The notes beneath the pieces are model-generated. The model ran no database searches, was not told the DNA's origin, and saw only the letters and a program-made list of their open reading frames with translations. From a virus, in IMG/VR virus record IMGVR_UViG_3300048114_000341, positions 1 through 41,711 of that record: a DNA stretch of 41,711 nucleotides, one strand, 5' to 3'. Both the position numbers and the translations under genes were made by a program. Shown in pieces: positions 1 to 41,711 of the stretch; the stretch's first letter is position 1; each line of letters begins with the position of its first letter.

Positions 1-450
1 TCAGTCGAGCACCTCCTTCTCCTCGAGGAACGCCGCAACAGGAGGGAGGTCGCTGCCCTGTTCGAGGCACCGTGCGTGCATCGCGCGGATCGCCGCCTCC
101 TCCCAGACCCTGGTGGCGCCGCGGTCGCAGAAGAACTCGTGGCCGTCAGGCTTCGCGAGGAGCACGGCCTCGCCGTCGACGGTGACTAGGTGGCAGCCCG
201 CGGGCACGGGGATCGCTGCCGGGCTGGGGAACTGGTTGGACAGCGGCGAGCCGGTCCACGTTTTCGTGGTGCCGCTGCCGTTGCACCGAACCGTCCACGT
301 TTCGTCTTCGTCGGTCCACTCGAATTTGAGGACTTGCTCCCACTCCGACTCGGGAATCTGGTAGGCGTCCTTGAGGTGGCTCGCCAGCGCCCACGCCGGC
401 GGGCTGTTCTTGATTAGCTCTTTCATCTCGGGGGAGACTGAGTCTGCCAT
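1..450 (-). CDS. Hypothetical acidic viral protein
   Basis: A 149-residue protein I do not recognise. The start is the ATG at 448-450, which overlaps the stop of the upstream gene as ATGA; the longer reading frame upstream only mirrors that neighbour in another frame. The N-terminal third looks helical and is followed by a Trp-rich stretch (WEQVLKFEWTDEDETW) and a C-terminal helix. It has three cysteines and no metal-binding pattern, membrane segment or signal peptide. Its TGA stop is at the first three bases of the window. It is the last gene of the 2075-to-1 operon as seen here, so it probably belongs to early accessory functions. Confidence 0.8.
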   Translation of the reverse strand: MADSVSPEMKELIKNSPPAWALASHLKDAYQIPESEWEQVLKFEWTDEDETWTVRCNGSGTTKTWTGSPLSNQFPSPAAIPVPAGCHLVTVDGEAVLLAKPDGHEFFCDRGATRVWEEAAIRAMHARCLEQGSDLPPVAAFLEEKEVLD

Positions 451-1022
451 CAGGCGCCACCTCCAGCAGCCCCGATCTGCTCCCACGCGGACTGAATCGC
501 GCCGAGGAGCTCCGGGTCGGTCGGCCCGTAGCCACAACTCATGCATTCGGTGTGGTCCGTGAACCCCCAGCGCTGGCTGCCGCACTCGGGGCACTCCGGC
601 TGCTCGACGTCACTACGTTCGAGCAGTTCGTTCCAGACCGCCATGCGACGCTCCCGGTCGGCTTCGGTGATGGTGCGGGAGAACCGGCGTTCGTTGAGCT
701 CGGCGTACTCCTGCGTGAGTGTCGCCGTACTCAGCGCTTCCGGGGCGGTCCCGTAGTTCACTTGGCCGGGGTGCTCGCGGAGTTCGGCCTGTACCGACTC
801 GGAGACGCTGGGGATGCACTCCGCGCAGGCGAGCATGTTCCGCCGGTCGTCCTCGTAGGGTCGTTCGCTGGCCGCGTACACGAACACGAACTCGACCCGG
901 TTCCCGCACGGATGGTGAGCATCGCTCGGCCCGACCTGCAGCTGGCACTCGCCACCCTTCTCCGCCGCGGGCAGTTCGACGACGTCGTAGATCGTCGGCG
1001 GTGAGGCAGTCCTCGCCGCCAT
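450..1022 (-). CDS. Zinc-ribbon hypothetical protein
   Basis: A 190-residue soluble protein. Near the C-terminus is a clear zinc ribbon: CPECGS, about 13 residues, then CMSCGYG. The N-terminal half has further Cys and His residues (GGECQL, HHPCGN, LACAEC) that could bind a second metal. The middle is a charged helical segment (ELNERRFSRTITEADRERRM). Start and stop overlap the neighbours as ATGA, which suggests translational coupling. Such zinc-ribbon proteins are common in haloviruses; the role is unknown, and nucleic-acid or protein binding is inferred from the fold only. Confidence 0.8.
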   Translation of the reverse strand: MAARTASPPTIYDVVELPAAEKGGECQLQVGPSDAHHPCGNRVEFVFVYAASERPYEDDRRNMLACAECIPSVSESVQAELREHPGQVNYGTAPEALSTATLTQEYAELNERRFSRTITEADRERRMAVWNELLERSDVEQPECPECGSQRWGFTDHTECMSCGYGPTDPELLGAIQSAWEQIGAAGGGA

Positions 1023-1834
1023 CAGGCTTCACCCCGGTTGTCGATGTCGTCCTTGCACACGAGACAGACCTCGCGACCATCCGACGCCTCCTCGAGACCA
1101 CGGTCGGGCTCGCGCCCACACACCTCACAGACCTCCGACTCGTCGCCGCCGGTGTCGTCGAGGGTGGCCTGCTCGTCGCGAGCGGCCAGCGAGAGGAAGG
1201 GTTCGATTTCGGCGGCGATCCAGCGCGCGAACGTCTCCGCGGTCCAGTCCTTGTACACCGCAACGTACCCAGATTGGGCGAGCATCGCGTCGACGAGGAT
1301 GCCGTCCCACGTGTACTGGACGTGCAGCACGCTCGTGCCTTCGGCAGGGATTTTCGACCGGTCGGCGTCGTGCTGCCAGTGGCTGCCCGCGGCGTCGTGC
1401 TGTTGGCCATCCTCGATACTCTGACTGTAGACGACGCCGTTCGTGTCGACGTCGTCGGGGAGGCGTTCGGCGAAGGCGTCGAGGTTCAGTTCCGCATTTT
1501 CGGGGACGACTCCTGTGTGGTGGGCGATGTAGTCCACCAGGAGCGGTTCGATGTCCTGGGTGGTGATGCCGGCCCACCCCAGCTCGAGGTCGGCGTGGTA
1601 CTCCCCAACCGCGGGTTCTTCGGTGTCCTCGCGTTCGGTGTAAATCCCGTCGTCGGTGACGACGGGGGCGTCCTGCGTGGTGGTGATGTGGCCGGCGAGG
1701 GTGCCGTACGTGATCTCGCGGCCGTCGAGGTACTTCGTGGTGCCAGCGGTTGCGGCGGGGAGGCCGCCTTCGAGTTGGTTGGGGAGTTCCCCATCGGGGT
1801 CGCCGGTGAGTTGGTAGAGGATTGCGGACCGCAT
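1022..1834 (-). CDS. Hypothetical protein with C-terminal zinc finger
   Basis: A 270-residue acidic protein with no recognised enzymatic motif. Residues 1-215 form a mixed region rich in Asp, Thr and aromatic residues. The last 45 residues hold two Cys pairs (CEVCGRE and CLVCKDD) about 20 residues apart, a treble-clef or rubredoxin-like zinc knuckle. It overlaps both neighbours by the ATGA arrangement of this operon. It could be a nucleic-acid-binding or adaptor protein, but only the zinc knuckle is visible evidence. Confidence 0.78.
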   Translation of the reverse strand: MRSAILYQLTGDPDGELPNQLEGGLPAATAGTTKYLDGREITYGTLAGHITTTQDAPVVTDDGIYTEREDTEEPAVGEYHADLELGWAGITTQDIEPLLVDYIAHHTGVVPENAELNLDAFAERLPDDVDTNGVVYSQSIEDGQQHDAAGSHWQHDADRSKIPAEGTSVLHVQYTWDGILVDAMLAQSGYVAVYKDWTAETFARWIAAEIEPFLSLAARDEQATLDDTGGDESEVCEVCGREPDRGLEEASDGREVCLVCKDDIDNRGEA

Positions 1835-1986
1835 CAGGCATCGCCTCCGTTGTCGGGCTTCGGCTGGGCGATGAGCAGCTCGCTCCCGTCGTCCTGCTCG
1901 ACGAGGATGGTGTCATCGTCGCCGGTGACTTGGTCGGCGAGACTCGCGTTGATCGCGCCGGCGACCTCGTAGACGGGCGCCGACAT
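1834..1986 (-). CDS. Small acidic hypothetical protein
   Basis: A 50-residue acidic protein (starts MSAPVYEVAG, ends KPDNGGDA). The ATG at 1984-1986 is chosen because it overlaps the stop of the small upstream frame as ATGA; the longer frame lacks the acidic composition of real genes here. No domain is recognised. The core LADQVTGDDDTILVEQDDGS suggests a short beta-rich fold. Confidence 0.65.
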   Translation of the reverse strand: MSAPVYEVAGAINASLADQVTGDDDTILVEQDDGSELLIAQPKPDNGGDA

Positions 1987-2075
1987 CAGGCACTCGCCTC
2001 CGTTGCCGGGTTGCTGGTGGTCGTCGGTGCGTCGTCCGGGTCGGTGGATTCTTTCGGGGTGGTGTCGTAGTGCAT
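1986..2075 (-). CDS. Possible 29-residue leader peptide or microprotein
   Basis: A 29-codon frame (MHYDTTPKESTDPDD...) with its stop overlapping the next gene as ATGA. It is the first frame after the paired dyads at 2077-2170. The composition is acidic, Thr/Pro-rich and disordered, as expected for a haloarchaeal coding frame, but it is too short to be sure. It may be a true microprotein or a leader peptide that couples translation to the operon. Confidence 0.4.
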   Translation of the reverse strand: MHYDTTPKESTDPDDAPTTTSNPATEASA

Positions 2076-2076
2076 C

Positions 2077-2170
2077 GTGGTCTCGGAATCGGCTTCGTTT
2101 GACTGGGCTATTCCGGGACCACCCCCGCACGCCCGCGCTCCGATCTGTCCAGGAACTGAGCGCGGGTGTG
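2077..2170. repeat. Two consecutive imperfect dyads before the leftward operon
   Basis: First dyad: arms 2077-2089 and 2110-2122 match at 12 of 13 positions with a 20-base spacer. Second dyad: arms 2128-2140 and 2158-2170 match at 12 of 13 with a 17-base spacer. They lie between the AbrB-like gene at 2182 and the operon beginning at 2075. They could be an operator for the neighbouring AbrB protein, or hairpins that attenuate transcription entering the operon. Confidence 0.6.
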
Positions 2171-2181
2171 CGAAAGGCGGT

Positions 2182-2385
2182 CTACTTCTCGTCGTCGCCG
2201 GTGGTTTCCTTCACGTTGATTTGACCTCCCTCGAAGGGGGCGGAGACGGTAACAGTGTCTCCGGTTTCGAGGCCTGCCGTATCCAGTATTTCCGGCGGGA
2301 TGGAGACGACAACGCTGTTTCCGGATTCCCGGAGCAAGCGCGTGTCTTCCATCGTCTCACTATCTACGTCTACGCTGGCAGGCAT
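2182..2385 (-). CDS. AbrB/SpoVT-like DNA-binding protein
   Basis: A 67-residue protein carrying a full swapped-hairpin AbrB domain at about residues 13-60: RLLRESGNSVVVSIPPEIL, then LETGDTVTVSAPFEGGQINV. These proteins bind DNA as dimers and act as transcription regulators or antitoxins. No toxin gene lies beside it. It is transcribed away from a paralogue at 2481, and both starts are preceded by the box GTAAGAC. A TATA-like AAATAAG on the minus strand (2411-2417) lies 26-32 bases before the ATG, suiting a nearly leaderless transcript. It may control the leftward operon and itself. Confidence 0.85.
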   Translation of the reverse strand: MPASVDVDSETMEDTRLLRESGNSVVVSIPPEILDTAGLETGDTVTVSAPFEGGQINVKETTGDDEK

Positions 2386-2480
2386 ACCTATGTCTTACTT
2401 TGGTAGGGACTTATTTCTTCCCCTAATCGTGGGGTTATTCTTTTACCAGTGGTCGCCGTTGTCTGATTCACGTAAGACCT
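2386..2480. promoter_or_regulatory. Divergent promoter between the two AbrB-like genes
   Basis: An AT-richer 95-bp gap. The minus-strand TATA-like element is at 2411-2417. A T-rich element on the plus strand (about 2436-2446) may serve the plus gene. The heptamer GTAAGAC occurs on the minus strand at 2392-2398 and on the plus strand at 2472-2478, each just ahead of a start codon, as an inverted pair. This suits shared autoregulation by the AbrB proteins. Confidence 0.55.
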
Positions 2481-2717
2481 ATGTCCGTACCAACTGCAAG
2501 TGCGAGCATGACTAACGGCGTCAGCATCGACCCAGAGACCGGGACCGTGACCGGGATTCGAAAGCTCCGCGAATCCGGGAACAGCGTCGTCCTCACCATC
2601 CCAAAGCAGGTGCTCGAAACTGCAGGGATGGAAGCCGGCGAAACCGTCACCATCACCGCCAACATGTCTGGCGACACCATCACTATCGAACAACCCGACG
2701 GCGAAGCTGACGAGTAA
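2481..2717 (+). CDS. AbrB/SpoVT-like DNA-binding protein, divergent paralogue
   Basis: A 78-residue protein with the same AbrB core as its neighbour: RKLRESGNSVVLTIPKQVL, then MEAGETVTITANMSGDTITI. It has a longer N-terminus, and Met10 at 2508 is an alternative start. The ATG at 2481 is preferred because the GTAAGAC box lies directly upstream, as in the paralogue. Heterodimer formation with the 2182 gene product is possible because the dimer-forming hairpins are so alike. No toxin partner is evident, so a regulator of the virus or the host is more likely than an antitoxin. Confidence 0.85.
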   Translation: MSVPTASASMTNGVSIDPETGTVTGIRKLRESGNSVVLTIPKQVLETAGMEAGETVTITANMSGDTITIEQPDGEADE

Positions 2718-2725
2718 CCTCGACA

Positions 2726-2950
2726 TCACTGGGTCGCGTACTCCTGCAGGCGTTCTTCCACCTCTGCAGGCAACTCGACATCCGCAAGCTCCCCATCCCG
2801 CCAGGACGCCACGACCTGCACGCCGTCCTCCTGGAGGACGTCGACGTGCCATTTCCGTGAGTCGAGTTCGACGGCGACGCGGCCGCCGCCTTCGACCGGC
2901 CGGAGCTTCGTAATCGAGACCTCGCCAGTGCGTGTTTCGAGCGTCGGCAT
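2726..2950 (-). CDS. Small conserved-type haloarchaeal protein
   Basis: A 74-residue acidic protein (MPTLETRTGEVSITKLRP...). The pattern of alternating hydrophobic residues (GGRVAVELDSRKWHVDVLQ) suggests a small beta-sheet followed by a C-terminal helix (PAEVEERLQEYA). No catalytic motif is visible. It has its own promoter: a TTTTTACC element on the minus strand at about 2978-2985 lies some 30 bases before the ATG. It faces the subtilase module across a divergent promoter. Function unknown. Confidence 0.7.
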   Translation of the reverse strand: MPTLETRTGEVSITKLRPVEGGGRVAVELDSRKWHVDVLQEDGVQVVASWRDGELADVELPAEVEERLQEYATQ

Positions 2951-3096
2951 ACACGCGGAGGTGAGGGCGGGTAGGACGGTAAAAAGGCGGGTGCTTTCCG
3001 AGGGGGCAGGTCCAGACAGCGGCCGGGTGTGAGACTCTGTTTATAACGTCTGACGTAACAAGTACATTTAACACTCTACCAAGCACACGAACAGGT
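2951..3096. promoter_or_regulatory. Divergent promoter region before the subtilase module
   Basis: A 146-bp gap. On the plus strand a TTTATA element is at about 3040-3045, and a second TATA-like ATTTAACA about 25-35 bases before the ATG at 3097. On the minus strand a T-rich TATA-like element is at about 2978-2985. The palindrome-like gtctgacgtaac lies between the plus-strand elements. No gene is visible. Confidence 0.5.
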
Positions 3097-3393
3097 ATGC
3101 CCGAGTTCATCGATCAAGAGGTCCGCGACCTACAGGGCAGCGAGAGCGACGAACGCGTCACGCTGCTCATCGGGTATGACGGCGATCGCGATGAACTCAC
3201 GACGGCGCTCACCGAACTGGACGGCGACGTTGAGGACCACCTCGGTCGGACGACGGTCAAGGCCCAACTCCCTAAGTCCAAAATCGATGCCGTCTGTGAC
3301 CTTTCCGGTGTGCTCTCTGTAGAACTTGATGAAGCTGACGTCACGCAGCTCAACCAGGGAAATTTCGAGCACCGGACCGATTCGATCATGTAG
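3097..3393 (+). CDS. Inhibitor I9-like subtilase propeptide, separate or split frame
   Basis: A 98-residue protein resembling the propeptide (peptidase inhibitor I9-like) that precedes S8 proteases. A beta strand ERVTLLIGYDGD is followed by helix RDELTTALTELDG, strand RTTVKAQLP, helix KSKIDAVCDLSGV and strand VLSVELDEADV. Such domains act as folding chaperone and inhibitor of the protease. The stop at 3391-3393 lies inside the upstream open part of the protease frame, which runs from 3339 without ATG or GTG. The two could therefore be one gene broken by a frameshift, or a free inhibitor with its protease. GC is lower than in the neighbours. Confidence 0.7.
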   Translation: MPEFIDQEVRDLQGSESDERVTLLIGYDGDRDELTTALTELDGDVEDHLGRTTVKAQLPKSKIDAVCDLSGVLSVELDEADVTQLNQGNFEHRTDSIM

Positions 3394-3434
3394 CTGACTT
3401 TGCGCAATTCGTTCATCGGTCGCAGCTCAAGAGC

Positions 3435-4370
3435 TTGAACGCCGGTGTATCCCAAGATCACGGTGCTGGAGTTCACGTCGGCGTTATCGATTCTCTCGGA
3501 GAGCCGGACTCAGATCTCGCTGAGACTTTCTCCTTTGACCACACCTATGACTACGTCGACCACGATCAAACGGACCCGATCGGTCACGGACGTAACGTAT
3601 TCGACATAATTGCGACCCAGAACCCGAACGCCACCTTCAGCACGTTCCAGATAATCGACGAACACGAGACAGAAGACGGAACCAAGTGGGCGGGTTCCCG
3701 GAGCGATACTATTCAGGCAATCGTAGACGCCGCTGAAGCAGGAGTCGATGTCCTCAATATCTCTGCAGGTACGTACCACGACTGCTACGGCTTCTGTAGC
3801 CTCTGCCGAGAAGCCGAACTCGCCGTACGTGGTGACGATATGACTATTGTAGCCGCGACGGGGAATTCGGACAACTCGAATACTCGCATAGGGGTTCATT
3901 GTCCCGCTACAAACGACGCTGTCATCGGTGTTGGTGGATACCTCTCGCACTGTACGGAGCCATTAATTCGGGGAGAGGATTCTGGCCAGTGGTGGTTAGA
4001 TGGCGATGAGATTAACGGCCCCTTCTGTGGACAGAATGGGTGCTGTTCAACGGAAGCCTGTCTGGATAACCGTCGAGAAGTCCCGTGGCCGGGAAACGTC
4101 TCCTATCATAATGCCGCCCCGAACGTCTTAGCCCCGGTTATCTATATTCTCGGTGCAGATACAGACTCGATTCAACCACAGATCGGGACAAGCTTCGCTG
4201 CCCCTCTTGTCTCTGGCTGTTTAGTGGGAATCATTTGTGAGTTACAGGAACATGGCATTACACCCGAGGCGGAAGAGATCTCTACTTCAGTGCGGATGTC
4301 AGCTACTGAAATCGATGAGGGAGATTGTCCGAAGTTCGACGCAGAAGGAACCTGGGAGCATCTCTGTTAA
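3435..4370 (+). CDS. Subtilisin-like serine protease (S8), Cys-rich
   Basis: A 311-residue S8 protease domain with a complete catalytic set: Asp19 in GVIDSLGE, His51 in IGHGRNVF, oxyanion Asn144 in AATGNSDN and Ser253 in GTSFAAPLVSG. The first usable start is TTG at 3435; the frame is open back to 3339 and overlaps the propeptide gene in the -1 relation. There is no signal peptide, so the product as read would stay in the cytoplasm. At least twelve cysteines, including CYGFCSLC and FCGQNGCC, are odd for a haloarchaeal protein. Lower GC and fewer acidic residues suggest recent transfer. It may act in host takeover, defence or protein processing; none of these is shown. Confidence 0.85.
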   Translation: MNAGVSQDHGAGVHVGVIDSLGEPDSDLAETFSFDHTYDYVDHDQTDPIGHGRNVFDIIATQNPNATFSTFQIIDEHETEDGTKWAGSRSDTIQAIVDAAEAGVDVLNISAGTYHDCYGFCSLCREAELAVRGDDMTIVAATGNSDNSNTRIGVHCPATNDAVIGVGGYLSHCTEPLIRGEDSGQWWLDGDEINGPFCGQNGCCSTEACLDNRREVPWPGNVSYHNAAPNVLAPVIYILGADTDSIQPQIGTSFAAPLVSGCLVGIICELQEHGITPEAEEISTSVRMSATEIDEGDCPKFDAEGTWEHLC

Positions 4371-4382
4371 GTCACACGTCGA

Positions 4383-5441
4383 TTACGTACAATCTCGGAC
4401 TGGCAGTGTGCTGAGGTCCACGTGCTTAGACTCCAATCCGTCGTCGAGTACACGGTACTGGCGCTGGTTCCTCTCCTCGACGATCTCGATTAAGTCGTAC
4501 GCGCCGAGTTTCGCGAGCTTATTTCGGCGACTCCGTTTCCCGACTGGCGCGACGGGTAGCCCCTCGTAGACGCGCTCGGCAATACGCTCATACCGGTCGT
4601 GGACCTCCCCACCCGAGCACGCTCCAGCCTCGCGGACGATCTCGTACAGGACGTGGTGATGCACGGGCAGGCTCTCGAGATTCGATGCGCGGATCCGGCC
4701 GCGGGCGCGCTGGTAGCAGTCCTGGACGTCACTGGGTTCGATGGTCGGATGCCCGCGTTCATCAGCAATTTCGGCGGCCGCCCGCAACGACTGGATGCCC
4801 CAGCGGGCAACGCCAGCGACGGTATCCGCGATGGACTCTAATTGGCCGCGAGACACCACCCCCGCCTGCAGTCCCTCCTGAGCGCGCGCCTCAAGGATGT
4901 CCGCCAGCTCCGCGCTGGTAAAGCGATCCACCTGCAGCCGAATACTGAACGGCGCATCAGTACGGGACTCGAACCTGGTTTGGTCGTGCGTGACCACGAC
5001 GACAGACACCCACCGACACCGCGACAGTGCATCAAGCACGTCCGTACTGGGGAGGTCGTCGGCCTCGTCGAGGACGACCACGTACGGCCGCTGGGTTGCG
5101 TCCGCAAGCAGCTCGGGGAGCGCCTCGACCGGCGTCGAATGCGACACGCCCACGTCGCTGGGATGCTCGTCGATGATGTCACGGAGAATCGACCCGGTGC
5201 GTTTCCCCATCGCGCGCACGAACCCGGTGTCCACCTGCCCGAAGTCGCTGACGTCCTCAAGGCCGCTCTTTGCGAGCGCGGTCTTGCCGACCCCTGAGGG
5301 GCCGGCGAGGAGGACGTACTCGCTGGGATTGCCGCGCGTGATCGGTTCGAACCCGCGCGCCAGCTCCCGTTTTTCGGTGTGCCTGTGGAGGAGGGTGTCG
5401 GGGAGGTGGTCGTCCTCGAAGACCCGAGGCCGAGTGATCAT
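4383..5441 (-). CDS. cdc6: Orc1/Cdc6-family replication initiator
   Basis: A 352-residue AAA+ protein of the archaeal Orc1/Cdc6 family. Walker A is at about residues 47-54 (GPSGVGKT), Walker B at about 121-128 (VVVLDEAD), and a lid follows RFTSAELADIL. The C-terminal winged-helix region includes the PVHHHVLYEIV helix. Family members bind origin boxes and load MCM; the virus also has its own MCM. The start is the ATG at 5439-5441, because TTTTATC on the minus strand (5464-5470) sits 23-29 bases upstream, as for a leaderless transcript. An inverted repeat at 5500-5541 lies just beyond. It converges with the subtilase gene with only 12 bases between stops. Confidence 0.92.
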   Translation of the reverse strand: MITRPRVFEDDHLPDTLLHRHTEKRELARGFEPITRGNPSEYVLLAGPSGVGKTALAKSGLEDVSDFGQVDTGFVRAMGKRTGSILRDIIDEHPSDVGVSHSTPVEALPELLADATQRPYVVVLDEADDLPSTDVLDALSRCRWVSVVVVTHDQTRFESRTDAPFSIRLQVDRFTSAELADILEARAQEGLQAGVVSRGQLESIADTVAGVARWGIQSLRAAAEIADERGHPTIEPSDVQDCYQRARGRIRASNLESLPVHHHVLYEIVREAGACSGGEVHDRYERIAERVYEGLPVAPVGKRSRRNKLAKLGAYDLIEIVEERNQRQYRVLDDGLESKHVDLSTLPVRDCT

Positions 5442-5499
5442 GGTTCTGGCTGCACGCCCTCGCGATAAAACACCCCGGGTGAATTCCGACCCCTCGGCC

Positions 5500-5541
5500 T
5501 TAACCAACACTGCTGCCGCTATCCACTCCAGTGTTGGTTAA
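5500..5541. other. Perfect 13-bp inverted repeat, candidate origin or operator
   Basis: Arms TTAACCAACACTG (5500-5512) and CAGTGTTGGTTAA (5529-5541) are exact reverse complements with a 16-base spacer, and A-rich sequence follows on the right. The repeat lies 59 bases upstream of the Orc1/Cdc6 start. Archaeal origins are commonly beside the initiator gene and flanked by inverted recognition boxes. The sequence does not obviously match the common haloarchaeal box, so an operator controlling the initiator gene is the alternative. Confidence 0.6.
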
Positions 5542-5550
5542 AGAACGGAG

Positions 5551-5571
5551 AAAAAGCAGGCCCCAGCGGGG
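5551..5571 (-). terminator. Hairpin plus T-run ending the 7658-5572 operon
   Basis: Read on the minus strand, CCCC-GCT-GGGG follows the TAA stop of the 5572 gene directly and is followed by a T5 run at 5551-5555. It would end leftward transcription before the candidate origin. Confidence 0.6.
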
Positions 5572-5817
5572 TTAGGATTTGTAGCTGCGTGGGTGCGTGT
5601 TCCGCCACCACGACGAGTGAACGCTCTGCTGGCTGCAGGTTTTCGCGTGGTTGATCGCATCAATATTCCCCGCACTACTGCCGCACTCCTCGCACTCCAC
5701 CTCGCCCGTCAACTCACCAGGCTTGAAACCGTCTACCGTCCGCGGCGTATGGCTGCGGAGCAGGCGGAAGTGCGTCTCGGGGTCCGTGAAGTCACGCTCC
5801 TGGACGTCGTCGTTCAT
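5572..5817 (-). CDS. Small zinc-finger protein
   Basis: An 81-residue protein starting MNDDVQERDF. A single zinc-finger pattern CEECGSSAGNIDAINHAKTC (two Cys, then His and Cys) occupies about residues 43-62, followed by a basic/aromatic tail (SSWWRNTHPRSYK). The start at 5815-5817 overlaps the upstream stop as ATGA. It is the last gene of its operon, followed at once by a terminator. Nucleic-acid binding is likely; the partner is unknown. Confidence 0.75.
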   Translation of the reverse strand: MNDDVQERDFTDPETHFRLLRSHTPRTVDGFKPGELTGEVECEECGSSAGNIDAINHAKTCSQQSVHSSWWRNTHPRSYKS

Positions 5818-6215
5818 AGTTGGTCCTCCACCCACTCGCGGGCGTCCGTAATCGAGTCCGGCAGCTCGTCAACGTCGAGCACGAAACACTCACAATACGG
5901 TTCGTCGCGGTAGTACCGGCTGAGCTTGTCGGCGACGATGTCCTTCGTCGGATTCGTTTCGACCTCGACCGCGAACGGCGGCTCGCCGAGCCCGTAGGCG
6001 ACGACGTCGATCTCCCCGACGCCGTCCTTCTCGACCTCTGTGTCGATGCGGTAGCCGCGGTCGCGGAGGACTTTCGCGACGAGGGTTTTCGCGACGAGGT
6101 GTTGGGTGGATTCGCTCCCGCCGTTGAAGGCGATTGCGTCCTGTTGTTGGACGTGCCAGCCGGCGTCTTGGAGGTCTTTGCGGCCGCCGTACTCGTCGCG
6201 AGTCCGCTTATTCAT
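5814..6215 (-). CDS. Predicted PD-(D/E)XK-like nuclease-fold protein
   Basis: A 133-residue protein starting MNKRTRDEYGGRKDLQ. Residues 45-90 show the order helix, strand, strand seen in restriction-endonuclease-like folds: STQHLVAKTLVAKVLRDRGY, then GVGEIDVVAYG, then FAVEVET. The acidic pair at GEID and the E-x-E in VEVE resemble a PD-(D/E)XK site with Glu in place of the usual Lys, so activity is uncertain. The ATG at 6213-6215 was chosen because everything upstream is Ser/Arg-rich out-of-frame sequence. It overlaps the SWIM protein gene by 8 bases. Possible roles are in recombination or DNA processing. Confidence 0.65.
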   Translation of the reverse strand: MNKRTRDEYGGRKDLQDAGWHVQQQDAIAFNGGSESTQHLVAKTLVAKVLRDRGYRIDTEVEKDGVGEIDVVAYGLGEPPFAVEVETNPTKDIVADKLSRYYRDEPYCECFVLDVDELPDSITDAREWVEDQL

Positions 6216-6540
6216 CACTGGCCCCCTGGACGTGCTCGCCGAGCTGGTCGTCGACGCGATCCTCGTTGACCCAGTCGGGGATCTCCCGCTCCTGGATAGC
6301 ATATTGGACCCGCCGCACGTGCTTGCAGCCGCCCGTGGGGTTGCGGTAGAACTGGTCGCTGCAGTTGCAGCGCCCTTCGCGAACGTCGACGCGATAGCAG
6401 GCACCGGACTCGGTGACGACGAGATACAAGCCGGGACTATCTCGCGCCCAGCCGATGTCGTCGAGTACGGACATACACTCTGTGAGGGCGGCGGCGTCAC
6501 GCCGGTCGAGGACATCCGCGCTGGTTTGGACGGCAGCCAT
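6208..6540 (-). CDS. SWIM zinc-finger protein
   Basis: A 110-residue protein with a SWIM finger at about residues 56-75: CNCSDQFYRNPTGGCKHV, matching CxC-x(n)-CxH. The preceding strand YRVDVREGRCNC is typical of the family. SWIM proteins bind DNA or protein and in archaea are often partners of recombinases or helicases. A GTG at 6543 is possible, but the ATG at 6538-6540 forms the usual ATGA overlap with the upstream stop. It sits next to the nuclease-like gene, so a shared DNA-processing role is plausible. Confidence 0.85.
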   Translation of the reverse strand: MAAVQTSADVLDRRDAAALTECMSVLDDIGWARDSPGLYLVVTESGACYRVDVREGRCNCSDQFYRNPTGGCKHVRRVQYAIQEREIPDWVNEDRVDDQLGEHVQGASDE

Positions 6541-6884
6541 CACTGATCACCGTCCTGGGTGACGACCGTGCTGATGCCCGGACTCTCTTCGTCGCCCTCA
6601 CTGCTGCTGTCGTGGGGGCACGCGGTCGAGTGGATGCGTTCGGCGAGCCCGGTCTTGCCGCAGCAGGTGCATTCGACGAGCGCCTGCCCGACAGTATCCT
6701 CGGGAATGGGGTCGGTCGTGATCGGCGCCGACACCAGCGCGTCGCTAGCTTGGCGAGCACTCCGGCGGGCGTCCTGGATGCGGGCCGCGACGCTGGGGTC
6801 GTCCACTTGTTGGAGGGCGAGCCGCAGTTGCTTGCGTGCGCCCTCGAGGCGGCTCGCTGGGCTGCCGGTGTCGTGGTCACTCAT
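6540..6884 (-). CDS. Zinc-finger protein of the CxxCG-GL-ER family seen three times
   Basis: A 114-residue protein starting MSDHDTGSPASRLEG. The first 60 residues form a charged helix (ARKQLRLALQQVDDPS, ARIQDARRSARQASDAL). A finger follows: CTCCGKTGLAERIHSTACPH. The same finger pattern forms the core of the two 38-residue proteins at 20593 and 23544, which suggests exchange between the core genome and the cassettes. Its start overlaps the upstream gene by 8 bases. The role is unknown; DNA or protein binding is inferred. Confidence 0.75.
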   Translation of the reverse strand: MSDHDTGSPASRLEGARKQLRLALQQVDDPSVAARIQDARRSARQASDALVSAPITTDPIPEDTVGQALVECTCCGKTGLAERIHSTACPHDSSSEGDEESPGISTVVTQDGDQ

Positions 6885-7215
6885 CGGTCGCCCCCTCGAT
6901 GACGGTCGTCCCGAACCCATCCTCGTCCTCACCGTCGTCGCGGTCGTGTAGCGGCGTCTCGAGCTCCAACCGCGACCGTGGGAACGCGTAGTCGTCGAGG
7001 CGGTCGACGTCCTGGGTGGTGCGCTGGGGGTACCGCACCTCGATGACGTCATCATCGCGGGGGTAGTCCTCGTTATACGCTGCGACGGTCTTGTCGCCGA
7101 CGTCGTACTCCTCGGCCGTCTGGGGACTAACGGCGGTGACGAGCAGCGTCGCGTCGTCGTCCTCCTTGTCGAGTACGTGGTCCCCGACCATCAGCTGGGG
7201 CTTGTCGTCGGACAT
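6877..7215 (-). CDS. Acidic hypothetical protein
   Basis: A 112-residue, very acidic protein. The first 50 residues (DKPQLMVGDHVLDKEDDDA, then LLVTAVSPQTAEEYDV) look like a small beta-barrel of the SH3 or KOW type, with GDHVLDKE as the typical opening turn. The C-terminal part is charged and likely disordered. No catalytic motif or membrane segment is seen. The ATG at 7213-7215 overlaps the upstream stop as ATGA. Function unknown. Confidence 0.7.
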   Translation of the reverse strand: MSDDKPQLMVGDHVLDKEDDDATLLVTAVSPQTAEEYDVGDKTVAAYNEDYPRDDDVIEVRYPQRTTQDVDRLDDYAFPRSRLELETPLHDRDDGEDEDGFGTTVIEGATDE

Positions 7216-7658
7216 CAGGCATCGACCTCCACGGAGATCCCGTGCAGCTCGCGGAGCGCGTCCTCGATCGCCTCGGTCACCGGCGCACTGTGGGGCGTGA
7301 CGTACTCACCATCAACCGCGATACTCCCCATCAGACCCTTCGGCGTCACTTGGAGGCCATCCGCGGTCTCGGTGACGCTGGCGTCGTAGGTCCGGGAGAC
7401 GCGGCGCGCACCATCCGCACGGACGTAGAGGACGTGGACGCGCCAGGTCTCGCCGCGGCCATCCTGGTGGCCGGCGAGGACGTCGGCGTTGGCGAGCGTG
7501 CGTTCGATGGTCGCGAGGACGGCGTAGTACTCGGTTTCGCCCTCACTGAGGTCGGCCTTGGGGGCGTCCTGCAGCCACTCGGTGGGGATCTGCTGGGGGT
7601 TGGTTTCCCTGTGGAAGGATGCGTTACGGTCTTGGGCGTCGGGTTGTTTCGTACTCAT
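7215..7658 (-). CDS. Hypothetical protein, first gene of the early minus operon
   Basis: A 147-residue soluble protein and the first gene after the divergent switch region. An N-terminal disordered stretch (STKQPDAQDRNASF) precedes helix ETEYYAVLATIERTLANADV and a beta-sheet with TWRVHVLYVRADGARRV. No known domain is recognised. A TGCTGG-AGTAA-CCAGCA hairpin at 7658-7674 reaches the first base of its start codon, so its translation or transcription may be controlled there. As the first gene under the putative repressor, it may be an early lytic function. Confidence 0.72.
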   Translation of the reverse strand: MSTKQPDAQDRNASFHRETNPQQIPTEWLQDAPKADLSEGETEYYAVLATIERTLANADVLAGHQDGRGETWRVHVLYVRADGARRVSRTYDASVTETADGLQVTPKGLMGSIAVDGEYVTPHSAPVTEAIEDALRELHGISVEVDA

Positions 7659-7826
7659 GCTGGTTACTCCAGCACGGTCAGGCGCGTTGTAGCGCGCCGG
7701 GCCACTTTCTGCGGCCGCGTCCCGTGCTCACTTACTCGTAGTACTCCCGCCACCATAAACCTTTGGTCCGTAAGTTATTGCTTGCAGGCCGTAAACTATA
7801 CATCGCAGGCGACAGAATAGTGGTTC
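7659..7826. promoter_or_regulatory. Divergent switch region between early operon and repressor-like gene
   Basis: A 168-bp gap with two back-to-back promoters. The plus-strand TATA-like ACTATAC is at 7795-7801, about 30 bases before the ATG at 7827. The minus-strand TTTATGG is at 7753-7759, which would start a leader of about 70 bases. Between them are direct repeats GGTCCGTAA (7765-7773) and AGGCCGTAA (7786-7794), 21 bases apart. The predicted minus leader contains GGCGCG-TTGTAG-CGCGCC (7681-7698) and a second hairpin at 7658-7674. The layout suits a repressor acting on both promoters. Confidence 0.6.
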
Positions 7827-8330
7827 ATGAGCGCAAAGCCATCGCCAGTGCTCGACCCTGGCGAACTCAACGACACCGACGAAGCACTCCTCGACCTCCT
7901 CCACGACGGCCGAGTGACACCACCCTACGCCGCCGACGAACTCGACAAAAGCCGCGAGTACATCAGCGAACGCCTCATCCGACTCAAAGAACACGACGCC
8001 GCAAAGCGAATCGCTCCCGGCCTCTACGAGCTTGTGGAGGACCCGCGCGCCGAAGAGGGCGACCAGAAAACGAACGTCCCGACCAGGGACGTCGTCGACG
8101 ACTACCTCTGGGAACACTACGACGTCGGCCTCGACGAGCTCGAAGATCTCCGCGCCGAAAAGCAACGCCTTGAACGCGAACTCCACACGGCGGACGCACA
8201 GGATCGTGTGGACGTCGACCGGGTGGCGCGTGCGTTAGACCAAGCGGAAACCGCTGCGGAGCGTGGTGATCCGCAAGCACTCCAAGACGCCCTCGACGAC
8301 GCCCGCGAGGCACTCCAGGATGGTGCGTGA
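7827..8330 (+). CDS. Winged-helix repressor-like protein with C-terminal coiled coil
   Basis: A 167-residue protein. Residues 14-70 form a winged helix: DEALLDLLHDGRVTPPYAA, then recognition helix KSREYISERLIRLKEHD, then wing IAPGLYEL. This resembles the phiH1-type repressors of temperate haloviruses. Residues 95-165 are a charged helical region (LRAEKQRLERELHTAD, DQAETAAERGD) likely to dimerise. It is transcribed away from the early operon across a region with direct repeats. I infer that it maintains lysogeny; a general MarR-like regulator is the alternative. Confidence 0.8.
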   Translation: MSAKPSPVLDPGELNDTDEALLDLLHDGRVTPPYAADELDKSREYISERLIRLKEHDAAKRIAPGLYELVEDPRAEEGDQKTNVPTRDVVDDYLWEHYDVGLDELEDLRAEKQRLERELHTADAQDRVDVDRVARALDQAETAAERGDPQALQDALDDAREALQDGA

Positions 8331-8458
8331 GTGTGCCCGACCGCAAGATAGCGTGGCTGCGGTGCCGCACTCGCCTGCTTGCCTACATCAGCGTGGGGTT
8401 GCTCGCAGTCCTCCTGGCTGCCGGGAGCGGCCTGCTCATCCTCGCAACCCTCCGGTAA
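8327..8458 (+). CDS. 43-residue single-span membrane protein coupled to the repressor gene
   Basis: A small frame opening with GTG at 8327, overlapping the repressor stop as GTGA and ending TAA at 8456-8458. It has a basic N-terminus (DRKIAWLRCRTRLL) followed by one strongly hydrophobic segment (AYISVGLLAVLLAAGSGLLI) and a very short tail, so it should insert in the membrane with the N-terminus inside. Coupling to the repressor suggests expression in the lysogen, for example to exclude related viruses; this is inferred from position only. Confidence 0.65.
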   Translation: MSVPDRKIAWLRCRTRLLAYISVGLLAVLLAAGSGLLILATLR

Positions 8459-8465
8459 CACCGGG

Positions 8466-11243
8466 TCACGTCTGGCGAGCCGTATCCGTCAACGTCCCCT
8501 GTAACTCCCCGACAACATCCGCGACAGTCCGCCCGAGCCCCAGCTCGAGCTGCACCCGCCCACCCTCGCCGGTGACGGACTCGATGCGGAGGCTGCCGAT
8601 GTCGGGGAGGCCGTCGAGGTCGAGGGCGCGCGTGAGTTGGTAGCCGATCTCCGACCCCGCCAGCGTCGCCGACGCCGACACGACGGGCCCCTCGCTTTCG
8701 TCGACGATGTAGAGGGCGGCTTGCTCGGCTTGACTTTCGTTGATGACCTGGGGGAGGTCTTTGATTGTGGGCTGCCGGCGCCCGTCTGAGTGCTGGGGGT
8801 CGTAGTACTCGCCAACCGTCTCCGACTCATACGAAATATAGTACGTCTCCCCCTGCGTGAGATTCGAGCCAAGATCCGGCATCCGAATCTCCCCCAGAAC
8901 GTGATCCACGACGTAATCCGCGTCCTCACCACGCACGTACTCGGTGCCCTCACTGTCGGTGACCGTGGTGGACCCGACGACAACGGGGTCCTGCGCGAGT
9001 TCGACGTTGTTGATGTCCGCCGTAAACGCCTCCTCACGCACCGTCGTGTTCCGGCCGTGCACGATTGCCGCTGTCGGGCTGGCCTCGACGTCCTTCTCAA
9101 CACTCCACTCAACAAGATCCTCGTTAAGGTCGTGGGTGGGGCGTTGGCCGGGCCGCGTCACCACAACCTTCAGCCCAGCGTCGTATTGGAGTTCCCAGAT
9201 GAGGTTCCCGCGATCACAGAGACTCGAGATTGCGTCCGCGACCGTCGCGTCGATCGTCTCACTCACCCCCAGACTGGAGATCGCATCATACTCAACAGTA
9301 AGCGAATCCAACTCCTGGGGCCGCGTGCGATACGTCGTCACACTCGACTCAACTGGCGAGTCTGGACTCTCGGCGTCGACGCCACTGAGCGTCGCCCGCG
9401 CCACGAAGCTCCCCGTACTGGACGCGAAGTCCGTCTCCAGCGTCGTTGTCCCGTCTTGGTTTGTCCATTGGTCGCCGCTCATCGACAACCCCAGCCCCTG
9501 CCCATTGCTGGTGCTGGACACCTCCGCTTCGAGGCGGCCACCAGTCGCCCGCCTGAGTGGATCAATCTCGAAGTCGACGCTGACGGGGGCGTAGAGGCCG
9601 GGTGGCCCGTCGAGTTTATTGTTGGCGTTGAGCGTGTTCGAGAAGTCGCCGCCGGTCCAGTAGCGCTGGTCGTAGACAACCGCGCAGTCGACAATCCCCT
9701 GGCCGGTGGCGTCCGCATAGTTGCCGTCGACGTACGACAGCGACACTGAGTGCTCGCCAGCCGCAAGCCCCCCCAGGTTGTCGGACTCCCCGGCGACCAC
9801 CCAGGACACAGTCCGCGTTGCAGCGCCAGCATCCGTATTCCCCGCAATCGTCGGAGACGCCCGGAACGTCTCGCCGTCGACGTGCAACTGCGCGAACCCG
9901 ATCCCATCTACCGCCAACCGCACCGCAACCCCAACCTCCCCCTCCGGAATCCGATACGGTAAGTCGATCGGCGCAGCGGTGGATTCCCCCAACCCGAGTT
10001 CGATCGCCTCACTGCTCGTCCAGTTAAACCGCGTATCGGAGGTGATAGCGCTCGTAAACGCTTGCGGCGGGAGGATCCACGCCGTCTGCTGCGGGACGAT
10101 ACTACCGCTGCCGGTCGCCTCATGCGGCCCCCCGCTCCGTGGGACCACGTCAAAATCCTCGACCGAGTCGAGGGTACGCCAGGACTGATTTGTGGTGGCC
10201 GGCGCGCTATCAACTTCGACGGTGTAGTCCGTATCCTCTTCGAGGATTTCCTCGATCGCCGTCTCAACACGGACATCCGAGAAGTCGTGGTTGGCGCGCT
10301 CCTGCAGCCGACTCCCCCCACGCGCAGTAAGCGTCACATGGTCGGGTTCGGGGCTGATTTTGGCGATGGATTCGATGGGGACGCGAGTCCGATTGTGGTA
10401 GGCGCGAACGCTGGCGTCCTCCCACGCTTCGGACTCAACCCAGTGATTATCCGCGGGAACGGGGATGTCGAGCTCCGGCCGCGCATTTAATCTGGGCTTG
10501 GGGGTGGGGGAGTCGGCGAGTCGGAGCGTGCGTGTGTGGCCGGTCTCGGGGTGGTCGAGTTCGATATGCCAACCCCGTGGGGGGACTGACTGGACGGCGT
10601 CGGGGTGGGGGTCATCAAGGGCGGGCGTCGACACAGAGGGCGTCCACGAGCTGCTGGTGCTCGTGTGCTCCGTATACGCTTCGACCCTGTACCGATACTC
10701 CGCGCCTGGGCTGGCGGTGTCGTCCGTCATCGAGATGCTGCCCTCGCCCTCATGTGGGCCGCGCTCGCCGACGACACGCAGGTCCTGCCACTCGTCAGCG
10801 ATTCGTTCTTCGCGCTCGAGGCGGAACCCCGATTCGTTGTCGGCGTTGTCCTGGGCGTCAACCGAGATGCTCGTCGCCGAGACCGAGCCAACGGTGGGGT
10901 TGGCGGCGCCGGGGAACGCCGTGACGATGCTGACCGGCTCGGTCCACGCCCCGACGACGTGCTCGGTCTCCGTCCTGTCTCTGACCTCGTACTCCTCGCC
11001 ATCCTCCAACCCCGTGAAGATTGTCTCGAGGGAGCCCGACGTGTCGCCGTCCGCGGGAACGGTCTGCTCCGCGAACCCAGTGGCGCTGTCGTCCCACGAG
11101 TCTTGGCCGGTCTCCCGGATTTGGACGCGATGATAGCCGTTGTTCGTCGTGTCGGGAATACTGACTGCGACCTCGTCCTCGACGCCGTTGCCGAGCGTGG
11201 GCGGCTCGGCATCGGGAAGCTGAGTGACATAAGAGACTGGCAT
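8466..11243 (-). CDS. Large tail hub or fibre protein with fibronectin-like domains
   Basis: A 925-residue structural protein ending the late operon. The first 210 residues are fibronectin type III-like repeats (LEDGEEYEVRDRTETE, then PGAEYRYRVEAYTEH). The middle holds beta-rich segments, and residues 640-900 resemble a phage tail hub: TVADAISSLCDRGNLIWEL, then VEWSVEKDVEASPTAAIVHG. Its start abuts the adhesin stop, and the two proteins share the opening MPV. It likely forms the tail tip or anchors the fibre. The stop lies only 7 bases from the end of the convergent membrane gene, with no terminator seen. Confidence 0.75.
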   Translation of the reverse strand: MPVSYVTQLPDAEPPTLGNGVEDEVAVSIPDTTNNGYHRVQIRETGQDSWDDSATGFAEQTVPADGDTSGSLETIFTGLEDGEEYEVRDRTETEHVVGAWTEPVSIVTAFPGAANPTVGSVSATSISVDAQDNADNESGFRLEREERIADEWQDLRVVGERGPHEGEGSISMTDDTASPGAEYRYRVEAYTEHTSTSSSWTPSVSTPALDDPHPDAVQSVPPRGWHIELDHPETGHTRTLRLADSPTPKPRLNARPELDIPVPADNHWVESEAWEDASVRAYHNRTRVPIESIAKISPEPDHVTLTARGGSRLQERANHDFSDVRVETAIEEILEEDTDYTVEVDSAPATTNQSWRTLDSVEDFDVVPRSGGPHEATGSGSIVPQQTAWILPPQAFTSAITSDTRFNWTSSEAIELGLGESTAAPIDLPYRIPEGEVGVAVRLAVDGIGFAQLHVDGETFRASPTIAGNTDAGAATRTVSWVVAGESDNLGGLAAGEHSVSLSYVDGNYADATGQGIVDCAVVYDQRYWTGGDFSNTLNANNKLDGPPGLYAPVSVDFEIDPLRRATGGRLEAEVSSTSNGQGLGLSMSGDQWTNQDGTTTLETDFASSTGSFVARATLSGVDAESPDSPVESSVTTYRTRPQELDSLTVEYDAISSLGVSETIDATVADAISSLCDRGNLIWELQYDAGLKVVVTRPGQRPTHDLNEDLVEWSVEKDVEASPTAAIVHGRNTTVREEAFTADINNVELAQDPVVVGSTTVTDSEGTEYVRGEDADYVVDHVLGEIRMPDLGSNLTQGETYYISYESETVGEYYDPQHSDGRRQPTIKDLPQVINESQAEQAALYIVDESEGPVVSASATLAGSEIGYQLTRALDLDGLPDIGSLRIESVTGEGGRVQLELGLGRTVADVVGELQGTLTDTARQT

Positions 11244-13580
11244 CTATTGGTCCTCCGTCTGGGTGTGTTCGGTCTCCGCGACGACGCGCACGTCGTACGC
11301 GTCGCCGTGCAGCAGGCTCGCAATCGTATACGAGTCCGTCGAGTGGTCGAGGCCGGTAACGATGTCCTGCCAGCCCGAGCCGTCATGTTGGGCCTGTAGT
11401 TTCGTCGTGCCGTTGTTGTGGTTGCTGGTCCACGAGTGGTCAGCGCCCACCGCGGTGACGTTACTGTATTGGTGGTTGGTCGGCGCGGGGAGGATTGTCG
11501 TCGCCGCTTGCGTGGTGCGGGTGGAGTCCCACTCTGATGTTTTCGTCCCGTGGCGGTACTGGTGGACGGTCTCGGCGACCTCCAGCGTGTACTGTTCGCC
11601 GTCCAACAGCCCCGTGAACGTATGCGTCGTGGTGTTCGGGCTGTGGGTCGTTTCCGTGAGTGACCCGCCGGTTGGGCCGAAGTACGTTTCCACGTTGCTG
11701 GGTGCGGTATTGGTGACGGCACCGGTCAGCGTCCACGACCCAGTTATCTCCCGCTCCGTACTCGCGTCAAGCGAGAGGTCAGTGGGTGCGCTCGGGGCCG
11801 TGTACTCGTGGAGGATGTCGCTGACGATAACCTTGTCAAAGGCGACCCAGTCCTTCCCGCCGCCTTGACTATGGCCGATGCGGATGCGATTGTCCGTGGA
11901 GAGCATCGAATCGGGTACAGTAACGGTAGCGGTTATCCACCCTTGCCCATCGTACTCCCACCCCCACGTCTGTAGTTCGTTCCACGACGAGCCATCATAC
12001 CACTGTATATATCCGTATTCGCTGGGGCTGTCGTTGCTCGCAGTTTGCAGGCGAGCGCGAATAATTACGTCTGACTCATTTGAGAGGTCCTCGAGGGATT
12101 TCTCGTCGTGTGCCCCGTAGTTATACTGGACTGCGTAGCCGCCAGTTTCGGGCGACTGGATACTGCCACCCGCGGTGAACTCGGCGGCAAGAGAGGAGAC
12201 AACGCTCCCCCCATTCGATTCCCAGTTGGAGAGGTCGCCGCTGCTGAAGTCATCACTGAAGTAGACGCCGCCCTCGTTGCCGTAGTCCGCGTGCACCCAG
12301 TCGCTTGTTTTACCATCCGGCCCGGCGACACGCATTCGAATCTGGTACCGAGCGTCCTTGCTCAGTATGTTGTTGTAGCCCCCTGATGTCGTAAACCACC
12401 GATTGTCATCCGGGCCAGACGAGGACGGATCTCCCCACGCCCCGTATCCGTTGCCGACATCCTCGCGAAACTCGAACTCGGTGTGGTCGTAGATGTCGCT
12501 TCTGTTTGTCCACTGAACACGTATCGTATTCGACGCCGACACCCCGTTCGGCTCCTCTTCGCGGGAGACTACTGGATTATACGGCGGCACGGGCGTCGTG
12601 TAGACCGTCCCCGATGTCGTCCACGCAGACGTACTCCCATCCCCCGCGACCCCACGCACGCGGAACTGGAAACTAGAGTCGAGTCCAACACTCGCGTTGT
12701 AGGTCTTCGGACTGCCCCCGGAGTTGTGCGGCCCGTAACTATACGTGCCCCGGCTCCCGGGACTCCCGGGGCCACCCGCCGGTGACACCCACGACCCATC
12801 ATCACGCGACACCTGGACCTCATAGTGGTCGAAGTCCGCGCCCCCAGAGATGTCGAGGTCCAGTTGGTCATCCGCGATATACGACAGCGACACGATGGGC
12901 GTGTACGGTGCGAGTGTTGCAGTGGCTCCACTCGTGTTCCCGCCGCCCGCCGTGATCGTTGAGGACGCCACCACACTACTAGCAACGACGACGGCCGTCC
13001 CTGGACTTCCGGCACCCCCAGAAGAATTCCCACCAGCACCGCCATCACTGCCAGAGCCGTTGCCAGCACTCCCATTGGGGCTGCCGGCGGCGCCGCCACG
13101 AGCGCCACCGCCGCCACCGCCACCACCGACTTCCTGGGCGGCGCCACCGCCGCCGCCACCGCCACCGCCAGCGACAGCAATCAGCGTGCCGTTATGGTAG
13201 AGTGCAGTACTGCCACCGCCGCCACCGCCACCCCCACCAGCCTGGTCTCTGCCGTCGTCGTATCCTCCAGTGCCGCCGCTGCCGCCAGCATAATACGGAC
13301 TCGCGCCGCCAGCCCCACCACTCCCCCCGCCAGTGAATTGGTCTCCGGGACCGCCAGCGCTACCGGCGCCGGCGAGTTCAACGGTGAGTGAGTCGCCAGG
13401 CGTGACGGAGACTATGGCTTGCAGGCGGCCACCACTCCCAGCACCCCCACCAGGGTTCCAGCCCTCATCAGACGCTCCTCCAGGGCCACCGCCGGCGCCC
13501 AGGAGGTCCACGGATACATGGGAGACACCGTCCGGAACCTCGTAGGTTGCCGTGGTGTTTGGTGTATCAAAAACTGGCAT
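11244..13580 (-). CDS. Tail adhesin with glycine-rich head, fibronectin-like and lectin-like domains
   Basis: A 778-residue receptor-binding candidate. Residues 1-30 form a beta-strand start (TYEVPDGVSHVSVDLLGAGG). Residues 30-210 are glycine-rich with long G runs, like the polyglycine-sandwich adhesins of some tailed phages. Fibronectin-like repeats follow. Residues about 430-590 form a jelly-roll or concanavalin-like domain (DDFSSGDLSNWESNGG, DWVAFDKVIVSDI). Another fibronectin-like pair closes the protein. Long GGC/GGT runs could slip and alter host range. The ATG at 13578-13580 overlaps the stop of the upstream gene. Confidence 0.82.
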   Translation of the reverse strand: MPVFDTPNTTATYEVPDGVSHVSVDLLGAGGGPGGASDEGWNPGGGAGSGGRLQAIVSVTPGDSLTVELAGAGSAGGPGDQFTGGGSGGAGGASPYYAGGSGGTGGYDDGRDQAGGGGGGGGGSTALYHNGTLIAVAGGGGGGGGGAAQEVGGGGGGGGARGGAAGSPNGSAGNGSGSDGGAGGNSSGGAGSPGTAVVVASSVVASSTITAGGGNTSGATATLAPYTPIVSLSYIADDQLDLDISGGADFDHYEVQVSRDDGSWVSPAGGPGSPGSRGTYSYGPHNSGGSPKTYNASVGLDSSFQFRVRGVAGDGSTSAWTTSGTVYTTPVPPYNPVVSREEEPNGVSASNTIRVQWTNRSDIYDHTEFEFREDVGNGYGAWGDPSSSGPDDNRWFTTSGGYNNILSKDARYQIRMRVAGPDGKTSDWVHADYGNEGGVYFSDDFSSGDLSNWESNGGSVVSSLAAEFTAGGSIQSPETGGYAVQYNYGAHDEKSLEDLSNESDVIIRARLQTASNDSPSEYGYIQWYDGSSWNELQTWGWEYDGQGWITATVTVPDSMLSTDNRIRIGHSQGGGKDWVAFDKVIVSDILHEYTAPSAPTDLSLDASTEREITGSWTLTGAVTNTAPSNVETYFGPTGGSLTETTHSPNTTTHTFTGLLDGEQYTLEVAETVHQYRHGTKTSEWDSTRTTQAATTILPAPTNHQYSNVTAVGADHSWTSNHNNGTTKLQAQHDGSGWQDIVTGLDHSTDSYTIASLLHGDAYDVRVVAETEHTQTEDQ

Positions 13581-14719
13581 TAGCGTCGCACCTCCTCACG
13601 AGAGATCAGGCCAAGCGACGCCTGTGGGCGTCGTACTGACTCGCCAGCAATCCCATCGAGGAGCTCACGCAATCCCGCTGGGGTCGCCGCCGTAATGCTC
13701 TCGGGGACGACAAACTGCACCGTCTCCCGGCCACGCCGCGCGAGGGCGTTGAGTGCGAACGCGCCCTCACTGGGATGTTGGAATTCGAGTTGGGCAGTGA
13801 TGCGGACGGGGGAGACGCGAGTGATGTCTGTGTCGCGGAGCGACCAGTCCGAGTCTGGGAGGCCGACTGGGTTCCAGGTGTCTTGTGTGGGGTTGTAGGT
13901 TTCCGCGCTGATGCCGGCTTGTTCGTCGAGCCGGAGGCGGAGACGGCCCGTATCGATCACGGGCGCCCCACTATACTCGTGGCGGGTTGTATAGCAGCGC
14001 GCCCACTGCAACTCCCCATCCTCGGGGTCGTTCCGCGCGCTAAACCCACGCGTATCCCACAGCACCACATCAACACGATGCTCACTATACCCCGCGTCGT
14101 ACACAAGCTCCGGCTTCGAAAGATCAACTCCCTGGGCGTCGATGAGGTCGACGTCGTGGCCGCCCTCACACGTAACCGTCTCGACGACTGCGACGGGCTC
14201 GCGCGCGCTGGTTTCGCGGTTATACCACGTGCGTTTCTCGGCCGCGCTGGGGATCGCGACCAACGCCGATGTCTCGTTGCCGTAGTCGTTTCGAGGGACG
14301 GGCTGCGGGGAGACCTCCAGACTCCGCCGATAATTCCCACGGCCACCACTCCGCGTGAACGTCCCCGAGATTGACTGGACGCGGTCCTCGTGAACGCTGG
14401 CGCGCTCGACGCTGCCGTCTTCGACGGAGATCCAGCCATCACCCTGCCGGCCCGGATCACTCGGTGTGTAGTAGGGGAGGGTGTCGAATCCGCTGGCGGA
14501 GAGGAGTTCTTCGAGTTCGGCGGCGGTCACCTGTGCGCGCTGGTTCGCAAAACTGGCGGTGATGGACTGGTCGCCGCTTTGGACGCCGAGCGTCTCGATG
14601 ATGGGGGCGTCGGTTTGTTCGCCGGCGAGCGATTCGATCTGATGGCCGAGCCCCTGCAGTCCAGCGTCGGTCTGACTATCCGCGGGGATCGTGATGTTGT
14701 AGAGTTGCCTGGTTGGCAT
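13580..14719 (-). CDS. Baseplate or distal-tail structural protein
   Basis: A 379-residue soluble, beta-rich protein between the 198-residue tail protein and the adhesin. The N-terminus (YNITIPADSQTDAG) and internal strands (SWSLRD-like and RRSLEVSPQPVP regions) fit a structural role, and the C-terminus is a helix (PAGLRELLDGIAGESV). It has no transmembrane segment and no enzymatic motif. Position after the tape measure and before the fibre suggests the distal tail or baseplate. Its exact counterpart is not recognised. Confidence 0.7.
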   Translation of the reverse strand: MPTRQLYNITIPADSQTDAGLQGLGHQIESLAGEQTDAPIIETLGVQSGDQSITASFANQRAQVTAAELEELLSASGFDTLPYYTPSDPGRQGDGWISVEDGSVERASVHEDRVQSISGTFTRSGGRGNYRRSLEVSPQPVPRNDYGNETSALVAIPSAAEKRTWYNRETSAREPVAVVETVTCEGGHDVDLIDAQGVDLSKPELVYDAGYSEHRVDVVLWDTRGFSARNDPEDGELQWARCYTTRHEYSGAPVIDTGRLRLRLDEQAGISAETYNPTQDTWNPVGLPDSDWSLRDTDITRVSPVRITAQLEFQHPSEGAFALNALARRGRETVQFVVPESITAATPAGLRELLDGIAGESVRRPQASLGLISREEVRR

Positions 14720-14721
14720 CG

Positions 14722-15318
14722 TTAGTCACCTCGCGCCGACTGCTCGCTAGTTCCACTGGCCAGGTCTTGGGTTTCGACGAACGCAATCTGGCCATCCCAG
14801 ACGCTCGAGGACTCCGTCGAATCGAAGACCGCATTCGGATTCCGCGGCACCACCTTCAACGGCTCGTACCGACCCGTCTCGCTGTACTCAGCAACCTCGA
14901 GGATGGCGGGCGTTGCCGAGTCGATAGTCGCGCGCTGCAAATAATGGTCCAGCACGCACATCCGAGCATGGACGCCTTCGCCAGTGGCGTCCGTCTTTGT
15001 CTCCCCGTTGCCGGTGTCTCCCCACTGGATGCCAGCGCCATCGACGCCAGTGAAATCAATCTCGCAGACGTGGAGACCGCCACCGATGTCCAGGGAGAGC
15101 TCCTGCCGGATGCCTTCACCGACGTCAAGGTCGCCGGACTCGAGGAGGTCGAGGACGGTGGACGCGATGACCGCCGTCGACCCCTGGAGCTGGAAGAGTT
15201 CCTCAGTCTCCGTGCGGAGCTCATAGCGGACGTCCCTGGAGAAGACGAACTCCCCGGTGACGGTTCGGCCATCGATCCGTGCGTCGGGGATGGTGAGGCG
15301 TGGGTGCTGGTACGTCAT
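14722..15318 (-). CDS. Tail or baseplate protein
   Basis: A 198-residue acidic protein starting MTYQHPRLTIPDARIDG. Alternating polar and hydrophobic segments (RTVTGEFVFSRDVRYELRTE) indicate a beta-sandwich, followed by a Cys-containing centre (HVCEIDFTG, ARMCVLDHYLQ). The start overlaps the tape-measure stop as ATGA. Tailed viruses place distal-tail proteins directly after the tape measure, which fits. No direct family recognition. Confidence 0.68.
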   Translation of the reverse strand: MTYQHPRLTIPDARIDGRTVTGEFVFSRDVRYELRTETEELFQLQGSTAVIASTVLDLLESGDLDVGEGIRQELSLDIGGGLHVCEIDFTGVDGAGIQWGDTGNGETKTDATGEGVHARMCVLDHYLQRATIDSATPAILEVAEYSETGRYEPLKVVPRNPNAVFDSTESSSVWDGQIAFVETQDLASGTSEQSARGD

Positions 15319-16715
15319 CGGCGCCCTCGCGAGGAGATCGAGTCGATCTGGCTTTCGAGGTCGTCGACCTTCTGCTGGAGTTTCCGGAGGTCTTTGTCGA
15401 GTTTCCGCTCGAGTTTGGAGAGGTCGATGTTATACGTTGGCTTGTGGGTGATCTGGGGTTGCTGGCGGCTGGTCTCTCGCGCGCGATTCGACCGCCTACT
15501 CGACGACGTCGAGTTCGTGCTATTCGACGACGCTGCGCTTGTCTCATTCGTTGTCGTGGTGCCGTTGCGGTACTGAGTGATGGCTTCGCTGGCGGTACTG
15601 CCATCGAGGTCGGGGTTGTATGATCCGGACACGCCGGCGGGTGTTGGTGTGCCTGGCGAGCCCGGTGCGTTGGGTGGGCGTGCGGTGCCTGTCGGCACGC
15701 TTGGATTCTCGCCTTCGGCCGGCCCGCTACCGAAGTAGGTCACGCTTCCGCCAGTGATCAGCTCGGAGATCGCGACCGACCCAAGCAACCCCGCGAGCGC
15801 GCCCGCCCCAAGACCACCGAGGATCGCCCCGATGCCGACACTGCCGAGGAACCCGGCGAGCGAGCTGCTGCCGAGTGTCCCAGAGAGCACTCCCCCGATG
15901 CTCGTCGACCCAAGATACCCAGCAAGCGCACTGCTACCGAGGGTTCCGGAGAGCACTCCCCCGATGCTCGTCGACCCAAGATACCCAGCAAGCGCACTGC
16001 TACCGAGGGTTCCGGAGAGCACTCCGCCGATGCTGGTCGACCCAAGATATCCGGCAAGCGCGCTGCTGCCGAGTGTCCCCGCGATGATACTCCCGATTTG
16101 GTAGGTGCCAATCGCCAGCGTCACCGTCCCGATGGCGCCCTTGATGGCGCTGGAGTTGAGCTGGCCGAACGTCACCATGTTCCCCAGTTCGACCGGCGCA
16201 CTCACGATGTCGTCCCGGGTCAGCTTCCCGGTGACAAGATCGGCGCCGAGGTCGGCGGCCGTCACCAACGTCGCAAACGCTGGAATGCGAGTGATTAGGG
16301 ATTTCAGGGAGACGGACGTGACGAGCGACCCTAAGGAGGTCTTCCCCAGAAGACTGGAGAGACCCCCGCTCAGGGCGGACAGAGCGCCAAACGAAAGCAC
16401 GGAACCCATCATCCCGCCACCGCCACCACTATCACCGCCAGTCATGGCGGCGCGTTCACTGAAGTCCCGAATCTCGCCAAGGAGTGTATTCCGTTCGCTG
16501 GCGAGCTGTACTTCCTCGTCGAGGATATCGGAGGCACCGGCGAGACTGCCGGCTGCAACACCCGACGACAACCCACCACCGCCGCCGGTCGCATCGACGC
16601 CCCCGGGTTCAACGTCGACGGTGAGACTCCCGATTTCGTCTTGGATGGTTTGCTCGGTCCGCCGGAGTGACCCGGCGGATGGACGAACGTCTACTGTTGT
16701 ACTAAAATCTGTCAT
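15315..16715 (-). CDS. Tape-measure-like tail protein with tandem repeats
   Basis: A 466-residue protein directly after the G/GT chaperone genes, the usual place of the tape measure. Residues 90-330 are Gly/Ala/Ser/Leu-rich and strongly hydrophobic. Residues 213-278 are three nearly identical 22-residue repeats (unit begins GTLGSSALAGYLGS), and 279-300 is a diverged fourth. The tail has a Ser/Thr/Asn-rich linker and a terminal coiled coil (LERKLDKDLRKLQQKVDD). It is short for a tape measure, so a short tail is expected if tail length scales with it. Repeat number could alter tail length. Confidence 0.75.
   Translation of the reverse strand: MTDFSTTVDVRPSAGSLRRTEQTIQDEIGSLTVDVEPGGVDATGGGGGLSSGVAAGSLAGASDILDEEVQLASERNTLLGEIRDFSERAAMTGGDSGGGGGMMGSVLSFGALSALSGGLSSLLGKTSLGSLVTSVSLKSLITRIPAFATLVTAADLGADLVTGKLTRDDIVSAPVELGNMVTFGQLNSSAIKGAIGTVTLAIGTYQIGSIIAGTLGSSALAGYLGSTSIGGVLSGTLGSSALAGYLGSTSIGGVLSGTLGSSALAGYLGSTSIGGVLSGTLGSSSLAGFLGSVGIGAILGGLGAGALAGLLGSVAISELITGGSVTYFGSGPAEGENPSVPTGTARPPNAPGSPGTPTPAGVSGSYNPDLDGSTASEAITQYRNGTTTTNETSAASSNSTNSTSSSRRSNRARETSRQQPQITHKPTYNIDLSKLERKLDKDLRKLQQKVDDLESQIDSISSRGRR
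15816..16079. repeat. 66-bp tandem repeats inside the tape-measure gene
   Basis: Three nearly identical 66-bp units plus one diverged unit, each encoding 22 residues and so keeping frame. The two middle copies are almost the same at DNA level, which suggests recent duplication. Gain or loss by recombination would change protein length in steps of 22 residues. Confidence 0.9.
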
Positions 16716-16759
16716 CGTGTGGGTATACTGTTAAGTAAATCGGCTCTGAACGTGCTCGT

Positions 16760-16906
16760 ATGGACGACGCAATCCCCTTCGCCGGTCTGCTACTCGCGCT
16801 CGCCGTGATTGCTGGCGGGATGTGGCCGCAGCGATTCATCCTCGCCGTCGTACTCGGCGGTGCCGCCGTGATGATCCTCATCGTTCGCGCCGTCGAACTC
16901 TCCTAA
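16760..16906 (+). CDS. 48-residue two-span membrane protein, opposite strand to the tail genes
   Basis: A plus-strand frame of 48 codons in the gap between the tape measure and its chaperone, both on the minus strand. Two hydrophobic helices are clear (IPFAGLLLALAVIAGG and FILAVVLGGAAVMILIV) with a short MWPQR turn and a charged end. A TATA-like GTTAAGTAAATC lies about 20-30 bases before the ATG. Its TAA stop overlaps the TAG stop of the GT frame on the other strand. It resembles a holin-like hairpin protein, though only topology supports this. Confidence 0.6.
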   Translation: MDDAIPFAGLLLALAVIAGGMWPQRFILAVVLGGAAVMILIVRAVELS

Positions 16907-17145
16907 CCCAGGTCGTCAGGCACGGTCCCTTTCTCGTCGGCGACAATCACCATCACCTCCAAATCACGGTACGCATACTCATCGATCTCCCGAGGATCGT
17001 GGCCATTCAGCATCGCCAACCCCTTCAAGAGATCTCGCTCGACCCCCCGGGAGACGTCGCTTCGATCTCCGCGCGCAACGCCTCGAAGTTCAGCCTCCCG
17101 TTTCCCCCTACAGTAGTCAACTCGTCGACACGCGCGAACGCCCAC
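16903..17145 (-). CDS. T frame of tail assembly chaperone, read by -1 frameshift
   Basis: This frame overlaps the end of the 17025-17633 gene and lies in the -1 relation to it. A GTG at 17145 is its only nearby start, and the predicted product upstream of 17100 is basic and unlike real genes here. After the slippery heptamer at 17100-17106 the frame reads REAELRGVARGD..., then LAMLNGHDPREIDEYAYRD..., and stops at 16903. In lambda-like phages the G and GT proteins chaperone the tape measure and recruit tail tube subunits. The fusion would have 178 residues of G plus 65 of T, 243 in all. Confidence 0.75.
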   Translation of the reverse strand: MGVRACRRVDYCRGKREAELRGVARGDRSDVSRGVERDLLKGLAMLNGHDPREIDEYAYRDLEVMVIVADEKGTVPDDLG

Positions 17146-17633
17146 TCCACATACGGCGCCGGCAGCCGACCAACCACGCCAAGGCGTTCCTCGCCGGTTT
17201 GCTCGCTCGGCTTCGGGTCAACGTACGGCGCCGGCGCCGGCACCTCAACCACCTCGTCATCCACGATACTCTCATCTCGTGGATGCACTGACCCCGCCGC
17301 GACGAACTCCCCGCGGCGGGCCTCCCGGCCCGCGTCCGCCGGGATGTTGTCCGTCACTTTGGACCGTTCGCCGAACGTCAGCCCGGCAAGCGTGATCTCA
17401 TCGACGTCCTCGTCCCAGAGGCCATCCGGCAGGTAGTCCGCGTCGGCAGCCTCACGGGCGGCCCACCGGACGCCGTTCGCCTGCATGGATAGCTGTTGTT
17501 TCGTCTCGACGAGCCCGCCACGCGCATCGTGGTCGGCGGTCATCCCAGAGAGGATGTCGTCGAGTTCGCTGATCTTGTCCTCGAGCCGCTGTACCTCCGC
17601 CTCAAGATCGTACGTCTCAGTCTGGAGTGCCAT
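17025..17633 (-). CDS. Tail assembly chaperone, G-like protein
   Basis: A 202-residue protein between the tail tube and the tape measure. It opens with a coiled coil (DLEAEVQRLEDKISELDDI), then has a charged middle (GREARRGEFVAAGS), a Pro-rich linker and an alpha-helical end (PYVEWAFARVDELTTVGG). It has no enzymatic motif. Position, size and the overlapping -1 frame match the G protein of long-tailed phages, which is made in excess over the GT fusion. Codon 178 is the AAC of the slippery site GGGAAAC. Start ATG 17631-17633 follows the tail tube stop by two bases. Confidence 0.8.
   Translation of the reverse strand: MALQTETYDLEAEVQRLEDKISELDDILSGMTADHDARGGLVETKQQLSMQANGVRWAAREAADADYLPDGLWDEDVDEITLAGLTFGERSKVTDNIPADAGREARRGEFVAAGSVHPRDESIVDDEVVEVPAPAPYVDPKPSEQTGEERLGVVGRLPAPYVEWAFARVDELTTVGGNGRLNFEALRAEIEATSPGGSSEIS
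17100..17106 (-). other. Slippery heptamer GGGAAAC for -1 ribosomal frameshifting
   Basis: On the minus strand the G frame reads GGG GGA AAC, giving G-GGA-AAC, a canonical X-XXY-YYZ site. Slipping back one base leads into the open T frame. The lambda G-T site is GGGAAAG. Position in the overlap of the two frames and between tail tube and tape measure makes chance unlikely. Confidence 0.8.
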
Positions 17634-17635
17634 CG

Positions 17636-18583
17636 TTAGGCCACCTCGATGCCGCCGTTGACGTGCCCTGTCACACTGTCGGTCGTGTCTTCTTCGCTGA
17701 TCACGTTCTCCCAGGATTGTTCGTTGAGCGCCACGCTCGGCAGCGTGTACGATGCGAGACTCCCACTCGGCCCCTGGACGTCGATCTCACCGTTGACCGA
17801 CGACAGATCCGACTGGAGACTCGACGCCCCACTGCCGCCGTACGCGAGCTCCAGCCGATCCGCGGACCCGCTCGTGAAGATCGCCGTGGCGGAGACCTCC
17901 ACCTCGGGCTTCGCAATCGTCGCGTCCACCGGCTCTTGATTCGGGCCGTAGTGGTACCGCGAGATATTGCTGATCGTGAGCTCGCATGTCGACAGCTTCG
18001 AGACTGTTGCTGAATCCAGGCTGAACGAGAACCCGTGGAACGGTGCCGTCTCCCCCGTCGACGCAGTGGTGATATTCGATGGGTCGATAGTCGATGGTGT
18101 ATCCGGTTCCATGGCGAAGCCGAGCGTCAGCGAATACGTCACCGTCGACGTGTCATCATCGAAGGACAGCGAGTATTCCTGGGGCACGCAGCCACGCAGC
18201 TCTCGGCCGACACTCCCGTCGATATGGGAGACGCCCAGGAACACGCGCGAGAGTGGTGGCTGGCCCGACGTGAAGCCACTGCCATCGGAGAAGATGATGT
18301 CGTGGAGGTGGGTTTGGAGGTCGGAGACGGTGCCCTCGACGGTGAGGGTGCCTTCGAGCTTGCCGGGAGTGGATTCGACGGATTCGACTTCTGTTGGGTC
18401 GTTCAGGCGGTCGGCTTGCCGGTTGAGGGTGAGGTCGGCGATGGTTGCGTTCCGCCCCCAGCCGTAGTATTCTGGTGTGCCGTCGCTGTCGGAGTCGACG
18501 AGGTCGCCAGGGAGGTCTTCACCGTCGGCGGTGGGTTGTTCTTTTGCGAAGCAGAAGTGACTGACACTGCCTGCTCCGGTCAT
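17636..18583 (-). CDS. Major tail tube protein
   Basis: A 315-residue beta-rich protein upstream of the G/GT pair, the standard place for the tail tube. The N-terminus (AGSVSHFCFAKEQP) and repeated strand pairs (GKLEGTLTVEGTVSDLQ, STVTYSLTLGFAM, SKLSTCELTISNISRYHYG) suit a tube subunit. It has no membrane segment. Its ATG overlaps a short frame (18580-18618) left at the edge of cassette 1, so the cassette separates it from the rest of the late operon; how it is transcribed past the cassette is not clear from the sequence. Confidence 0.82.
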   Translation of the reverse strand: MTGAGSVSHFCFAKEQPTADGEDLPGDLVDSDSDGTPEYYGWGRNATIADLTLNRQADRLNDPTEVESVESTPGKLEGTLTVEGTVSDLQTHLHDIIFSDGSGFTSGQPPLSRVFLGVSHIDGSVGRELRGCVPQEYSLSFDDDTSTVTYSLTLGFAMEPDTPSTIDPSNITTASTGETAPFHGFSFSLDSATVSKLSTCELTISNISRYHYGPNQEPVDATIAKPEVEVSATAIFTSGSADRLELAYGGSGASSLQSDLSSVNGEIDVQGPSGSLASYTLPSVALNEQSWENVISEEDTTDSVTGHVNGGIEVA

Positions 18584-18624
18584 GTGGTTCCACCTCTATT
18601 CGTGTGCGTGTCGCTCATGGTCAT
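18580..18624 (-). pseudogene. Short 3' remnant frame at the left edge of cassette 1
   Basis: A 14-codon frame (MTMSDTHTNRGGTT, stop overlapping the tail tube ATG as ATGA). Its coupling to the next gene is like that of full genes in the operon. It may be the 3' end of a small gene cut by the cassette, whose 5' end could be the ATG at 21131, or it may be a leader mini-frame. Too short to decide. Confidence 0.35.
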
Positions 18625-18701
18625 GAGTTCGTGAAAACGTGTGTGTCGCGTGCCGGCAGTCCTCGACCCTCCGGGCTTCAGGGCGTCATCAGGACCGCGT
18701 G

Positions 18702-19883
18702 TTAGTCAGCGGGCTGTTCGCGAGTATCCGGGCGGAGGCCTGGCATCGACTCCCATTTCCTGTGGCAAGGGATGCAAAGGGCTACAAGGTTGCTTACCGC
18801 GTTTCGCTTTTCTGGATCGTCGAACTGTCTAGCCGGGATAACATGATGAACGTGGAGCTTCCGGTTACACCAGTCTAAGTGGTCTTCTTGGGGCATTCCA
18901 CAGTCCTCGCATTGGAAGTCGGCATGGGAGCGGACTTTGCGGCGTTTTTTGGGCGTCCAACCCTTCCCGTAGTCCAATCTTCCCCCCTCCCACTGATGAT
19001 GGGCTGGGCCAACCTGGTTTTCAGCCATCCACTTATTGTGGCATTCGGGCGAACAGAAGTCCTGTTCACTCCTTTCAATTCTTGCGGGGGGCTTGTAGTC
19101 AGTTCCGCCACACCAATCACACTCAATCTCAATACTGTTCCACTGCGGGTGGTTTGGGCCTGTGTAAGTATTGGGTTCTGGGTGGCTATTTTCACTCGAT
19201 TTGTAATTCCCGTAGCATTCCCCATCACAGAAGAAGTTATCTGTTTGTTCAACGCGGGAGGGAGTGACTTTCTTTTCAGTACCACAGTAGGCGCATTCGA
19301 CGGTGACTTTGCCACCGTTCCATGCGGGTTGTTCTTCAGGAGGGAGAGTCGACTGGTGATTCTCGCGGCATTCAGGGGAACAATAGTGGTAGTCATACCG
19401 GCCCATCTCAGATTTATATTTAGTTGTTTGCTCTCCGCAGTTGTCACATGGAACTGCTTGTTGTGCCGTATATTCCCCATGTACATTCGCACAGTGGGTG
19501 TTTTTCGCCTTTTCTGAGTTAAATGAGAACTGGCATTGTGGACAATCGTAAGGTCCGTCCACTTCCGCCTTCAACCCCCATGCGTGAATATATTCCTGAA
19601 TGTTACTCTCCGAACGATCCAACGCTTCGGCAACCTCGGACGGAGACATCTCTTGGTCAACAAATAATTCTTCAACTTTCTCCTTGGAGATGTCTCGCTT
19701 TTGCCCATGCCCGCCATCAAAGCGCGCCTCAATATCATTTCTAAACATCCAATTTCCGACTGTTCTGCCTGAACAGCCAAGGAGATGTCCGGCCTCATCT
19801 TGCGAGAGGTGTTTTTCGTGGTATGCCCACCGAAGGGTTTCCTCGTCTTGCCAGGGTTTGACGTCGCGCCGGGTTTTGGGCAT
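18702..19883 (-). CDS. HNH endonuclease with zinc knuckles (cassette 1)
   Basis: A 393-residue protein. The N-terminal 55 residues are a helix-turn-helix (ETLRWAYHEKHLSQDEAGHL, CSGRTVGNWM). Four Cys-rich knuckles follow (CPQCQF, CDNCGEQ with YCSPEC, CAYCGTE with FCDGEC, CDWCGGT with FCSPEC). The C-terminal HNH domain has CEDCG, HVHHVIPARQF at about 344, Asn361/365 and CIPCHRKW. Homing endonucleases of this type cut DNA to promote spread of their own gene. It is AT-richer than the tail genes. The first and last parts closely resemble the cassette 2 protein, while the middle is diverged. Confidence 0.88.
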   Translation of the reverse strand: MPKTRRDVKPWQDEETLRWAYHEKHLSQDEAGHLLGCSGRTVGNWMFRNDIEARFDGGHGQKRDISKEKVEELFVDQEMSPSEVAEALDRSESNIQEYIHAWGLKAEVDGPYDCPQCQFSFNSEKAKNTHCANVHGEYTAQQAVPCDNCGEQTTKYKSEMGRYDYHYCSPECRENHQSTLPPEEQPAWNGGKVTVECAYCGTEKKVTPSRVEQTDNFFCDGECYGNYKSSENSHPEPNTYTGPNHPQWNSIEIECDWCGGTDYKPPARIERSEQDFCSPECHNKWMAENQVGPAHHQWEGGRLDYGKGWTPKKRRKVRSHADFQCEDCGMPQEDHLDWCNRKLHVHHVIPARQFDDPEKRNAVSNLVALCIPCHRKWESMPGLRPDTREQPAD

Positions 19884-19888
19884 AGGTG

Positions 19889-20119
19889 TTAGTCCTCCTC
19901 CTCTCGGCAGACGACGTCGCGGAGTTCTTCGAGCAGTTCGGGGTCGTGTTCTTCGAGGACGTCGACGTCGTCCTCAAGAGCCTCCAGCCGGTCGCGGAAG
20001 AACGACCGAGTCTTGTAGCGGTACGAGTCGGAGGTCTCGCCGGCGATTGCCTCGCGTTCGCGTTCGGTGAGGAGGCCGCGTCCTTGGGACATGGCCTCGT
20101 GTTCGGTGGGTGCTTTCAT
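19889..20119 (-). CDS. Small conserved haloarchaeal protein, GRGLLT type (cassette 1)
   Basis: A 76-residue charged helical protein containing GRGLLTEREREAIAGE, a motif I recall from short haloarchaeal proteins of unknown function, and a C-terminal EEHDPELLEELRDVVC that is almost the same in the cassette 2 copy. It is 5 bases upstream of the HNH gene and probably cotranscribed. It lies beside the operator-bearing promoter, so it may be the regulator or an accessory to the endonuclease. Alternative start Met10 at 20092. Confidence 0.7.
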   Translation of the reverse strand: MKAPTEHEAMSQGRGLLTEREREAIAGETSDSYRYKTRSFFRDRLEALEDDVDVLEEHDPELLEELRDVVCREEED

Positions 20120-20224
20120 ACTTCATTCGGTAATACTCTCCCCACCACCTTGTACCTTTCCCAATACAGTAAGCCTTTCTGTATTCGGTAAGGTTAAGTG
20201 GCTGGGGCTTATTGTATACAGTAA
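20120..20224. promoter_or_regulatory. Divergent promoter with palindrome and third half-site (cassette 1)
   Basis: AATACAG (20163-20169) and CTGTATT (20179-20185) form a dyad. The decamer ATACAGTAAG of the left arm recurs in direct orientation at 20216-20225, 52 bases on. ATTCGGTAA occurs at 20125-20133 and 20183-20191. A TTAAG element near 20195 is placed as the plus-strand TATA-like element by comparison with cassette 2, so the third half-site would lie between it and the transcription start. Confidence 0.6.
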
Positions 20225-20296
20225 GAAGCGCGGGACTGCCACAGGAAAGTGGACGGGCGCTTGGACGCCCGCCCGCGCTTCGGCAACCACCGAAGC
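20225..20296 (+). ncRNA. Structured leader: three-way junction with alternative hairpin (cassette 1)
   Basis: P1: GAAGCGCGGG (20225-20234) pairs with CCCGCGCTTC (20272-20281). P2: CCAC/GTGG (20239-20242, 20249-20252), loop AGGAAA. P3: CGGGCG/CGCCCG (20254-20259, 20266-20271), loop CTTGGA. P4: GCTTCGG (20277-20283) pairs with CCGAAGC (20290-20296), which ends one base before the ATG at 20297. P1 and P4 share a strand and exclude each other. Cassette 2 has the same plan with changed sequence. Confidence 0.65.
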
Positions 20297-20596
20297 ATGT
20301 CAACGAACGCTTCCGGGTCATGTAAGACTGACCCCACGACCGCGAACCGGCGTACCGACCCGCGACCAACCTACATCCGCCTCGGCGTAGACACCGAGCA
20401 CGCTTCGCACGTCTACCGCACGACCGACGAAACCATCCACGTCGTCGACGCGGACGGCAACCGCGAGCACGTCGAAGCCCTCGACGGCCGCAGCGTCCAC
20501 GAATGGATGGACTACGTCCGAACGGAGCGCGGCTGGACGACCCAGTACATGTTCGACTCCCCCGGCAACGCCATCGCCGCCACCCTCGACCCATGA
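20297..20596 (+). CDS. Cassette 1 first plus-strand protein
   Basis: A 99-residue protein starting MSTNASGSCKTDPTT. The first 15 codons are almost identical in DNA to those of the cassette 2 counterpart, while the rest is unrelated. The later part (IRLGVDTEHASHVYRTTDET, then IHVVDADGNREHVEALDGR) looks like a small alpha/beta domain, ending in a helix with an aromatic patch (VHEWMDYVRTERGW). No known family. The ATG at 20297 is directly after the P4 hairpin of the leader, so its translation may be controlled by that switch. Confidence 0.72.
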   Translation: MSTNASGSCKTDPTTANRRTDPRPTYIRLGVDTEHASHVYRTTDETIHVVDADGNREHVEALDGRSVHEWMDYVRTERGWTTQYMFDSPGNAIAATLDP

Positions 20597-20709
20597 CCGA
20601 CGACACTTGCGTCGGCCCCGAACTACAGGAATGCCCCGTGTGTGGCGCGGTCGGCCTCCCCGAACGCATCGACGACCACGACTGCCAGCGATTCCTCGAC
20701 AGCCTATGA
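20593..20709 (+). CDS. 38-residue zinc-finger microprotein (cassette 1)
   Basis: A 38-residue protein with a finger CPVCGAVGLPERIDDHDC. It overlaps the previous stop and the next start as ATGA. Of 38 residues, 36 are the same in the cassette 2 protein at 23544, far more than for the other genes of the pair, so this gene is under strong constraint or was recently exchanged. A single-finger protein may bind nucleic acid or act as an adaptor; the exact role is unknown. Confidence 0.78.
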   Translation: MTDDTCVGPELQECPVCGAVGLPERIDDHDCQRFLDSL

Positions 20710-21086
20710 CCGAACTCGACTTCGACAACCTCGACGACATCGAACCACGCGGCGACGACTGGGCAACCATCGAACTCGAACTCACCCAGCCCATGCTCAA
20801 GTGGCTCCTCCTCGAAAAACGCGACCACTACAGCGTCCCAGAGTGGATCGCCGAGACAGTCCAACTCCGCCTTGAGGAAGACCTCCACGGCACCATGACC
20901 GCCGGCGAAGTCGACGTCGCCATCCCCCACGAAATCCTCGAACGCGCCACCTACAAATACCGAGACTGCCAAGCCCGCGGCATCGACGTCAACCCCGACG
21001 ACTTCCTCTTCAACTACGTCCACTTCGACGTCAACTGGATCACCGAACACGGCAACCCCATCGAATGGGCAACTAACGACGACTAA
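20706..21086 (+). CDS. RHH-like cassette protein (cassette 1)
   Basis: A 126-residue acidic protein. Residues about 20-55 (ATIELELTQPMLKWLLLEK, then SVPEWIAETVQLRLEED) have the strand-helix-helix order of ribbon-helix-helix DNA-binding proteins. The C-terminal 60 residues (IPHEILERATYKYRDCQ, FNYVHFDVNWI, NGNPI-like end HGNPIEWATNDD) are conserved with the cassette 2 paralogue. It may be the operator-binding regulator of the cassette. The TAA is followed at once by a terminator hairpin. Confidence 0.7.
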   Translation: MTELDFDNLDDIEPRGDDWATIELELTQPMLKWLLLEKRDHYSVPEWIAETVQLRLEEDLHGTMTAGEVDVAIPHEILERATYKYRDCQARGIDVNPDDFLFNYVHFDVNWITEHGNPIEWATNDD

Positions 21087-21106
21087 CCCCGTAGCCCGGG
21101 GTTTTT
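21087..21106 (+). terminator. Terminator after the cassette 1 plus operon
   Basis: CCCCG (21087-21091), a 5-base loop, CGGGG (21097-21101), then T5. It follows the TAA of the third plus gene directly. Confidence 0.75.
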
Positions 21107-21133
21107 CTTGTGGCGTCGTTGGCGTAGACATCG

Positions 21134-21658
21134 TTACAAATCCCGGTGTCCTTTAAATACTACGTCCGCGTCCCAGCGGTAGAAATCCGCCCACTGCTGG
21201 CTGGTGTTCACCTCATTCTGCAACTCCAAGTGCGGGTAGGAGACGTCCGCGGGGCCGGCGTCCGGCCACTTGCGCTCCGAGAGGAGTGCGTCCTTGCAGC
21301 GCTGGACGAGGCCGCCGTCGCCAGTGAACGGGATGCCGTCCTCGCCGCTGGGGTCGATGTGGCCGTACGAGCCCTGGGCGGTAAGCCCCGTGACGCGGAC
21401 GCCGACGACGACCTCCCGCTGGAGATCATACTGGCTGCCCATCGGCTCCTCCACAGTGTCGACGTGGGTAGCGCCGACGAACGCCGCCTGCTCCAGGTCG
21501 CCCCTGATGGATTGGACGTCCTGCTCGAGGAGTCGGGACTCGTCCCGGTTCACGCGCTCCAACTCGACGGGGTCGCCACTCTCGAGCGTGTACTCGTTGG
21601 CGACGTCTGTTGCGACGCTCGCGAACTGCTCGAGGACCCAGGCGGTTTCTGCGGTCAT
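21134..21658 (-). CDS. Tail terminator-like or tail completion protein
   Basis: A 174-residue protein lying between the two cassettes. In the uninterrupted late operon it would fall between the HK97 gp10-like gene and the tail tube gene, where tail terminator proteins are found. The N-terminal helix (TAWVLEQFASVATDVANEY), a central strand region (DLQREVVVGVRVTGLTAQ) and the C-terminal FYRWDADVVFKGHRD fit the small alpha/beta fold of that family. Membrane segments and motifs are absent. A short frame at 21655-21690 overlaps its ATG. Confidence 0.65.
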   Translation of the reverse strand: MTAETAWVLEQFASVATDVANEYTLESGDPVELERVNRDESRLLEQDVQSIRGDLEQAAFVGATHVDTVEEPMGSQYDLQREVVVGVRVTGLTAQGSYGHIDPSGEDGIPFTGDGGLVQRCKDALLSERKWPDAGPADVSYPHLELQNEVNTSQQWADFYRWDADVVFKGHRDL

Positions 21659-21690
21659 GTGGCGGTAGCTCTCTGTAGGGTGGTGTTCAT
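21655..21690 (-). pseudogene. Short 3' remnant frame at the left edge of cassette 2
   Basis: An 11-codon frame (MNTTLQRATAT) with its stop overlapping the next ATG as CACATGACC, the same junction as at cassette 1. It may be the 3' end of a small gene split by cassette 2, whose 5' end would be the ATG at 24031 (MIKES...), which itself overlaps the upstream stop as ATGA. Confidence 0.35.
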
Positions 21691-21748
21691 CGTCGTGAGA
21701 AATCTCGCTGCAGGTCCTCGCCCCCTCCGGGGGTCATCGGCGGGCGTG

Positions 21749-22957
21749 TTAGTCGGCAGTCTGTTCGCGGGTATCCGGCCGGAGTCCGGGCATCGACTCC
21801 CACTTCCCGAGGTGGCAGCTCCGGCAGAGCGTAATCAGGTTCGCCATCGCGTTCCGCTCCTCGGGTTCGTCGAACTCCCGAGCCGGCACCACGTGATGCA
21901 CATGTGGTTTTTCCCCGTGCTCTTCGACGTGGTCGGCTTCGGTCATCCCACAATCCTGGCACCGGGCCTGGTCACGAACGCGGACCTTCTTTCGCTTGGT
22001 GTCATTCCAGCCTTCGCCGTACGGCTTGACACCACCTTTCCAATTCGGATGGTCGGACCCAGTCCAGCGGTCGCTGTAGTGTTCCGACAGCCATTCTTTC
22101 CGGCACTCAAGTGAGCAGAATCTACGTTCTGCCCGGCCTATCTGCCAGGGAGCGAGTTCAATTTCCTCGCCGCATGTATGGCAGTCTACCACACTCTTTT
22201 CTTCCCAGTTTGGATGATCGGGGCCCGTCCGTGAACTGGACCACTCTTCCATGCACTCCTGCCCGCAGAACCGCCGATGAGTCTTCGATGGATAGACCTC
22301 GAAGCTGTCGCCGCACCACTCGCATTCGAGTGTGACCAGCCCGTCGATCTCCCGCCCCGGGAAGTCCTCCGGGATGGGCTTACAGTCACGGGAACAGTAC
22401 CGTGCGGTCTCCTCCCGGCAGTTGAGGACTTCGAAGTCCTCGCCGCACGTCTCACAGGTTTTCGTCACGCGGTCTTTGAGGCGTTCAGCCGCACAAGACC
22501 GTGAGCAGGTTATCTGCCGGGAATCGGTCGGCTTGAACTCTTCGCCGCAGACCGGACAGTCGCGGGGTTCACCGGCCGCCCCATGGTATGACCGCCCCCC
22601 TTTCCAGTTCCAGTGATCCTCGCCAGACTGGGAACGGTCGCGAGTTTCGAGGTCGTGCTCATCGCACCACCGAGAGATAGTTGCGATGCCGGTGTCCCAG
22701 GCGTCGGCGAGTTCGCTCATCGGGCGTTCCTTCTCGATGTACTCGCGTTTGAGAGTCTCTTTGTCTCGCCACGGCCCTTCCCGGTTGGGGCCTGGGTCAG
22801 CTTCGATACCGTACTTGTCCATCCGGTATCGTATAGCCCCGCCAGAGCAGCCCAACAAGTCGCCAACTTCTCTGCGGGATTTGTCTTTCTCGTGGTACGC
22901 CCATTCGAGAGTTTCCTTGTCCTGCCAGGGTTCGACGTCGTCGCGGGTTTTGGGCAT
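21749..22957 (-). CDS. HNH endonuclease with zinc knuckles (cassette 2)
   Basis: A 402-residue paralogue of the 18702 gene. The ATG at 22955-22957 gives the opening MPKTRDDVEPWQD, matching MPKTRRDVKPWQD in cassette 1. It has two helix-turn-helix segments near the N-terminus (LLGCSGGAIRYRM and DTGIATISRWCDEHD), at least four knuckles (CPVCGEE, CETCGED, CEWCGDS, CHTCGEE) each with a second Cys pair, and the HNH domain with CQDCGM, HVHHVVPAREF at about 352 and CRSCHLGKW. All catalytic His and Asn positions are kept, so it should be active. GC is closer to the viral average than in cassette 1. Confidence 0.88.
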   Translation of the reverse strand: MPKTRDDVEPWQDKETLEWAYHEKDKSRREVGDLLGCSGGAIRYRMDKYGIEADPGPNREGPWRDKETLKREYIEKERPMSELADAWDTGIATISRWCDEHDLETRDRSQSGEDHWNWKGGRSYHGAAGEPRDCPVCGEEFKPTDSRQITCSRSCAAERLKDRVTKTCETCGEDFEVLNCREETARYCSRDCKPIPEDFPGREIDGLVTLECEWCGDSFEVYPSKTHRRFCGQECMEEWSSSRTGPDHPNWEEKSVVDCHTCGEEIELAPWQIGRAERRFCSLECRKEWLSEHYSDRWTGSDHPNWKGGVKPYGEGWNDTKRKKVRVRDQARCQDCGMTEADHVEEHGEKPHVHHVVPAREFDEPEERNAMANLITLCRSCHLGKWESMPGLRPDTREQTAD

Positions 22958-22959
22958 GG

Positions 22960-23184
22960 TTAGTCCTCCTGGCAGACGACGTCGCGGAGTTCTTCGAGCA
23001 GGTCGGGGTCGTGTTCTTTGAGGTGCTGGATGTCCTCTGCGAGCGGGCCGTCGAGGCGCGCGCGGATTCGGGAGCGGGCTTCGTATTCGCGCTGTTTTTC
23101 GTGTTCGCCGGCGAGGCAGTCGCGTTCGTAGTCGGTGAGGATGCCGCGTCCAGTTCCCATGGACGTCTGGTTTGTGGTGCTCAT
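22960..23184 (-). CDS. Small conserved haloarchaeal protein, GRGILT type (cassette 2)
   Basis: A 74-residue protein with GRGILTDYERDCLAGE and C-terminal KEHDPDLLEELRDVVC, aligned with the 19889 protein. It has many charged residues and is predicted all-helical. It lies two bases upstream of the HNH start. Start ATG 23182-23184; Met9 at 23160 is possible. Because operators differ between cassettes while these proteins differ mostly in the middle, they are candidates for the operator-reading proteins, as are the RHH-like proteins. Confidence 0.7.
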   Translation of the reverse strand: MSTTNQTSMGTGRGILTDYERDCLAGEHEKQREYEARSRIRARLDGPLAEDIQHLKEHDPDLLEELRDVVCQED

Positions 23185-23285
23185 ACAATTCGGTGTTGGT
23201 GACGTAGGCCCATAAATGGGCCGATACAACCAAGGTTGGTTGTATAGGCCAAGTTTTATACTGGCTGGGCACATACAACCAAGTA
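23185..23285. promoter_or_regulatory. Divergent promoter with palindrome and third half-site (cassette 2)
   Basis: ATACAACCAA (23224-23233) and TTGGTTGTAT (23236-23245) form a perfect dyad with a GG centre. ATACAACCAAG recurs in direct orientation at 23273-23283, 49 bases on. TTTTATA (23254-23260) is the plus-strand TATA-like element, so the third half-site lies at the expected transcription start. A second palindrome, GGCCCAT-AA-ATGGGCC (23207-23222), overlaps the minus-strand TATA-like region. Confidence 0.65.
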
Positions 23286-23361
23286 GGAACGCGGGGTGCC
23301 GCAGAAAGCGGCCCGGTGCTAGAACACCGGACCCGGGTTCCCAACGAGTAGCCAAGAACCC
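23286..23361 (+). ncRNA. Structured leader: three-way junction with alternative hairpin (cassette 2)
   Basis: P1: GGAACGCGGG (23286-23295) with CCCGGGTTCC (23332-23341), one mismatch. P2: GCCGC/GCGGC (23298-23302, 23308-23312), loop AGAAA. P3: CCGGTG/CACCGG (23313-23318, 23325-23330), loop CTAGAA. P4: GGGTTC (23335-23340) with GAACCC (23356-23361), ending at the ATG at 23362. Compared with cassette 1, pairs in P1, P2 and P3 change on both sides, keeping pairing. Confidence 0.65.
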
Positions 23362-23541
23362 ATGAGTACGAACGCTTCCAGGTCATGTAAGACTGACCCC
23401 ACGACCCACCTAGACGGACCGTACATCGAACCACTCGCCCAAGGCGGCCGACGCTACTACCGCTGCCCCGACTGTAATCGGGAAGTCCTCGCCGACGGCG
23501 TCCAGAACTTCGACCACGCCCCCGGCTGCCAGCACACCTAA
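23362..23541 (+). CDS. 59-residue zinc-finger protein, first plus-strand gene of cassette 2
   Basis: A 59-residue protein starting MSTNASRSCKTDPTT, as in cassette 1, then an unrelated zinc-finger domain with YRCPDCNREV and FDHAPGCQH. The shared 15-codon opening with different continuation points to recombination just after codon 15 or to strong selection on the RNA of the first 45 bases. The ATG abuts the P4 hairpin. A gap of two bases separates it from the next gene. Confidence 0.72.
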   Translation: MSTNASRSCKTDPTTHLDGPYIEPLAQGGRRYYRCPDCNREVLADGVQNFDHAPGCQHT

Positions 23542-23543
23542 CC

Positions 23544-23660
23544 ATGACCGACGACACTTGCGTTGGCCCCGAATTACAGGAGTGCATGGTGTGTGGTGCT
23601 GTCGGGCTGCCCGAACGCATCGACGACCACGACTGCCAAGCCTTCCTCGACAGCCTATGA
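23544..23660 (+). CDS. 38-residue zinc-finger microprotein (cassette 2)
   Basis: Differs from the cassette 1 protein at only two of 38 positions (CMVCG for CPVCG, CQAF for CQRF). The finger CMVCGAVGLPERIDDHDC keeps all metal ligands. It overlaps the next start as ATGA. It is the best-conserved gene of the pair, which marks it as central to the module. A related finger ends the protein at 6540-6884. Confidence 0.78.
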   Translation: MTDDTCVGPELQECMVCGAVGLPERIDDHDCQAFLDSL

Positions 23661-23989
23661 CAGGGACGCGGATTATCGAGATCGAGGTCACCGAACCGCT
23701 CGCCGACTGGATCGAACTCGAAGCCCGCGACGACGAAACCGTCTCGGACTACATCGAGCGTGCGATTCGCCTGCACCTCGACGTCAAACTCCCCCGCATG
23801 GAGGCGCGGGAAGCCACCGTCGAACTGCCGCAGCCACTTCTTGAGCGCGCCATGCTGAAATACCAGGACCAGCAAGCACTCGGCTACGACCCCGACATGG
23901 ACGAACTCCTCTTCAACCACGTCACCTTCGACGTCCAGTGGACCACCGAAAACGGCAACCCCATCCAGTGGACAACTAACGACGACTAA
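23657..23989 (+). CDS. RHH-like cassette protein (cassette 2)
   Basis: A 110-residue paralogue of the 20706 protein. It lacks the acidic N-terminal extension and starts close to the ribbon strand (TRIIEIEVTEPLADWIELEA), followed by a helix (VSDYIERAIRLHLDVK). The C-terminal domain (LPQPLLERAMLKYQDQQ, FNHVTFDVQWTTENGNPIQ) is conserved. The ribbon-helix-helix region has diverged more than the C-terminus, which suits a change of DNA specificity together with the diverged operators. Only a weak hairpin follows the stop. Confidence 0.7.
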   Translation: MTGTRIIEIEVTEPLADWIELEARDDETVSDYIERAIRLHLDVKLPRMEAREATVELPQPLLERAMLKYQDQQALGYDPDMDELLFNHVTFDVQWTTENGNPIQWTTNDD

Positions 23990-24027
23990 CCCCCTACCAG
24001 GGAACTTCCCCATCGTCGATTCTTTTA

Positions 24028-24570
24028 TCATGTCTGAGCCACCTCTCGCCGCAACCAGTGGAGGCTATCTCTAACCCAGCGAGCTTCCGGAAACCCCGGA
24101 TGCTCGACTTCCTGAAGAAACGCAGTTCCCTTCGGGAACGCTTCCGCAAGCCCCGGATACTCCGCAGAATCAAACTCAAACGCTAACGGCGACCCATTTA
24201 TAGTATAGGGCGGACAGCCGAACTCCCATATTTCTGCCACTTCGGAGTCCCACGACCACTCGATGGTGAGGCCGCGTTGGCCGCGCTCAACAGTGACGCC
24301 CTGGAAGGACTCCTCGACGGGATCGTACGCGTACCCGCCTTGTGCCGAGGCGTAGGATGCGAGTTGGCCGTGTGCCTCCGAGACTGCTTGGGCGACGAGG
24401 TTCCCTCGTTGGCCGACGAGCGCCGCTTCGGCGGAGTCGAGGAACGCCTCCCGCGCTCCCTGACTGGACGCATCGGGCACCGAGACCTCCAGGACGGCGC
24501 CCAAGGGGTCGGTCTGCAGGTCGAGGGTGAAGTCGAGGGTGACCGTCGCCGCAGGATTCTCATCTGGCAT
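24028..24570 (-). CDS. HK97 gp10-like neck/tail connector protein
   Basis: A 180-residue protein starting MPDENPAATVTLDFTLD. The helical middle (AREAFLDSAEAALVGQRGN), the strand region (GLTIEWSWDSEVAEIWEFG) and the terminal PGFPEARWVRDSLHWLRREV resemble the gp10-like family, which sits between connector and tail terminator. The ATG at 24568-24570 was chosen because upstream codons are Arg-rich out-of-frame sequence. The stop overlaps an ATG (24031) that begins a frame interrupted by cassette 2. Confidence 0.72.
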   Translation of the reverse strand: MPDENPAATVTLDFTLDLQTDPLGAVLEVSVPDASSQGAREAFLDSAEAALVGQRGNLVAQAVSEAHGQLASYASAQGGYAYDPVEESFQGVTVERGQRGLTIEWSWDSEVAEIWEFGCPPYTINGSPLAFEFDSAEYPGLAEAFPKGTAFLQEVEHPGFPEARWVRDSLHWLRREVAQT

Positions 24571-24577
24571 CGTGGGG

Positions 24578-24742
24578 TCACTGTTCCTCCGTGCGCGGAT
24601 CCTCGTCCGACGTCTCCGAAACACGAGAGCGGTACAGCCACCGAGGATCGCCGTCGGCGCTGCGGTCCCGCCACGCATGGTACAGCCACGTCCCAGTGAT
24701 GACGCCGATAGCCGTGGCCAGGACGTCGACGAGTGACGTCAT
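24578..24742 (-). CDS. 54-residue membrane-anchored microprotein
   Basis: A 54-codon frame with an ATGA overlap to the connector gene stop. The N-terminal 22 residues form one hydrophobic helix (LVDVLATAIGVITGTWLY) and the rest is charged (YRSRVSETSDEDPRTEEQ), so the tail should face the cytoplasm. A membrane protein inside the connector block is unusual. It lies 7 bases before the next gene and is clearly cotranscribed. Role unknown. Confidence 0.62.
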   Translation of the reverse strand: MTSLVDVLATAIGVITGTWLYHAWRDRSADGDPRWLYRSRVSETSDEDPRTEEQ

Positions 24743-25485
24743 TTGTACACCTCGAGGAGATCGTTCGCCTGGTCGCGCAACTCGCTGGCTTTCGATTCGG
24801 CGCCGTACACCTCCGAATTATCGGGTATAGAATACGCAGGCTCTTCGACGAGGTCCGCGGCCGCCCTGAAGGCGACCGCACGCCGGACGTTCTCCGGAAT
24901 TCCGGAATGTCCATAGTCCCACTCGAGGTAGATTGCGTTCGCCCAGGAGTCGAGGACGTACTCGTCGTCCTCGCCGTCCTTGAGGAAGTTCGTCGTGTCG
25001 AGATAGAGTCGACTCCAGCCGCCGTTGTTCACGCGGAGGTAGTAGTCCTCCCCCGATGGCGGCCACGAGCCCTCCGAGTAGTCCGCGCTCGCCGCCCAAT
25101 CCTCATAGGTGCCATCCTCAGTCCGGACGTGCAACGCCGAGAGAGACTCGGCATCCCGCCGCGCAAGTTCGATTTTCGCGTAGTCGCCCTGCGACGTCTT
25201 CGGCGTCGGGCCCGAGTCGTCGACCGTCCAGGCGGCGCCGGTCGGGATGTCGTACTCGTCGTCCCGCGTCTTCGGCGACTGCGGGATGTCGACCTCGGTG
25301 GCCTCGGTGACGATCTGGTCGCCTTCTTGGGCGTACCAGTGCCGCTTCAGTTCCTTCTCCAGCGGCTCCGTCTGCGCGACGATTGCCTTCACCGCGATTG
25401 CTGGGTCTTGGCTGACGTCACCCGGGAGGTCGGCTTGCCGGAGTGCTTTCCGGACGTCCACTAAGGTGCAGTACCCCTCAGGCAT
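24739..25485 (-). CDS. Head-tail connector (gp6-like adaptor)
   Basis: A 248-residue protein two genes after the major capsid protein. The N-terminus (TLVDVRKALRQADLPGDVS) and first helix (AIAVKAIVAQTEPLEKELKR) resemble adaptor proteins of the HK97 gp6 type. The C-terminal helices (IPENVRRAVAFRAAADLVEE) match the usual end of this family. The centre is an acidic beta-rich insert longer than in bacterial relatives. It probably forms a ring on the portal. Confidence 0.75.
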   Translation of the reverse strand: MPEGYCTLVDVRKALRQADLPGDVSQDPAIAVKAIVAQTEPLEKELKRHWYAQEGDQIVTEATEVDIPQSPKTRDDEYDIPTGAAWTVDDSGPTPKTSQGDYAKIELARRDAESLSALHVRTEDGTYEDWAASADYSEGSWPPSGEDYYLRVNNGGWSRLYLDTTNFLKDGEDDEYVLDSWANAIYLEWDYGHSGIPENVRRAVAFRAAADLVEEPAYSIPDNSEVYGAESKASELRDQANDLLEVYK

Positions 25486-25491
25486 AGCGAG

Positions 25492-25857
25492 TTACTCCTC
25501 CTCGACTTCGGCCTTGTACGCCGCCCACTCGTCGGCGTGTGCGCTAGCGGCGTGCTGGGGGACGCCGTCGCCCTCGTAGTCGTCGCACCAGGGGCACTCG
25601 CCGGCGTCGATGCGATCCTCGATGGCGGACACCTCCTCGTACTCGAGACCGGCGTCCGACCCAGGAGTGTCGTCGTCCTTCTCGACTTCTTCGTACTCGA
25701 CGTCGGTTACGTTCGCGCGGTCGAAGTACCCCACCTCATCGCAGAGGTACTCCGCCGCAGCCTCGGAGACGTCGTGGATGTCGCCATACCCGGAGATACC
25801 GTCGAGGGCGGCGTGTGCGAACCGACCGGGGCCGCGTTCGTGGCGGATGGTAACCAA
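25492..25857 (-). CDS. Neck-region protein with CPWC zinc finger
   Basis: A 121-residue acidic protein. The only sensible start is TTG at 25855-25857, since an in-frame TGA lies three codons upstream. A strong GAGGTGA ribosome site lies just before it. The first half has HDVSEAAAEYLCDEVGYF. Near the end a finger (ECPWCDDYEGDGVPQHAASAH) has CxxC and two His. It sits between the small head protein and the adaptor, and its stop is 7 bases before the adaptor start, so a neck or head-completion role is likely. Confidence 0.65.
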   Translation of the reverse strand: MVTIRHERGPGRFAHAALDGISGYGDIHDVSEAAAEYLCDEVGYFDRANVTDVEYEEVEKDDDTPGSDAGLEYEEVSAIEDRIDAGECPWCDDYEGDGVPQHAASAHADEWAAYKAEVEEE

Positions 25858-25868
25858 CTTAGGTCACC

Positions 25869-26069
25869 TCAGGCGTTGTCGGTCACGACCTTCGTCGTGC
25901 CGTCAGTGAACTTGACCTTCAGTTCCTCGTTGGTGTTGTCCTCCGCGTAGAGCACGGGACCATCATCCGGTGTGTCGGGCTCGGCGTCGCTGAACGGCAG
26001 TTCGACGGCGTCGTTGAGGGCGTAGCCATCCTCGTAGCGCCGCCGAAGCTCGTTCTGAGTAGTAGTCAC
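25869..26069 (-). CDS. Small head-associated protein
   Basis: A 66-residue acidic protein beginning with GTG at 26067-26069 after a GAGGTGA ribosome site. The N-terminal helix (NELRRRYEDGYALNDAVEL) is followed by a beta hairpin with KVKFTDGTTKVVT. It directly follows the capsid gene, a place often taken by head decoration or stabilising proteins. The family is not recognised. Confidence 0.65.
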   Translation of the reverse strand: MTTTQNELRRRYEDGYALNDAVELPFSDAEPDTPDDGPVLYAEDNTNEELKVKFTDGTTKVVTDNA

Positions 26070-26082
26070 GCTAAGTCACCTC

Positions 26083-27123
26083 TTAGACCGCGTTCGGCGC
26101 CGCGATGTTCGTCCCGAGCGCGCCCGCCTGCAGCTCCTCAATCTGGAAGTCGAACTGTCCCTCCAGGAGGTTCCGGGAGTGGAGGCGGCGCTCCATCGTC
26201 TGGTCAGTCTGCACGAGCTGCGTGATCTCGACCTCCTCGAAGAGCCCGTACACGAGGTTCTGCGGGTCGACCAGCATCATGACATCGTCCGGCCAGTACG
26301 ACCGCCCGATGACGTCGTACTCGAACGGCGTGATGTCGCTGTCACCCATCACGGCCGCCGCGCCCAGCGCGTCCTCGCGCTCGGTGAGCCGGTAGAGGTA
26401 GTCCTGCACCTGGCTCTTCGAGGTGTGGAACTGCAGCGTGTCCGGGTCGCGGTACCGCTCGGGCACCGTCTGAATCATCGCGTTGAACAGCGCAGTGTTC
26501 ACCGGCTGCGCATTCCCGTTGCTGTCCGAGTGGTTGTAGGTCGGCATCGTCGAGGCGTCCGCCTCCTCGCCCGTGCCGATCCGGTCGGAGGCGGTGTCGT
26601 TGCCTTCGGCGATGGCGATCCAGCCGTCGAACGTGTCGTTGAACTGCGCCGGCAGCCCGCTCCCACTCCGGCCAGCGTTGATGCCGATGTTCTGGACGTC
26701 GTTGCCCCACGCACGCTCGAAGTGCGAGAGAATGACGTCCGCGACAGCGTCCTCGCTGGTGATGACGTTCTTCACCGCGTCCCGCTTCAGGTCGTATTGG
26801 ATGTAGTACGACTGGTCGGTCGCGTTGAACTCCACCGACCCCGTTTCTGCGTCGGCGTTGTCGGTCCCGGTGGCGTCCTCGCCGCCCTCGCTGCGGACGC
26901 TCCCGGAGAGCTCGGGGACGCCGAGCTTCGGGACGCCCATCTCGAGGCGCGGCAGCGTCTCGACGCGGACGTCCGACAGCAGCGTGGCTTCGCGCTGCTG
27001 GCGTTCGATGAACCGCTCGAAGAGATCTCGCGGGAGCTGTGCGCCGTTCAGCTGCGAGGTGTCGATGGTCTGCTTCTGTACGGCCTGCGTGTTCGCGTCG
27101 CGTGCGTCTTGGATGTCAGTCAT
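26083..27123 (-). CDS. Major capsid protein (HK97-like fold)
   Basis: A 346-residue protein after the protease/scaffold gene. The N-terminal helix (DIQDARDANTQAVQKQ) could be the delta region removed at maturation. The P-domain strand region (SVEFNATDQSYYIQYDLKRD), the spine-like helix (DAVADVILSHFERAWGNDV) and the late GTN-type end fit the HK97 fold. The ATG at 27121-27123 is preferred over GTG 27135, because the latter overlaps the upstream stop and adds only four residues. It is expected to be the most abundant virion protein. Confidence 0.85.
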   Translation of the reverse strand: MTDIQDARDANTQAVQKQTIDTSQLNGAQLPRDLFERFIERQQREATLLSDVRVETLPRLEMGVPKLGVPELSGSVRSEGGEDATGTDNADAETGSVEFNATDQSYYIQYDLKRDAVKNVITSEDAVADVILSHFERAWGNDVQNIGINAGRSGSGLPAQFNDTFDGWIAIAEGNDTASDRIGTGEEADASTMPTYNHSDSNGNAQPVNTALFNAMIQTVPERYRDPDTLQFHTSKSQVQDYLYRLTEREDALGAAAVMGDSDITPFEYDVIGRSYWPDDVMMLVDPQNLVYGLFEEVEITQLVQTDQTMERRLHSRNLLEGQFDFQIEELQAGALGTNIAAPNAV

Positions 27124-27124
27124 G

Positions 27125-28849
27125 TCAGTTGGCACCTCCGCCGACGCCGCCGCCGAGCGCCTTCTTGAACTCCGTCGAATCCTCGGACAGGTCGCCGTCC
27201 TCGCCAGTCTTTTCCATGCCGTCGACCTGCTGGCTCGCGCCAGTCTGCTTCGAGATCGTCTCGATCTGCTCAGCGTTCTTCTCCTGCTCTTCTTTCAGCG
27301 CCTTCGCCCACTCCGGGGCATCCTCGAACGCCTTGTCGCCGTCATCGTCACCATCGTCGTCGGTGTCGCCCGATTTGTCGAGGGCGTCGTCGATGCGGCT
27401 GCTGTTCTGTTCCTGCTGTTCCTTGAGTGCCTTCGCCCACTCCGGGGCGTCAGCGAACGGATCGCCACCGTCGTCGCCGCTGTTGTCGTTCTTGCTCATG
27501 GTGAGGTCGGTGTCGGTGTCGGACTCCTCGGCCACCCAGTCTGCGAAGTCCTCGGTGACCGGCGTCTCGTCGCGCTGCTCGCGAACGTACTCGCGGTACT
27601 GCCAGACAGCCTCGTCGGCCGCGAATGCGGTGTCGTCGTCGAGGACGTCCGTCTGCCAGATCCACGAGGAGAAATCCGCGAATGGCGCCTCGCCTTGGTT
27701 GTCGATGAAGCGTTGGAGCGCGTTGACGACGAGGTCGCCTTGCTCCTCGGTCAGCTTCTCAACCGGCGCGGCCTTCTCGCCATCCTCGTCGCCGTCGTCG
27801 CTGCCGAACTCGTCGGCGTACGCGGTGAGGTCGAAGTCCGACTCGGGGTCGTCTGTAAACCGATTCGTCTCGAGGTTCATGTCCGACGCCAGCGCGGCTT
27901 CGACCGCGTCGTGGGCCGCCATCAGCGCCTCCCGGTTGTCGGCGTTCAGCGGCCGGCCCTCCTTCGATGCAGCGAGGGCTTTCGCGAGCGTGACGTCGGA
28001 GACCTCGGACTGCCCCGGCGTGGGGGTGTCGTCGTCATCGGGCTCCGCGTCGCCGTCGCTCTTGGTGACCGCTTGTCGGAGGCGCTTCAGGAAGCCGACG
28101 TCCTCCTCGTCGAGGTCGGGCGCGTCGGCGTCGGGGTCTGTCTGTGACTTGCTCATTGCATGTTTGTCGTCGCCAGCGTCAATCGACTCGAGGTAGGTCC
28201 AGAGGTCGCGGACGTCCGCCTCGTCGTGACCACGGCTGGTCATGACGTCGACGAACTCGTCTTCGCCGGCGACGTCATCGACAATCGACTTGTCCGCCTT
28301 CGTGGTCGCGAACTGAGCGGAGACGACAGCCGGGATGTCGACGTCAGATACCTCGCTGACGAACCCGTTCGTCACCTCTGTCGGTGGGTGGTACTTGTCG
28401 TCGACCGCCTCGGGGTCGACCACGTCGGGGATGTCGACGTCGTCCGGCAGGTCCTCAACCGATTCGTACTCGATAGCCTCGGTGACCTGGCCGCCGATGC
28501 TGTAGCCGTTGAGGACACCGCGCTCGACGAACTCCCAGAGGTCGTCGTTGTGGTACTGGCGCTGGACGACCCAGTCGCCAGCCTCGAACGCGGCGCCGTC
28601 GATCTCCTCGGGCTCGTCGAGGACCTCGTTCCGGACGAGCTCAGCGTCGTCGTCCGGGAAGCGGCCGTGCATCACGCCGTGGTCCGGACTGGGGTTGTAC
28701 ATCGCTTCGACCCCATCCGGGCGGAAGAAGTCGAGCTGGTGGTCGACTTCGCCGGCGGTGAGCGCGAGCCCCGTGGCTATCTGCTCGGCGTCGTCGGTCG
28801 CCTTGATTGCGACCTGCTTGGTGAACTGGCGACTCTCGTAGTCTGTCAT
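27125..28849 (-). CDS. Prohead protease fused to scaffold
   Basis: A 574-residue protein. Residues 1-210 resemble XkdF-like prohead proteases: His57/His61 in PDHGVMHGRF and nucleophile Ser117 in GVLNGYSIGGQV. Residues 230-570 are acidic and helical, as in scaffolds, with two repeats of DAPEWAKALKE at about 468 and 510. Internal ATGs at residues 232 (MSKSQTDPD) and 451 (MSKNDNSGD) could give free scaffold, as in lambda C/Nu3. The protease cuts scaffold and capsid during head maturation. The stop leaves one base before the capsid ATG. Confidence 0.82.
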   Translation of the reverse strand: MTDYESRQFTKQVAIKATDDAEQIATGLALTAGEVDHQLDFFRPDGVEAMYNPSPDHGVMHGRFPDDDAELVRNEVLDEPEEIDGAAFEAGDWVVQRQYHNDDLWEFVERGVLNGYSIGGQVTEAIEYESVEDLPDDVDIPDVVDPEAVDDKYHPPTEVTNGFVSEVSDVDIPAVVSAQFATTKADKSIVDDVAGEDEFVDVMTSRGHDEADVRDLWTYLESIDAGDDKHAMSKSQTDPDADAPDLDEEDVGFLKRLRQAVTKSDGDAEPDDDDTPTPGQSEVSDVTLAKALAASKEGRPLNADNREALMAAHDAVEAALASDMNLETNRFTDDPESDFDLTAYADEFGSDDGDEDGEKAAPVEKLTEEQGDLVVNALQRFIDNQGEAPFADFSSWIWQTDVLDDDTAFAADEAVWQYREYVREQRDETPVTEDFADWVAEESDTDTDLTMSKNDNSGDDGGDPFADAPEWAKALKEQQEQNSSRIDDALDKSGDTDDDGDDDGDKAFEDAPEWAKALKEEQEKNAEQIETISKQTGASQQVDGMEKTGEDGDLSEDSTEFKKALGGGVGGGAN

Positions 28850-28918
28850 CGTAAGAACCGTCGTCCCGGTAGTCCTCGCGCGGGTCGTCGGGCGCGCCCG
28901 CGGTCATCAGGGCTGGTG

Positions 28919-30775
28919 TTACTGTCCGATCTGCGGCCAGCCAGTCGTGTTCGTCAGCTCCTCGTACGGGTACGACATCCGGATGTTCTCGTAGTGATAG
29001 GAGCCCGCGGAGCTGGCGTCCAGCCAGGACTCCCACTCGTCCTCTTGGACGCCGAGATAGACGTAAATCCGGTCCGTGCCACCATCGTGGCCGTGGAAGC
29101 GGACGTAGAGGTCCTCGGTCACGCTCTGGTAGAGCGCCGAGTGGATATTCGAGGAGTCGAACTCCTGCATCTGGACCTCGTCGTTGTCTTCGTCCTTGGC
29201 GGCCTGCCGGTCGACATCGATACTGTTCCGTGTGCCGACCATGTTCTCGGTCGGCGGTGCGTCCTCCGGCCGATCTTCGTCGCCGACGACGTCGGCTGCA
29301 GACTGGTCGAGGTTCGCGAGTAGCGTGTCGCCGTCGACGTCGTGCTCGTCAGGCAGCGGGTCCTTGTCGAGTTCGGCGCGCGCCTCATCGACGGTGAGCG
29401 TGCCGTTCGACGCGCCGATGCGCTTCTGGGCGATCGTCGCATCGCGGTCGGGCTGATCGGCGCCCTTCAGCTTGAACTCAATCGTCCAGTCGGTGACGTC
29501 GAGCGCCGTCTTGTGGAGGATCTCGTAGAGCCGCGCCTCGAACTTCGCCTGTTCGGGCGCGATGACTTCCTCGGCGAACTCACGCACCTGTTCTTTCGAG
29601 TTCGACCGATTCGACTGCCCGGGACGATTGTAGAGGATCGGGGGGACCTCGTGGACTTTCGCGATGTCCTGCTCGGCCTCCTTCCGAAGCGTTTCGTAGT
29701 CCATCTGGCCGGCGTTGTCGCCGGCGAGCGGCCGCAACTCCACCTCGATATCACTGCCGCCCTCACCTTCGAGTCCGAGGTCGTTCGCGTCCTCCTGGAG
29801 CTTCTCCACTTCGAGCACGGACGCGCGGTGGGGGTTGTCTTCGAGGTCCTCAAGCATCTCCCGGAGTTCCTCCTTGGACTCCTCGGTGAGGGTGCCGCCC
29901 TTGACGATGACCGCGAAGTGACTGATGCCGAAGTGCTCGAGCTTGTCCCGGTTGTAGCGCTTCGCCGCCTGGTCCATCGACATCGTCTCCATCGCCGAGA
30001 TCCAGTCCGGAATCCCGTAGTAGGTCGCGATCGGGCTCGGGTTGGGGATGAAGATGAGTTCGTTCGCCGGGTCGTTATCCAGGCGTTCGGCGCTCCCAGT
30101 GGCGACGTCTCCGGTTTCCTTGTCGACGAACACGCGCTCGTCGTTGGAGTTGTCTTCGTTGACGTAGCGGTCGCCGGCCTCGCCGAAGAACCGGCGCTGG
30201 CCGTGGCGACGCTGCACGTAGCCGTGGCCCGACGTCACGATTGTCTCACCGTCCTCGGTCTCTGTCTCGGTCTTCCGCACGCGGACGGTCGTCGCCGGGA
30301 CGTGCGCCAGCCCGGTGGGTGTGCCGTCGGGGGCGACGAGGATTTCGAGCGCGCACCAGCCGATCATGTGGTAGTCCATCCGCGCGAGCTCGAGGACTTC
30401 CGTCGGCGTGGTCGCCGGCGTATGCTCAGGACCAGTCTGCCATTTCGACCGGCTACCGTACCAGAACTCCTCGACGTCATCGCGTTCGCCATCGTCAGCG
30501 TCCTCGGGGTCGACCGACATGTGCGGGGTGATGTTGAAGCCGTAGCCGGCTTCCCAGCGTGCCTTCTTGCGGATGGACGCGGCGTGCGTTTCGTTCAGTT
30601 CGGTGAACGCAGCGAGGGTCTCTGGCGGGTACGGGGGGCGGATGCCCCAGCCGCGGCCGGTGGGGATGTGGCGCTCGTCGAGCTGGGTGGTCTCGCGGGC
30701 TTTCGACATGGCGCCGCTGCCGTCGCCGAGCTTCGAGACGGAGACGGAGACGTTCCCGTCGTCGTCGGCGCTCAT
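28919..30775 (-). CDS. Portal protein with C-terminal KTSC-like domain
   Basis: A 618-residue portal. The body shows DYHMIGWCALEILVAPDG, PSPIATYYGIPDWISAME, and the stem helix region QVREFAEEVIAPEQAKFEAR typical of HK97/SPP1-type portals. The last 80 residues (FDSSNIHSALYQSVTEDLY, LDASSAGSYHYENIR) look like a KTSC domain, usually found in small proteins or at the end of RNA/ATP-related enzymes. A 69-bp gap with no gene follows to the protease. The start overlaps the upstream small gene as ATGA. It forms the packaging channel. Confidence 0.85.
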   Translation of the reverse strand: MSADDDGNVSVSVSKLGDGSGAMSKARETTQLDERHIPTGRGWGIRPPYPPETLAAFTELNETHAASIRKKARWEAGYGFNITPHMSVDPEDADDGERDDVEEFWYGSRSKWQTGPEHTPATTPTEVLELARMDYHMIGWCALEILVAPDGTPTGLAHVPATTVRVRKTETETEDGETIVTSGHGYVQRRHGQRRFFGEAGDRYVNEDNSNDERVFVDKETGDVATGSAERLDNDPANELIFIPNPSPIATYYGIPDWISAMETMSMDQAAKRYNRDKLEHFGISHFAVIVKGGTLTEESKEELREMLEDLEDNPHRASVLEVEKLQEDANDLGLEGEGGSDIEVELRPLAGDNAGQMDYETLRKEAEQDIAKVHEVPPILYNRPGQSNRSNSKEQVREFAEEVIAPEQAKFEARLYEILHKTALDVTDWTIEFKLKGADQPDRDATIAQKRIGASNGTLTVDEARAELDKDPLPDEHDVDGDTLLANLDQSAADVVGDEDRPEDAPPTENMVGTRNSIDVDRQAAKDEDNDEVQMQEFDSSNIHSALYQSVTEDLYVRFHGHDGGTDRIYVYLGVQEDEWESWLDASSAGSYHYENIRMSYPYEELTNTTGWPQIGQ

Positions 30776-30957
30776 TACTGCACCCCCCGGGTGTCGTCGA
30801 CGTCCCCCTCACCGACCTTCGGATCGTTCTCGAGGGCTTTCTTGAGCTCTTCGTCGAAGACCTCTTGGACGTCTTCGAGGGTGTCGCTGTCGCCGCCGAC
30901 GACGCCGACGTTGAGGTCGTAGTGCTCGATCCAGATCTTCGGGGCGTCCTCACTCAT
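30775..30957 (-). CDS. Small acidic protein between terminase and portal
   Basis: A 60-residue protein (MSEDAPKIWIEHYDLNVGVV...). A beta strand IWIEHYDLNVGVVG is followed by an acidic helix (TLEDVQEVFDEELKKALEND), which suggests a compact alpha/beta unit. Its ends overlap both neighbours. It may join packaging or head assembly, but no family is recognised. The overlap with the 36-codon gene is 8 bases. Confidence 0.68.
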   Translation of the reverse strand: MSEDAPKIWIEHYDLNVGVVGGDSDTLEDVQEVFDEELKKALENDPKVGEGDVDDTRGVQ

Positions 30958-31060
30958 CGCTATCGTCCTCCTCGAGTGCGTCTCGGAGTTTGTCGACGGT
31001 CTCGGTGCCGCCCTTGATGCCGTGCTTCTCGCGGGAGTCGTCCTGAGTATCCTGAGTCAT
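30950..31060 (-). CDS. 36-residue microprotein after terminase
   Basis: A 36-codon frame (MTQDTQDDSREKHGIKGG...), start overlapping the terminase stop as ATGA and end overlapping the next gene. The composition is charged and helical (TVDKLRDALEEDD). The coupling on both sides supports expression. Function unknown. Confidence 0.55.
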   Translation of the reverse strand: MTQDTQDDSREKHGIKGGTETVDKLRDALEEDDSDE

Positions 31061-32655
31061 AGATGGGTGACCGCGCCTCCACTGTCGTCGTCATCGCTGT
31101 CCTCGTCGAGCGCGCCGATGCCTTCGAGGTGGCGGATGCCCTGCTCGGCCATGTACCACGCCGCGATGAGGTCCGGCGTGTGCCCCTGCAGCTTCCCGTC
31201 CTGGAGCGTGAGGCTCATCGCCGCCTGCACGAACTCCTCGGTCCCCGAGTGCCCTCGGTAGAACTGGATGCCGCCATTCTCGACGAGCCGCCGCAGCCGC
31301 GGGATGCCGTTCTCCCAGCTGTGTTTCTTGCCGGTCGTCGGGATGCCCGTGACCTTCGCACGCAGTGACGCCGAGAACTCGACGGCGTCGTTCGCAACGT
31401 ACTGCTGCATTCCATTATTCTCGATGACGACGACGGCCGGGTCGTAGCGGTCATCGAGGTCCGCCAGCGTCGCCTTCACCTGCGAGGGCTGCATCCCCTG
31501 CTCGGCCTTCGCCTCCAGGAGGCGACGACGTCCATCCGAGCCAACGCGGAACGCGACGAACGCCGCGTTGTCGCCAGTGTCGGACTGCGCTGGGTCGTGC
31601 GCGACGATCGTCGCCTCCCCTTGGCCGGGCGTGAGTTCCCGGGGCGGCGACTGGCCGCGAATCGAGCAGCCGCCGTCGTCGACGAGCTGGTTGACGTCCG
31701 CCTCTTCGATGAGGTTCCCGCTGGCGCCGCGGATGGTGAGCGTGTACTCGCGCCAGAAGAGGTAGTCCGCCATCTTCGAGCGCTTGTCTGCGAGCCAGTC
31801 GGGGCCACGCGCGTCCGGCCACAGCACCTGCAGCGTCCCCGAACCCCACGGATTCTGGACGTCCGCGTAGAGGTCCTCGTCGGGGCGTCGGTCCTGCCAG
31901 TCGTCGTCCTCACGGAACTCCTGATCCCAGATGTCGAGGATGGCCGGGAACTCTCGGAGCGCGTAGCCTTCGTAGTCGCGGTAGTGCGACCAGATGTCGT
32001 CCGGGCGCTTGCGGGTGCCGACCATCACGGTGCGGCCGTCGTCTTTCACCATCGGCTGCGCGACGCCGTCCACCCAGTTGACGACCTCCGACGTCGCGCC
32101 GTCACCGCGCTCCTTGATGATGTCGTCGTGGATGAGGACGTGTGCGCGAGCGCCCTCGACCGCCCCGAACAGCCACGCCGTCGTCAGGGAGGCGTCGTGG
32201 TGGAACTCCTTGACCTTCTTCGAGTCCGTCTTCCGCGGCTTGTTCAGGTTGATCAGCCACGGGTTGCGCTCGATGAACTTGTTGAGCTCGCGGTCGGCCT
32301 TCTCGTAGGCCTGCTCCTGGGTGTTCATGCACCAGATCGCGCGGAACCCCGGCTTGTACTCCAGGCACGCGATCAGGTACGTCGTGACAATTGTCGTCTT
32401 GAGGCCGTCCCGGTGGCAGAGGAGTGCGAGGTCCCCAGAGACGTCTGCTTCGCCGGCGATGTGGCGGAGCCACTGCGCGTGGTGGTCGCCGAGCGGGCTC
32501 CACGGGTCGGGTTCGGCCTGCATGTAGCCCTCGGTGAGCTTGTTCGCGAACTCCAGCCAGCACCCATGCTCGAAGGGATTGTACGCGGCACGAATCTCCG
32601 ACCGGGAGAGATCCACCTCGACGCCATCGCCGGCGCTATCCTGAGTACTACTCAT
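31057..32655 (-). CDS. terL: Terminase large subunit
   Basis: A 532-residue packaging motor. The ATPase part has a deviant Walker A, CHRDGLKTT (about 80-88), and Walker B with HVLIHDDI (about 172-179). The RNase H-like nuclease part has TIVAHDPAQSDTGD and AVVVIENNGM with the acidic metal ligands, and HTPDLIAAW near the end. Length is normal and no intein is present. ATG 32653-32655 is used; GTG at 32664 is possible. It cuts and pumps DNA into the head together with the small subunit upstream. Confidence 0.92.
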   Translation of the reverse strand: MSSTQDSAGDGVEVDLSRSEIRAAYNPFEHGCWLEFANKLTEGYMQAEPDPWSPLGDHHAQWLRHIAGEADVSGDLALLCHRDGLKTTIVTTYLIACLEYKPGFRAIWCMNTQEQAYEKADRELNKFIERNPWLINLNKPRKTDSKKVKEFHHDASLTTAWLFGAVEGARAHVLIHDDIIKERGDGATSEVVNWVDGVAQPMVKDDGRTVMVGTRKRPDDIWSHYRDYEGYALREFPAILDIWDQEFREDDDWQDRRPDEDLYADVQNPWGSGTLQVLWPDARGPDWLADKRSKMADYLFWREYTLTIRGASGNLIEEADVNQLVDDGGCSIRGQSPPRELTPGQGEATIVAHDPAQSDTGDNAAFVAFRVGSDGRRRLLEAKAEQGMQPSQVKATLADLDDRYDPAVVVIENNGMQQYVANDAVEFSASLRAKVTGIPTTGKKHSWENGIPRLRRLVENGGIQFYRGHSGTEEFVQAAMSLTLQDGKLQGHTPDLIAAWYMAEQGIRHLEGIGALDEDSDDDDSGGAVTHL

Positions 32656-33370
32656 CGCCCTCACCCGTAGGGCTCGTTGCTTCCCGGATGACTGCGGCCG
32701 CCTCCTCGTCGAGCGACACCGACGTCTCCAGCTCGCCGTCGACGTCGAGGTTGATGTCCGTGCTGTAGACGCCCATGACGTCGGCCTTCTGCCGCAGGTG
32801 CTGGCTCATCTCTCCTCGAGCAGCCTGGCGCTGCGAGAGCTCCGGGACGTCGCGCTCGAGCCCGATCATCTCGGTCGTGTACACCGGCTGGTCGTCGATC
32901 TCGTTCCGCACCGGGTACTTGTCGCCCGGCTCGATGAACACGCGCTCGTCCGTGAATCGAATGTAGAGGTCGCGCTCGTTGGCGTGCTCGGGCCAGTCCT
33001 TATCGCCGGGCTCGATGACCTCCCAGGCCGGCATCTGGAACGCGTCCTGATTCTTCGGCAGGCGCGTCATCTTCGGCTTCACACGACGCACCGGCTCATC
33101 CTCAACCGCCAGCTCATCGTGGTCCTCCCGTGCCTGCTGGTACAGGCGTTCGAAGCGTTCGGCGGCCTGCAGCCGGACGTCGGCGTGCTCGGCCTCGATC
33201 ATCTCAAGGACCTCCTCCTTCGGCTCCTCGTTGAGGTAGCCCCTAATCGTCGAGAGTGCGAAGTCGCCGATACCCTCGGCTTCGAAGCGGTCGCGTACCT
33301 CCCGTGGGGAGAGGTTGTCGAGATAGTGCCACTTCAACGCGAGGTTGACGCGGCGGTCGCGGTTGCTCAT
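32648..33370 (-). CDS. terS: Terminase small subunit-like DNA-binding protein
   Basis: A 240-residue protein with an N-terminal helix-turn-helix (ALKWHYLDNLSPREVRDRF, then FALSTIRGYLNEE), an amphipathic helical middle (HADVRLQAAERFERLYQQA) that suits oligomer formation, and an acidic C-terminus (SLDEEAAAVIREAT). It is the first gene of the late operon and overlaps terL by 8 bases. Small terminase subunits bind the packaging site, which may lie near this gene. Confidence 0.78.
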   Translation of the reverse strand: MSNRDRRVNLALKWHYLDNLSPREVRDRFEAEGIGDFALSTIRGYLNEEPKEEVLEMIEAEHADVRLQAAERFERLYQQAREDHDELAVEDEPVRRVKPKMTRLPKNQDAFQMPAWEVIEPGDKDWPEHANERDLYIRFTDERVFIEPGDKYPVRNEIDDQPVYTTEMIGLERDVPELSQRQAARGEMSQHLRQKADVMGVYSTDINLDVDGELETSVSLDEEAAAVIREATSPTGEGDE

Positions 33371-33467
33371 GGGTGGTGGAGTGTTCTGCAGCGTTCTGGC
33401 GGGATATATACTTTAAGTAGGGCGGGTGGACGTCGGCTGTCCGGTGGGGAGGAACGAGTTGCCTGTG
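33371..33467 (-). promoter_or_regulatory. Late operon promoter
   Basis: On the minus strand CTTAAAGTATATATCC (about 33401-33416) is a strong TATA-like element about 30-45 bases before the ATG at 33370, with only a short leader. No other promoter as clear is seen downstream in the structural genes. The element also lies just after the stop of the 33468 gene. Confidence 0.65.
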
Positions 33468-34076
33468 TCAGTTTGCTGGTGGTTCGACGGTGATGTCCGC
33501 TGCGCGTTCGCTCTCGACCTCTTCGTACTCGACGTCCAGCTGGTCGAGTACCTCAGTCATTCCGTCGCGGCCGCGCTTCCAGGAGAGGAGGACTTCGTTG
33601 AGGTGGGGGCCGTACGCCTCGAACCGACTGGCTTCGTCATGCGCCGAGACCAGCGTCCGCCCATCCGACGTCAGGAACCCACGTGGGTGGAGTTCCATCG
33701 GCACCGGCGCACCGGTCTCCGGATGCGAACGAGTTCCCTGTGGGCGGCGGAGGTTCCACGCCTCATCCGCGTACTCGTAGGAGTAGAGGTCCACGCTCTC
33801 GAAGAACTCGTTGCGAAGCGTGTCTTCGAGATCATCGGGCTTCGCGTCGACGACGAGTGCGGGGACGCCCCGTGGGCGGGGGCGGCGGAAGTACTGGTTG
33901 CCGAGCTCGCGAACGTTCTGCTTGATGATGCGCCACGGCAGCCGCCCGAGCGGGACCCGTCCAGTCTGCCGGTAGTGCACGAGGACGGTGGCGAGCGCGG
34001 TCGCAGCGGCTGCGGTTTGTTCGGGGCGATCCATCGCGAGCGCGAGGAGTCGGGTGAGGAGGCGTTCGGGCGTCAT
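33468..34076 (-). CDS. Hypothetical protein upstream of terminase
   Basis: A 202-residue protein. The N-terminus (RLLTRLLALAMDRPEQTAAA, then LATVLVHYRQTGRVPLGR) is helical and partly basic; the middle has a strand VPALVVDAKPDDLEDTL; the C-terminus is acidic. No motif is recognised. Its ATG overlaps the membrane-protein gene upstream as ATGA, so the pair may act together. The position before TerS is often used for lysis, packaging or DNA-modifying genes. Confidence 0.7.
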   Translation of the reverse strand: MTPERLLTRLLALAMDRPEQTAAAATALATVLVHYRQTGRVPLGRLPWRIIKQNVRELGNQYFRRPRPRGVPALVVDAKPDDLEDTLRNEFFESVDLYSYEYADEAWNLRRPQGTRSHPETGAPVPMELHPRGFLTSDGRTLVSAHDEASRFEAYGPHLNEVLLSWKRGRDGMTEVLDQLDVEYEEVESERAADITVEPPAN

Positions 34077-34405
34077 GAGTTGTCGCCGTTGCTGTCGTTG
34101 GAGTCGGCGGTGGTCTGCTGGACTTCCTTGTACGCCTGAACGAGTGCGAGGTAGTCGCCGAGCTCGAGGCCGTTGTACGCGCCGATCACCGCCAGCGCAG
34201 TGAACCCAAGCAGGGTTGGGTCGCCGCCCCGGCGAATCGAGTACCCAGTGAGTGCGAGCAGGCCGAGGTTGACGACGATGGCGCGCAGGATTTTCAGGGC
34301 TTTGAGCATCGGCAACCTCTCACCGCCAGTGGTCAGCGTACTGCGGTACTCGTCGACGACGTCGTCCCGGCAGTACCACGGCCGGTCTGCGTGGTCGGTG
34401 CTCAT
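34073..34405 (-). CDS. Two-span membrane protein, holin-like
   Basis: A 110-residue protein starting MSTDHADRPWYCRDD. Two hydrophobic helices (LRAIVVNLGLLALTGYSI and LLGFTALAVIGAYNGLEL) are separated by a short RRGGDPT turn, with both ends charged and cytoplasmic. Size and topology resemble holins, but archaeal viruses have no known standard holin, so this is only suggestive. A 14-bp palindrome touches its start codon, which points to tight control. The upstream region is noncoding. Confidence 0.72.
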   Translation of the reverse strand: MSTDHADRPWYCRDDVVDEYRSTLTTGGERLPMLKALKILRAIVVNLGLLALTGYSIRRGGDPTLLGFTALAVIGAYNGLELGDYLALVQAYKEVQQTTADSNDSNGDNS

Positions 34406-34418
34406 GATGCATGCATCA
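34405..34418. promoter_or_regulatory. Perfect 14-bp palindrome at a start codon
   Basis: TGATGCATGCATCA overlaps the first base of the ATG of the 34073-34405 gene. It is a perfect dyad without spacer and could be an operator at the transcription start of a leaderless mRNA. Confidence 0.5.
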
Positions 34419-34739
34419 GCCAGGCGGCGTGCTGGCTGGTGAATCGGTGCGGAGTCATCGGAGGGCCTCGCTCGACCGTGACGTCGACGCCCACCAAGTG
34501 GGGGCGAGGCTGTTGTGGTATGGAAAAGAGGGTTGGGTGGCCGGAGTCGCACCGCGCCCGACGCGTGGGACCGCGGTTATCCCGCGGGTAGTCCACTCGG
34601 GCCTTGCTGCCACCCCAGTTATGGATCGGTCCCTGGCTCGACGCCCTGGAAGACGTACAGGATTCAGTTCGCGTGCGGTACAGGCCCTCGCCTCCAGCCC
34701 CCGAGGGGGCTGTCCAAACCGGGTCATCGGGACAGGGGG
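34406..34739. other. 334-bp noncoding region with several hairpins
   Basis: No convincing gene on either strand; the predicted products are Arg/Pro-rich and not acidic. It contains the palindrome at its left edge, a 7-bp closing stem (34535-34541 with 34609-34615) around an internal CCGCG-GTTATCC-CGCGG hairpin, and strong GC hairpins at its right end. It may hold a packaging or regulatory site, or an RNA. Confidence 0.5.
34694..34736 (-). terminator. Probable terminator/attenuator after the 35697-34740 operon
   Basis: On the minus strand CTGTCC pairs with GGACAG, and overlapping it CAGCCCCC pairs with GGGGGCTG (34695-34712). The two hairpins share bases and are mutually exclusive. No T-run follows, so attenuation is as likely as termination. 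Confidence 0.45.
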
Positions 34740-34928
34740 TTACACTGGTGCCGTGATGTCCGACTCCGGAACCCGCCACGTCCCCGCACCCGGCACCTCA
34801 ACAACAAGGACGTCCTCCGGACCGCGTCCGTACGTGGCTTCGGTGCCTGCCGTGTCGACGACCTGTCCGGCGACCTCTTGGCCGGCGATCTCCGCGGTGA
34901 CGATCGTCTCCTCGGAGAACTCAGGCAT
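34740..34928 (-). CDS. Small hypothetical protein
   Basis: A 62-residue protein starting MPEFSEETIVTAEIAG. The strand pattern (TIVTAEIAGQEVAGQVVDTA, EDVLVVEVPGAGTWRVPE) suggests a small beta-barrel. No Cys, membrane segment or motif is visible. The start overlaps the upstream stop as ATGA. It is last in its operon, before the hairpin region. Unknown function. Confidence 0.68.
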   Translation of the reverse strand: MPEFSEETIVTAEIAGQEVAGQVVDTAGTEATYGRGPEDVLVVEVPGAGTWRVPESDITAPV

Positions 34929-35092
34929 CAGTATCCCACCCCGGTTTCGCGCGCCATGCGTTCCTGGAGGTGCGTGTCGCAGTAGTCCTCGCCGTTGTAC
35001 GACCCGGTCGCCGGCGAGTGGCAGACCGTACAGTAGTCGCCCTCCTGCTGGGCGAGCACCGAGCTCATCGCGGGCTCCTCAACGGTATCCAT
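34928..35092 (-). CDS. 54-residue zinc-finger microprotein
   Basis: A 54-codon frame overlapped by ATGA at both ends. The finger is CTVCHSPATGSYNGEDYCDTH (CxxC, then CxxH). Coupling and metal ligands support a real gene, although it is short. Likely nucleic-acid or protein binding. Function unknown. Confidence 0.62.
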   Translation of the reverse strand: MDTVEEPAMSSVLAQQEGDYCTVCHSPATGSYNGEDYCDTHLQERMARETGVGY

Positions 35093-35697
35093 CACGACTC
35101 ACCGTCCGTGGTAGCGAGTGCGACGGCCGTTGGGAAGTCGTACCCTGGGTCGTGCTGGTACTGCGCGTACAACACCCGCACCAGCGGCAGGTACTCGACG
35201 CAACTGGAGTGTTGGCCTTCCTCGCCGAGCGTCTCCAGCGTCGCGTACAGGTTCCGCGCCACCGTCTTGATGTTCGACGACTGAATCAACCCCTCGCGGT
35301 CCCGGTGACTCGTCTGCCCGCACTCACAGATCGTCCCGCGGCGCGTGTCGTCCGGGAGCGTCCCGGGGCGTTGCTCGCGGCGCTCCCCGAGCTGGGCGTG
35401 CTCGGTACGGGACTGATAGCCGGTGACGACGGACTCGGTGACCGGGTCGAGGCGGCGGCGGCGCCACGCCGGGACGTCATGCACCTCTTTGAGCTGGCGG
35501 AAGCACGTGTAGCAGAACCGGTGGTCGTGCTTCACGAGGTTCAGCAGGCGTTGGCCCTGGGCGCGGAGCTGGCACTCGTGGCTACAGTACCCCTCGATTG
35601 CAGCCCCAGGGGTGACGACGCCCCTGCAGGCGTCCCGCTTGCAGGTGTACGTCTGGCTGCGTGGACGAGTGTCTGAGTGGTGGGTGGTGATGGACAT
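35092..35697 (-). CDS. Multi-zinc-finger protein
   Basis: A 201-residue protein with a Cys-rich N-terminal half: YTCKRDACRGVV, YCSHEC, FCYTCFRQL, then CECGQTSH. This could bind two or three zinc ions. The C-terminal half is helical (NIKTVARNLYATLETLGEE, YLPLVRVLYAQYQHD). It is the first gene of a three-gene operon ending at 34740. A CCTCG-TGTCAA-CGAGG hairpin lies in its leader at about 35716-35731. Role unknown; regulation or DNA binding is plausible. Confidence 0.75.
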   Translation of the reverse strand: MSITTHHSDTRPRSQTYTCKRDACRGVVTPGAAIEGYCSHECQLRAQGQRLLNLVKHDHRFCYTCFRQLKEVHDVPAWRRRRLDPVTESVVTGYQSRTEHAQLGERREQRPGTLPDDTRRGTICECGQTSHRDREGLIQSSNIKTVARNLYATLETLGEEGQHSSCVEYLPLVRVLYAQYQHDPGYDFPTAVALATTDGES

Positions 35698-35828
35698 GAC
35701 TACTGGATAGCCCTCGTGTCAACGAGGACCGGGGAAGAACTCGTGGGGTCGCGCACTCGGGCGCGTGCTTACGTGCAACCACGGGGCTGCGAGCTTGTAA
35801 ACCACGCATACCGCGGTACGACGCGCCG
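35698..35828. promoter_or_regulatory. Upstream region of the 35697 operon
   Basis: A 131-bp gap with a CCTCG/CGAGG hairpin near the gene and a TTTACAA element on the minus strand at about 35797-35803. No gene is seen. The promoter assignment is weak because of the long leader it implies. Confidence 0.35.
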
Positions 35829-36074
35829 CTAACCCCCGCCCTCGGAGCGCCAGCGCGCCCGCAACCGATACCGCTTCTCCCGAAGATCCCCAAAATAGGG
35901 CTCCTCAATCACAACATCGTCCTCGATGAGATCCTGAAGCCCCGTCCGAATCGCACGCCGCGCAAGCCCCGTGCGTCGCACCAACTCATCCTGACTCAGT
36001 CGTTGGTCGGCGTCATCGAGACAGCAGTACACGAGCTTCGTCGTCGGCCGCTCGTCCACCAGCTCCTCCGGCAT
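35829..36074 (-). CDS. Winged-helix DNA-binding protein
   Basis: An 81-residue protein starting MPEELVDERPTTKLVYCC. A winged helix spans residues 10-75: KLVYCCLDDADQRLSQDELV, recognition helix ARRAIRTGLQDLIEDDVV, then a wing with FGDLREKRYRL. It resembles short MarR-type regulators of haloarchaea. The start at 36072-36074 lies 8 bases after the upstream stop. It could regulate the MCM/integrase operon in which it is located. Confidence 0.78.
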   Translation of the reverse strand: MPEELVDERPTTKLVYCCLDDADQRLSQDELVRRTGLARRAIRTGLQDLIEDDVVIEEPYFGDLREKRYRLRARWRSEGGG

Positions 36075-36082
36075 CTGCACGC

Positions 36083-36355
36083 TCAGACCACCCCTCCATC
36101 GAAGTGTTCCCTGTATGGAATACCACACTCACAGACATCCACCCGCCCACCGGTCGTCGCAACGTCAACGCGGCCACGTGGGGAGTCACAGACCGGGCAC
36201 GTCCCGGGGACCGGACAGCTGGTGTGCGCGATCGCGTTCTCCGTGCCCGTGATTCGGTCGCCACACACCACGCACTCGTAGACCGTATTCTGGAAGCTGC
36301 CTTCGCCGGGCTGGAACTCGAGGCTGTCGGGGACGTTGTGCGTCGCCGGCGTCAT
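36083..36355 (-). CDS. Double zinc-ribbon protein
   Basis: A 90-residue protein starting MTPATHNVPDSLEFQ. Cys pairs at CVVCGD, CPVCDS and a CEC near the end, plus a single Cys in HTSCPVPGTC, form two potential zinc ribbons. The ATG at 36353-36355 overlaps the stop of the small membrane gene as ATGA. A role in nucleic-acid binding is likely, but no specific family is recognised. Confidence 0.72.
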   Translation of the reverse strand: MTPATHNVPDSLEFQPGEGSFQNTVYECVVCGDRITGTENAIAHTSCPVPGTCPVCDSPRGRVDVATTGGRVDVCECGIPYREHFDGGVV

Positions 36356-36486
36356 GGCCACCACCCGAGCGTTAGCAGGGCGAGGAGACTCGTCACCGCG
36401 ACCAGCGCGAGGACAAGCCCGAGGATGGCGAGCGGCCACAGTGCGTCGTCGCGATGGGCTCCGCGGTCGAATCCATCACTGGGCAC
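36352..36486 (-). CDS. 44-residue single-span membrane protein
   Basis: A frame starting with GTG at 36484-36486, inside the end of the methyltransferase gene, and ending in an ATGA overlap. The N-terminus is charged (PSDGFDRGAHRDD), followed by one long hydrophobic segment (LWPLAILGLVLALVAVTSLL) and a Trp-rich end. It is probably coupled to the methyltransferase. Role unknown. Confidence 0.58.
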   Translation of the reverse strand: MPSDGFDRGAHRDDALWPLAILGLVLALVAVTSLLALLTLGWWP

Positions 36487-37387
36487 GGTCGTTCACCTCG
36501 ACGAGCGTCCGCTGCTCTGTTGATCGATCGACGAACGAACTGACTCGCGACGGGTCGAAGTTCATCACGAGCCGCTCGGTCGTCGCGCGGTCGCCGGTCG
36601 TCTGCGCCCGGTTGGTCGCTCCGAACTCTTCGACGACGTAGTCCGCGCGGTCGAGAGCGTCGGGCAGCTCGCGATACGAGAGCATCCACCGGCCGGGCCA
36701 GTCGTCGAGTGTCGCGATCAGGCGCTCGTGGTCGAAGCCGTCGAAGCCGTAACTCGTCTCGTTGCCGACGTACGGCGGGTCAACGTACGCGAAGTCGGAG
36801 GGATTCGCGTAGCGGTCCAGGACTTCCGCGTAGTCGCCGCACTCCAGAACGACGTTCTCCAGGCGGTCCCGGACGGCGTCGAGGGCCGCGATGTTCTTCC
36901 GGAGGTCCCGCGCCTCGTTCTTCTCCCCGGGCGCACTGAACCCGCCGTGGCGGTTCATCCGCGCGCCGAACCGCATGTGTCGGAGCGCGAACCAGCGGCC
37001 GGCCAGCTGGACGTCGTCGAGATCGGGCATCGAGGCGTCGCCGTAGAACTGCGACTCCCAGCGCTCGCAGACGGCACGACTGTACGGCGTCGCCTTCAGA
37101 AACTCCAGGAGTTCGTCGCGACGAGTCCGTAGAACCCGGAAGAACGTGACCACGTTCTCGTTGCGGTCGTTCAGAATCTCGACGTGGGACTCGGGCTTGT
37201 TGAGCAGCACCGACGCGGCGCCCGCGAACGGCTCCAGGTAGCGGTCGTGGGCCGGAATACGGTCGATAATCTGACTGGCGTACTGGACCTTGCCGCCGAA
37301 GTAAGGGAAGGCCATCATCGTGGACCGCGACCACCCCTGATAGGTTGCACGGCCGTGTCCCGCAGTACTCTCGTCGTTGCCGGACAT
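36476..37387 (-). CDS. D12-class DNA adenine-N6 methyltransferase
   Basis: A 303-residue Dam-like enzyme. Motif I is FPYFGGKVQYA near residue 27 with YLEPFAGAASVLLN; the catalytic motif IV is YVDPPYVGNETSYGF at about residue 198. It transfers methyl to adenine in DNA. The target cannot be read from the sequence. Viral copies usually protect DNA from host restriction or control packaging and replication. No restriction partner is seen. Start ATG 37385-37387 overlaps the integrase stop as ATGA. Confidence 0.9.
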   Translation of the reverse strand: MSGNDESTAGHGRATYQGWSRSTMMAFPYFGGKVQYASQIIDRIPAHDRYLEPFAGAASVLLNKPESHVEILNDRNENVVTFFRVLRTRRDELLEFLKATPYSRAVCERWESQFYGDASMPDLDDVQLAGRWFALRHMRFGARMNRHGGFSAPGEKNEARDLRKNIAALDAVRDRLENVVLECGDYAEVLDRYANPSDFAYVDPPYVGNETSYGFDGFDHERLIATLDDWPGRWMLSYRELPDALDRADYVVEEFGATNRAQTTGDRATTERLVMNFDPSRVSSFVDRSTEQRTLVEVNDRAQ

Positions 37388-38061
37388 CAGCCGTGCACCT
37401 CCCCGAGTGCGCGAGCAGTCATCTCACCGTCGACGGCGATGTAGTTCCGTGCCGTCGAGAGGTCCCGCCAGCCAAACATCGACTGGAGCGGCCCCGCGTC
37501 GAGACCACGGCCGGCATGATAGGACGCCGCTGTCGCGCGAAGCCCATGCAGCGTCGTACTATCCTCGTCAAGTCCGTCGGCCAGCTCCAACGCGGTATTG
37601 AGGCGACGCTGCAGTGTCGAGAACGAGTACGGCCAGCCACCGTGATTCTCGATGAGCCACTCGATAGCAACCGAGATGCGTTGATCCCAGCCGAACGGCA
37701 CGTCCCGGACGGCGGCCTCAGTCTTCGGGTTCCAGTACTCCTCGACGACGCTCTCGAAGCTCTTGTCATCGTCGCGGTCAGCCTGCTGCTCAGCAGCCTG
37801 CCGACAGTACCCACACGGCACGCCGCCCTGACCCTTCGAACACGGGTCGTGGTCGGGGATCGACAGCATCTCGCGGCGGTGATTCACCCACGATGCATCG
37901 ATGTGAGTTACCTCACCAGGCCGGAGTCCCATGCGGCCGCCGATAAGCAGCATCGCGCGGGTTTCCATGCTCTTCTCGGCGTCCTCGATGCGCATCGCCC
38001 CGATGAGCAACCGCTCGAACTCCCGTTCGGTGAGCGCCTTCTCGCGTGTTTGAACTCTCAT
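37387..38061 (-). CDS. Tyrosine recombinase/integrase, short form
   Basis: A 224-residue catalytic domain with Arg47 in GLRPGEVTHI, a likely Lys113 in NPKTEAAVRDVP, His172-x-x-Arg175 in LHGLRATAAS, Trp198 and the nucleophile Tyr207 in ARNYIAV. An insert CSKGQGGVPCGYC may bind zinc. The usual N-terminal core-binding domain is missing, so it may need partner proteins or act as a resolvase rather than an integrase. It is cotranscribed with the methyltransferase. No attachment site is recognised. Confidence 0.85.
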   Translation of the reverse strand: MRVQTREKALTEREFERLLIGAMRIEDAEKSMETRAMLLIGGRMGLRPGEVTHIDASWVNHRREMLSIPDHDPCSKGQGGVPCGYCRQAAEQQADRDDDKSFESVVEEYWNPKTEAAVRDVPFGWDQRISVAIEWLIENHGGWPYSFSTLQRRLNTALELADGLDEDSTTLHGLRATAASYHAGRGLDAGPLQSMFGWRDLSTARNYIAVDGEMTARALGEVHG

Positions 38062-38315
38062 GCGCTATCGCCCTCCGTGTCCGCGGCAGCTGCGAGTGCG
38101 TTGTAGTGCGAGTGGTCCTGTGGCCCAGACCGTTCGATATCGTCCGTGCAATACCGGCACCACTCGATGTCGTCCGGGTAGACGTCTCGTGGGCGCTGGA
38201 TGACGGTCTGTGCTTTCTCCAGTGCCGGGCAGTCCTCCGCGGTGTGTTTCTTCCGCGTTCCGCCACCGCCGTTCTGCCGACCGGCGACGAAAACCGTCTC
38301 GCGGTCTTCAGGCAC
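38058..38315 (-). CDS. Small zinc-binding hypothetical protein
   Basis: An 85-residue protein. HTAEDCPALEKA and EWCRYCTDDIE provide His/Cys ligands for one metal. The motif TRKKHTAEDCPAL followed by a CxxC is often seen in haloviral proteins. ATGA overlap with the integrase start and 8-base overlap upstream indicate coupling. It might supply the missing DNA-binding function for the short recombinase, a guess from position only. Confidence 0.7.
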   Translation of the reverse strand: MPEDRETVFVAGRQNGGGGTRKKHTAEDCPALEKAQTVIQRPRDVYPDDIEWCRYCTDDIERSGPQDHSHYNALAAAADTEGDSA

Positions 38316-38652
38316 GGGCCTTCACCTCCGCTCGAAGGTCGGGGTGGACGTCGTCGGGGTCTGGCTCCCACTCGACGCGACCCGTGCCGTGGCACTCTGG
38401 ACAGCGAGTGTCGCGGCCGTTCATCGCGCGCTCCAGGTCGCACCACGTCCCGTATATCCAGCCCTCGCCGTCGCACCGCTCGCAGAGCACGCCGTCCATG
38501 AGCTTTGACATCTGGATGCTCTTGACGCAGGACTCGCAGAGCGCGTTCTCGCGGTCGGCTGGGTACTCATCGCCGCACCGGCTACAGTGCAGGTCCCAGT
38601 GAGTGGTTGCCCGTCCGTCCTCCGCACCGTCCTTAGTAGTGTTGTCACTCAT
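38308..38652 (-). CDS. Multi-zinc-finger protein, DnaJ-like CxxCxGxG
   Basis: A 114-residue protein. It has CSRCGDEYPADRENALCESC in the first half and CERCDGEG and CPECHGTGRV in the second, the latter two like the CxxCxGxG zinc repeats of DnaJ. It has no J domain. It lies 10 bases downstream of mcm and is probably cotranscribed. Likely an adaptor or nucleic-acid-binding protein. Confidence 0.74.
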   Translation of the reverse strand: MSDNTTKDGAEDGRATTHWDLHCSRCGDEYPADRENALCESCVKSIQMSKLMDGVLCERCDGEGWIYGTWCDLERAMNGRDTRCPECHGTGRVEWEPDPDDVHPDLRAEVKARA

Positions 38653-38662
38653 ACTGAATCCC

Positions 38663-40780
38663 TCAGATTACCCGCACCCCATCCTGCTCACCCTTCGCCG
38701 GCCGATACGCCTCCCCCTCATCCAACAACCGCTCAACCGTCTCCTCCACCCGCTCCGCCGACAACCCAGCCTCCTCCGAACACACCTCCACAACATCCTC
38801 CAACGGCACGCCGCCATCGACCTCCGCCTGCAACTCCTCGATAATCGACCGCACACTCGTAATCCGATCACGCTGCGAGGACGTCGCATTCGCCTCGACG
38901 ACATCCGCATCATACTCGCCGTCCTCACCCTTCCCGAACTGCCGCAGGGACTCACCAACCAACGCCAGCGCGCGATCAACGTCCCGCTTCTCGATAGTGT
39001 CCGACAGCCGGACCTTCGCCGACGCTTCAGCCAGCCGATGGATGCCCTCCAGCTTCCGGAACGTCACCGGCACCGGATCATCCGGATCATACCCATTCAC
39101 ACCGCGGAACTCCGCGAACGCATCATTCGCGTGCTCGCGAACCGCTTCACTCGCGAACTCGGGGCTCGGTTGCTGTTTCGCGTACGCAATCCACTTCCGA
39201 ATGAGATCCTGCCCCAACCCCGATTCGTCCTCCTCACTGCCGTGGGTGGGTTGCTGTTTCGCCTGTTCTTTGCTCTCGAGAATGTGGCGGCCGGTCAGCT
39301 TATCCTCATGCTCGTCGGGCTCGTCCCGCACGAGGAAAATCAAGTCAAACCGACTGAGGAGCGTCGGCCCGAGCTCAACCTGGTCCTTGATCGATTTGTA
39401 GGGGTCGAAGCGGCCGTACTTCGGATTCCCCGCCGCCAACAAACTCGTGTGCGCATGCAGCGTCGCATTAATACTGGCCTTGTTGACGTGGACCTCGCCA
39501 CTGGAGAGGACGTCGTGCATCGAGGAGACGGCGTCCTCCTGGACTTTGTCGATCTCGTCGACGCACGCGGTGCCCTTGTGGGCTTTCACGAGCGCGCCAC
39601 CCTCGACGACCCACTGCTCGCCCTGCCCGAAGTCTGTCCGGTCCGCCGCGGCCGTCATCCCCGCCGCACTCGCACCCTTCCCACTGGCATACACCGACCG
39701 CGGCGTAAGGTTCGCCACCGTCCGGAGGAGACTCGACTTCGCCGTCGACGGATCACCCAACAAAAGCACGTGACTCTCCCCGCGGGTTGACGTGCCGTCG
39801 GCGTGGGTGACGCGCACGCCGCCGAACGCCTGCAGGATAAGCGCCTCCTTGATGGTCTCGTGGCCGCGGATCGAGGTGGCGAGCTCCTCGACAAGCAACT
39901 CGACCGGATCACCCTCCGCGCCACCCGCGAGCGCCTCGATTCGCTGTTCGTCCGCCGCGCTGATCTCGATTTCCTCGTAGTCCGACTCCTGGTGCTCGAC
40001 CGCCTCCCCCGAGAGATACGGCTCGGGGTAGCTGTCACCGCCGTCTCGCTCGAACTCGAGGATGCCCGTCACGGTCACGCGGTCCCCCGGGGAGACGGCG
40101 TTCGTCAGGTCGTCCTCGATGCGGACGTCGATGCTCCGCCCGGTGCCACCGTCAGCTTGCGCGGGCGTCTGCTGCAGGCGGACGAGCTGCGCGTCGACGA
40201 AGTCACTGCGGTCGTCGTCAGCCTTGAACGGCCCCTGGCGCTCGCAGGATTCACACTGATAGGGCTCCTGGACACCCGGGCCGTTCTGGGGGACCTCGGT
40301 CTCGTGGCCGCAGCGCTGGCAGACAAACACCATCCGCTCGGGCTTCGGCAGGACGTCGCCCACGCGCACGACTTGCGCGTCGATGGCGAGCCGCGTCCCC
40401 TGCACGCGGGCTGGGGAGTACGCCCCGATCTCGTAGGTGTCCTCCTCGTTGAGGTTGTAGAACCGGACGTGCGCCCGGCCCAGACTGACGTCGATGGGGA
40501 GGTCGAACTGCCGGAGCGCCTCCTCAAAGTGGTCCGTGATATCTCGGGGGTTGGTGAGGGCGTCGTCGGCGAGGTCGGGGTTGGCCGCGAGGAGGTCGTG
40601 CCAGTCGACGTAGAGACTGCGCTGGTCTCGTGGGTACTGGCGGGCGAGCTCGTGGACCTCGTCGCGGTAGTACTCCCGGAGGAACGCCTCACACTGGTCG
40701 AGGAGTTCCGCGTTCCGGGTCACCGCGACCACCTCGTCGATGGGCGTGGTGTTCGGATCGGTGTTCGATTCGTACAACAC
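38663..40780 (-). CDS. mcm: MCM replicative helicase
   Basis: A 705-residue archaeal MCM. The N-terminal domain carries a zinc site Cys154, Cys157, Cys176, Cys179. The AAA+ core has Walker A GDPSTAKSS (342-350), Walker B ACVDEIDK (405-412), sensor-1 Asn452 in LAAGNP, and Arg finger 477 in LLSRFDL. A C-terminal winged helix follows (PLEDVVEVCSEEAGLSAERV). All catalytic parts are intact. The start is GTG 40780, and an inverted repeat arm overlaps the first codons. It should unwind viral DNA after loading by the Orc1/Cdc6 protein. Confidence 0.93.
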   Translation of the reverse strand: MLYESNTDPNTTPIDEVVAVTRNAELLDQCEAFLREYYRDEVHELARQYPRDQRSLYVDWHDLLAANPDLADDALTNPRDITDHFEEALRQFDLPIDVSLGRAHVRFYNLNEEDTYEIGAYSPARVQGTRLAIDAQVVRVGDVLPKPERMVFVCQRCGHETEVPQNGPGVQEPYQCESCERQGPFKADDDRSDFVDAQLVRLQQTPAQADGGTGRSIDVRIEDDLTNAVSPGDRVTVTGILEFERDGGDSYPEPYLSGEAVEHQESDYEEIEISAADEQRIEALAGGAEGDPVELLVEELATSIRGHETIKEALILQAFGGVRVTHADGTSTRGESHVLLLGDPSTAKSSLLRTVANLTPRSVYASGKGASAAGMTAAADRTDFGQGEQWVVEGGALVKAHKGTACVDEIDKVQEDAVSSMHDVLSSGEVHVNKASINATLHAHTSLLAAGNPKYGRFDPYKSIKDQVELGPTLLSRFDLIFLVRDEPDEHEDKLTGRHILESKEQAKQQPTHGSEEDESGLGQDLIRKWIAYAKQQPSPEFASEAVREHANDAFAEFRGVNGYDPDDPVPVTFRKLEGIHRLAEASAKVRLSDTIEKRDVDRALALVGESLRQFGKGEDGEYDADVVEANATSSQRDRITSVRSIIEELQAEVDGGVPLEDVVEVCSEEAGLSAERVEETVERLLDEGEAYRPAKGEQDGVRVI

Positions 40781-40985
40781 CGATCTTGGTGTGTTTGGGG
40801 CGAGCGATGCGAGCGATGCGAGCGATTTGTAAGCGTACTCATGACTACGGAAACCTCATTTACACAACGAGGGTTGCGGCCTCGTTCAACGCAACTTGTG
40901 GAACCACCGGGATATCGCTCGCCTGGCGGGGGCTTCCCCCCCTCCCGGTGTTGTACGAATCGAACACCCCCACGATCGGTGTTCG
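40756..40985. other. Nested inverted and direct repeats upstream of mcm, candidate origin
   Basis: A 23-bp perfect inverted repeat: arms 40760-40782 and 40946-40968, each itself holding a GGTGTT/AACACC dyad. GATCGGTGTTCG occurs at 40756-40767 and 40974-40985. GCGAGCGAT is repeated three times in tandem (40800-40826) with one inverted copy at 40914-40922. Interleaved small dyads (AACGAG/CTCGTT, GTTGCG/CGCAAC) fill the centre. About 160 bp inside carries no convincing gene. This suits an origin or a multi-site operator. Confidence 0.65.
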
Positions 40986-40990
40986 CCATC

Positions 40991-41563
40991 CTACCGCTCC
41001 CCTCCAAGCACCGCCGAGTCAACCGGCTGCCCAGCAACCTCACTCCCACCGACAACGATGTCGTGACCGGCAACGACACTCGGCAAGTCTCCCGCATCCA
41101 GATTCAGCCGGAGGCGGGACTTCTCGGCACTACTGCGGTCTTCGGTGCGGTACTCGAAGACGTCGTCCGGGATGTCGCTGAGGAGGTCGTCGGCGGTCTC
41201 GAATGTCCGGTAGACGGCGGTGCGGTTGATGCTCCCGCCGAGCGCGGTGATCGCTTGGCGCGCGGTCATCTCGGCGAGGGGTGGCTCGCCGACATCTTGG
41301 CGGGCGTTCGCGCGGTTGTAGAGCGTCTGGATGCAGACGACGGCGCGTTCCTCGGGCTTCAGGTTCGAGGCTTTCTGGACGGCTTGCACGAGGTCCGTGC
41401 GCTCACGTAAGGCGTCCAGTTCGGCTTCCGCGTCCTCGAGTTCGTCCTCGAGGCGGTCGACGTCGTCTTCGAGGTCGTTGATTTTGTCGAGGGCGCGGCG
41501 GGCGATGCCGAGCGCGGCGTCCGCGGATTCCGCGATGTCGTCGAGGTCGTCGTTACTCGACAT
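40991..41563 (-). CDS. Coiled-coil plus winged-helix-like protein
   Basis: A 190-residue protein starting MSSNDDLDDIAESADA. Residues 20-60 form an acidic coiled coil (INDLEDDVDRLEDELEDAEA). The middle (LKPEERAVVCIQTLYNRANA, then MTARQAITALGGSINRTAVY) looks like a winged helix, and the end is beta-rich. It lies beside the repeat array upstream of mcm and may bind there, as origin-binding or regulatory protein. The frame upstream of 41563 is Ser/Thr/Pro-rich out-of-frame sequence and was dropped. Confidence 0.75.
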   Translation of the reverse strand: MSSNDDLDDIAESADAALGIARRALDKINDLEDDVDRLEDELEDAEAELDALRERTDLVQAVQKASNLKPEERAVVCIQTLYNRANARQDVGEPPLAEMTARQAITALGGSINRTAVYRTFETADDLLSDIPDDVFEYRTEDRSSAEKSRLRLNLDAGDLPSVVAGHDIVVGGSEVAGQPVDSAVLGGER

Positions 41564-41711
41564 TCCGGACCACCTCGTATCCGCGGGCGTGCTTGGGGCA
41601 GACGACGCGTTCGCCGTGCGTGGGGTGCTGGATGACGACGAGGTCGTCGTCGGTGCTGTCGGTGGTGCAGCCCATCGCGCCGCAGATGTGGTCGGGGAGG
41701 TAGACACTCAC
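41553..41711 (-). CDS. Zinc-finger microprotein at the right window edge
   Basis: At least 52 residues. GTG occupies the last three bases, so it is either complete or cut at its 5' end. Cys10, Cys15, Cys38 and His41 (CGAMGC and CPKH) form a likely zinc site. Its stop overlaps the next start by 11 bases. If the window is circular, this GTG follows directly on the stop of the gene ending at base 1. Confidence 0.68.
   Translation of the reverse strand: MSVYLPDHICGAMGCTTDSTDDDLVVIQHPTHGERVVCPKHARGYEVVRNVE

Follow-up and report, generated by a model that had tools for sequence, protein, structure and literature searches.

Two HNH endonuclease cassettes with a structured leader RNA in a haloarchaeal virus and their relationship to viral early-control regions

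Organization of the two cassettes

The window considered here, the complete 41,711-nucleotide stretch of the IMG/VR virus record IMGVR_UViG_3300048114_000341, contains two blocks of the same layout, cassette A (approximately 18660-21086) and cassette B (approximately 21716-23989), which are separated by a single late gene on the minus strand (P0008, 21134..21658; phrog_25153) that belongs to neither. In both, genes for an HNH endonuclease and a regulator of about 75 residues lie on the minus strand, and a divergent promoter separates them from a structured leader and three small genes on the plus strand, namely orf1, a gene for a 38-residue zinc-finger protein (ZF38) and a gene for a protein termed RHH-like. 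A sequence-only reading had described the blocks as diverged copies of a six-gene module; both blocks are indeed there, but each comprises five genes plus the leader.

The HNH endonucleases of A (393 aa; 18702..19883, minus strand) and B (402 aa; 21749..22957, minus strand) match the Pfam HNH domain above its gathering score (E=1.8e-7 and 2.2e-7), identifying an HNH catalytic domain in both, and also match phrog_8446 (E=1.2e-38 and 4.5e-52). HNH A combines an N-terminal HTH-like domain, treble-clef fingers and the C-terminal HNH domain. Over their full length the two proteins share 39% identity, the ends being conserved, in agreement with the divergence proposed for them. Directly 3' of each HNH stop codon, at the end of the cassette, lies a kink-turn-like hairpin (18661..18690 in A and 21716..21738 in B, both on the minus strand).

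The regulators (76 aa, 19889..20119, in A; 74 aa, 22960..23184, in B; both on the minus strand) belong to phrog_26393 (E=7.6e-24 and 1.1e-22) and are 49% identical to each other. The predicted structure of this 75-aa type is a three-helix model (pLDDT 81) that found no match in the PDB, and a Pfam search gave no HTH match. The Imm protein of phiH1 was considered as a homologue and rejected, its sequence being different and HTH-like when judged by eye.

Among the plus-strand genes, orf1 encodes a 99-aa protein in A (20297..20596; phrog_32485, E=3.2e-13) and a 59-aa protein with a CxxC motif, related to gp35 of HJTV-4, in B (23362..23541). Only the first 15 codons are common to the two, and 39 nt there (20303..20341 in A, 23368..23406 in B) are 97% identical at the DNA level. 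As had been noted, the ZF38 proteins (20593..20709 and 23544..23660) differ at only 2 of 38 positions. The RHH-like proteins (126 aa, 20706..21086; 110 aa, 23657..23989) are 49% identical (E=2e-33) and have no Pfam match; the predicted model is of low confidence (pLDDT 57.7), too poor for a structure search, and a search with the protein as a single query against viral contigs and phages returned no relatives.

The divergent promoters, delineated from the nucleotide sequence, span 20120..20222 in A and 23185..23283 in B (plus strand). Promoter A carries repeated ATACAGTAAG-type sites as putative operators, whereas the putative operator of promoter B is a ATACAACCAAG-GTTGGTTGTAT palindrome unlike the repeats of A, in line with the suggested divergence of the operators. 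Regulator identity correlates with operator similarity (r=0.51, 0/500 in a Mantel test), a correlation that still includes the contribution of shared ancestry.

A structured leader RNA with two competing pairings

The leader of cassette A (20223..20299, plus strand) is matched by CM R1 with 41.7 bits (E=1.4e-7) although it lies outside the seed; that of cassette B (23284..23364, plus strand), which is in the seed, scores 65.8 bits (E=8.7e-14). The fold consists of five helices: P1, P2 and P3 form a three-way junction, P4 lies directly before the AUG and ends at it, and P5 follows about 15 nt after the AUG. The P5 hairpins (approximately 20315-20334 in A and 23381-23398 in B) fall within the near-identical 39-nt block, the DNA identity of which thus corresponds to the P5 region of the RNA.

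Because P2 was misplaced in a first MAFFT alignment, the matches found with the initial model were used to build it anew (A6, R2). Double changes occur in 15 of the 18 pairs (117 cells, 91.4% paired), a result reached in 0 of 500 shuffles, and slid alignments score far lower. P4 was assessed by swapping tails between sequences, since an earlier test by tail shuffling was blunt and automatic folding sometimes picked P4; its stem score is 15.4 against 9.66±0.52 with swapped 3' arms (0/1000). P5 scores 12.7 against 9.03±0.65 for shuffles, usually starts 14–16 nt after the AUG, and is retained in one related cassette (L015) despite a broken orf1 frame. Rfam yielded no match at gathering score in the window or at eight further loci, and nothing relevant at E<=1. 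Judged by covariation, the leader is a conserved structured RNA family without an Rfam entry.

P4 takes the same strand as P1, and from the sequences the two helices would therefore be unable to coexist, giving two conformers around the start codon that exclude each other. Their computed energies are similar.

Recurrence of the cassettes and empty sites

Seven cassettes of this type were found in six viruses: A and B of the window, one in HJTV-4 (gp33-gp38; the same virus is present in L018), and one each in the contigs L010, L015, L098 and L142. The five further cassettes lie in late tail regions, with the HNH and regulator genes co-oriented with the late genes, and the cargo genes differ from cassette to cassette. 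The kink-turn pattern is unspecific by itself, having at least 120 viral matches, 8 of them well formed, and L142 alone adjoins an HNH-regulator block; the L142 cassette was found through this hairpin and only then seen to have the remaining parts. An exact scan of IMG/VR for a 20-nt motif and a comparison of the region's DNA with phage records both gave no match.

Occupied and unoccupied sites, the comparison of which had been proposed, can be set against each other in a close relative, L055 (88% nucleotide identity), that lacks both cassettes at collinear positions. The site corresponding to A is not perfectly clean, as it contains an 84-aa ORF, and cassette A may accordingly have replaced DNA. 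Target-site duplications were not identified at the cassettes.

The leader in viral early-control regions

The leader is present in 151 of 292 Halobacteria genomes, as against 2 of 143 genomes of a bacterial class. At all 35 extra loci inspected it is accompanied by a small repressor-like gene divergent from the leadered early operon; these genes are of two types, 17 belonging to the 75-aa type and the rest appearing winged-helix-like by eye. The window virus has its own such region (7656-8330), in which a third leader (7656..7732, minus strand; CM R1 33.6 bits, E=1.7e-5) precedes the virus's early operon and a winged-helix-type repressor (7827..8330, plus strand; phrog_2440 transcriptional regulator, E=9.2e-7) is divergent from it. 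On sequence grounds, the leader pairs with an exchangeable repressor-like gene. ZF38 follows the same distribution: each of its best 12 matches in the 292 Halobacteria genomes has a leader no more than 1.5 kb away, and it is also found in ordinary early operons. The proposed association of regulator, leader and zinc finger is thus supported.

The HNH gene is less faithful to this company. Its chromosomal homologues are mostly solitary, with regulator and leader beside only 1 of the best 30. Many haloarchaeal viruses and proviruses have the regulator/leader/zinc-finger part as their normal early-control region, in most cases with no HNH gene beside it. The idea of a defined, self-regulated mobile system therefore holds for the recurrent unit, which is twice absent from L055, but not for the regulator, leader and finger as private possessions of a selfish element. 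As most regulator/leader units lack an HNH gene and most HNH homologues lack a regulator, the association may reflect recurrent assembly rather than a single lineage.

Interpretation and alternative explanations

In this light, the cassettes can be viewed as viral early-control regions copied in miniature and linked to an HNH gene. Each block is probably a mobile cassette of haloarchaeal tailed viruses, made up of such a miniature region and an HNH endonuclease, inserted between late genes. We infer mobility by the HNH nuclease, operator binding, switching and the functions of the small genes, and envisage that the regulator, by analogy to Rep acting on T4 in phiH and phiCh1, would bind the repeats of its own cassette and repress the divergent early promoter. 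The leader might then switch translation of orf1 and the overlapping genes, the sequence before the AUG being open when the P1 junction forms and shut off when P4 forms, and ribosomes being held up by P5 close to the start codon. The nuclease could cut empty alleles, upon which the cassette would be copied in by recombination repair, and the differing repeats of A and B would prevent cross-repression between cassettes.

It is unlikely, in our estimate, that the blocks are instead early regions of other viruses displaced or duplicated through ordinary recombination, each with a separate selfish HNH gene by chance beside its repressor. The frequent occurrence of leader and repressor-like gene without HNH and the solitary HNH homologues would suit such an origin, as would the HNH gene that phiH1 too carries in the operon downstream of repR, and the closer similarity of regulators A and B to ones elsewhere (67–71%) than to each other. 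Yet the order of HNH, regulator, leader and small genes recurs in seven cassettes together with the post-HNH hairpin and the placement in the tail operon, the hairpin by itself led to the complete cassette of L142, and the L055 sites have neither block. Still less probable is that the cassettes are cargo units for toxin-antitoxin function or anti-virus defence, in which ZF38 and the RHH-like protein would act as antitoxin or effector: a self-regulated small-gene unit with its own early promoter would be compatible with this, as would an antitoxin of RHH-type fold, but no defence or toxin family was matched in Pfam, PHROGs or NCBIfam, and the presence of ZF38 in ordinary early operons also speaks against it.

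As for the leader, a fixed structure that stabilizes the 5' end of the early mRNA, or serves as an RNase or antisense site as in phiH T1, is a rather doubtful alternative to a switch, though one with a precedent in the early T1 mRNA of phiH, whose processing involves an antisense RNA (PMC4284463); late read-through over a cassette would likewise yield RNA antisense to the leader. A fixed structure does not need the covariation of the P4 3' arm with the competing P1 strand, and the nearly constant distance between P5 and AUG is also against it. We somewhat favour the broader proposal that haloarchaeal tailed viruses and proviruses share, for the control of their early genes, a switching leader RNA of a class not yet described, which spans the start codon and around which repressors are exchanged, and that this leader has been packaged with HNH genes as mobile mini-regulons, each with its own operator specificity, that enter late operons of other viruses.

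A conserved and apparently bistable leader at virus early promoters, present in roughly half of the haloarchaeal genomes examined, would offer archaeal viruses a general point at which to control their development, one that Rfam does not cover. It gives a sequence-level reason to re-examine the T4 leader of phiH, and makes testable the question of how translation starts on leadered viral haloarchaeal mRNAs without a clear Shine-Dalgarno sequence. The cassettes, in turn, would be examples of a selfish nuclease that brings with it an entire self-regulated expression unit.

Comparison with known systems

The rep-T4 immunity regions of phiH and phiCh1, viruses of Halobacterium and Natrialba, likewise have a small repressor divergent from an early transcript with a folded leader, and in phiH T4 is repressed by Rep (PMC4284463). 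The early-lytic T4 leader of phiCh1 fits the same P1-P2-P3 fold (16.7 bits, E=7e-4 in a targeted search of 601 nt; E=0.81 over 72 kb without targeting), as does that of phiH1, where the T4 start is annotated and the match is weak on its own (E=0.017). We know of no description of a function for the structured leader in either virus. Alternatives of the P1/P4 type can be drawn by eye in both T4 leaders. In these regions the place of the 75-aa regulator is taken by a winged-helix Rep, and the leader before the AUG is longer than in the cassettes. They also lie in the main regulatory region, whereas the cassettes are in the late operon, and no HNH gene adjoins them.

The gp33-gp38 region of HJTV-4 (OP374082), annotated as hypothetical proteins, has the same full layout in the same position, with tail genes on one side and the tape measure on the other, and with an HNH endonuclease and a regulator homologous to those of the window in addition to the orf1-related gp35. 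In contrast to the window cassettes, it lacks ZF38, has an additional annotated ORF (gp37) between regulator and HNH, and its third small gene resembles the RHH-like gene only remotely.

With riboswitches and other cis-acting 5' leaders the RNA shares a covarying structure and two exclusive pairings around a start codon; unlike these, it belongs to archaeal viral early operons, reaches into the coding sequence through P5 and has no Rfam match. Leaders are absent from the majority of haloarchaeal mRNAs; in Haloferax volcanii, 72% are leaderless (PMC7531240). Finally, free-standing HNH homing endonucleases of tailed phages, of the T-even type, are likewise intergenic, and present in one virus while absent from a relative, but these are usually single genes, whereas the HNH endonucleases of the window are accompanied by a repressor, operators, a leader RNA and cargo.

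Organization and divergence of the two cassettes

The late genes of this 41.7-kb virus genome, including those for the terminase, portal and minor tail protein, lie on the minus strand, and their operon is interrupted by two blocks, cassette A (about 18660-21086) and cassette B (about 21716-23989), which are separated by a single late gene, P0008. The common layout proposed for them by the sequence-only reading was borne out: both carry an HNH gene and a gene for a repressor-like regulator of 74-76 aa on the late strand, and, on the opposite strand, a leader, orf1, the gene for the 38-residue zinc-finger protein (ZF38) and an RHH-like gene. The reading frames of these three small genes overlap or abut, and their functions are putative. 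In each block the two sets of genes diverge from a short region that contains AT-rich repeats. The cassettes are most readily understood as mobile early-control units linked to HNH; comparison shows their layout and recurrence, the empty sites and the structure of the RNA.

Between A and B the HNH proteins are 39% identical, and the regulators and RHH-like proteins 49% each. The near-identity earlier noticed for the finger also held, ZF38 matching at 36 of 38 positions, as did the divergence of the putative operators, whose repeats are of the ATACAGTAAG type in A versus the ATACAACCAAG type in B. Regulator A is more similar to the regulators at loci L033 and L020 (67%) than to regulator B, and regulator B more similar to those at L010 and L027 (70-71%) than to regulator A; hence, the regulator/operator half has had another history than the ZF38 side. 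Across 25 loci (pairs of at most 85% identity), sharing of promoter-region 7-mers increased with regulator identity (r=0.51; 0 of 500 permutations), a correlation to which shared ancestry contributes, and we infer that the repeats may be bound as operators.

Empty sites and recurrence in other viruses

Comparison of occupied with empty sites, suggested earlier as a means of defining ends, was afforded by a virus (L055) with 88% identity to the window across 9.5 kb. At site B, the P0009 homologue overlaps the P0008 homologue (ATGA) where the window has cassette B. At site A, where the cassette is likewise absent, P0008 is followed by an 84-aa ORF and then the tail gene. No target duplication was recognised at the cassette sites in this comparison. 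Outside the compared stretch, one leader was found in the L055 virus, a weak match (E=0.0035) at position 32603 that belongs to the early operon of that virus.

The arrangement recurs in HJTV-4, with a tail gene on one side and the tape measure gene on the other. Further cassettes lie 3' of the probable tape measure gene (L010), immediately after the P0008 homologue (L015), before the tape measure gene (L098) and before a tail-like gene (L142), the assignments in L010 and L015 being by similarity and size. HNH and regulator genes are co-oriented with late genes in all six cassettes comparable with same-strand flanking late genes. Homing would be the putative role of the HNH gene. Five of the cassettes (A, B, L010, L098 and L142) encode ZF38 or a related protein. 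At L044 of Natrinema versiforme (5776-6222), an HNH domain is apparently fused to the N-terminus of a 75-aa regulator, and a second regulator gene immediately precedes this fusion.

The HNH-side end is marked in all seven cassettes by a kink-turn-like hairpin (GATGAC...CGAGG with flanking pairs) within about 80 nt 3' of the HNH stop codon. Its strict pattern occurs once in the window, at B (0.02 expected by chance); cassette A has a looser form. A scan of viral contigs with the pattern reached L142 independently, but similar hairpins elsewhere mean that the pattern by itself is not diagnostic of a cassette. Other late genes, too, have such GATGAC...CGAGG hairpins between or near them (window 34728(-) and 28908(-); L055 5320; L015 2242; L010 7565), and in L015 one is found 11 nt after the portal gene.

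A conserved leader RNA with alternative pairing

At about 45 regulator loci, the divergent regions share a common fold, in which helices P2 and P3 are enclosed by P1, P4 ends 0-3 nt before the AUG and P5 lies inside the coding sequence. A first covariance model (R1), built from 11 sequences, gave 38 matches at E<=0.1 in 582 kb, almost all at the expected place. Standard pairs make up 91.4%, and both sides have changed in 15 of 18 pairs, counts that lean towards the model to which the alignment was fitted; the seed alignment alone shows double changes in 11 of 18. The covariation score is 0.553; shuffles give 0.183+-0.015, and no slid control exceeds 0.111. At the innermost positions of P3 (in the window leader 23284-23364, for example), C/A or U/G is frequent, and these would form wobble pairs of similar shape.

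The 3' strand of P1 doubles as the 5' arm of P4, an arrangement that might permit switching. P4 stems score 15.4 on average over 48 non-redundant leaders, against 9.66+-0.52 with 3' arms swapped between sequences (0 of 1000 as high), with stem types including GCUUCG/CGAAGC, GGGUUC/GAACCC, GCUGUC/GACAGC and UGCUGG/CCAGCA. By computed energy, P4 is the more stable in some leaders (those of window A, B and 7656) and P1 in others, the margin being 0.8 to 8 kcal/mol. P5, which usually starts 14-16 nt after the AUG, differs in its stems between leaders and scores 12.7 on average, against 9.03+-0.65 for shuffles (top shuffled mean 10.5). It is retained in L015 despite a closed orf1 frame, which suggests that the 39-nt identity between A and B is owed to the RNA rather than the peptide. 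In eukaryotes, a hairpin placed about 14 nt 3' of the AUG reportedly aids start-codon choice (work of Kozak); that it does so in haloarchaea is a conjecture.

Distribution and partner genes

With a model rebuilt from its own matches (R2), 151 of the 292 Halobacteria genomes yield the leader (E<=0.001). Among 143 genomes from the class to which one bacterial MAG belongs, 2 do, one of them that MAG itself. Its contig (L041, SLKC01000190.1, labelled Ectothiorhodospiraceae) carries a haloarchaeal-type regulator and leader and is probably misbinned. The neighbourhood search proposed earlier for the 38-residue protein supported an association with the leader, the best 12 ZF38 matches in the 292 genomes all being near a leader. 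At 35 further leader loci, a few of them in viruses that are related or identical, the divergent partner is a 75-aa regulator in 17 and another small ORF in 18, the latter judged by eye to be winged-helix proteins. The leader of the window's own early operon (7656-7732) faces a regulator of the phrog_2440 type, and the main early leader of HJTV-4 a MarR-like gene. Besides a strong cassette leader at 21850(+), the L010 virus has two further leader matches, at 5352(-) (weak) and 10091(-), next to winged-helix-like genes.

Relationship to the early transcripts of phiH and phiCh1

No description of the leader fold was found in the literature searched, a scope that left out older phiH papers. The start of the early lytic transcript T4 is the top R2 match in the targeted stretch of both phiCh1 (16.7 bits, E=7e-4 for 601 nt) and phiH1 (10.5 bits, E=0.017 for 470 nt); untargeted search with the leader model gave no significant match to these T4 leaders. 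For both of them, a P1 helix of 15 pairs can be drawn. The start site of phiH T4 is annotated, and this transcript is repressed by Rep (PMC4284463). Although the sequences of phiH1 imm and of the T1 leader resemble neither the regulator family nor the leader family of the cassettes, the imm-T1 region (L056 16263-16583) has a layout like theirs, with the 151-nt T1 leader divergent from the 75-aa gene imm.
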